Of a stretch of 35,888 nucleotides of DNA, positions 1 to 35,888 are shown piece after piece. This DNA is from a bacterium. Its GTDB lineage: Bacteria; Vulcanimicrobiota; Xenobia; Xenobiales; JADMJV01. The DNA lies in NCBI GenBank assembly GCA_030149525.1, contig JASBRJ010000118.1, positions 1 to 35,888 on the forward strand, written 5' to 3'. Every line of letters starts with the position of its first letter. Within the stretch, counting starts at the first letter, position 1. The notes under the pieces are model-generated. The model saw only the letters and a list, made by a program, of their open reading frames with translations, did not search any database and had not been told where the DNA came from. The translations under genes and the position numbers were made by a program.

Positions 1-268
1 CTGAATAATAGATCTCTGGAAAGTCCCGCACAGCTTCCTCGGCCTTACTCAGCAGTTCGCGAGCTTTCCCCATAAGGTTTTCCGCCTCTTCAAACTCTCT
101 CCGGTGGAGAGCACGAATGCTCAAGGAGCAGTGTTTTATGATCTTTCTCTGCAGACTGAGAGAGAGATCGCGGGCCCCGTCGGTGCGCTCGAATCGGTCT
201 TCGATCTCTTCTACGATCGCTTGGAGTTTCGGACGAATGGCGTCCACTGTGGTGGCGTTTTCGGACAT
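1..268 (-). CDS. Translin-family protein, 3' end cut off by window edge
   Basis: Reading the minus strand from ATG at 268 gives 89 codons without a stop, running off the window. The start reads MSENATTVDAIRPKLQAIVE and is followed by a helical segment with the run SLSIRALHRREFEEAENLM. This resembles the translin/TRAX family, whose members have a conserved Ile-Arg-x-Leu-His-Arg-x-Glu stretch followed by an A-x-x-L/M helix. Eukaryotic translins are RNA/ssDNA-binding octamers; archaeal and bacterial homologues are poorly characterised and their substrate is unknown. Only the N-terminal half is seen, so the C-terminal acidic residues needed for nuclease activity cannot be judged. No Shine-Dalgarno is visible; instead a perfect GC hairpin sits just before the start. 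The gene diverges from cardiolipin synthase. Family call is good, function is open. Confidence 0.72.
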   Translation of the reverse strand, partial: MSENATTVDAIRPKLQAIVEEIEDRFERTDGARDLSLSLQRKIIKHCSLSIRALHRREFEEAENLMGKARELLSKAEEAVRDFPEIYYS

Positions 269-270
269 GT

Positions 271-286
271 GGGGCGGCTTCGCCCC
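271..286. repeat. GC-rich perfect inverted repeat next to translin start
   Basis: The sequence ggggcggcttcgcccc forms a 6-bp perfect stem with a 4-base loop. It ends two bases before the ATG of the minus-strand translin-type gene, where a ribosome-binding site would normally lie. There is no T-run, so it is not a standard terminator. A role in the 5' leader, such as hiding the ribosome site, is inference. Confidence 0.5.
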
Positions 287-351
287 GGAACGCCTTCGCC
301 CCCCCGTGAAGCGAGGATAGGAGTCCCCGCACATTCGCCAAAAGGCCGAGT

Positions 352-1791
352 ATGGAACATATCGGTTGGGCTCTTGCCCTCATTCTGTCGCTGCTTCATA
401 CGCTGGGCTTGCTCTCGGCCATCCATGCCGTGCTCAACGCCAGAACTTCCAGCGGAGCCATCGCCTGGTCCATTTCTCTTGTCACTTTCCCCTATCTCAC
501 GGTCCCTATCTACTGGGTTTTGGGGCGGCAGAAGTTCTACGGATACGTCAAGTTACTCCGCACCCACACCCTGGCTCACAACCGGACTCGTGAAATGGAA
601 GACTGCCTGGCCTCGCTGGAGAGCTTCGCCACGGACAACTCTACCGACGCGGCCACCACACGGGTGTTTGAACGACTCGCCCACATGCCGTTCACCTCGG
701 CCAACGAAGTGAAGCTGCTCATTGATGGCAAAGAGACCTTCGAGGCCATGTTCAAAGCCTGCCAGGAGGCCACCGACTACATTCTCGTTCTTTTCTACAT
801 TATCGGTGACGATGAAATCGGTAATGAATTCAAACGGCACCTCAAAGAGCGCGCCGACGCAGGCGTGCGAGTCTATGTTCTTTACGACGAGTTAGGCTGC
901 CTCACATTTTTGAGCCAGCAGTACATAGACGACCTGAAACAAGCCGGTATCGAAGTTCACCCTTTCTACACCACACGAGGCGGCTTCAATAAACTCCAGT
1001 ACAATTTCCGCAACCATCGCAAAATCGTCGTTGTAGACGGTCAACAAGCTTTGGTGGGAGGGGTGAATGTTCACGATGACTCTTGCGGACTCTCCAACTT
1101 CTACGGCAACTGGCGGGACACCCATACCATCTGCCGGGGTCCCGTGGTGCAGAACATCCAACTCATCTGGGCACAGGACTACTACTGGGCCACCGCAAGC
1201 CTCCCGGAACTCAACTGGACCGCCACGGCCGCCCCCAATTCCGATCAGAAAGCTCTCTACGTTGCCACAGGACCTGCCTCCAACCTCCCCAACGGCGTCC
1301 TCTTCTTCCTTCACTGTATTCAACAGGCCAAGGAACGACTTTGGCTTGCCAGTCCTTACTTCATCCCCGATCCTTCCGTGGTGGACGCCCTGATTCTGGC
1401 AAGTTTGCGAGGAGTGGATGTTCGAATCATCCTCCCCCAGCGCTACGATATGCTCATTATGTATCTGGCCGGATTCAGCTCACTACCCGAAGTGGAGCAC
1501 AGCGGCATTCGACTCTTTCGCTACCACACAGGGTACCCCCACCAAAAGTGCATGCTGGTCGATGATCGTTTCGGCTGGGTGGGGACCTCGAACATCGATA
1601 ACCGGTCCATGCGTCTCAATTTCGAAGGCAATCTGGTGGTTCACGACCCGAAGTTTTGCAAGGATATGGAGGAGATGCTACTCCGAGACCTCTCCAACAG
1701 CTACGAGGTTGGCCCGGAAGATTACTATAGTCGGGGATATCTGTTTAAGCTGGGCGTGAAGTTAGCCCGACTGTTTGGTCCGGTTTTATAA
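352..1791 (+). CDS. cls: Cardiolipin synthase (phospholipase D superfamily)
   Basis: This 479-residue membrane enzyme should condense two phosphatidylglycerols (or PG with another phospholipid) into cardiolipin at the inner membrane. Two hydrophobic segments occupy residues 5-27 and 37-58, as in bacterial Cls N-termini. Two HKD catalytic motifs follow: HRKIVVVD (H222, K224, D229) with GGVN after it, and HQKCMLVD (H397, K399, D404) with GTSNIDNRS after it. Length matches the family (about 480). The ATG is preceded by AAGG at a spacing of six bases. The next gene on the same strand starts three bases after the stop and encodes an endonuclease/exonuclease/phosphatase protein, a pairing also known from the E. 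coli clsB-ybhP locus. High confidence in the family; the exact lipid pair used is inferred. Confidence 0.93.
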   Translation: MEHIGWALALILSLLHTLGLLSAIHAVLNARTSSGAIAWSISLVTFPYLTVPIYWVLGRQKFYGYVKLLRTHTLAHNRTREMEDCLASLESFATDNSTDAATTRVFERLAHMPFTSANEVKLLIDGKETFEAMFKACQEATDYILVLFYIIGDDEIGNEFKRHLKERADAGVRVYVLYDELGCLTFLSQQYIDDLKQAGIEVHPFYTTRGGFNKLQYNFRNHRKIVVVDGQQALVGGVNVHDDSCGLSNFYGNWRDTHTICRGPVVQNIQLIWAQDYYWATASLPELNWTATAAPNSDQKALYVATGPASNLPNGVLFFLHCIQQAKERLWLASPYFIPDPSVVDALILASLRGVDVRIILPQRYDMLIMYLAGFSSLPEVEHSGIRLFRYHTGYPHQKCMLVDDRFGWVGTSNIDNRSMRLNFEGNLVVHDPKFCKDMEEMLLRDLSNSYEVGPEDYYSRGYLFKLGVKLARLFGPVL

Positions 1792-1794
1792 ATC

Positions 1795-3165
1795 TTGGTC
1801 TCGGAAGTTGTTAAGACCCTGCGTTTTCTCACTCGCCCGTTCCGGCGAGAGTTTTGGTATGGGAGAAAAGCCGGCCGCGAACACAACGACCATCCGGGCG
1901 TCCTCCTCATCTCTTTGAGTGGACTGACCGACCGGCAGGCTCAAAAACTCGCCCGAGATTGGAAGCATCACAAGCCCCATCCCACCCTGGACTCCCAACT
2001 CCCTCCGCTCCACACCTGGGAGCACGAGTCCGGTGAGAAAGAGAGTGTCGCTCTCTATCGGTTCTTCGTCTTTTGCTGGCGCACGATTCTCCTATTTCCT
2101 CTCCTTTGGAAAAAGAAGGTCTCCTGGTCCACTCATCTGTCCGAGGCCGACGAGTTGGCGCGAACCTATGCCGCTCTCGCCAACGGAAAAGACTTTTTCC
2201 ACCTCTGCGGACTTCATCATGAAATACGGGGAAGCCTGAGACGACTGAAACGGTTCGTTCGCGGTTTGGAGCGCCGGCGTTACTCTATCTGGTTGCTCCT
2301 CCGAGACCAGAGACAGTGCTTGCTCCCCGCAGAACTTCAGCTCCCCGAAGAACCTCTCGGCTGCTCGGAACTTGTGCTGATGGCAAGCGCCTACACTGTT
2401 TTTGAAAACCGGGTAGCGGCTCCGCAAGGCGCCCCCAAAGAACCGGGCACGCTGCGCGTCATGACCTATAACCTCCATAGCTGCGTGGGTCTCGACGGGA
2501 GAATGTCCATCCAGCGCATCGCCGAGGTCCTTCATCGTTACCAGCCGGATTTCGTGGCCCTCCAAGAGATGGACAGGAACTGCAAGCGCACTGGCGGCAT
2601 CGACCAGCTGTCGGCCCTGCGAAAACTCTGGCCCTCAACCGGAGCCTTCTTTCCCCTCCTCAAAAAGAGCGGAGGGCAGTATGGGATAGGCTTTCTCACG
2701 ACCCTGGAAGTGCTTGAATGGGAAGGCCGAATGCTGCCGCACGTGCCTCAACTCACTCCACAGGAAGCTCGTGGCGTGGTGCGGGTCAAGGTGCGCTACG
2801 AAGAGCAAGAGTTGGTCTTCTACAACACCCATCTGGGCCTGACTCGAAAGGAACGAAGGAGCCAAATGGCCGGACTCCTCCAGGAGGTCCAGACTCAACA
2901 GAGCCCTCATGTGCTGTTGGGCGATTTCAACTGCTCACCTAAGAGCCGGGAATACACCGACCTTTGTTGTCACCTTCACTCGGCTCAACAACAGCCGTCC
3001 AAAACCTGGTTCGGCACCTTTCCTCTGCGCCACCTGGACTACATCTTTCACAGTACCGGTTGGGAGGTCATCCGAACGTTTGCCCCACGAGACTCTCTGA
3101 CCAGAATCGCTTCCGATCATTTGCCTCTCATCACGGATTTGAAACCGCCGAGCTCTGACCGATAG
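1795..3165 (+). CDS. Endonuclease/exonuclease/phosphatase family protein with unknown N-terminal domain
   Basis: The 456-residue product has a C-terminal EEP domain (about 218-450), the fold of DNase I, APE1 and sphingomyelinases. Visible motifs are RVMTYNLHS (metal-site N226), VALQEMD (E258), YNTHLG, LLGDFN and SDHLPL, so the hydrolase core looks complete. Residues 1-210 are not part of this domain. They contain a hydrophobic stretch near 88-105 (LYRFFVFCWRTILLFPLLW) and a short run LLISLSGLT that faintly resembles the start of alkaline-phosphatase-type domains; I do not assign it. The start is a TTG three bases after cls with no clear Shine-Dalgarno, so translation is probably coupled. Substrate is unknown; a phosphodiester of a lipid or nucleic acid is likely. 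The last 35 bases overlap the convergent thymidine kinase gene. Confidence 0.8.
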   Translation: MVSEVVKTLRFLTRPFRREFWYGRKAGREHNDHPGVLLISLSGLTDRQAQKLARDWKHHKPHPTLDSQLPPLHTWEHESGEKESVALYRFFVFCWRTILLFPLLWKKKVSWSTHLSEADELARTYAALANGKDFFHLCGLHHEIRGSLRRLKRFVRGLERRRYSIWLLLRDQRQCLLPAELQLPEEPLGCSELVLMASAYTVFENRVAAPQGAPKEPGTLRVMTYNLHSCVGLDGRMSIQRIAEVLHRYQPDFVALQEMDRNCKRTGGIDQLSALRKLWPSTGAFFPLLKKSGGQYGIGFLTTLEVLEWEGRMLPHVPQLTPQEARGVVRVKVRYEEQELVFYNTHLGLTRKERRSQMAGLLQEVQTQQSPHVLLGDFNCSPKSREYTDLCCHLHSAQQQPSKTWFGTFPLRHLDYIFHSTGWEVIRTFAPRDSLTRIASDHLPLITDLKPPSSDR

Positions 3166-3733
3166 CGCCCCCCGTGCGTCGGACATAGCAGCCGTGACAG
3201 GTGGGAGAATACTGAGCGTCGGCGCCCAGCATCACCTGGGGTCCGTCGACGATGGCCTGACCTTGCAAGTCATGGCGAAGATTGAAGACCGCCTTGCGAT
3301 TGCAGAACATGCATGTGGTCTTCACTTCTTCGATGGCGTCGGCCAGTTCCAGCAAACGCCGGGAGCCGGGAAAAAGATTGGTGGCGAAATCGGTACGCAA
3401 CCCGTAGGCAATCACGGGAACATCGAACTCATAGGTTGCCTGGCGCAGAGCTTCCACCACTCGGGGACTCAAGAATTGGCTTTCATCCACCAAAACGCAA
3501 TGCAAACCCTCAAAAAGTTCCGGGTGAAACATGGTGTCCTCATCTAAGAGAAGATCCGCCTCGTAGCTCAATCCGGCCCTGGAACGCACCAATTGGGCTC
3601 CGAAACGATCATCTGAACGGGGTTTCATCAAGATGACCTTCTTGCCCTGAAGCTCGTAGTTGTGACGAACAGCCAGCAAGTTAAGGGTCTTGGCGCTCCC
3701 CATGGCGCCGTAACGAAAGTACAGCTTAGCCAA
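3131..3733 (-). CDS. tdk: Thymidine kinase
   Basis: This cytoplasmic 200-residue enzyme phosphorylates thymidine to dTMP in the salvage pathway. It is a type II thymidine kinase: P-loop GAMGSAKT (residues 9-16), DESQF (83-87, with E84 as probable catalytic base), and a lasso domain with zinc ligands in CMFC (C141, C144) and CHGC (C179, C182). Length is typical. The start is TTG, eight bases inside the end of the upstream aminotransferase gene, with AAAGG about ten bases ahead, so it is probably translated by coupling. It is the last gene of a long minus-strand run. Its 3' end overlaps the convergent EEP gene and no terminator hairpin was seen there. Confidence 0.93.
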   Translation of the reverse strand: MAKLYFRYGAMGSAKTLNLLAVRHNYELQGKKVILMKPRSDDRFGAQLVRSRAGLSYEADLLLDEDTMFHPELFEGLHCVLVDESQFLSPRVVEALRQATYEFDVPVIAYGLRTDFATNLFPGSRRLLELADAIEEVKTTCMFCNRKAVFNLRHDLQGQAIVDGPQVMLGADAQYSPTCHGCYVRRTGGAIGQSSAVSNP

Positions 3734-5069
3734 CAGCTACAGCCTTTCGAGATTGATAGGCGGCGAATAAGCCGGCGAACAGTTTCGGAATCAACGCCAT
3801 GCGATCAGGGGGCTCAACGAAGGCCACTCGGAACTGGGTCCGGCCGGTGTTTTCGGGATTGGTGCCCCTGTCATAGAACCCTTCCATGGGGGCCGTGAGG
3901 AGAGTGAGAGGTCCGTCTTCGGTGTCCACGCTTCCCTGGGTGGCACACCACATGACGAAATCCAACGAACTGAACGACTCGTCCACCAGAGGAGCCACAT
4001 CGATCACCGAGTAGAGAGAGGCCTCCGGACGTGAGACGATGGCTCCCGGAAGGGCCTGAGTCATGCCCTGATAGAAATTTTCAGCAATCTCGCCGTAATA
4101 GTCTCGTTGCTTTTTGAACCACTGCCTGAGGTCGGCTTCCGACTCCTGGCCCAGAGCAGCGAAAACAGCTTGACCCAAAGTGCTGGGACAGAGCGAGGCG
4201 GTGTTTTCTGCGACACACTGTTTGTGAAGAGTGAGGTTATCGGTCACCAGCGCGCCGATGCGCAAGCCACAGGCGTTCCAAACCTTCGAGGCCGTCTCGA
4301 TTCCGATTCGGCGCCCTTCCAAGCCTTCCACGTCTCGATTGCTCAGGGCCCACACCGAAGGTGCCGCCTCGTCGGTGTAGTGAAGCTCGCGGTAGGCCTC
4401 GTCGGAGACCATCCAGCAGTTATATTTTACGCAGAGTTGGGCAAGACGAATAAGATCCTCTCTACGATAAAGGCTGCCGGTCGGATTGTCGTAAGGAATG
4501 ATGACGACCGCTCCTGGATTCTCTCGTTGGAAAACCTCTTCCAGCTTGTCTTGAGGAGGCAACGGGAAGCGACCTTCGGGAGTCAGGTAGCGGCGCAAGG
4601 ACACCACTCGACGGCCAAGCCGGGCGGCAAAAGCCAGGTAGTTGGTGTAGGCCGCATCGATGATGAGAAGCGGTCTTTCCGAGGAGCCCGCGGGCCCACA
4701 GCAGGCCAGGATCATCAACTCCATGGCTTGGGAGCCACCATCGGTGATCTGCACATGCAACTTGTCCAGTTCCACCTGGAGATCGTCTCCCAGGGTAGCG
4801 CCAATAATTTTCTTGACCGCTTGTCGAGCTTCATCGGTGCCCACGGTGCCGGTATAGCGAACAACCCCGTCGGAAAATAGCCCACCGGGATGACCGGCGT
4901 CGGCCAGGGTTTTCTGCATGCGGGGATGCATGGGAAGAGACACGTTGCCGATAGCCACATTGATAGCTTCGGTGTCATCTTGGCGGGCGGCAAACTCGAT
5001 ACTCGCCACGCGAATTGCGGACGGTTGACGGCTGGCGATATGGGCGGACAGAACGGGTTCGGAATTCAT
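3726..5069 (-). CDS. PLP-dependent aminotransferase, class I/II fold
   Basis: The 447-residue protein belongs to the aspartate-aminotransferase fold. The PLP-binding lysine is K262 in ETASKVWNACGLRIG; N195 lies in DNPTGSLY, D223 and Y226 in SDEAYRELH, and R270 is close to the lysine as in family I members. The substrate amino acid cannot be read from sequence; alanine, aspartate or an aromatic amino acid are all possible. The ATG at 5069 is chosen because the family alignment begins soon after it; an open extension upstream lacks family similarity and would overlap the helicase gene. It lies 55 bases after the helicase and overlaps tdk by eight bases. It is a short 3' partner in the operon rather than an obvious functional partner of its neighbours. 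Confidence 0.85.
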   Translation of the reverse strand: MNSEPVLSAHIASRQPSAIRVASIEFAARQDDTEAINVAIGNVSLPMHPRMQKTLADAGHPGGLFSDGVVRYTGTVGTDEARQAVKKIIGATLGDDLQVELDKLHVQITDGGSQAMELMILACCGPAGSSERPLLIIDAAYTNYLAFAARLGRRVVSLRRYLTPEGRFPLPPQDKLEEVFQRENPGAVVIIPYDNPTGSLYRREDLIRLAQLCVKYNCWMVSDEAYRELHYTDEAAPSVWALSNRDVEGLEGRRIGIETASKVWNACGLRIGALVTDNLTLHKQCVAENTASLCPSTLGQAVFAALGQESEADLRQWFKKQRDYYGEIAENFYQGMTQALPGAIVSRPEASLYSVIDVAPLVDESFSSLDFVMWCATQGSVDTEDGPLTLLTAPMEGFYDRGTNPENTGRTQFRVAFVEPPDRMALIPKLFAGLFAAYQSRKAVAVG

Positions 5070-5124
5070 AGAAGCAGGATTCTCTTTGGTTGCCCCGGGT
5101 CCTTGGAGACTTTCCAGAAACGCC

Positions 5125-6789
5125 CTAATTGTTGACTCGACTGGGCAAGGACGGGGGCTTTCCGGTACGGAGCCAATCGCGGAGTAACTCTTCTCGCTCG
5201 GCGAGCTGATCAAGAGAGCAGCGAGACTGACCTGTCACATTTTGCAAACCGTTAAGGTGGGCATGGATCTTTGCGTAAGGAACCTTATGTGAACGGTAAA
5301 GCTCGTTGACGAGAGCGCTCAGGATGCCCCCCTTGCGACGCTGATGCTTCTTTTGCTCGGCCAGGAGCCTGGTGACTTCGCTGGTATCGGAAGGGCCGGC
5401 CACCGGTTCCGGCTCTTCATCCTCTTCCACGAGATCGGAGGCGAAATCGAAGAAGGTCTGTCCCCCTTTGTCTGCGGGGGCCGTTTCCACCAGTCCTGAA
5501 CGTTCTGGAACAGCCGCTAGAAAGCGATAGGCGAGCTCTTCATCGTCCGGTTCAGTTCGTTTGCGCTCCATTTCGGGAGGCAGTTCCAATCCGTTGCCCT
5601 GATTGGTTTGAGGAGCGATGGCGTGACGCCGTTCGTCGGTCATGGAGGCGGCAAATTCTACCAATCGTGGAATAGACGGAATATACAGATATCCTGCCTG
5701 ATCCTCCAGCCCCTGAACCAGGCGAACCAAACGGCCTGCCGCCTGACGAAAGAACATCTCGGTCTGAACAGGTGAGAGGTAGACCCCAACCCTCAGCCTG
5801 GGAATGTCGACTCCCTCCGAGACCATCTTCACAGAGACAAGCCAGGGTCTATCACCATCTTTGAATCTGCGGATTCTACCGGCAGCGTCGGGGTCGTCAT
5901 TGGTCACCGTGACGGGGTTGGTGCCGCTGACCTTCTTGATCACCTCGGCCAGAGCTCTCACATTGGCCACATCTCGTCCGAAAACAATCCCACCGGCGGT
6001 GGGGTGGTCTTCTCGCAAAATCATGAGGTGTTGGTGGGCTTCTCGGATCAGTTCGGTGACAAATTCTCCCTCCGGTGCCAGGGCCGTCCGCAAACGATCC
6101 GCCCCGAGTTGTTGCCCCAACTTTGTCATGAGGTCAAAGCGGAAGATTTTGCCGTCGCGCTCCCACTGAAAATCCCCATCATGGTGAGGAAAGTAGAGGG
6201 GGGCGCAATAGCCGTCTCTCAAAGCTTCTCCGTAACCGTAAGCGTAGTCGGACACAGAGACACCATGGTTTCCCCGAGAATAACCGACGAAGGGAATGGG
6301 GTTTCCGTCCGAACGAAAAGGCGTGCCGGAGAGAAGCAAGCGGCGGGTGGCGTTGGAAAAAACCGTCCGGAGGGCGTCACCCCAGGTGCGGTTGTCGCCG
6401 GCGTGGTGAATCTCGTCCAGGATGACCAATCGGCGTGGATTAGCAGGCGTTCTCAGCGATTCCGCGCTCATACCGAGGCGTTGATAAGTGAACACCCGTC
6501 CCACGCAGTCGGAGGACTCTCGGTCGTTCTCAAGATCGAGGTGAACTCCCCAATTGGCCATCTCTTCGGCCCATTGGCGACAGATGTGAACCGACGGACC
6601 TACCACATCGACTCGATCCACCGCTCCACGCTTGAGCTCGTTGAGCGCAACCATGACGGCGAACTTCGTCTTGCCCGCCCCAGGACAAGCGTCAACGAGA
6701 AAATTCTCGTTTTCCGATCGTAAAAACTGGGCGTAGCAAGCCTTGGCCCAGGCACGGGGCTTGAAACCTTTTATAACTCTTAGTGGCAT
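5125..6789 (-). CDS. Superfamily 2 DEAD/DEAH-box helicase
   Basis: The 554-residue protein shows a full SF2 motor: Walker A ACPGAGKT (34-41), DEIHHA (Walker B, 125-130), SGTPFRS (motif III-like, 154-160), VSEGVDIP (motif V, 323-330) and QAAGRLVRL (motif VI, about 349-357). It resembles the stand-alone UvrB/RecG-neighbour type of SF2 proteins found alone in many genomes and in phages. Residues from about 400 to 554 form a charged linker and a small helical C-terminal region that I do not recognise. No nuclease, methylase or specificity subunit lies nearby, so a restriction or defence role is not supported. ATG at 6789 follows the kinase stop by 17 bases; a longer reading from 6849 would overlap the kinase gene. 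Role in DNA or RNA metabolism is inferred only from the motor. Confidence 0.83.
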   Translation of the reverse strand: MPLRVIKGFKPRAWAKACYAQFLRSENENFLVDACPGAGKTKFAVMVALNELKRGAVDRVDVVGPSVHICRQWAEEMANWGVHLDLENDRESSDCVGRVFTYQRLGMSAESLRTPANPRRLVILDEIHHAGDNRTWGDALRTVFSNATRRLLLSGTPFRSDGNPIPFVGYSRGNHGVSVSDYAYGYGEALRDGYCAPLYFPHHDGDFQWERDGKIFRFDLMTKLGQQLGADRLRTALAPEGEFVTELIREAHQHLMILREDHPTAGGIVFGRDVANVRALAEVIKKVSGTNPVTVTNDDPDAAGRIRRFKDGDRPWLVSVKMVSEGVDIPRLRVGVYLSPVQTEMFFRQAAGRLVRLVQGLEDQAGYLYIPSIPRLVEFAASMTDERRHAIAPQTNQGNGLELPPEMERKRTEPDDEELAYRFLAAVPERSGLVETAPADKGGQTFFDFASDLVEEDEEPEPVAGPSDTSEVTRLLAEQKKHQRRKGGILSALVNELYRSHKVPYAKIHAHLNGLQNVTGQSRCSLDQLAEREELLRDWLRTGKPPSLPSRVNN

Positions 6790-6806
6790 GGAGAAAGACA
6801 GTGCTC

Positions 6807-9161
6807 TTAAGCTGTAGTGGGGAGCAAACTTGGAGCCAAATCTCTCCACTCCTGCCGAAAATCCTCAATAAGCCTGGAGATATCTTCGGGTTGAGTGGGT
6901 TGGGGAAGGGAGACGAGCCGTGCTCCCCAGTCGAAAAGTCCTGCGGAAAAAACCAGTCTCTCAAACTTTAAAAGCGGCTCCCGGATCGAATCCGTGCTTG
7001 CTTGGTGAGAGAGAGCGTGGAGAGTAGAGAGACTGGAGTTGATGTGGCTGAGGAACTTTCCGGGCCAGTCTTTCAACTCCTCAAAGTCTCGGAATCGAGC
7101 CTCTTTCCAGGTCAGTTGGCCTTTCAGAACCGACTCCCAGCGATAGAGTCTTTGACCCAACAACTTTCGCGACAACGGCTTGGGCAGAATATCATCCATT
7201 CCTGATGCCAGACATTTTTCTCGGAGATCGGCTGCCAGGTGAGCCGTAACGGCGATGATCGGCACCCTGGCTCCTCCTTGGGACTCCAGAGACCGAATTA
7301 TGCGAGTCGTCTCGAATCCGTCTTTGCCGGGCATCTCGATATCCATCAAAACGAGCCTCGGCTTGCGTTCAGCGAACAACTGCTCGGCCTCGAGGCCGGA
7401 GTCTGCAAACACGCACTGATATCCCCAACTCTCGAGCATCCTCTCGACCACCATTCGATTGACCTCGTGATCCTCGGCCACAAGGATCACGGAACCGGTA
7501 GGTGGATTGGGGATTTCAGGGATTCTGATAGCCCCCGACTCCTCTTTTTGCTTGATCAACTCGCGTATGGCTCGCAGCAAGATTGACCGGGTCACCGGTT
7601 TGAGAAGGTGTCGCTGGTCGTCACGGAAGGCGATGGAACGGTCGACCGCGGCACTGGGATGAAAAAGAATGATGGCGGGACATTTCACAGAATTGTGGAT
7701 TTTCTCCGTGATCACCATCTGGGGGTTCTGCTCCCAGCCTACGACCTTGCAGTTCCATTTTCCGAGAACCAACTCCAAAGCTTGCTTTCGTGCAGGGCTG
7801 GAAATGTCGAGAGCCATTGTGAGCCCTTTGAAGTCAGGAGGCTCAAAACCCTTAAGGAAACGGAAAGGTAACTGAAAAGAAAATCGGCTTCCCTCCCCTA
7901 CCTTACTCTCTAGATCAAGTCGGCCACCCATCATTTGGCAGAGGGAGCGACAGATGGAGAGCCCTAGTCCGGTGCCGCCGTACTCTCTGGTTGTTGAGAC
8001 ATCGGCTTGAGAGAAGGGGCGAAAGATATCAGCTTGCTTTTCCGCCGGAATCCCGATCCCTGAATCGGCGACGCTGAAAAGCAGCCAGCCCGGTCGAGGG
8101 GAATTGACCAGCAATCGGACCCAACCGCCGGCCGTGAACTTCACCGCATTGCTCAGCAGATTCATCAAGATCTGCTTGAGTTTGATGGAGTCGCCCTCAA
8201 TTTCCAGAGGACAACTTTGATCGATCCAGACCTGCAGATCGAGCCCCTTTTTGGCCGCCTGATAACTAATGGTGGACAACGATTGGAGAACAGCCTCCTC
8301 CAGTAGGAAGGAGTGGCAGTCGATGGCGACCTGCTCTGATTCTAATTTTGAATAATCCAGAACACCGTTGATAAGCGTGGAGAGTGAGCGGGCCGATTCC
8401 ACGACTTGAGAGAGTTGCAGTCTGAGTGCCGGGTTCTTCTCTCGATGGGCCAAATCTTCCGTGAGCCCCAAGATGCCATTGAGCGGAGTCCTCAATTCGT
8501 GGCTCATTTTAGCAAGAAACAGACTTTTCGCCTTGGTCGCAAGCTCCGCTTCCACTCGGGCGGCGGTCGCTTCGGCGGTGCGTTGAACCACTCGCTGCTC
8601 CAAGTCATCGTTGAGCTTTTGAAGATCTTCGAAAAAACGCGCCCTTTCCAGAGCCGTTGCGGCCAGGTCGGAGATGACGTCGAGCATCTGCAGATCGGCC
8701 TGGGTGAAAGCAGCAGAAAGGCGATTGTCCAGATAAAGAACTCCCAGGGTCGACTCTCGCCCCTTCAGTGGAACACAGATCACAGAGCGAATCCCCTCGG
8801 CCACGATGGAGTTTCGACCAGCTAACATCTCATTCTGCGCGGTGTCCACTTCGGCGAGAGGGGTCTGTTCGGTCCAGACTTTCTCCACCACGGTCTGGCT
8901 GTGGCGAAACTCCTGTGAACTCGACTCCTCCGACCGGTCTACAAAGAGCGCCAGGCGCGGGCAGGCTGCACTCTCCTCGGAGGCTAAAAAAAGAGCCCCA
9001 CGTTCGGCCTCCATGGACTCCACGACGGAGTCCAGCAACTCCCGCAAAGCTTCAGAAAATCGTTTGGGGGTATTGATCCGTTTGCCGATTTCAGAAAGAA
9101 TCTCGAGGCGGCGAACCTCTTCTAATTTTAGATTACGAAGCGACTCTTTCGGAGTGCTCAT
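6807..9161 (-). CDS. Hybrid sensor histidine kinase: GAF, HisKA, HATPase, pseudo-receiver, receiver, Hpt-like
   Basis: This 784-residue soluble kinase has no membrane segment. In order: a GAF domain (about 27-175); a coiled coil; HisKA with phosphorylated H221 in MSHELRTP; an HATPase domain with N338, DSGIG (366-370) and GGTGLG (395-400); a receiver-like domain (about 446-540) without the phospho-Asp but with a KPV motif; a full receiver (557-670) with E563, D564, D607 in LMDIEMP and K661; and a helical C-terminus (690-780) shaped like an Hpt domain, where the expected His is Glu (ERLVFSAG, E734). ATG at 9161 shares ATGA with the upstream pilin-like gene stop, so the two are translationally coupled. 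A TTG start 27 bases earlier is less likely. No output domain is present, so the phosphate must pass to an unlinked partner. Confidence 0.9.
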   Translation of the reverse strand: MSTPKESLRNLKLEEVRRLEILSEIGKRINTPKRFSEALRELLDSVVESMEAERGALFLASEESAACPRLALFVDRSEESSSQEFRHSQTVVEKVWTEQTPLAEVDTAQNEMLAGRNSIVAEGIRSVICVPLKGRESTLGVLYLDNRLSAAFTQADLQMLDVISDLAATALERARFFEDLQKLNDDLEQRVVQRTAEATAARVEAELATKAKSLFLAKMSHELRTPLNGILGLTEDLAHREKNPALRLQLSQVVESARSLSTLINGVLDYSKLESEQVAIDCHSFLLEEAVLQSLSTISYQAAKKGLDLQVWIDQSCPLEIEGDSIKLKQILMNLLSNAVKFTAGGWVRLLVNSPRPGWLLFSVADSGIGIPAEKQADIFRPFSQADVSTTREYGGTGLGLSICRSLCQMMGGRLDLESKVGEGSRFSFQLPFRFLKGFEPPDFKGLTMALDISSPARKQALELVLGKWNCKVVGWEQNPQMVITEKIHNSVKCPAIILFHPSAAVDRSIAFRDDQRHLLKPVTRSILLRAIRELIKQKEESGAIRIPEIPNPPTGSVILVAEDHEVNRMVVERMLESWGYQCVFADSGLEAEQLFAERKPRLVLMDIEMPGKDGFETTRIIRSLESQGGARVPIIAVTAHLAADLREKCLASGMDDILPKPLSRKLLGQRLYRWESVLKGQLTWKEARFRDFEELKDWPGKFLSHINSSLSTLHALSHQASTDSIREPLLKFERLVFSAGLFDWGARLVSLPQPTQPEDISRLIEDFRQEWRDLAPSLLPTTA

Positions 9162-9586
9162 GGCTTCGTTCGCCACTCGGCGACCCAACCTTTGTTGGAC
9201 TGGAGAACGTAGCGTCCCTCAAAAACAGAGGTCACCGTTCTGCCACCCTCACCGGCCACTTCCCCCACAGAACGAAGAGTGAAAGTTTTGGGCCCGTACT
9301 GTTGTTTGAGGACCTCCACCGAGTAGCGAGATTCGCTCCTGGAGAAGTCGCCCTTGAACCAAACACCGACCGGCGGAGTTTTGAAACCTTTACCGCTCAT
9401 GAGAGCTTCAGCTCTCACCAGACCGCTTTCGGCGGCGTATCCTGCAATCGCTTCGCTACGCTGCAGTTCCACCTCGTCTTGAATTCTTGCCGAGTATGAA
9501 GAAAAGGCCAAATAGGCCACGGTGAAGGCCGAAAGACACACCACCAGGACCACCATTAAGTATCCACCCGAGCGTCTTGGTCTCAT
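9158..9586 (-). CDS. PilX-like minor pilin
   Basis: The 142-residue protein has a short basic start (MRPRRSGG) followed at once by a hydrophobic helix, YLMVVLVVCLSAFTVAYLAF, and then the run RSEAIAGYAAESGLVRAEA. That last pattern, with A-A-E-x-G-L, is typical of PilX/PulK-type minor pilins. A prepilin peptidase site could lie between G8 and Y9, but the usual Glu at +5 is absent, as in PilX and GspK proteins. The ATG overlaps the previous gene stop (ATGA, 9583-9586), and its own stop overlaps the kinase start. It is the third of three pilin-like genes. Function as a pilus tip or priming subunit is inferred. Confidence 0.65.
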   Translation of the reverse strand: MRPRRSGGYLMVVLVVCLSAFTVAYLAFSSYSARIQDEVELQRSEAIAGYAAESGLVRAEALMSGKGFKTPPVGVWFKGDFSRSESRYSVEVLKQQYGPKTFTLRSVGEVAGEGGRTVTSVFEGRYVLQSNKGWVAEWRTKP

Positions 9587-10035
9587 TTGAATCCCCATCG
9601 ATGAAGGCCCCAAGTTTGGCGCATTTTAGCGTGGTGCTCAACCCAGATTGCCACCAGCGAATCTTTTTTGTCGTAGAAGCGAAACCGGTGCCCTTTGCCC
9701 AACACCTTTCGTTGCTCGCCCGCCTCGCGCACCACCACATCGTCGACCACCGTGTACAAAACGGGAGTCAGCTTGCCTCCTTGGCCGTAGCGATTGATGA
9801 CCAACTGATGCCCTTTTTCGTCTAACTGATAACCTCGGTGGCTGGCCAGATCGGCTCCCAGCGAGTCACGCAATTTGGACGAGAGTGTTGAGGAATCGCC
9901 GTCGATATAGACCACACCGACAACAGCGACCAGGCTCAAGGCCATGAAGAGCAAACCGCCGCCCAATCCAAGCCAGGCGCCGACGACGGAAAAAAAGACC
10001 GACGAGGTGCTGTCCTTCTCAATCAGCTCGGACAT
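9583..10035 (-). CDS. Degenerate PilW/GspJ-like membrane protein
   Basis: This 150-residue protein has one hydrophobic segment near residues 14-43 and a C-terminal region with the pattern VLYTVVDDVVVREAG and KGHRFRFYD. That resembles the beta-rich head of PilW/GspJ minor pilins, where a Y-x-x-x-x-x-x-L-x-R strand is common. The N-terminus, MSELIEKDSTSS, lacks the G-[FLIM]-x-x-x-E prepilin site, so it may not be processed in the normal way. The ATG at 10035 has GGAG five bases upstream and overlaps the previous gene by 17 bases. The assignment rests mainly on its position between a PilV-like and a PilX-like gene. Confidence 0.5.
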   Translation of the reverse strand: MSELIEKDSTSSVFFSVVGAWLGLGGGLLFMALSLVAVVGVVYIDGDSSTLSSKLRDSLGADLASHRGYQLDEKGHQLVINRYGQGGKLTPVLYTVVDDVVVREAGEQRKVLGKGHRFRFYDKKDSLVAIWVEHHAKMRQTWGLHRWGFK

Positions 10036-10423
10036 ATCGCTCCAATCGGAAGTTCTTGTGCCCGTCTTCCCATTCAATCCAGACCTGAGCTCTGGCCAGG
10101 CCCGCCTCCGGGCCCCGCAGACGAGTCAAGAGGATGCTTCGCTCGAAGGTGGTGGAGTGAAACCTATCGTTCACGCCACTTCCAAAGCTACTGACGTTGG
10201 TCTGTTTGAGGTATTTTTGCGGATTCAGAATCACTTGCTCCATGGCTTCTTCAGCGAGTTCCACGGCTCGGCGAGTGTGGTGCGCATCTTCGGCCGCGCG
10301 CGTTGCCGCGTGGAGAATAGCCAGATTACCTCCCAGAGTCAAAAAAAGAAGGCCAAGGCCGACCAGGAACTCACTGAGGAGCCGACCGGCCCGGGTTCGG
10401 TTTCCATGAAATCTTTCGATCAC
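10019..10423 (-). CDS. PilV/GspI-like minor pilin
   Basis: The 134-residue protein carries a prepilin-like N-terminus: RTRAG then RLLSEFLVGLGLLFLTLGG, with Glu18 at +5 after G13. The residue at +1 is Arg rather than Phe, Met or Leu, which is unusual. The long hydrophobic helix continues into RAAEDAHHTRRAVELAEEAME, similar to the PilV/GspI class. The start is GTG with GAGAAG about ten bases upstream; an in-frame stop just before rules out a longer form. It is the first gene of the seven-gene minus-strand run and diverges from the DegT gene. Whether a prepilin peptidase accepts the Arg+1 site cannot be judged here. Confidence 0.6.
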   Translation of the reverse strand: MIERFHGNRTRAGRLLSEFLVGLGLLFLTLGGNLAILHAATRAAEDAHHTRRAVELAEEAMEQVILNPQKYLKQTNVSSFGSGVNDRFHSTTFERSILLTRLRGPEAGLARAQVWIEWEDGHKNFRLERYVRAD

Positions 10424-10513
10424 AGGTGTTTCTTCTCAATCCCTTAGGGGTCTCCCTGTGCCGGAGTGCAGCCGAGGAAGGTTAGACTTGCAGAGGATGA
10501 GAAAATCGGGGGA

Positions 10514-11704
10514 ATGCTCGATGTTGTCAAACCTGCCCTGTTGGGTGGTCAGCCTGTTTTTGAACCCTCTCTCCCCATGGCTCGGCCACAACTGCCCTCT
10601 GCCGATGCTCTTCTACCCGACTTCCGTCGTATTCTCGAAAGCGGTCAATTGACCAAAGGGGAGCACCTGGCGGGATTTGAAAGCGAGAGTGAAGCCTACC
10701 TCGGAGTGAACTCGTGCGTGGGCGTTTCCTCCTGCACATCGGGCCTCATGCTGTGTTTACAAGCTCTCAAGCGTCGCTTGAAGTCGGGCCAGGAACCCAA
10801 AGTTGCGGTCCCCTCGTTCACCTTTCTAGCCAGTATTACCGCTCTGGTCTGGGCCGGCTTCACTCCTGTCTTCGTTGAGGCGGACCCCGCCACCATGAAT
10901 ATAGACCTGGAGGACCTCGAGCAGGTGCTGAAGACCGAAGCACCTTGCGCTGTTCTAGCTGTTCACTGCTTCGGGAACCCGGTGCCCACGGACACCCTCC
11001 AGTCGCTTTGTGACCGATTCGACGCCAGGCTCATGATCGACGCCGCCCACGGCTTCGGGTCGCTCTATCAGGGCGAAAAGGTGGGCAAGGCCGGTTGGTG
11101 TCAAGTCTTTAGCCTCACCCCAACCAAAATGGTCGTGGCCGGAGAAGGGGGAATCATTGCCACTCAAGACTACGAACTGGCAGAGGAATTGAGAATTGCA
11201 CGGGAGTACGGTAACGACGGCAGCTATGATACCCAGTTCTCCGGGCTGAACGCGCGATTGTCGGAACTTCATTCCTGTCTTGCCCGAGGCTCGCTCAAGA
11301 TGTTGGAGAGCGTGGTGGCTCACCGCAACCAGGTGGCTGAAGATAGCCGTCGGTTGATGGAGGGTATTCCTGGTCTCCGCTTTCAATCTATCACTCCCCA
11401 AAGCCGGACAACCTACAAGGACCTGACTCTGGTGGTGGAGCAGGAACAGTTCGGTCTGACCCGGGACAGGTTGGCTGAAGCGCTCCAGGCCGAAGGCATT
11501 CCCTCCCGCAAATATTTTTCGCCTCCCTGTCATCGGCATAGAGCTTTCAAAGAGTTCGCAAGCCGCGAGCTTCCCCAAACCGAGAAACTCGCCGACGGTT
11601 GCCTTTCCATCCCCCTTCTAGATACCCCCACAGCCCAGGGCATCGCCCAGGCGTTCCGCAAGATTCGGCAGTTTTCCAAGCAAATTCAGGCGGGAACTTC
11701 ATGA
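10514..11704 (+). CDS. DegT/DnrJ/EryC1/StrS family aminotransferase
   Basis: The 396-residue PLP enzyme belongs to the sugar-aminotransferase family, which converts keto-sugar nucleotides to amino sugars for LPS, capsule or glycan synthesis. Hallmarks are the N-terminal GGQPVFEP, PSFTFLASITALVWAG, MIDAAHGFGS with D176, and the PLP lysine K205 in SLTPTKMVVAGEGG. Length is typical. ATG at 10514 matches where family members usually begin; a GTG at 10466 in the same frame would add 16 residues. The stop overlaps the next start as ATGA. No glycosyltransferase or nucleotide-sugar gene is in the window, so the sugar product is unknown; a few members of this family act on other ketones. Confidence 0.88.
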   Translation: MLDVVKPALLGGQPVFEPSLPMARPQLPSADALLPDFRRILESGQLTKGEHLAGFESESEAYLGVNSCVGVSSCTSGLMLCLQALKRRLKSGQEPKVAVPSFTFLASITALVWAGFTPVFVEADPATMNIDLEDLEQVLKTEAPCAVLAVHCFGNPVPTDTLQSLCDRFDARLMIDAAHGFGSLYQGEKVGKAGWCQVFSLTPTKMVVAGEGGIIATQDYELAEELRIAREYGNDGSYDTQFSGLNARLSELHSCLARGSLKMLESVVAHRNQVAEDSRRLMEGIPGLRFQSITPQSRTTYKDLTLVVEQEQFGLTRDRLAEALQAEGIPSRKYFSPPCHRHRAFKEFASRELPQTEKLADGCLSIPLLDTPTAQGIAQAFRKIRQFSKQIQAGTS

Positions 11705-12444
11705 CCTCTTCCACTACAAAGGACCAGATCGAGTCGCTCTTGGATGTCTATCAAGATCTCAACCGAGCTCTGGACGGATTGACCTTCGAAGCTCCCGTGG
11801 CCCATGTTTATAATCCCCTCAAGTACGCTCACCGCCCGGCCCGCCTTTACTTGGAAAAGTATCTGGCCGGACCGGCTGAGAGAACGCTCTTGCTGGGGAT
11901 GAATCCCGGCCCCTGGGGCATGGCTCAAACGGGCGTTCCCTTCGGCGAAATAGAGGCCGTTCGCGATTGGCTTGAGATCAAAGCTCCCGTGGAGCAACCG
12001 GATAATATGCACCCCAAACGCCCGATCGAGGGGTTCGACTGCACCCGGAGCGAGGTATCGGGGCGGCGACTTTGGGGATATTTCGCCGAGCGGTTCGAAA
12101 CAGCCTCAAAGTTTCGGAATCATTTCGTCATATTCAATTACTGCCCCCTCATCTTCTTGGAGCAATCGGGCAGGAACCGAACACCGGACAAGTTGTCTAA
12201 AGATGAGCGTGAGGCGCTCTACGAAATCTGCGATAGATGTCTGGTAGCCGTTCTTGAGATCCTCACAATCAAGAAGGCGTTGGGGGTTGGTAAATTTGCC
12301 GAGAAATGCCTCAAACGCGTGAAGAATGGCGTCTCGACCCTGCACGAGGTGGGCTCCATTCTTCACCCTTCGCCGGCAAGCCCTGCTGCCAATAGAGGTT
12401 GGGCGGAGCAAGTAGCTCCGATTCTTGAGAGGTGTATACCGTGA
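11701..12444 (+). CDS. smug1: SMUG1-like uracil-DNA glycosylase (UDG family 3)
   Basis: This 247-residue protein would remove uracil or oxidised uracil from DNA in base excision repair. It has the family 3 motif GMNPGPWGMAQTGVPFGE (66-83; N68 is in the catalytic motif), HPKRP, RSEVSGRRLWGYF, FNYCPLIFL and the C-terminal motif HPSPASPAANRGW (222-234) that enters the minor groove and carries the catalytic His. Together these match SMUG1 rather than the Ung, Mug or family 4 iron-sulfur enzymes. The ATG lies in an ATGA overlap with the DegT gene and the stop overlaps the following transpeptidase start, so it is embedded in a cell-envelope-type operon. SMUG1 is best known from animals and a limited set of bacteria. 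Confidence 0.88.
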   Translation: MTSSTTKDQIESLLDVYQDLNRALDGLTFEAPVAHVYNPLKYAHRPARLYLEKYLAGPAERTLLLGMNPGPWGMAQTGVPFGEIEAVRDWLEIKAPVEQPDNMHPKRPIEGFDCTRSEVSGRRLWGYFAERFETASKFRNHFVIFNYCPLIFLEQSGRNRTPDKLSKDEREALYEICDRCLVAVLEILTIKKALGVGKFAEKCLKRVKNGVSTLHEVGSILHPSPASPAANRGWAEQVAPILERCIP

Positions 12445-13196
12445 ACGAAAACTGCTTTAAATTCTTGCTGGCATTCTTCCTACAGGTGCTGCTTGTTCAG
12501 CCACTTACGGCGCAGGAGATTCACCTCCCCCAGGACTCCCTCCAATTGGTGACGGTCATCAACAACCATTGGGACGATACCACGGCGGTTATGAGAAAGT
12601 TCCAACGTGAGAGCCCGCAGCAAAAATGGGTGGAAGTGGGGCAACCGGTCCCGGTCAACCTCGGACGAACCGGATTGGCTTGGGGAAGCTCCGCCCTCAT
12701 GGACACGACAAGAGTTGAGGGAAAGAGTAAGCAGGAAGGTGACGGACGCTCTCCGGCCGGACTCTTTCCCTTTCTTCAAGCGTTCGGTCATCCCGCTCCG
12801 CCCAACGGCTACGGGGAGAAAAACCTGCCTTTTTTGACAGTAGACCGAGAGCAGTGCGTGGATGATGGGAAATCGGCTTACTACAACCAAATCGTACGCC
12901 CCGACGAGGTGGGCGGAGTGACCTGGAACTCGGCTGAAACCATGAAGATCGATCTCTACGAAATGGGTCTGGTGGTCGGCCACAATTGCCCCAAAGCCAA
13001 ACCGGGCATGGGGTCATGCATCTTCTTTCACCTGGAACGCGGACCAGGGAAGCCCACCGCCGGCTGCACCTCCATGGACCGAAAGAATTTGAGGGCCCTC
13101 TTGTTATGGCTGAAGGCCGACAAACATCCGGTGGTGATTCAGTTGCCCAAGAAAGAGTTTCAGAAACGGCAGAAAACGCTGAAAGTCGGCGATTGA
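12441..13196 (+). CDS. Secreted L,D-transpeptidase (YkuD-like)
   Basis: The 251-residue protein starts with a signal peptide (residues 1 to about 24, ending in LTAQ). The catalytic region near the C-terminus reads SCIFFHLERGPGKPTAGCTSM: H197 and the nucleophile C209 in the GCTSM form of the L,D-transpeptidase motif. An upstream DGRSPAGLFPF matches the substrate-side strand of such enzymes. It should crosslink peptidoglycan or attach proteins to it in the periplasm. Start is GTG at 12441 overlapping the upstream TGA as GTGA, with GAGAGG eight bases before it. The C-terminal 30 residues are basic. It belongs to the larger subgroup with an unusual insert before the catalytic motif. Exact reaction (crosslinking or hydrolase-like) is inferred. 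Confidence 0.82.
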   Translation: MNENCFKFLLAFFLQVLLVQPLTAQEIHLPQDSLQLVTVINNHWDDTTAVMRKFQRESPQQKWVEVGQPVPVNLGRTGLAWGSSALMDTTRVEGKSKQEGDGRSPAGLFPFLQAFGHPAPPNGYGEKNLPFLTVDREQCVDDGKSAYYNQIVRPDEVGGVTWNSAETMKIDLYEMGLVVGHNCPKAKPGMGSCIFFHLERGPGKPTAGCTSMDRKNLRALLLWLKADKHPVVIQLPKKEFQKRQKTLKVGD

Positions 13197-13744
13197 TGAA
13201 TAAGAGTTTCGTGATAGCGTTGGCCAGCTTGGTCATACTCGGCTGTGCCTCTTCTCCCAACCCTGTGAAAACACCGACGGGCCAGACTCAGGAGGCCGCC
13301 GAGATCGCTGAAGCCGACCGACTGCTGGCCGCCCAGGACTACGAAAATGCCGCTCTTCTTTATCGGAGTTTGCTGGATCGATTCGAGAAGTCCGGAGAAC
13401 AGGAGTTCACCCTTCGGAAGATCGAGCAGAACTGTACCCGAGCCATGGTTGAAGCGGGTGGCTTCGCCTCTTCCTACACCCTCTGGCAAGAGATGGCGTC
13501 GAAGAAGCCCGAATCCAAGGCCCAGGCCACACGTATGCAATCGCGAGCCAAACGGATGATTCTTCAGCAGGCTCGTGAGCTGCTCCAACAGGCTGAGACA
13601 GATCTGCAACAAGGCCACCGTCGAAAAGCCCTGGCCACAGCCAGAGCGAGTGAACAGCTACTCACTCTCGTGGAGGCGGAGGAGGTCGACCGTCGACCAG
13701 TGGAAGCTTTTTTGAAGAACCTCCAAGAATCGACAGCGGATTGA
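13196..13744 (+). CDS. Lipoprotein with TPR-like helices
   Basis: The 182-residue product starts MNKSFVIALASLVILGCASS, a lipoprotein signal with lipobox LGC and lipid-modified C17. The mature part is almost all helical and rich in Ala, Glu and Gln, with a motif EADRLLAAQDYENAALLYRS typical of a TPR helix pair. A second part (ILQQARELLQQAETDLQQGHRRKALATA) could be another. No enzyme motif is visible. The ATG overlaps the transpeptidase stop by one base (TGATG), so it is probably co-translated with it. A helper role at the cell wall is possible but unproven. Its stop directly abuts the stop of the convergent gene with no spacer. Confidence 0.75.
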   Translation: MNKSFVIALASLVILGCASSPNPVKTPTGQTQEAAEIAEADRLLAAQDYENAALLYRSLLDRFEKSGEQEFTLRKIEQNCTRAMVEAGGFASSYTLWQEMASKKPESKAQATRMQSRAKRMILQQARELLQQAETDLQQGHRRKALATARASEQLLTLVEAEEVDRRPVEAFLKNLQESTAD

Positions 13745-14350
13745 TCAATCGGAAGAATCAGTTGGGGTAAATTCCGGGCTGAGCCCCCAGGAAAGACTGC
13801 GAGCCAGCTCATTAAAAAGCGGTAAGACCCGAGTGGAGTCCACATCGTTGGTCACCCCTTGAAGAAACAAAAGCCTCTTCTCCCCCACCGATTCCGGCAA
13901 GAGCAGATAGAGCCGGTAGTAAAGTTGCTCTCTTCCCGACTCGCTCTTCTCACGATACATCCATTTATGGCCGCTCACTCCCCGCAATTTGAGAGCCTGA
14001 TTGACCAGGACGGGGCCCTCTTCCCAAACCAGTAAATGATAGTTCTGTTTACGGACCAGATCGCTGAACTTGCCGTGGAAGGGATAGAGGGAAACGCTCA
14101 CCGTGGTTTCGTGCTCGGCCCCCTCGGGGGTTTGCAGGAAGAGAACCTCGTTCCGGTCGGCAAGCTCGGTGTTGAAGCCCTCCCATTTCTCAGGGGTCAA
14201 CACCGAGATTGGGCAGGACTCCGCTTTGATACGATTCTTCAACTCTTGAGCAGAGCCAAAAGTGAGAGTCTGCGCCCAGAAGAAGAGGGACAAGATGCCG
14301 ACCGAGGAAGTCGCCTTCCCCAGCTTTTGGAATGTGGAGGACAATGACAT
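13745..14350 (-). CDS. Secreted protein of unknown function
   Basis: The 201-residue protein has a signal peptide (hydrophobic core VGILSLFFWAQTLTF, probable cut after GSA). The mature part is mixed alpha/beta with a single Cys. Runs such as CPISVLTPEKWEGF and later strands look like a PsbP/Mog1-type alpha-beta sandwich, but this is only an impression. No catalytic motif is clear. The ATG at 14350 overlaps the ATG of the divergent LysM transpeptidase inside a CATG; no Shine-Dalgarno is seen for this gene, so the start is less sure than for its neighbour. Its stop abuts the convergent lipoprotein gene. Placement between two L,D-transpeptidase genes suggests an envelope role. Confidence 0.65.
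   Translation of the reverse strand: MSLSSTFQKLGKATSSVGILSLFFWAQTLTFGSAQELKNRIKAESCPISVLTPEKWEGFNTELADRNEVLFLQTPEGAEHETTVSVSLYPFHGKFSDLVRKQNYHLLVWEEGPVLVNQALKLRGVSGHKWMYREKSESGREQLYYRLYLLLPESVGEKRLLFLQGVTNDVDSTRVLPLFNELARSLSWGLSPEFTPTDSSD
14336..14340 (+). promoter_or_regulatory. Shine-Dalgarno of LysM transpeptidase
   Basis: GGAGG is followed by an eight-base spacer and ATG at 14349. It decides the start of the LysM-transpeptidase and shows that the plus-strand start within the shared CATG is genuine. Confidence 0.7.
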
Positions 14351-15272
14351 GACCCAAAACCGGTTCGCAGAGATCCCGTATCTCCCTGGCGCAAGGAGGT
14401 CGTTTCTCGCCCTTTGCCTGCTCCTTCTTACAGTTCTACCGGTGGCCGGACAAACTCCCCAGGACGTGAGGCCGGTGGTGGGCCGCAATGTTGTGCACAC
14501 GGTCAAACAGGGGGAGAGCATGTTCACCATTGCTCAAAGGTATGGTTTGGCCGTTGATCATCTGGCTTTTGCCAACGGCTTTTCACCCGTCACCGTAGAG
14601 ATAGATCCGGGCGAGGTTCTCATCGTCCCCAAAGAGCGCATCCTACCGAAGAACCCTCCCGCAAACGGCCTGGTTCTGAACTTGCCCGAGCGAGGCCTTT
14701 ACTTCTTTCGAAACGGGAAGTTTGATCGATTCATTCCCGTCTCTATCGGCGACGAAAAAGGCTTCCAAACACCCACGGGCCAGTACCACATCATCGAACG
14801 AATAAAAGACCCGACTTGGTATCCGCCGTCCTGGGCTAAAGAGAAGGGGCCCATCGGACCGGGCCCTAAGAACCCGCTGGGCACCCACTGGATAGGCCTT
14901 TCTCTGACCCGCACCGGAATTCACGGAACCAACCAACCGCTCAATATCGGTAACTCAGTCACTCACGGCTGTATTCGAGCTTATCCGGAAGCTGTCAAGA
15001 AGCTTTTTGCCGACGTCAAAGTCGGCTGGCCGGTTCGAATAGAGTATGAAACCGCCAAATTGGGAAAGTCTCAAGACGGCTCCTTAAAGCTTGTCACCTT
15101 CCCAGACGTCTACAAAAAGAGCGATCCAGAAGTCGCACTCCGCAAACTGCTCGGCGGAGAACTTCCTCAAGGACTCGCCCCTCTCGTAGCCATGGACCTA
15201 GGTGTGACCATGGGATTGCGGAGAGAACGACCTCTGGGCCTTGAGATAAAAGAGAGGGCCATTCTTCGGTAA
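14349..15272 (+). CDS. LysM-domain L,D-transpeptidase
   Basis: The 307-residue periplasmic enzyme has a signal peptide (residues 17-35, ending PVAGQ), a LysM peptidoglycan-binding domain (about 48-95, HTVKQGESMFTIAQRY) and a YkuD catalytic domain (about 105-233) with H192 in GIHGT and the motif HGCIR, nucleophile C208. It should form 3-3 peptidoglycan crosslinks or anchor proteins. A tail of about 75 residues follows the catalytic domain and is not assigned. A strong ribosome site GGAGG precedes ATG at 14349. The lepB start lies one base after the stop, so the two are probably one transcription unit. Compared with the other L,D-transpeptidase at 12441, this one has LysM and the normal HGC motif. 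Confidence 0.9.
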   Translation: MTQNRFAEIPYLPGARRSFLALCLLLLTVLPVAGQTPQDVRPVVGRNVVHTVKQGESMFTIAQRYGLAVDHLAFANGFSPVTVEIDPGEVLIVPKERILPKNPPANGLVLNLPERGLYFFRNGKFDRFIPVSIGDEKGFQTPTGQYHIIERIKDPTWYPPSWAKEKGPIGPGPKNPLGTHWIGLSLTRTGIHGTNQPLNIGNSVTHGCIRAYPEAVKKLFADVKVGWPVRIEYETAKLGKSQDGSLKLVTFPDVYKKSDPEVALRKLLGGELPQGLAPLVAMDLGVTMGLRRERPLGLEIKERAILR

Positions 15273-15273
15273 C

Positions 15274-15897
15274 GTGACCGAGTCACTTCTCATTTACCTC
15301 CTCTTTGTTCTCACGATCTGCCGTCTGATCACCCATCTCAAACCGGCTTTCCTGGACTCCCTTTCGCCCATAGCGCGAGAAAAACTCAAGGAAGGGGTGG
15401 ATTCTATCGTGTGGGCGGGAGTGGTGGCCTTGATTCTCATCCACTTTGTGGTTCGGAGTTTCTATATCCCCTCGGAGTCCATGTTGCCCACTCTAGAGGT
15501 GAACGACTTTATCCTTGTCAACGAACTTCTTTACGACTTCACCGATCCGGTTCGAGGCGACATCGTGGTCTTTCACCCTCCCCCAACCTATACCGGTGAT
15601 AAGACCGACCTGATAAAACGAGTCGTGGGTGTGGAGGATGACAAAATCGAGGTCAAAGACGGCCACCTCTACCTCAACGATATAAGGATTCAAGAAAACT
15701 TCATAAAAGAGCCTATGTACAGTGATTTTGGCCCTGAGATCGTGAAAAAATCCCATATTTTCGCTATGGGAGACAATCGAAACGACTCTCGTGACTCCCG
15801 GATTATCGGTCAAATTCCCATCGAAAATCTGGTAGGACGAGCCGAAGTCATCTTCTTTCCGCCCTCCAGAATTAAGTTTTTTAACGTTCCTCGGTAA
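15274..15897 (+). CDS. lepB: Signal peptidase I
   Basis: The 207-residue membrane protease removes signal peptides from exported proteins. Two hydrophobic segments lie at 3-20 and about 44-61. The catalytic Ser69 is in IPSESMLPTL, Lys115 in DLIKRVVGVEDD, and box E reads MGDNRNDSRDSR. These match the type I Ser/Lys peptidases. The start is GTG one base after the LysM-transpeptidase stop. Length is near that of short bacterial LepB. Other signal-peptide proteins in the window (transpeptidases, lipoproteins) would use it or the lipoprotein peptidase. Confidence 0.92.
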   Translation: MTESLLIYLLFVLTICRLITHLKPAFLDSLSPIAREKLKEGVDSIVWAGVVALILIHFVVRSFYIPSESMLPTLEVNDFILVNELLYDFTDPVRGDIVVFHPPPTYTGDKTDLIKRVVGVEDDKIEVKDGHLYLNDIRIQENFIKEPMYSDFGPEIVKKSHIFAMGDNRNDSRDSRIIGQIPIENLVGRAEVIFFPPSRIKFFNVPR

Positions 15898-15945
15898 TTT
15901 GTTAACACTTTTGTTACCTGGTTCACTTTGATTCAACATCTCGCT

Positions 15946-15974
15946 ATAGACCGCAAGCACGGGGCCCTTATAAT
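15946..15974 (+). promoter_or_regulatory. Candidate sigma-70 promoter for first Gly/Gln-rich gene
   Basis: A consensus -10 box TATAAT (15969-15974) is preceded at a 17-base spacing by TAGACC (15946-15951), which matches four of six -35 positions. It lies about 40 bases before the ATG at 16014 and after the lepB stop, so it would give the Gly/Gln-rich gene its own start of transcription. Confidence 0.5.
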
Positions 15975-16013
15975 TAAGTTAGACATCGAAAGAAAGAAGT
16001 GTACGACTCTATT

Positions 16014-16883
16014 ATGGCAATTTCAAACATCCAAGGTTTTTCACCCCAACAGTTTCGCCCCGGCAACTTTGGAGGAGCCCCTTCCGGTATCCCCGGTCAA
16101 GTCCCCGGACTCCAAGGCGGCCCTGGTGATGCCTTCGGACTTTCCCCGGAAGCCCAGCAGGCCGGCGGAGCCATGGGTGCGCAAGGAGCCCAACAAGGTG
16201 GCCCCCAGCAGTTGACCCAAGCTTTGATCAGAGACATCGGCGCCGTGATGCAGTCTCAGCAGGCAGGCGGAGAACAAGGGCAGGGACAGGGCCAACAAGC
16301 TCTTCAACAACTGGGTCAAACTTATCAACAGGGCCAGCAAAGCGGCCAACTCCAAGGCGTGCCCGCTCCGGTTCGCTCCACCGCTGAAAGTCTTCTCGGC
16401 ATCAATCAAGGCCAACAAGGTCAAGAAGCCGGAGGCGGTGCCCCCGCAGGCGGCGGACAAGAGGCTGGTGGAGGTCAAGAGGCCGGAGGCGCCCCTCAAG
16501 AAGCAGGAGGCGGACAGGAAGCGGGTCAGGGTCAAGAGACCGGCCAAGGCCAAGAAAACAAGCCTTTCGGTGAAGACTTTTTGAAGAAGCTGGAAGAGCT
16601 GCTCGGCAAGGACAAGGCCGAGGAAGTCAAAGAGGAAGCCAAAGCAGACGGCGACAAGGACAAAGAAACTAAGACCGATGGCGAAAAAGGTAAGGACACC
16701 AAGACCGACACCAAGACTGAGCCTAAAACCGATACCAAGACAGATACCAAGACCGAGGTCAAGACGGATACCAAGGTGGCTGGTGCCGACGCTCCAAAGC
16801 CTGCCGCGTCAAAGCCCAAGCCTGCTCCCGCTCCGGCTCCCAAGCCTAAGCCTGCAGCAAAACCGAAGGTTGTTTCAGCCTAA
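16014..16883 (+). CDS. Gly/Gln-rich low-complexity protein, paralogue 1
   Basis: The 289-residue protein has no signal peptide. Its parts are an N-terminal stretch FSPQQFRPGNF; a helical section from about 70 to 135 (LTQALIRDIGAVMQSQQ, then QQLGQTYQQGQQSG); a Gly-Gln-Glu repeat zone (about 134-181); a short helical part FLKKLEELLGK; a Lys-Thr-Asp repeat run (about 227-254); and an Ala-Pro-Lys tail. The protein at 17071 has the same order, so the two form a family. I recognise no known domain. A promoter lies upstream and a terminator downstream, so the gene is a single transcription unit. The ATG at 16014 fits the shared N-terminal motif; the ribosome site is weak. Function is unknown; binding or scaffolding is a possible guess. 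Confidence 0.75.
   Translation: MAISNIQGFSPQQFRPGNFGGAPSGIPGQVPGLQGGPGDAFGLSPEAQQAGGAMGAQGAQQGGPQQLTQALIRDIGAVMQSQQAGGEQGQGQGQQALQQLGQTYQQGQQSGQLQGVPAPVRSTAESLLGINQGQQGQEAGGGAPAGGGQEAGGGQEAGGAPQEAGGGQEAGQGQETGQGQENKPFGEDFLKKLEELLGKDKAEEVKEEAKADGDKDKETKTDGEKGKDTKTDTKTEPKTDTKTDTKTEVKTDTKVAGADAPKPAASKPKPAPAPAPKPKPAAKPKVVSA
16411..16557 (+). repeat. Gly-Gln-Glu coding repeats
   Basis: Within the first Gly/Gln-rich gene, short irregular units such as GGGQEA, GQGQE and GAPQEA are repeated with variable codons. The unevenness suggests protein-level selection for composition rather than a recent DNA expansion. Confidence 0.6.
16692..16775 (+). repeat. 12-base coding repeats (Lys-Thr-Asp/Glu)
   Basis: This 84-base stretch codes for 28 residues of units KDTKTDTKTEPKTDTKTDTK and onward, with a period of four codons. 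DNA units such as accaagaccgac and accaagacagat differ by few bases, which suggests slippage or duplication. Confidence 0.7.
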
Positions 16884-16909
16884 ACGGTATCTCAAACAAG
16901 AGAAACGAG

Positions 16910-16945
16910 AAAGAGAGTGGCCGGCGGGTCGCTCTCTTTTTGTTT
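16910..16945 (+). terminator. Rho-independent terminator
   Basis: An eight-base stem AAAGAGAG/CTCTCTTT (16910-16917 with 16932-16939), extendable by GU pairs, is followed by TTTTTGTTTT. It closes the first Gly/Gln-rich gene 26 bases after its stop. Confidence 0.75.
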
Positions 16946-17070
16946 TCCCTGCTGCAACATTCTGTCTACATCGTGGCGGACTTTTCCGTACTCCCTTATG
17001 AATGGGATGCCCTACACTCCGAATTGAGAGAGACATACTTCCAGAAATCAACACGGAGATATTCACATAA

Positions 17071-18048
17071 ATGGCATCAGTATCCGGAATAGGACTTTCC
17101 CCCAACCAACTGCGTCCTCAAGGCCCCGCTGCCTTAGCTGGACCCCAACAAGCGCAACAACAACCGCAGGGTGGACCGCAAGCCGGCCCTCAGGGCCCCG
17201 TCGACCAGGCAAATCTCAGCAAGGAAGCACAACAGCAAGGGCAAGGTCAGGACCGGGGGGCACAACTGACTCAAGCTCTTTCCCAGGGACTACAACAGGT
17301 GGGCCAGGCCGAACAATCCGGCGATAAGAATGCCGTGGAGCAATCCACCCAGCAGCTTGGCCAGACCTACCAACAGGGCGCTCAATCCGGCGCCAAGGAT
17401 CAAGCCGACCAGGGTGTCGTTAAGGCTACTGAGGACAAACTGGGAATCGGACAAGGCCAGCAAGGCGGCGGTCAGCAGGGGGCGGGCGAGGCCGGCGGCG
17501 CCGGTGGAGGCCAGGAAGCGGGAGGCGCAGGTGAAGGCGGCGGCTGCTCCGGTGGCCAGTGCGGCGGCGCAGGCGACGCCCAACAGGGTGGTGGCTGCGG
17601 AGGCGACTCTTCGGGCCAGCAGGGGGGCTGCTGCGGCAACCAGTGCTGCAACCAGGTCAAGGGGCCTCTCGACGATCTCCTGGGCAAACGGGTCGATGAT
17701 CTGGAAAAGCGAGTAGACAAGCTCGAGGGTAAAGACAAGGACAAGAAAACCGAAGAGACCGATAAAGACAAAACCGTTGACGCCAGTGACACAGCGGTAG
17801 ACTCAAGCAAGACGGACAAGAAAGACACTACCGACAAAGCGGGTGAAACGGCGGCCTCCTCCACCGCCGGTTCTGCCACCAAAACTCCCACAACCTCGAC
17901 GGTGACGGCAACCTCTCCCACGACCAACACCTCGACCGCCAAACCGGTGGCAGCCTCTAAGCCTGTAGCGGCCTCTAAGCCTGCTGCTGCGGCTCCGGCG
18001 GCTGCCGCACCAAAGGCTTCACCGCCGGCCGCTGGGAAGCGCGGCTAG
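17071..18048 (+). CDS. Gly/Gln-rich low-complexity protein with Cys cluster, paralogue 2
   Basis: The 325-residue protein lacks a signal peptide and parallels the product of 16014: N-terminal LSPNQLRPQG, helical LTQALSQGLQQ then QQLGQTYQQGAQSG, the run LGIGQGQQG, a Gly-rich zone, a charged helix and a Ser/Thr/Ala/Pro tail. Unlike its paralogue, the Gly zone holds seven Cys in about 35 residues (CSGGQC, GGGCGG, CCGNQCC), which could bind metal, form disulfides or link to other proteins. A heptad-like helix DDLEKRVDKLE follows, suggesting a coiled coil. GGAG lies 12 bases before ATG at 17071. No known domain is recognised. A strong terminator follows 23 bases after the stop. Confidence 0.75.
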   Translation: MASVSGIGLSPNQLRPQGPAALAGPQQAQQQPQGGPQAGPQGPVDQANLSKEAQQQGQGQDRGAQLTQALSQGLQQVGQAEQSGDKNAVEQSTQQLGQTYQQGAQSGAKDQADQGVVKATEDKLGIGQGQQGGGQQGAGEAGGAGGGQEAGGAGEGGGCSGGQCGGAGDAQQGGGCGGDSSGQQGGCCGNQCCNQVKGPLDDLLGKRVDDLEKRVDKLEGKDKDKKTEETDKDKTVDASDTAVDSSKTDKKDTTDKAGETAASSTAGSATKTPTTSTVTATSPTTNTSTAKPVAASKPVAASKPAAAAPAAAAPKASPPAAGKRG

Positions 18049-18071
18049 GCGCTGGAAAAGAGCCGAACCTG

Positions 18072-18102
18072 AAAGGCGCCCGATATGCCGGGCGCCTTTT
18101 TT
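18072..18102 (+). terminator. Strong rho-independent terminator
   Basis: A perfect 11-base stem AAAGGCGCCCG/CGGGCGCCTTT (18072-18082 with 18089-18099), loop of six bases, followed by a run of six T in total. It lies 23 bases after the stop of the second Gly/Gln-rich gene and ends that transcription unit. Confidence 0.9.
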
Positions 18103-18130
18103 GATCGAGTCGGATTGTGGTTACCAATTC

Positions 18131-18159
18131 TTAACATTCTTCAACGACTCACGTGTAAG
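18131..18159 (+). promoter_or_regulatory. Candidate promoter of M20 peptidase gene
   Basis: TTAACA (18131-18136, five of six -35 matches), a 17-base spacer and TGTAAG (18154-18159, four of six -10 matches). The -10 lies only eight bases from the ATG, so the mRNA may have almost no leader. Confidence 0.4.
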
Positions 18160-18167
18160 AATGCGGT

Positions 18168-19199
18168 ATGAACATTAGCGCCTTTTCGAATAACAGACTT
18201 CCTGCCACTCGTTTTCATAACGAGCCGGCCCCACCGGACAAAGGTGATCCCGACCGCTCGGTACCGTCCGACAAGCTGGATCCCCCGGTCAACACCGACC
18301 GGCTGGTCAATGATTTCATCGAGTTGGTCACCGTTCCAGGTGCCACCCGCAACGAGCGAAAGATTGCCGACAAGATCAAAGCTGAACTCGCTGAGATGGA
18401 TCTCCAGGCCACCGAAGACGACGCCGGGTCCAAAATCAACGGTAACGCAGGAAACCTTATCGTCAATATCCCCGGCAACGTCGAAGGAGCACCGTCTCTG
18501 CTCTTCGCGGCACATATGGACACTGTGCCCCTGGCTGAAGGCGTGAAGCCGGTGATCGAAGACGGCTACATCAAAAGCGACGGAACCACCGCTCTGGGCG
18601 GAGACAACCGCGCCGGTGTAGCGGAAATCCTGGAAGCCATCAGAGAGATCAAAGAACACGGTCTTCCCCACGGCGACCTGCAACTTCTCTTCACCGTGGG
18701 TGAGGAGGGCGGACTCTTGGGTGCTCGGGCGCTAGACCCCAAAGTTCTCACTGCCGACTACGGTTTCGCCGTGGACGTTTTCGAAGCCAACCAACTCTAC
18801 ACCCAGGGGCGTCACCTTCTGATCGACGGACAGGAACCGATCGGTGAGGAGCACTTCACCCCAGAAGGCGTTCACGCTGCCAAGGAAGCGGCTCGTAACG
18901 CTCCCGTTGTTCCGCCGGAGCACTTGAGACTCACCGAAGACGAAAAGAAGATCATGAATCTGGCTGCCGACTCCATGCAGGACCTCGGTTTCGAGCCAGA
19001 GTTTCGACGCATCGAGTGGGCAGGTACCGACGCCATTGCTCTCCGACGACACGGAATGAACGCCATCAGCCTCGGTGCCGGGGAAGACAATCCTCACACC
19101 AAGAATGAGCGTGTGGAGATTGCGGACCTTGTTCGAAGCACCCAGCTGATTCGGAGCATCATAGCCAACGCGGCCGAACAGGGAGAGTCCAAGCCGTAA
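18168..19199 (+). CDS. M20-family metallopeptidase (PepT-like), shortened lid
   Basis: The 343-residue di-zinc peptidase has the M20 metal-binding set: H116 and D118 in AAHMDTVP, D146 in ALGGDNRAG, E179 and E180 in TVGEEGG, D203 and H310 in NPHTKNE. The context suggests PepT-like di- or tripeptidase or deacylase activity in the cytoplasm. Two oddities are seen. Residues 1-40 are a Pro-rich extension unlike the family. And the usual dimerisation ('lid') domain of about 110 residues is reduced to about 50 (roughly 204-258), so the enzyme may be a monomer with an open active site. No Shine-Dalgarno is seen; a promoter lies immediately upstream. Terminator hairpins follow. Family call is firm; substrate is not. 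Confidence 0.87.
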   Translation: MNISAFSNNRLPATRFHNEPAPPDKGDPDRSVPSDKLDPPVNTDRLVNDFIELVTVPGATRNERKIADKIKAELAEMDLQATEDDAGSKINGNAGNLIVNIPGNVEGAPSLLFAAHMDTVPLAEGVKPVIEDGYIKSDGTTALGGDNRAGVAEILEAIREIKEHGLPHGDLQLLFTVGEEGGLLGARALDPKVLTADYGFAVDVFEANQLYTQGRHLLIDGQEPIGEEHFTPEGVHAAKEAARNAPVVPPEHLRLTEDEKKIMNLAADSMQDLGFEPEFRRIEWAGTDAIALRRHGMNAISLGAGEDNPHTKNERVEIADLVRSTQLIRSIIANAAEQGESKP

Positions 19200-19220
19200 G
19201 TCAGGCCATAAGCCAAAGAG

Positions 19221-19238
19221 ACACAACGGGAGTTGTGT
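19221..19238. terminator. Weak terminator-like hairpin
   Basis: ACACAAC/GTTGTGT, seven perfect pairs with a four-base loop GGGA, followed by TAATTT on the plus strand. It sits between the convergent M20 and GspJ-like genes. The T-run is poor. Confidence 0.4.
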
Positions 19239-19855
19239 TAATTTCGAAAAGCTGCACGACAGATCATGTGCAGCTTTTCTGGTTTTTCGTCGCCGTAGCG
19301 TTTTCGAGTGCCGGAGACTTCCACCTCAATCAAACTGTTGTTCAGTGTGAAAGTGCAGGTATCTAAATCGGTCATCAAGAGCCGACCACCGTTGCGGTAG
19401 TCTTCTATGTTGCCCGTAAAGGCATCGTAGCTGGGGAGCGGTTCCGGAGCGTCCGCCTCGGGAGAGCCGGGTATAAGTTCTACTTCGTTCAGGTAGAGCT
19501 TACGATTGGCCTGATCGAAGTAAAAGATCAGGTACTTTTGCCAGCGGGGTTTGAAAGTGGTTGTGTCGAGGGCGAAAACACCGTTGTTGTCCATGGCGGA
19601 AAGGAAAGATAGAGTTGGTCCGTTGACGCCTGGTGAATCGATGTCGACACTGGCCACTACGCTTCGTTGCACCTCTTTACTTATCTTCGCTGTCAGGACT
19701 TCGTAATCGGCCAGCATGGTGCTTTGGGCTTCCAGCTTTTTCCATCCACTGGCGCCTGTTCGGAAAAGAGCGACGGTGAGAAGTCCCAGGAGCCCCAGGA
19801 CCACAGAAGCCACCAGAAGCTCGACTATGGTTATACCGCGTTGTTGCTTTCTCAA
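19238..19855 (-). CDS. GspJ/PilW-like pseudopilin
   Basis: The 205-residue protein has a classic prepilin N-terminus: MRKQQRG then ITIVELLVASVVLGLL, with E12 at +5 after G7. The C-terminal head is beta-rich. Size and the pattern of a long helix then a GspJ-like head suggest a minor pseudopilin of a type IV pilus or type II secretion system. The start is TTG, overlapping the stop of the preceding GspI-like gene as TTGA, so the two are coupled. It is the third of a three-gene set (PilX-like, GspI-like, GspJ-like). No assembly ATPase, platform protein or prepilin peptidase is in the window. Confidence 0.83.
   Translation of the reverse strand: MRKQQRGITIVELLVASVVLGLLGLLTVALFRTGASGWKKLEAQSTMLADYEVLTAKISKEVQRSVVASVDIDSPGVNGPTLSFLSAMDNNGVFALDTTTFKPRWQKYLIFYFDQANRKLYLNEVELIPGSPEADAPEPLPSYDAFTGNIEDYRNGGRLLMTDLDTCTFTLNNSLIEVEVSGTRKRYGDEKPEKLHMICRAAFRN
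19246..19287 (+). terminator. Terminator hairpin inside the 3' end of the GspJ-like gene
   Basis: A perfect 12-base stem GAAAAGCTGCAC/GTGCAGCTTTTC (19246-19257 with 19268-19279) is followed by TGGTTTTT. It lies about 50 bases after the M20 stop and inside the last codons of the convergent minus-strand gene, so it can end M20 transcripts while coding for protein on the other strand. Because the stem itself ends in TTTT on both strands, it may work in both directions. Confidence 0.65.
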
Positions 19856-20292
19856 GGATGGATCAAAGTCTCCAGACTGAGCGGTGGGTTATTGTTCCAG
19901 AAGACGGACACCTTCACACGTTTCACCCGGCTCCCGTCGTCGGAGCTTTCTACCATGATCGTGTAGTCTGTCTCATTCACCGTGGTCGCCGGGTAGGGAT
20001 CCGGTGGAAAGGGAACCGGTCCAGCGATGTCTTTGGCGTCGGGGAGCCGACCGTCGAATTTTGTGATGCCCGGAGGGACCGCGGTGAGACCATGGATATC
20101 CGTGTCGCGCTTGACAGCTTCGAGAACAGATTTTGCCACATCGTTGGCTGCCGCCATTTCATTGGAGCGCTGCATTAATTTCAGGCCCCCGATAAAGACG
20201 GTGAGTATAGAAAGAGCGGCCACAGCCAGCATCCCGATGGAGACCATCACCTCCATGAGGCTCAGGCCTCTGCGCGCGTGTTTTTTTGACAT
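19852..20292 (-). CDS. GspI/PilV-like pseudopilin
   Basis: The 146-residue protein starts MSKKHARRG and continues LSLMEVMVSIGMLAVAALSI, a typical G-[L]-x-x-x-E prepilin peptidase site (G9, E14). After the helix it has a short head with a beta pattern. This fits the GspI/PilV class. ATG at 20292 shares one base with the upstream gene stop (TAATG), and its stop overlaps the next TTG start, so all three pilin-like genes are translationally coupled. Confidence 0.85.
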   Translation of the reverse strand: MSKKHARRGLSLMEVMVSIGMLAVAALSILTVFIGGLKLMQRSNEMAAANDVAKSVLEAVKRDTDIHGLTAVPPGITKFDGRLPDAKDIAGPVPFPPDPYPATTVNETDYTIMVESSDDGSRVKRVKVSVFWNNNPPLSLETLIHP

Positions 20293-22157
20293 TAACGTCC
20301 CATCCAGAGGTTTTTGGAGAGAAGTTGGGGGCCGATGGATGGCGTGGAGGGATTCCCTTTGAACATCTCCTCCACGTAGGTCACTCTCGTCGACTTACCA
20401 AGATAAATATCGCCGGGTTTGAGAGTGACTGTAGTTGAATTGTTATTAACATCCTTGAGAGTGAAGGTCTCCGCGGTCGTTCCCTGGCCGTTCACGATGA
20501 TGGCCCCCAGAACCTGGACTTCATTGTTGGCAACGAAACTTCCCTGAGTGTAGATGGCCCCCTGAAAATAGGAACTGCCAATCTTGTCGTAGGTCACGCT
20601 ATTGATGAGATTGACAACATTAGGCCAGAGTTTCTTGGCTTGTTCAAATCGAGGAGGCGGAGACGGTTTTGAGTGGTCGACCGAATATACCGCAGCGACA
20701 GAATCTAAAAGTCCTTTTGTCTCCCCAGTCGCTTCAAAATTGTTCATCAAGGCAAGATTTGGGTCAGGAGCGACCGTGTCCGCCAAGTTCGCACTTTTAA
20801 AGAGATCCTCCAATTTCGAGAGCCGATTTGAGAGGAACGTTTTTGACTCACTTGCGGGTAGAGAATCTATCTGGTCCCGCAGTTCATACATCAGATTCTT
20901 TTTTGGTGTGACCGGGGTCCCATCCTCGAGCAAAAGGCCAGGTATTATTTGTGCCGGTGTTCCTGAGTCGTGGAGTCCTAGATTCACGAGTACCGTTGTA
21001 ACACGGTCAGCAGTGTAGGCGTTGAGGACGTTTCCGTTGTCCGAAAGCTCTTGCTGGAGGTACTTGAGGTGCGCCTCTGCGTTCTTGAGATCCGCCTGAA
21101 TTTGACCTCCCTGATTATCCATGAACTCCGTTCCATCAAAACCTGTGAGAACAACGCTTCCTTCGCTGTAAAGAGAAACCGAGTAGTCGGGGTTTGTGGT
21201 GACCTCGCTGTCTCCTTTCAAGGTGGTCTTACCGTTCACATAAACACTGCCATTTCCTCGAACCGTCCCGTTAATCGAAAGATCGCCTTGAACATACAAC
21301 TCTGCACCATCAGCGAGAACGATATCTCCATCAATAGCGGGGCCGGAATAAGAATGCTTACCGGCAGGCAAAGTCGTCGTTCCGAAGGGCACGATCGTTA
21401 CCGGAGTTCCTGCAGAGTAATTCGCTGTGACCTTGTTAGCGACGTCATAACTAGGAATGACCGTCGAAGAGTTCAGCTCAAGGCTGCCCTGAATAGTGGC
21501 TCCTGACATACTTATGGCAGAGGCCGAAGAACCTTGTGTCCCAACGTTCCCAGTCACCAGAGCCGTTCCAGGTCCGTTCCAGGAAACAAGATTCGAACCT
21601 GCGCTCGCGTTGGACTGGATCGAACCGCTCACCTCTGAAGAATCGTCAAGAGCCGTTATGCCGTCGACATAAAGGTCACCTTGCATCACAATTTTCCCGG
21701 AACCAAGAATTGCGTCGGTGACGTAACCAACGCTACCATTACCCTCTACCAGAGCCTCCAAAGTGTAACGATGCCCGGACACATTCGAAGTGACGATGAG
21801 CAACGCGCTGTTTTGAGGTACGCTATTAGGGCCTCTATAGCTCGGCTTCGGAGTAAGCCCACCGATATTATTCACCGAATCATACTTACCGGTGCCGAAC
21901 GTCACCGTGTAGGTTCCCCGCATTCCCGGAATGGTGGCATCGGTCACCCCGGACCAACTGAGGTCGTTCTCCAAAGCCACCTGCGCCTTCGCCAATCCGG
22001 CTTCCGCCAGGTATAGAGCCTGGGTTTGGTGGTGCTGCGACATGCCGGCAAAGATCCGCTGGCGTGACATCAAGATCATGCTCACTGCCATCATGAACAG
22101 CATGCCGAGAAACATAAAGGTGGAAATGAGTGCGAAACCCCTGCGACGATGACTCAT
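20292..22157 (-). CDS. Large PilX-like minor pilin with long passenger region
   Basis: The 621-residue protein begins MSHRRRG then FALISTFMFLGMLFMMAVSM, a prepilin-like helix without the usual Glu at +5, followed by HQTQALYLAEAGLAKAQ, the PilX hallmark. The rest is unlike ordinary pilins: a region rich in Gly, Ser, Thr and Val with recurring motifs such as GDLYVDG, GSLELNS, GDLSING and GSVYVNG (about residues 130-340). This pattern suggests a beta-helix or bactofilin-like stack. A helical middle (about 345-500) and a final beta part (FQGAIYTQGSF, LGAIIVNG) follow. It may form a pilus tip or surface adhesin, which is inference. ATG at 22157 replaces a less likely upstream reading; a TATCAT box lies six bases before it. 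It leads a three-gene operon. Confidence 0.75.
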   Translation of the reverse strand: MSHRRRGFALISTFMFLGMLFMMAVSMILMSRQRIFAGMSQHHQTQALYLAEAGLAKAQVALENDLSWSGVTDATIPGMRGTYTVTFGTGKYDSVNNIGGLTPKPSYRGPNSVPQNSALLIVTSNVSGHRYTLEALVEGNGSVGYVTDAILGSGKIVMQGDLYVDGITALDDSSEVSGSIQSNASAGSNLVSWNGPGTALVTGNVGTQGSSASAISMSGATIQGSLELNSSTVIPSYDVANKVTANYSAGTPVTIVPFGTTTLPAGKHSYSGPAIDGDIVLADGAELYVQGDLSINGTVRGNGSVYVNGKTTLKGDSEVTTNPDYSVSLYSEGSVVLTGFDGTEFMDNQGGQIQADLKNAEAHLKYLQQELSDNGNVLNAYTADRVTTVLVNLGLHDSGTPAQIIPGLLLEDGTPVTPKKNLMYELRDQIDSLPASESKTFLSNRLSKLEDLFKSANLADTVAPDPNLALMNNFEATGETKGLLDSVAAVYSVDHSKPSPPPRFEQAKKLWPNVVNLINSVTYDKIGSSYFQGAIYTQGSFVANNEVQVLGAIIVNGQGTTAETFTLKDVNNNSTTVTLKPGDIYLGKSTRVTYVEEMFKGNPSTPSIGPQLLSKNLWMGR

Positions 22158-22163
22158 AGTATG

Positions 22164-22169
22164 ATGATA
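22164..22169 (-). promoter_or_regulatory. -10-like box for PilX-like gene
   Basis: TATCAT on the minus strand matches the -10 consensus in five of six bases, six bases before the ATG. No good -35 was found. If used, the mRNA would be leaderless. Confidence 0.3.
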
Positions 22170-22190
22170 CCCGACTTCGAATATCCCGAT

Positions 22191-22206
22191 TGTGTGCCAG
22201 CACACA
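22191..22206. repeat. Perfect dyad, possible operator
   Basis: TGTGTGC-CA-GCACACA forms two seven-base arms with a two-base centre. It lies 34 bases upstream of the PilX-like gene start, a typical place for a regulator site. A hairpin role is also possible. Confidence 0.45.
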
Positions 22207-22333
22207 GACGAGAAAAAATTTGGAATGCTGTGAACTCCATTACATACATTCTCTTACATTTTCACTCGAATAGCCGGAGCGTCTAGTTTTTTTTACAAAA
22301 TTTTCACAACTTTGCAAAAATCAAAAATTCGAC

Positions 22334-23254
22334 TCAGAGTTTGGGACTTTTGACAGGACCGCCGTCCATTCTGATCAATCGCCAGTTGTCATCGACTTTT
22401 TTTAGTTCCCATTCCCAAACATCCGTATCCCCTTCAAGGCCTGTGGGATAGAAGATCGCGTGGGCGGTCCCCTCGCGGAACTTCAGCCCGGAGAGCTTTT
22501 TCTCGAGAAGGATTCGCTGGTTCTTCTCCTGAGACGTCCACACTTCCATCTGATTGCGAAAAGACGCCATAGTCCAGACCTTCTGAAGGTCCGGATCGAG
22601 AAGCTCCCAGGCGGGCGCAAACTCTCCCATTCGGAGGTAACGAGCAAATTGTCTGCCGGCCTCGCGAGCCCCGGCGCTGTCGCTGGTGAGAACGTCGATC
22701 TTCTTGCCTCCCCCCCTTGAGGCTACGAAAACCAACAAAAGCATGACCACAATGACACTTGCCAGAGAGATGAGCACGGAAGGAGAGGAAAGAAGCCCGA
22801 TAGGGCTGGCCTCGGTGTCTCCCTCAATCTCAGTACCTTCTCGCAGTAGCTCGGACACCTCGCGAGCGAGACCCTCGGCTGCGAAGCGCCCCTGAACGCT
22901 GAACTCCTTCTGTTTATCGCTGGTGAGATAGAGTAACCCGATCATGCTCCGGGAATCGTCCAGCACGGGCACGCACAAGGAAGACGCGAAACTTCGCTTT
23001 TCTACCCCCCGAAGCAGCGGGTCTTTCTCGGCATCAGCCACCAGGACGGTACGCCCTTTTTTCTGGCAGGTGCCAACCACTCTCTCGCCGTCCAAGCCGA
23101 TAAACTCCCCCGGCGTCCCCTTACACCATATCTCTTGCATGGGGTGAGTGTTGAGAGCTCTGGCGTAGATAGCCACTCTATCGGCGTTGGGAAATGTCTG
23201 AGCTATTTTGACCCCGACTTTATGAAGCTTCGGATTAGCACTGTGTTGACCCAC
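22334..23254 (-). CDS. Membrane-anchored GAF-domain protein with NTF2-like C-terminus
   Basis: The 306-residue protein has an N-terminal GAF-type domain (about 8-140; LCVPVLDD then MIGLLYLTSD is the typical core), one transmembrane helix (about 160-179, VLISLASVIVVMLLLVFV) and a C-terminal region (about 190-300) with pattern GEFAPAWELLDPDLQKVW, as in NTF2-like/SnoaL-type domains. The order puts the two domains on opposite sides of the membrane. No kinase or cyclase output is seen, so it may act by protein contact. Start is GTG with AAGAGA nearby; an in-frame stop lies 14 codons before. It is upstream of the second pilin set by 176 bases and diverges from the gene at 23375. Architecture is unusual. 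Confidence 0.65.
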   Translation of the reverse strand: MGQHSANPKLHKVGVKIAQTFPNADRVAIYARALNTHPMQEIWCKGTPGEFIGLDGERVVGTCQKKGRTVLVADAEKDPLLRGVEKRSFASSLCVPVLDDSRSMIGLLYLTSDKQKEFSVQGRFAAEGLAREVSELLREGTEIEGDTEASPIGLLSSPSVLISLASVIVVMLLLVFVASRGGGKKIDVLTSDSAGAREAGRQFARYLRMGEFAPAWELLDPDLQKVWTMASFRNQMEVWTSQEKNQRILLEKKLSGLKFREGTAHAIFYPTGLEGDTDVWEWELKKVDDNWRLIRMDGGPVKSPKL

Positions 23255-23374
23255 TCTGATCTCTTGCCCAAATCTGCAGCCATTCCTTTGCTCCGTTTAT
23301 GCAGATTCTCCATCAAAAAGACACACAGTTTCTGCACACTTTGATTTTATTCTGAGATGGGAGAACCTTACAGA

Positions 23375-23722
23375 ATGCCAAGCCAAGCCAAAAATCGCGA
23401 ATCATCCGGCCGACACTTCACCCTCTTCACGCTGACCAAGGTCGAAGAAACTCTTGCTATCTCCCACAGGCAGGAGACTCAACTTCGCAATCTAGCCCTT
23501 CATTACGGCCGCCTTTTGGTGGCTCTTCTCGATCATTGCCAGGAGTGCGCCTACAATTTCCATCATGAATCATCCGATGAAGTGTCTCGCAGACGCTTTC
23601 TCCGTGCCTACAGCAAGGCCGAAGCGGAACTGAAACGGCTGGAAAGAGAATACCGTTTTGAAATCGATAAGGTCCTGAGTAAAGAGCAGCGCCAATCCCT
23701 CAGACGCTTCCTCGCGGCCTAG
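23375..23722 (+). CDS. Small unknown helical protein
   Basis: The 115-residue product is helical and charged, with one Cys (LDHCQECAY has two). Its C-terminus EFEIDKVLSKEQRQSLRRFL-type run ends in a helix with a Glu-Gln motif seen in many small regulators and in Spy-like proteins, but I make no assignment. ATG at 23375 has GGGAG ten bases upstream; an earlier ATG at 23357 adds six residues. It may be the first gene of a same-strand run up to 26125, although a gap of about 95 bases follows. No signal peptide. Confidence 0.55.
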   Translation: MPSQAKNRESSGRHFTLFTLTKVEETLAISHRQETQLRNLALHYGRLLVALLDHCQECAYNFHHESSDEVSRRRFLRAYSKAEAELKRLEREYRFEIDKVLSKEQRQSLRRFLAA

Positions 23723-23818
23723 TTACAAACTGTTCACAAAACTCGTTCTTCCACAGTTTAGTTTAAGTCGGCATCGACCTCTGCTGCTTGCTCAATAACC
23801 TGTGAAAGATTGAATACC

Positions 23819-24424
23819 GTGTTTATCCAAAAAGCCAAAATATCCCAAACCCCGGTGGCAACGCCCAAACAACAACCTCGAGTCACCGACAAGGAGCAGC
23901 GCAAAGCCTACTTGCGGGAGAAGATCCGGCGCCTGGACGAAGAGATCGCTGAAATGGAGCGGCGCAAAGAGCGTGGTGAGTACCGTGTTGAGCGCTTGGG
24001 AGAAGAGATCCGTCAATTGGAATCCAAAATTTACGATTTAGACGGCAAGATCTACCAAAAAGAACTTGAGATTTCGAGGCTTGAAGGCCAGAGAGCGGCC
24101 GCCAAACATAAACGCGACGAAGCCAGAGATCCGGATGAACGCTCTCGTTGGCAAGATAAGGTGTGGCGTCTGACCGACCAGATTCAAGCCAAACAGGAAG
24201 AACGTTACCGTCTCCGAGAGCAGCGCTCATCGGCGGCCGACTCGAAGCGCGAGAAATCCTATCGCAAGCAGGACCTGGAATACAAGTTGGCCGACCTCAG
24301 TAACAGAATCCGGTCCAAAAAACAGGAACGAGACAACGCTAAGGAAGAGCTGAGACGTCTGGAGAGCCCCTGGCTCACAAGCCCTGAGAAACCAACTGCC
24401 GGGCGGGATGAGAGCAGGGTTTAA
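23819..24424 (+). CDS. Coiled-coil protein of unknown function
   Basis: The 201-residue product is almost entirely charged coiled coil from about residue 20 to 185 (runs such as KIRRLDEEIAEMERRKERGE), with heptads of Leu and Ile. The N-terminus, MFIQKAKISQTPVATPKQQP, is disordered and Pro-rich. No signal peptide, membrane segment or enzymatic motif. The start is uncertain between GTG at 23819 and TTG at 23810; GTG is preferred. The next gene begins eight bases after the stop. A structural or tethering role is inferred. Confidence 0.6.
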   Translation: MFIQKAKISQTPVATPKQQPRVTDKEQRKAYLREKIRRLDEEIAEMERRKERGEYRVERLGEEIRQLESKIYDLDGKIYQKELEISRLEGQRAAAKHKRDEARDPDERSRWQDKVWRLTDQIQAKQEERYRLREQRSSAADSKREKSYRKQDLEYKLADLSNRIRSKKQERDNAKEELRRLESPWLTSPEKPTAGRDESRV

Positions 24425-24432
24425 CTCCGCCC

Positions 24433-25170
24433 TTGTCCTATCTAAACTGGATAGACGAGCGTAAGCAAACCATATTATTCTTGGCTTTCGGCATGGTCCT
24501 TTTCTATGCCGGATGGTCCAGCGTGGAAAAAGAACCTGTTCGTGGAGCTCCCACTACCGCTAGCAAGACGGTGGTCGTGGTCCGACCGCTGGGGACGTCA
24601 CTCAACAGGAGCGACGATGTTACGGTCCTCGATGGCGCGAACGGCAAGTATCAGCTGGAGGGTCGAGTCTCCACCCTGACCGTTAGCAAACCCTCCTGGG
24701 GTGAGGCCGAAATCAAGCTCGAACCTGGCCGCCCCTTGAAAACAATACGGCTGAGCCCTCCTCTGGCGACCTTTGATCCCATCACCAAGGACGGAACCAA
24801 AATTGAGCTTAAAACTCTGCCGAAGAAAGAGCTTTTGGAACGCGAGGGCGGACTTTTCCACCTGAAGCCGGGTCCCTACCGGTTCGTTGCCACGGCAAAG
24901 GATCACTTACCGGACACCCTTTCCGTTTTTTTCCGGCCGGGCGAGAAGAAAAAGCAAGTGATTGCCCTAAAAGAAATTCCCAAACCGCCCGTGCTTGAGC
25001 CCGCACGCCCCAAACCGAATCTTCCCGTTTCCCGACCCGCTCCCCCTACGCGGCCCAGACCCGTGTACCAGGCGCCGCCTCCTCGACCCGTGCCTCGATT
25101 CACTCCGGTAGCCCCTCCGGCAAAACCTGTGCCGGCCCGCCCGGTTCCATTCTTTACGCCGGTTCCCTGA
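24433..25170 (+). CDS. Membrane-anchored protein with Pro-rich tail
   Basis: The 245-residue protein has one N-terminal membrane helix (about residues 12-28, TILFLAFGMVLFYAGW) and then a periplasm-like part of mixed strands (about 40-175; PGPYRFVATAKDHL near 145). The C-terminus (180-245) is a Pro-rich tail with repeated PAP/RPVP units. That tail may cross the peptidoglycan, as in TonB-like proteins, but no TonB C-terminal domain is present. The start is TTG eight bases after the coiled-coil gene. I recognise no family. Placement suggests a role with the coiled-coil protein and the secreted protein downstream. Confidence 0.6.
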   Translation: MSYLNWIDERKQTILFLAFGMVLFYAGWSSVEKEPVRGAPTTASKTVVVVRPLGTSLNRSDDVTVLDGANGKYQLEGRVSTLTVSKPSWGEAEIKLEPGRPLKTIRLSPPLATFDPITKDGTKIELKTLPKKELLEREGGLFHLKPGPYRFVATAKDHLPDTLSVFFRPGEKKKQVIALKEIPKPPVLEPARPKPNLPVSRPAPPTRPRPVYQAPPPRPVPRFTPVAPPAKPVPARPVPFFTPVP

Positions 25171-25207
25171 GGGAAAGTGGGTGAAAGACCCGAAATCGTG
25201 GCAGACG

Positions 25208-25213
25208 AAGGAG
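25208..25213 (+). promoter_or_regulatory. Shine-Dalgarno deciding a TTG start
   Basis: AAGGAG followed by six bases and TTG at 25220 fixes the start of the secreted protein; it also places the signal peptide at the very N-terminus, unlike the GTG at 25181. Confidence 0.75.
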
Positions 25214-25219
25214 AATTCT

Positions 25220-26125
25220 TTGAGAAAACTTAGCCTCGTGTTGCTTATGATTTTTTTCACCTGCATCCCCTGCCTAGGACAAACCGTCCCTTATCAAAGG
25301 CTTCTCTTATTGGTCGCCGGACCATCAGGGGACCGCATCGATGCCACCGAGCAGCAGGTGGTGAGTTACCTCAATCAGTTGAGGGGTCAATACAATCTCT
25401 ATAATCTCCAGATGGGGACGATGCACTATGATCGCCCCCAAGAACGTCGGCTTCTCACTCAAGTTCTCGGCTTCCGCCCGGCAGCGGGGGTGACTGTGGG
25501 CCTCGTTCAGTTGTCCGACCAAGGTTATCCTCAAAAAACACTTTACAAGTCGGAGTCGGTGACTCCGGCCTCTCTGAAGGCGCAGCAAAGAGAGTTAATG
25601 GGTAAATGGTCTCAGCTCACCGGAGAGTCGGTTCCCCCCGAGTTGCAAGCCACCACCTCTTACGCCCCACCTTCCCAGATGCCGCCACCGCGCGAAACCG
25701 GTGGTCCACCGGAAAGGACCTCGCCACCGGAGAGCGTCACCTCGTCCGATTCGGTCGCTCCGCCCCAGTCCGGTGAAGTGTACTCTTTCGAGGGCATTCG
25801 AACGGTGGTGACATCTTTGAACCAGACCACAACCTCGGTTTGGGATAAGCTGAAAAACAAGCCTCTAAGAGAAGACCGGATGGATGTGCCGGTGAGAGAG
25901 GCCACCGTAGCTCTCAAACAAGCAAGCGATGAACTACTCCAAGCCCATAAGCGAGGAGTCGTCTACCCCCTCGACCTCTTGGAACGAGTCAGGGCAAGAG
26001 GACGCGACTGGAAACATACCGATCCGAGAATCTACTTGCCTGTCGAACTGCGAGGTGAAGTCCAGCCGATCCTCAATCTCCTAGAGCAGGTGGAAGCCAT
26101 CGAATATCAGGGGAGAAACAGTTAG
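25220..26125 (+). CDS. Secreted protein of unknown function
   Basis: The 301-residue product starts MRKLSLVLLMIFFTCIPCLG, a signal peptide with a likely cut after GQ. A first part (about 25-125) has alternating strands and helices, with SGDRIDATEQQVVSYLNQLR early on. A Pro/Ser-rich linker (about 135-190) follows, and a helical C-terminus (about 195-300) with VREATVALKQASDELLQAH. No known domain or catalytic motif is seen. It starts at a TTG with an ideal AAGGAG, 49 bases after the membrane protein. Its stop faces the polA stop across 25 bases with no terminator hairpin seen. Confidence 0.65.
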   Translation: MRKLSLVLLMIFFTCIPCLGQTVPYQRLLLLVAGPSGDRIDATEQQVVSYLNQLRGQYNLYNLQMGTMHYDRPQERRLLTQVLGFRPAAGVTVGLVQLSDQGYPQKTLYKSESVTPASLKAQQRELMGKWSQLTGESVPPELQATTSYAPPSQMPPPRETGGPPERTSPPESVTSSDSVAPPQSGEVYSFEGIRTVVTSLNQTTTSVWDKLKNKPLREDRMDVPVREATVALKQASDELLQAHKRGVVYPLDLLERVRARGRDWKHTDPRIYLPVELRGEVQPILNLLEQVEAIEYQGRNS

Positions 26126-26150
26126 AAAGGCGGCGAGGACATCTCAACCG

Positions 26151-28781
26151 CTACTTCGCCTCTTCCCAACTACGGCCTACGCCTACTGAGACGAGCAAAG
26201 GAACCTCAAGCTTCCAGGCATTCTCCATGTGACGCGTGACCAACTCGACCATTTCGTCGACTTCATTTTCAGGACATTCAAAAACCAACTCATCGTGGAT
26301 CTGAAGAAGCATACGACTCTTGAGATGGCTCCTTGTTTTCATCTCGTCGGAGATCAAGAGCATGACTTTTTTGCAGATATCGGCTGCGGAACCCTGAACG
26401 GGTGTGTTCACAGCCATTCTTTCCCCGGCCTGTTTGACGGCAAAGTTCTTAGAGAAAAGCTCAGGGATGAAACGGGTCCGTCCAGCCAAAGTCTCCACCT
26501 TGCCTAAAACTCGAGCCCTCTCAGTGGTCTCCTCGACCCATCGCTTCACACCGCTGTAAACCTCGAAGTAACGGTGAATGATCCTCTCCGCCTCCTTCTT
26601 CTTGATGCCCAGGTTCTGAGCTAGAGCGCTCGCTCCCTGACCGTAAATCGTGGCGAAATTCACGGTTTTAGCGGTGTCTCGCTCCGTCTTTGTGACCTCT
26701 TCCTCGGGTTTATGAAAAAGCTCACTGGCTGTTCTCTTATGGATGTCGGCGTTCTGGCTGAACGCGCTCCGTAGCACCTCGTCACCACTGAGATGGGCCA
26801 TGATGCGAAGCTCTACTTGCGACCAGTCGGCGACCAGCAGGCGACAACCCGGTCCGGCCTGGAACAGCTTCCGGATCCGCTTACCCTCCTCCGTGCGAAC
26901 AGGCGTTCGCTGCAAATCCGGATCAGAGGTGATGAGCCGCCCTGTGGTACTGGCCGTCTGATTGAACTGGCAATGCACCCGACCGTCCTCTTCGTCGATC
27001 TCACGAAGAAGAACATCCACATAAGTGTTGATCAACTTCTCGAATTTCCGGTAAACAAGAAGCTTCTGACAGATTTCGTGACCGTCGGCAGCCAATCGTT
27101 CAAGAACCTCGGCGTTGGTACTGTAGCCCGTCTTCGTTTTCTTGATCACCGGCAGCCCCAGGTCTTCAAAAAGCACGGTGGCCAACTGCTTGGGGCTTCC
27201 CACGTTGAACTCGGAGCCTGCCAGGGCAAATATCTGTTTCTCCAAATCAGCGAGTTCTCGTCGAAACTCTTGGGAAAGTGTTTCCAGACCGGGTTTGTCC
27301 ACTTTGATCCCCGCGAGTTCCATGCCCGCGAGGACCGCCGACAGACGCACCTCTTCGGCGGCGAGCGCCGTGAGGCCGGCTTCCTCCAAACCTGGTCGAA
27401 AAATCTGGTAGAGTTCCCCCACGGCTTTGCAGAGGTGGGCCCCGTACTCAGAGAGTTCGGTCACCTGGAGATCGCCCCACTCTTTCTGGGAGCGACCTGA
27501 GCCCACCATATCCTTCTCCGTCTTCAGAACTCTATGGAGATGGATCTTGGCCAACTTGACGAGATCATGAGGCATTCCTTTAGCGGGATCGATAAGGTAG
27601 GAGGCAGTCATGGTGTCGAAAACCCGAGTCGGCCGTTCGATCTGATTCAGCAAACACCAACGAAAGAACTCTCTGGCATCGTGAACAATCAGATTGGGCG
27701 AATGCTCGGAGAAGAATTGGCGCAGAACGTTCAAGCTCTTTCCCTGAGGTTCCGGAATGTAGGTGAGGTGGGCCTCCTCCGTATCCATAAGAGCTAATCC
27801 CACCGTGTCGAAACGGTGCCCCCGGTTCTCCCCCACCAGGCTGACAATCAAAGTTTTCCGGCCGAGCGCCTCCGGTACGGTCTGGCCGGCCTCAAGAACT
27901 GTGATGGCTTCGCGGGTCTCCTGGGCTACCTGACTCTCCCCGGTGGCTTTCAAAAGACTGAAGAACTCAAGTTCTCGGAAGAGTTTATTGAGGGCCTCCT
28001 GATCGGGGGCGGTGAAGGCCAGTTCTTCCAACTCTCGCCCATGCTCCACTGAGGTCCTCAGCCGTGCAAGCTTGCGGCTGAGTAAGGCGTCCTCTCGATG
28101 TTCTGCGATCTTTTTGGCCGCGCTCCCACCGATTTCATCGAGCGATTCCAGGATTCCATCGAGCGACTTATATTCGTTCAGCAGCTTGGAAGCCGTCTTT
28201 TTTCCTATCCCGGGGACACCTGGAATATTGTCGATCTTATCACCACAAAGAGCTTGAAAGTCGACGAACTGATGTGGTGGAACCCCAAATTTTTTCACCA
28301 CCAACTCAGGCGTGTAGGTGAGGTCCCGCATTCCATCCAGCATACTCACTTTGTCATTCAAGAGTTGAGAGAAGTCCTTGTCGGAGCTAACGATAAGAAC
28401 CTGACCTCCCGCCTCCTCAGCCTCCTTGGCCAGCGTGGCGATAACATCGTCCGCCTCGAAATCGGTGATACGAAGGACCGGGAGATTGAAAGACTCGACC
28501 ACACGATCGATAAGAGGGAGTTGACTTTGAAGATCGTCGGGCATCTGGGCCCGATTCGCCTTGTAATCCTCACTCTCACGTTTGCGGAACGATCCGCCCG
28601 GTGGGTCGAAGACGACGGCGGCATAGTCGGGGTTCTTCTTCTCCATCAACTTCGTCAACATGGTGACGAAGCCAAAAACCGCATTGGTAGGTTGGCCGGA
28701 AGAGGTGCTGAGGTGGGCTGGTATGGCATAGTAGGCTCGAAAGAGCATATTGCTGCCGTCTATTATGACAAATCGCTTCAT
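26151..28781 (-). CDS. polA: DNA polymerase I
   Basis: The 876-residue enzyme has a 5'-3' exonuclease domain (about 1-290; IDGSNMLFRAYYA, DFEADDVIAT, SSDKDFSQL, GVPGIGKKTA), a proofreading-type domain (about 300-480) and a polymerase domain (about 490-876). Polymerase motif A is DWSQVELR (D652), the finger helix carries R701, K705, F709 and Y713, and motif C is QIHDELVFE (H829, D830). The proofreading domain lacks the DxE metal motif and the C-terminal Tyr-x-x-x-Asp, so 3'-5' editing is probably absent, as in Taq and many Gram-positive enzymes. It serves in DNA repair and Okazaki fragment processing. Start ATG at 28781; it diverges from the ABC ATPase gene. Confidence 0.95.
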   Translation of the reverse strand: MKRFVIIDGSNMLFRAYYAIPAHLSTSSGQPTNAVFGFVTMLTKLMEKKNPDYAAVVFDPPGGSFRKRESEDYKANRAQMPDDLQSQLPLIDRVVESFNLPVLRITDFEADDVIATLAKEAEEAGGQVLIVSSDKDFSQLLNDKVSMLDGMRDLTYTPELVVKKFGVPPHQFVDFQALCGDKIDNIPGVPGIGKKTASKLLNEYKSLDGILESLDEIGGSAAKKIAEHREDALLSRKLARLRTSVEHGRELEELAFTAPDQEALNKLFRELEFFSLLKATGESQVAQETREAITVLEAGQTVPEALGRKTLIVSLVGENRGHRFDTVGLALMDTEEAHLTYIPEPQGKSLNVLRQFFSEHSPNLIVHDAREFFRWCLLNQIERPTRVFDTMTASYLIDPAKGMPHDLVKLAKIHLHRVLKTEKDMVGSGRSQKEWGDLQVTELSEYGAHLCKAVGELYQIFRPGLEEAGLTALAAEEVRLSAVLAGMELAGIKVDKPGLETLSQEFRRELADLEKQIFALAGSEFNVGSPKQLATVLFEDLGLPVIKKTKTGYSTNAEVLERLAADGHEICQKLLVYRKFEKLINTYVDVLLREIDEEDGRVHCQFNQTASTTGRLITSDPDLQRTPVRTEEGKRIRKLFQAGPGCRLLVADWSQVELRIMAHLSGDEVLRSAFSQNADIHKRTASELFHKPEEEVTKTERDTAKTVNFATIYGQGASALAQNLGIKKKEAERIIHRYFEVYSGVKRWVEETTERARVLGKVETLAGRTRFIPELFSKNFAVKQAGERMAVNTPVQGSAADICKKVMLLISDEMKTRSHLKSRMLLQIHDELVFECPENEVDEMVELVTRHMENAWKLEVPLLVSVGVGRSWEEAK

Positions 28782-28831
28782 GGTTTGAGGGGGTTTTGCG
28801 GCAGAAGGGCGACTCCCTCGTTAGAGAGCAG

Positions 28832-28837
28832 TATAAC
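28832..28837 (+). promoter_or_regulatory. -10 box for ABC ATPase gene
   Basis: TATAAC matches five of six -10 bases and lies seven bases before the GTG start at 28845. The -35 (GCGACT) is poor. Leaderless transcription would follow. Confidence 0.35.
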
Positions 28838-28844
28838 CACCATA

Positions 28845-29579
28845 GTGACGGCAATTTTAAGTCTAAAAAACGTCTCCAAGGTCTACCCGATGGGTGAACT
28901 CGAGGTTCGAGCCTTAGATCAGGTCACATTGGAAGTTCAGCGAGGCGAACTTCTCATGGTCTTAGGGCAATCAGGCTCAGGGAAAAGCACTCTTCTCAAC
29001 GTCATCGGTGGAATGGACAGACCGACCTCCGGCGAGGTGATCTACTATCCCAAGAAAGACGAGGCGCCTCCTCTTCATCTGGAAAAGGCAAAAGACTCCG
29101 CGCTCACCAGGTTTCGCCGAACTTATGTTGGGTTTGTCTTTCAATTCTTTAACCTCATCCCAACCCTCACTGCCCTGGAGAATGTTCAGGTGGCCACCGC
29201 CCTCAATGATCGGCCGGGCCCCTTCAACGCGAAATCCTCCCTGGAAGTGGTCGGACTGGGCGACCGGTGGGACCACTTCCCTTCTCAATTGAGCGGCGGT
29301 CAGCAGCAGCGGGTCGCCATTGCTCGAGCTCTGGCTTCCAACCCGGACATCCTGTTGTGCGACGAACCAACAGGCAACCTGGACTCGGAGACCGGAGAAC
29401 AGGTCTTAAAGCTTTTAACTCGGGTGCATAAGGAGTACGGCAAGACGGTCATCATGATCACCCATAATCCGGAGTCGGTGAGAATCGCCGACAGGGTCAT
29501 AGAGTTGAAGGACGGCAAGGTGTCGCGAACTCTCACAGAAGACGAAGTCCATCAGTTGTGGCAGGAAGGGCATCATTGA
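28845..29579 (+). CDS. ABC transporter ATP-binding protein (MacB/LolD/YbbA type)
   Basis: The 244-residue ATPase has Walker A GQSGSGKST (41-49), Q-loop Q100, signature LSGGQQQR (149-156), Walker B ILLCDEPTGNLD (D173, E174) and switch H207. The N-terminal LKNVSKVYPMGELEVRAL is typical of the lipoprotein/macrolide exporter subgroup of type VII (MacB-like) ABC systems. It couples with the FtsX-type permease whose gene overlaps it. Start is GTG at 28845, chosen because the family N-terminus begins there; a longer open frame upstream runs antisense to polA and is not coding. No clear Shine-Dalgarno. Energises extraction or export of a lipid, lipoprotein or peptide; substrate is unknown. Confidence 0.93.
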   Translation: MTAILSLKNVSKVYPMGELEVRALDQVTLEVQRGELLMVLGQSGSGKSTLLNVIGGMDRPTSGEVIYYPKKDEAPPLHLEKAKDSALTRFRRTYVGFVFQFFNLIPTLTALENVQVATALNDRPGPFNAKSSLEVVGLGDRWDHFPSQLSGGQQQRVAIARALASNPDILLCDEPTGNLDSETGEQVLKLLTRVHKEYGKTVIMITHNPESVRIADRVIELKDGKVSRTLTEDEVHQLWQEGHH

Positions 29580-31993
29580 ACCGGCAGCTCTTCAAGAAAC
29601 TGCTCAGAGACCTCTGGCTTCGCAAAGGGAGTCTTGGGGCACTCGCCTTCATCTGTACCATCGGCATCGCCTTTCTCATCTCTAGTTACGGCGTTTACTT
29701 CGATCTCCGTGACTCTCGCGACAGTTTCTACGACACCTATGCCCTAGCTGATTTCCATATTTTGGTGAAAGCCGCCCCCGAGAACATCGTTCAAAGACTT
29801 TCCACCCTACCCGGTGTGGGGCGACTGGAAGGGGGCGTGCAGCTTGAAGGGCGCACGGAGGTCCAAGGATTTGCCGATCCCGTTCAGACCACTTTGGTGG
29901 GCGTCCCACGAAAAGGCAAAGTTTTTAATCGCTTGCTTCCTCTTTCCGGTGGCGAAATCCAGCAACTAGAAACGGATCAGGCCTACGCCTCCTCGGCTTT
30001 CTACCAGGAGCACAAACTCCAAGCGGGTGATGAACTTTCCGTTATCCTTCTGGGGCAGAAAGAAGACATCACTCTGATCGGCGGGGTGCAATCCCCCGAG
30101 TGGGTCTACGTCCTGGCCCCGGGCGGTGGGTTGGCCCCCGATCCCCTGCGAACCGCCGTCCTCTTCATGCCCCTTCGCCAACTTCAAGAAGCGGGCGAAC
30201 TCGAGAATTCCTACAACATCCTCATGGGGCGCTTTTCCGAGGAGATCAGAGGTCGTAAGGAGCTGGAAAAGCAAGTTCTTGACCGGATCAGCGCAGAACT
30301 TCACCCTTACGGCGTGACCAGTGCGCTACCACGCTCTCAGTTTCTAAGCGTCCAGTTCTTGGAAAGCGATATCGTGGGACTGAAGGTGAGCGCCTCGGTG
30401 ATGCCCACCCTTTGTCTTATTATTGTGGCGGTGGTCCTCAATGTGGTGATCGGTCGTCTGGTAGCCGGTCAGAGAACCGTGGTGGGAACCTTGAAAGCTT
30501 TGGGGTATCCCAGTTTCTCCATCACCTTTCACTATCTTGGCTTTGGCCTGGCGGTGGGGGTTCTGGGGGCGGCCCTGGGAACGGTCCTTGGGCTTTGGCT
30601 TCAGGAGGGGCTCCTCTCCATCTATCGGTCCGTTTATGAGCTTCCCATCAATGCGGCGGGTTTCTATCCGGAACTCATCGCCATCTCCGCCGGCCTCTCT
30701 CTTGGCTTCGCTCTTCTGGGTACCGCCTTCGGAGTAGGGTCGGCCACTCGGCTCTCCCCTGCCACCGCCATGCGACCGCCGCCTCCGGAAAAAGGTGGTA
30801 GGATTCTTTTGGAGCGAGGTCCCGCGAAATATCTCTGGGAACTGCTTCCCTTTTCTTGGAAGCTCGTCTTACGAGCCATCTTTCGGAATCCGTTTCGAAG
30901 CCTGGTTACCTTCGGCTCAGCCTTTGTGGCCACCACAATTATGGTCGAGTCTCTGGCCACCGGAAGCGCCATCGGCGTTCTTATCGACAAAGAGTTTCGA
31001 CAGGCCCAGAAGCAAGATGTCACTGTCTTGTTGAGAGAAGCCCGCAACGCTGTCTCCGTGGCCCGTGAGTTCCAGAGTCTTCCCGGTGTATGGTCGGTAG
31101 AATGCCACCTGAATTCTCCCGCTGTTTTGCGCGGCGCGAGAGCCGGAACCCGAGTTCAAGAGCGAGAAGTTCTTTTGTTCGGCCTGGCAAGCGATCCGAA
31201 ACTTGAGAATCCCCTCCGATTGTCGCCCTGGGCTGAGGAAAATTTCGACGACTCCGATGACGGCCTCTATCTCTCCCGAAAGCTTGCCGAGGTTTTGGGC
31301 GTCGACGTTGGCGATCGGCTGGAGGTGGAGCTTCGAAGCGGCACCAGACGCACTGTTGAGAGCCGCGTTCTAGGTTTGGTCGACACCTCGCTTGGGCTGG
31401 GAGCTTATCTTCCGGCCCGGCAACTCTCCTTGATGCTGGGGGAGTCGGCCGTGACCAACAAAATCTTGTTGACCGTGGATCTCCAGAAACGGGACGCTTT
31501 GGTAGAAGAGTTGCAGCGGCGACCGGAAGTCTTAAACATTACCTGGCGTTCCGACTCCCTTCAGCAGATGGAGACAACTCTCCAGCAAAATTTGGGTACG
31601 ATGCTGACGGTCATCGTCGTTTTCTCGGGTTGCCTGGCCTTCGGAGCTGTTCTGAACACGGCCCTGGTCTCGCTATCGGAGCGCGAGCGGGAGGTGGGCA
31701 CTCTGAGGGTCCTGGGCTACACACCCTTTTCGGTCACCGCCATCTTTTCCGGAGAGAGCCTTCTTCTCAACAGTCTTGGAGTGATCTTCGGCTGGGGGGG
31801 CGGGATCGCTTTAACCTACTTTGTGACGCGGGCCTACGACACGGAGATCTTTCGTTTCCCTTTTGTGGTAGAGGCCTCCAACATCCTCTACTCAACGTTG
31901 GTGATGATCGTATTTTTGATAGCTTCGCAAGTCGTATTAGGTCTGTTTGTAAAAAACCTGAACTGGCTCGAAGTGCTCAAGATTCGGGAGTGA
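29576..31993 (+). CDS. ABC transporter permease with two FtsX domains
   Basis: The 805-residue inner-membrane protein has an N-terminal helix (about 15-38, GALAFICTIGIAFLISSYGV), a periplasmic domain, a first FtsX three-helix block (about 270-390), a second half that begins with a helix near 440-460, a second periplasmic domain and a final FtsX block (about 680-795). The double FtsX layout and length match YbbP-like permeases (E. coli YbbP is about 800 residues), not the 400-residue MacB or LolC/E proteins. TTG at 29576 overlaps the ATPase stop as TTGA and has AGGAAGG before it; a GTG 18 bases earlier is less likely. Partner of the ATPase; the HlyD-type lipoprotein nearby may complete the system. 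Its 3' end overlaps the convergent PAS gene by 17 bases. Confidence 0.9.
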   Translation: MNRQLFKKLLRDLWLRKGSLGALAFICTIGIAFLISSYGVYFDLRDSRDSFYDTYALADFHILVKAAPENIVQRLSTLPGVGRLEGGVQLEGRTEVQGFADPVQTTLVGVPRKGKVFNRLLPLSGGEIQQLETDQAYASSAFYQEHKLQAGDELSVILLGQKEDITLIGGVQSPEWVYVLAPGGGLAPDPLRTAVLFMPLRQLQEAGELENSYNILMGRFSEEIRGRKELEKQVLDRISAELHPYGVTSALPRSQFLSVQFLESDIVGLKVSASVMPTLCLIIVAVVLNVVIGRLVAGQRTVVGTLKALGYPSFSITFHYLGFGLAVGVLGAALGTVLGLWLQEGLLSIYRSVYELPINAAGFYPELIAISAGLSLGFALLGTAFGVGSATRLSPATAMRPPPPEKGGRILLERGPAKYLWELLPFSWKLVLRAIFRNPFRSLVTFGSAFVATTIMVESLATGSAIGVLIDKEFRQAQKQDVTVLLREARNAVSVAREFQSLPGVWSVECHLNSPAVLRGARAGTRVQEREVLLFGLASDPKLENPLRLSPWAEENFDDSDDGLYLSRKLAEVLGVDVGDRLEVELRSGTRRTVESRVLGLVDTSLGLGAYLPARQLSLMLGESAVTNKILLTVDLQKRDALVEELQRRPEVLNITWRSDSLQQMETTLQQNLGTMLTVIVVFSGCLAFGAVLNTALVSLSEREREVGTLRVLGYTPFSVTAIFSGESLLLNSLGVIFGWGGGIALTYFVTRAYDTEIFRFPFVVEASNILYSTLVMIVFLIASQVVLGLFVKNLNWLEVLKIRE

Positions 31994-32309
31994 GCCGCCG
32001 GATATGGGCCTGAAAGAGAAGATCCTCGGAGGCTTCGGTGGGCAAGATTTTCATCTCTATAGGAACCAGTCGACCGTCTTTATGAAGAGCTTCAATCTCC
32101 ACCACAAAGCCGACACAATGGGCTTGCCGGGTCTGCACGTACCGTTTGAACCCCATGTCATGGTAGGGCCGTAGAGCTTCAGGAACAATGAGATCCCCTA
32201 ACGACTTCCCCACGGCTTCCTCGGCTGAGAAACCGAAAAACTCCACCGCCGGCGGGGTCCACTCTTCTACGACTCCCTGGGCGTTCATAACAACGGCGAG
32301 CTCAAGCAT
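31977..32309 (-). CDS. Stand-alone PAS-domain protein
   Basis: The 110-residue protein is a single PAS domain: DAQGVVEEW-type start, EFFGFSAEEAVGKSLGDLIVPE and KDGRLVPIEMKILP are all typical PAS signatures. There is no kinase, cyclase or DNA-binding part, so it likely acts by binding a partner or ligand. The cofactor cannot be read; no flavin motif is seen. It is encoded on the minus strand between the permease and the HlyD-type gene, which lie on the plus strand, and it overlaps the permease 3' end by 17 bases. A TATAGT box lies six bases before the ATG. Confidence 0.85.
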   Translation of the reverse strand: MLELAVVMNAQGVVEEWTPPAVEFFGFSAEEAVGKSLGDLIVPEALRPYHDMGFKRYVQTRQAHCVGFVVEIEALHKDGRLVPIEMKILPTEASEDLLFQAHIRRLTPES

Positions 32310-32315
32310 ATGGTC

Positions 32316-32321
32316 ACTATA
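32316..32321 (-). promoter_or_regulatory. -10-like box for PAS gene
   Basis: TATAGT on the minus strand (five of six -10 matches) ends six bases before the ATG at 32309, which would give a leaderless transcript. A separate TTGACA (32356-32361) lies upstream with TATTTT (32335-32340) at a short 15-base spacing as an alternative promoter. Confidence 0.35.
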
Positions 32322-32400
32322 CCCACCTAAACGGAAAATAACATCCCGAGAAATCTGTCAAGGGTTGAGCTTTGCCTGAAACGGGGATAGCACTAGAGTG

Positions 32401-33723
32401 ATGAAACCGGATATTCAATGGAAGGCTCTTCTGGCACTGACACTGGTATTTTGCCTATTCGGATGCTCCGAATCTCCCGCCGTAAAGGTCGTAAAAGCCG
32501 AGAATCACCGCCTGGAGGTAAGTTTCACGGAGCGAGCGGAAACTCTCTTGCGAGAAGACTACCCCATCGCCATGCCGGTGAACGGTCGAATCGGCCGAAT
32601 CGACCTGGAAGTAGGTGACCGTGTTCGTAAGGGCGAGACCCTGGTCTCCATTGACGTCACTCCCACTCAACAGGAAATAAGGGCAAGAGACGCCGGTGTC
32701 CAGCAGTCTCAGCTTCGCCAGGCTGTGACCGCCGACACCTCGGTGGAGCAAGCTGAGTTGGCTCAAGCGAAAAGGCGAGTGGAGTCGATCTTGGCCGAGC
32801 GCTCTCGCATTCAACCGGCCGTTGTAGCAGCCGAACAGGCTCTCGAGAATGCTCGCAAAGAACTCGCTCGGGCAAGGAATCTCGTGCAAAACGGTGCTCT
32901 ACCTTCTCGAGACCTGGAGGAGGCGGAGTTGGCGGTTGAGCAAGCCGGGTCCAATCTGGTGGCCCGCAGAGCCGAAGGTGACGTCCTCCAAGCCCGTCTG
33001 GCAGAAGCTCAAGCGGCGGTATCGTCCGTTCGGGCAAGAGTGGACCAGAAGCAACTGGAGGCAAGAGCCCAGGCTGCCGTCGTTAGCGAAGCTGAGACTC
33101 GAAAAAGCCAGGCGGAATATACTCTTTCCAAGAGCACCATCGTCTCCCCAATCAACGGTATGGTGTTGCAGAGATTGGAGCGCGGCCCAAAGGAACTGCC
33201 GGCAGGCGCACCGCTTCTCAGTCTGGGTCGCCTGGAAGACCTGGAAGCGGAGTGCGATGTGCTGAGTCAGGATGCTCTTCGCATTTCCCGGGGTACTCCG
33301 GTGTTTCTCGACGCCGGAGTGGCCTACCCCGAGCCGATCCGAGGAGAAGTTCGGCTCAAGGAGCCCCAGGGATTCACGAAACGATCCAGCTTGGGAGTCG
33401 AGCAGCAGCGCGTGAAGGTTCGAATAGGCCTTCTTCATCCTCCCGAGGATCTCGGGGCGGGATACGAACTGTGGGCCCGGTTTCAACTGGAGGAAAAAAC
33501 AACCTTGAGTCTGCCCCGGTCCTGCTTCATTCGCTTCGGACAATCCTATCGCGTGTGGAGAGTGACGGCCGGCAAAACTCTTCAACTCGTTGAGGTGGAG
33601 GTGGGACTCAAGGGGAACGATCATTGGGAACTCACCGGCACGACTATCACCGCCGGTGACGAGATCGTTTCCAATCCCACCGACGCATTGACCGAAGGGC
33701 TCGAGGTCAAGGTTGAGAGTTAA
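32401..33723 (+). CDS. HlyD-type membrane fusion lipoprotein
   Basis: The 440-residue protein starts with a lipoprotein signal ending in LFGC (C22). It then has a biotinyl-lipoyl-like part (PVNGRIGRIDLEVGDRVRKGETLVSID, seen in two halves, around 55-85 and 240-280), a long alpha-helical hairpin rich in Ala, Glu, Gln and Arg (about 100-225) and beta-barrel parts towards the C-terminus. This is the layout of MacA/AcrA/HlyD periplasmic adaptors. It probably works with the ABC ATPase and permease encoded just upstream, although the PAS gene on the other strand separates them. No TolC-type outer-membrane gene is in the window. ATG at 32401 follows a GTG in the same frame by one codon. Confidence 0.87.
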   Translation: MKPDIQWKALLALTLVFCLFGCSESPAVKVVKAENHRLEVSFTERAETLLREDYPIAMPVNGRIGRIDLEVGDRVRKGETLVSIDVTPTQQEIRARDAGVQQSQLRQAVTADTSVEQAELAQAKRRVESILAERSRIQPAVVAAEQALENARKELARARNLVQNGALPSRDLEEAELAVEQAGSNLVARRAEGDVLQARLAEAQAAVSSVRARVDQKQLEARAQAAVVSEAETRKSQAEYTLSKSTIVSPINGMVLQRLERGPKELPAGAPLLSLGRLEDLEAECDVLSQDALRISRGTPVFLDAGVAYPEPIRGEVRLKEPQGFTKRSSLGVEQQRVKVRIGLLHPPEDLGAGYELWARFQLEEKTTLSLPRSCFIRFGQSYRVWRVTAGKTLQLVEVEVGLKGNDHWELTGTTITAGDEIVSNPTDALTEGLEVKVES

Positions 33724-33783
33724 ACGGCCGAGCATTGACACTGTTTTCAGCACATTTTCATGAGTTCTCGCTAAGTTAGGTGT

Positions 33784-33789
33784 AGGTGA
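33784..33789 (+). promoter_or_regulatory. Shine-Dalgarno deciding the esterase start
   Basis: AGGTGA pairs with the 3' part of the 16S anti-Shine-Dalgarno and lies five bases before ATG at 33795. It favours this ATG over the GTG at 33786, which falls within the site. Confidence 0.55.
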
Positions 33790-33794
33790 ATCTC

Positions 33795-34832
33795 ATGAAT
33801 CGGTCTATCAAATATTACAGCGGTTTTCACAATCCAACTTTGTCCTATCGATTGAGCGCGGGTGCGTTTCAGAAAGTAGCGATGAACCGGGTAGGCCCGG
33901 GTCGAACCGAGGGAGAGTGGCTGTGGCAAGCGACCTTCGAAGCCCCCATTGAGGCCGTGGTTCAATTCTTCATCCAGGGCCAGGACGGGCGCGACCCCAG
34001 TCGGCGCTATTATGAGTCCGGATGGGCTCACACCTATGTCTGCGACGGAGGAGTGTTCGACTATCTCCCCACCAAGGTGGCCCCTTCCGAAAAAGCCTAC
34101 AACACGAGTCAGTTGCCTTCGTACTTTTCACAGACTCTGCAAAGGGATATCACCTACCGCACATACTTGCCCCGAGGATATCGCCAAAACTCCGCACGCC
34201 GATATCCTGTGCTCTATATGCTGGACGGACAGAATGTTTTTGAAAACTCCGGATTCGGAACCTGGCACGCCAAAGAATCGCTAGATCGACTGATCCGACG
34301 AGGGCAGATCGCCGAAATCATTGTGGTTGCCATCGACTCAGGCTCGACCCGACATCAGGACTACGTTCCACCGGAGGACGGCGGACAGGCCGACAAGTTT
34401 GCCAAATTTTTGGCCACAGAGTTCAAGCCCCACATCGACAACACTCTTCGCACCAAACCGGACCGAGACAATACCGGGCTGTTAGGCTCTTCCCTGGGTG
34501 GAGTCATGAGCCTCTACGCCGGATGGAACTACTTTCACAAGTTTGGTCGAGTGGGATCCATGTCGGGCTCCTGGTGGCTCCAAAATTTTCGGGAGTCGCT
34601 GCGAAGCCAGCGCAAAAGACCTCTCAAAGTCTATCTAGACTCCGGAGATTCCGGCTACGCCTCCGACTGCGTGCAACACACCAGTCTGGTTCGAAGCATC
34701 TTAGAGAATGTAGGATTTGAACTGGGTTTCGATCTCCATCACGGAATCGGTCGCCGCCACGAGCACAACGAGATGGCCTGGAGCAAGAGACTCCCCTTCG
34801 CCCTCAAGTTTCTCTTCCCGGCGGCTTCCTAG
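33795..34832 (+). CDS. Putative esterase with CBM-like N-terminal domain
   Basis: The 345-residue protein has no signal peptide. Residues about 1-90 (SIKYYSGFHNPTLSYRL, then GEWLWQATFE) resemble small starch/glucan-binding or E-set modules such as CBM25; this is a pattern-level call. Residues about 110-345 form an alpha/beta-hydrolase of the Fes/esterase D (PF00756) type: YPVLYMLDGQNVF, nucleophile S233 in GSSLGG, DSGDSG and the catalytic His in HEHNEMAW. Substrate is probably an ester on a carbohydrate or a trehalose/ siderophore-like compound, but it cannot be assigned. AGGTGA precedes the ATG; a perfect TTGACA lies about 55 bases upstream. It follows the HlyD-type gene by 71 bases. Confidence 0.8.
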   Translation: MNRSIKYYSGFHNPTLSYRLSAGAFQKVAMNRVGPGRTEGEWLWQATFEAPIEAVVQFFIQGQDGRDPSRRYYESGWAHTYVCDGGVFDYLPTKVAPSEKAYNTSQLPSYFSQTLQRDITYRTYLPRGYRQNSARRYPVLYMLDGQNVFENSGFGTWHAKESLDRLIRRGQIAEIIVVAIDSGSTRHQDYVPPEDGGQADKFAKFLATEFKPHIDNTLRTKPDRDNTGLLGSSLGGVMSLYAGWNYFHKFGRVGSMSGSWWLQNFRESLRSQRKRPLKVYLDSGDSGYASDCVQHTSLVRSILENVGFELGFDLHHGIGRRHEHNEMAWSKRLPFALKFLFPAAS

Positions 34833-34838
34833 CCTCGG

Positions 34839-34848
34839 AGTCCGGACT
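34839..34848. repeat. Ten-base palindrome between convergent genes
   Basis: AGTCCGGACT is a perfect palindrome without a loop in the 17-base gap between the esterase and TPR-gene stops. It has no T-run and may be chance. Confidence 0.25.
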
Positions 34849-34849
34849 T

Positions 34850-35665
34850 CTAGCGTTCGTCCAGCATACGATTGAGTTGGCGAGTGCGGTCGGCCATTTC
34901 TCTATCCTGATTGTCCAGTTGCAACCAGCGCAGCGCCACCCGCAAGGCGTCTTCGTATAGTTGATATTCTTCAAAGATCACCGAAGCCCGCCAGAACATC
35001 TCTCTCAACTCATCCAGCGGCCGCCCTTCTCCCAGCATAATCTCGCCCAGTAACTCATAGGCGTGCACAGCTTCACCGGGAGCCGAATTCACGCTATCGT
35101 AGAGCGATTTTACAGCCAACTCTTTGTTCCCCATCATGAGATAAGCTTGTCCGATACCCCAGAGTGTTTCCCAGCGACCTGGCGCGAGCCGTTCACTCAC
35201 CTCGAAGTACTGTTTGGCCATCTCGGGATTCTGTTCTGCCAGATAGTGATCGCCGTAGGAGAAATAGATGTCTGCCTTGAGCGGTTCCACGATCTGGGAA
35301 ACTCGCTCACCCGCCTCCTGACCCTTCTCCCCCGCCACCAACTCCGGCAGACGAAGGATCTCAGCGTAGCGCTCGAAGGCCGCACCGGAGTTCCCCTCGG
35401 CAAGCGCCATATCAGCCAAATCAAGACTCTGCTGCACGACCTCCTCGTAGTCGCCTCTGCGGAAGGCGTTCAACATGAAGTGACGTCTTAGCTCACCGTC
35501 TCGTGGGAACTCCTGTGTAAGTTGTCTATAAATGGCAGAGGCACCGGCCCAGTCGCCGTTTTTGAGCAATTGCTTAGCCTGGCGGGCCTTCTCAACACCC
35601 GCCGGACTGTCTGAAACTCGTCCACCCGTCTGGTGTCCTGAATCCCCCTGAGCCTGCCCCTGCAC
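34850..35665 (-). CDS. TPR-repeat protein
   Basis: The 271-residue product is helical with several TPR-like pairs: KQLLKNGDWAGASAIYRQL, HFMLNAFRRGDYEEVVQQS, GDHYLAEQNPEMAKQYFEVS and GQAYLMMGNKELAVKSLYDS. No signal peptide or membrane segment; the N-terminus is Gly/Ser/Gln-rich. TPR proteins act in protein-protein contacts. Start is GTG at 35665, 16 bases after the aminopeptidase stop on the same strand, without a clear ribosome site. It may be cotranscribed with pepA. Confidence 0.75.
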   Translation of the reverse strand: MQGQAQGDSGHQTGGRVSDSPAGVEKARQAKQLLKNGDWAGASAIYRQLTQEFPRDGELRRHFMLNAFRRGDYEEVVQQSLDLADMALAEGNSGAAFERYAEILRLPELVAGEKGQEAGERVSQIVEPLKADIYFSYGDHYLAEQNPEMAKQYFEVSERLAPGRWETLWGIGQAYLMMGNKELAVKSLYDSVNSAPGEAVHAYELLGEIMLGEGRPLDELREMFWRASVIFEEYQLYEDALRVALRWLQLDNQDREMADRTRQLNRMLDER

Positions 35666-35681
35666 AATCTAGGTCGCCGGA

Positions 35682-35888
35682 CTAGCCGACGTGCTCCTGC
35701 CAACGCAGGGCGAGATCGGCCAGGGTTTTCACACCTGTCCCACTGGGGCCCTCTGCGTAATATTTCCAGGGCTTCTCTTTCCAGAAGGTTCCGGCGATAT
35801 CCAAATGCACCCAGGGCGTCCCGACGAGAACGAACTCTTTGAGGAAAAGAGCAGCGGTTGTCGCTCCGGCTTTCGGTCCCCCCATGTT
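35682..35888 (-). CDS. pepA: Leucyl aminopeptidase, C-terminal end only
   Basis: The 68 codons at the right edge on the minus strand read NMGGPKAGATTAALFLKEFV, then WVHLDIAGT and SGTGVKTLADL, which are the C-terminal signature of the M17 leucyl aminopeptidase family. The 5' part, including the metal site, lies outside the window. PepA is a hexameric cytoplasmic di-zinc exopeptidase, and in some bacteria it also binds DNA. The stop is TAG at 35682; the TPR gene follows by 16 bases. Confidence 0.85.
   Translation of the reverse strand, partial: NMGGPKAGATTAALFLKEFVLVGTPWVHLDIAGTFWKEKPWKYYAEGPSGTGVKTLADLALRWQEHVG

Follow-up and report, generated by a model that had tools for sequence, protein, structure and literature searches.

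Two adjacent genes for Gly/Gln-rich proteins, A and B, raise the question of what kind of proteins they encode and whether these stay inside the cell. Both lie in the window (the whole stretch of DNA analyzed, 35,888 nucleotides), which is located on contig C269 of the host assembly (G000; 8.27 Mb, 97% complete). The initial annotation had described them as separately expressed paralogues of an unrecognised family, having neither a signal peptide nor a known domain. The features of the locus are listed in Table 1.

The start codon of gene A is backed by paralogues that likewise open with MAIS or MAIG. The promoter scan yielded three sigma-70-like sites, compared with 0.4 expected from shuffles, and the same scan found no promoter for gene B. 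An earlier terminator scan listed the A hairpin only; the B hairpin comes from a second, z-scored analysis. The terminator proposed after each gene and the sigma-70-like promoter proposed before A were both borne out, and A and B are separately terminated. All shared motifs quoted for the two proteins are present: SPQQFRP (A) and SPNQLRP (B), LTQAL in both, QQLGQTYQQGQQSG (A) and QQLGQTYQQGAQSG (B) for QQLGQTYQQG-x-QSG, and LGINQGQQG (A) and LGIGQGQQG (B) for LGI-x-QGQQG. Downstream of the helical module, both continue with a Gly-rich linker that leads to a short predicted helix, with LLGK at its end, and a charged Lys/Ala/Pro-rich tail.

Table 1. Features of genes A and B and their surroundings, with positions in the window.
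Feature	Position	Strand	Basis and remarks
Promoter of gene A, sigma-70-like, TAGACC-16-TATAAT	15947..15974	+	10/12 consensus matches
Gene A, A-type family member, 289 aa	16014..16883	+	ORF list, translation
A: N-terminal tag, MAISNIQGFSPQQFRP..., first acidic residue at 39	16014..16127	+	Disordered in model; aliphatic at position 3; first 12 acid-free
A: LSPEA motif, residues 43-47	16140..16154	+	Sequence comparison of copies
A: three-helix module, residues 61-133	16194..16412	+	Model, module searches
A: Gly/Gln/Glu-rich linker	16413..16565	+	Sequence, composition
A: predicted amphipathic helix FGEDFLKKLEELLGK, common to L003	16566..16610	+	Sequence
A: low-complexity tail, Lys/Asp/Thr then Lys/Ala/Pro	16611..16880	+	Sequence, composition
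Intrinsic terminator of A	16908..16941	+	Hairpin, -27 kcal/mol, z -4.6
Gene B, B-type family member, 325 aa	17071..18048	+	ORF list, translation
B: N-terminal tag, MASVSGIGLSPNQLRP..., first acidic residue at 45	17071..17184	+	Disordered in model; first 12 acid-free
B: LSKEA motif, residues 49-53	17215..17229	+	Sequence comparison of copies
B: three-helix module, residues 61-129	17251..17457	+	AlphaFold; helices 60-83, 86-106, 114-124, pLDDT about 90
B: Gly-rich linker with CxxxxC pairs	17458..17628	+	Sequence
B: CCGNQCC cysteine cluster; L002 counterpart CCGGKCC	17629..17649	+	Sequence
B: predicted helix VKGPLDDLLGK, common to L002	17656..17688	+	Sequence
B: low-complexity tail, Lys/Thr then Ala/Pro	17689..18045	+	Sequence, composition
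Intrinsic terminator of B	18071..18100	+	Hairpin, -22.8 kcal/mol, z -5.1
M20-family peptidase, MNI-type disordered tag (about residues 1-41), no signal peptide	18168..19199	+	Downstream neighbour

The genome contains five copies of the family, namely A, B, L002 (C136), L003 (C227) and L004 (C145). A first scan of the genome contigs with query A2 gave no match. The search for further copies that the initial annotation had proposed thus yielded three beyond A and B, plus members in relatives, and the pair does not stand alone. A and L003 are 64% identical over the first ~135 residues, B and L002 65% identical, and A and B 48%. Since A and B both have a nearer relative on a different contig, a recent tandem duplication of A and B is ruled out, and the pairing of A with L003 and of B with L002 indicates that two subfamilies predate the present neighbourhood. 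The B-L002 pair is under purifying selection (dN/dS about 0.19), and both members carry a CCGxxCC cluster. When B is compared directly with A by BLAST, the E-value is only 0.24, because most of the identity consists of low-complexity Q/G sequence. A profile of A and L003 finds B with an E-value of 8e-11 and a profile of B and L002 finds A with 6e-9, in a test set of about 1,950 proteins and decoys in which no unrelated match fell below 0.01. These reciprocal matches lie above chance and uphold A and B as paralogues. The LSxEA motif is found in all five copies. L004 has the same front half, followed by an enzyme-like domain (GNCSTVATIKAAM ... RHAVF ... DLWG), hereafter the Cys-His domain.

The AlphaFold model of B, based on an alignment of five sequences that included rows translated from loci of the genome search, has a disordered stretch of ~55 residues followed by a confident three-helix module (~60-127) that is in no library searched. 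A second model, of a family member in the related genome G003 and built solely from proteins of related loci, shows three helices at residues 35-110, which a disordered Gly linker connects to a folded domain at the C-terminus. In a Foldseek search of the B model against the PDB there was no significant match, the nearest being three-helix proteins of the bS20 type, and bS20 is the nearest, non-significant fold for both independent models. Both share the three-helix topology of bS20, but with E-values of 0.7 and above and 10-20% identity the likeness is an analogy only. Pfam, NCBIfam and PHROGs contain no family above cut-off for A or B, as expected from the initial annotation, and a PDB sequence search returned weak designed-helix matches only; no strong match of the helical part to a known domain appeared. 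Searches for a phage or plasmid origin of A and B gave no match, and PADLOC matches were dismissed since they fell on the low-complexity tails.

The absence of a signal peptide was stated correctly from the start, but the distinctive N-terminal tag of a wider class went unrecognised. The five copies begin with MAISN, MASVS, MASVG, MAISS and MAIGA, with small non-polar residues at positions 2-5. In all of them position 3 or 4 is aliphatic, although I, L or V at these positions also occurs in 41% of the proteins of the genome, and their first acidic residue lies at 28-45, so that the first 12 residues are acid-free; the distant members in G015 and G003 each show an acid among their first 12 residues. 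The consensus of the recognition motif of the export gate is FxxxPhi, and none is present in residues 1-135 of the five copies. Type III effectors of P. syringae are leaderless as well and follow three patterns that are not strictly required: position 3 or 4 occupied by Pro or an aliphatic residue, no acid in the first 12 residues and more than 10% Ser in the first 50 (PMC3338616). The A/B family shares two of the three but differs in its serine content (4/50 in the first 50 residues, 8%, in A and in B) and in residing in a genome without a detected injectisome gate. Early flagellar substrates such as FlgD, FlgE and FliK have export signals that combine small non-polar residues at positions 2-5 with a long spacer (PMC8983047). 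The A/B family resembles them in these residues, in the long, unfolded, acid-poor spacer, in a second conserved motif beyond residue 36 and in an uncleaved signal; unlike them, it lacks FxxxPhi, comprises no structural rod or hook proteins and has swapped C-terminal domains. With FlgM it has in common a short N-terminus, about 40 disordered residues, a V/L-S-x-x-A motif and helices, but homology is rejected by sequence, as there is no match to PF04316 or to a profile of the genome's own FlgM, which is encoded on C177.

The tag of A and B resembles those of many other leaderless proteins of this genome, including subtilases, the adjacent M20 peptidase and glycine-zipper proteins. MNI starts occur in 27 of 1,009 sampled genes, against about 1.2 expected, a count that is approximate because a simple gene caller was used on part of the genome (at least about 1.3 Mb). 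A disordered follow-on goes together with M[NQ][IV] starts (Fisher p 3e-11). Genome-wide, proteins starting with MNI, MQI or MQV have 30-60 disordered residues and no signal peptide, and many carry extracellular-type enzyme domains; members of the class include subtilases with prodomains, a weak M4-like match, and kelch and glycine-zipper proteins. The A/B family probably belongs to a leaderless export class.

Which machine could serve such a class? The genome encodes two full-length FHIPEP type III export gates, each inside a flagellar cluster, and an injectisome substrate was rejected because no third full-length gate was found. Six additional matches cover only the C-terminal (cytoplasmic) part of FHIPEP (C144:6749, C176:19620, C238:3889, C30:34876, C89:24950 and C83:31362 of G000) and look like soluble FlhA_C-like proteins. 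Such proteins occur across the phylum, related genomes having as many as about a dozen each, and could be adaptors, since FlhA_C recognises export substrates (PMC10965912). FHIPEP is absent in G038 and G048. After one gate cluster of G003 come small ORFs that carry a tag. Directly after a flagellar export cluster, small helical proteins of 80-85 aa are encoded in the own genome and in G003 (L067:15027-15284, L196:15555-15797), which are possibly needle- or rod-like.

Our leading reading, held tentatively, is that A and B are leaderless modular proteins whose front half delivers a cargo without Sec, most plausibly via a flagellar-type gate. As the tag resembles export signals but has no FxxxPhi, the gate is our best guess rather than a result. 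The same leaderless, modular export might instead take another route, through a type II or a type IV system or by lysis of the cell, and the tag would then be the signal for that other machine. Tagged proteins with exoenzyme-type domains and no Sec signals would fit such a route, as would the type IV pilin-like genes inside the window (type IV pilin-like or minor pseudopilin-like N-termini flank A and B at 9158-10423 and 19238-22115, minus strand, recognized by eye). However, known type II substrates need prior passage through Sec or Tat, type IV signals are mostly C-terminal, and genome searches found no gp25 and no WXG100, for which reason T6SS/eCIS and ESX cargo were rejected. We consider this alternative rather unlikely.

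The members in relatives are part of the case for our preferred reading, export of A and B through a flagellar-type gate. The helical module alone, searched against 149 genomes of the phylum, recovered the copies of its own genome, members in G003, G001 and G015, and two weak matches; distant members score 22-30 bits, against at most 13 in shuffles (2,000 per sequence). Matches in Pseudomonas tandem repeats and in L217/L223 were weak and not significant. The module precedes the Cys-His domain in L004 and in G003, G001 and G004, the proteins of G001 and G004 starting with MALSLGS and MAISLGS, respectively. The G015 protein, from another family of the same class, has the module ahead of a glucosaminidase domain (PF01832, E 5e-5, short of the Pfam cut-off) with 46% identity to the C-terminus of L014, a tagged protein of the own genome. 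With a folded module absent from the libraries searched, five copies in one genome and members in relatives, some of them before other domains, the unrecognised family first proposed holds up, and the evidence supports A and B as members of a new, undescribed bacterial protein family. A conserved N-terminal module is thus combined with differing C-terminal domains, as in modular effectors. Since the module is found before both the Cys-His and the glucosaminidase domain, the front half (tag, three-helix module and linker) is a mobile unit whose C-terminal partners are exchanged. Polymorphic effectors that carry N-terminal trafficking domains likewise combine a conserved front half, a Gly-rich linker and an exchangeable C-terminal domain; unlike them, the A/B family has no known trafficking domain (none in Pfam).

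Among the roles guessed initially (scaffold, matrix or effector), effector is the best supported, because relatives carry the front half before a Cys-His or peptidoglycan-hydrolase domain; scaffold or matrix may still apply to the tail-bearing A and B. A cytosolic or surface-associated scaffold, in which the Q/G-rich module and the Lys/Ala/Pro tails hold assemblies together without export, would suit the low-complexity composition, the lack of an enzymatic domain in A, B, L002 and L003, and the cysteine clusters of B and L002. It is nevertheless unlikely, as the same front half precedes an enzyme-like Cys-His domain and also a glucosaminidase domain, an enzyme type with a substrate outside the cytosol. 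That the module acts on the Cys-His enzyme as pro-domain or inhibitor, with A, B, L002 and L003 as free-standing inhibitors in trans, accords with its placement ahead of the Cys-His domain in four genomes but is very improbable, given that it also precedes the unrelated glucosaminidase domain and that the tag and LSxEA motif are kept too.

The Cys-His domain has homologues in related genomes and at 37 Pseudomonas loci. It lies directly after flgBCDE at four of these, and the other 33 are not beside flagellar genes. The family (L133-L169) occurs in the Pseudomonas fluorescens group and P. syringae as leaderless proteins, often in tandem copies, and the members scanned match no entry in Pfam or NCBIfam. 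The order of Cys, His and Asp/Tyr-Gly had prompted a papain-like label, which was dropped after Foldseek and a PDB sequence search both gave no match. The description kept is that of a Cys-His domain of unassigned fold.

In the reading that we favour, a non-cleaved tag of about 40 disordered, acid-free residues with a small aliphatic start (MAIS or MASV) is followed by the LSxEA motif, the three-helix module, a Gly-rich linker and a variable C-terminus. The front half, for which a delivery role is likely, would serve as a delivery and docking unit that takes whatever lies downstream to the outside independently of Sec, the most plausible passage being a type III export gate of the flagellar type. 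Its cargo would be a Cys-His enzyme-like domain or a peptidoglycan hydrolase in sister proteins and the charged Lys/Ala/Pro tail in A and B, which may therefore be non-enzymatic exported members, perhaps adhesive or spacer-like. In favour of this reading stand the module ahead of differing C-termini, the tag and its wider class, the two flagellar gates and the four Pseudomonas loci after flgBCDE; against it stand the missing FxxxPhi, the low serine content, the lack of a profile match to FlgM, the acidic residues near the start of the G015 and G003 members and the 33 Pseudomonas loci away from flagellar genes. The shared modules, the exchange of C-termini, the lack of a Sec signal, the purifying selection, the tag class and the two flagellar gates are observed, and exit from the cell, the route and the role of the tail are what we infer.

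A bolder statement, and a doubtful one when taken as a whole, is that the Eremiobacterota (Vulcanimicrobiota) possess an undescribed N-terminal delivery module which passes exchangeable payloads through a flagellar export gate, among them a Cys-His enzyme family that pseudomonads have too, and which is part of a system, spread over the genome, of leaderless proteins exported by means of a tag. If true, this little-cultured phylum with large genomes would export many enzymes and effector-like proteins by a tag without Sec signals, possibly through flagella. The A/B family would supply a concrete, testable docking module, and a Cys-His enzyme-like family missing from Pfam and NCBIfam and shared with Pseudomonas would receive its first reading.
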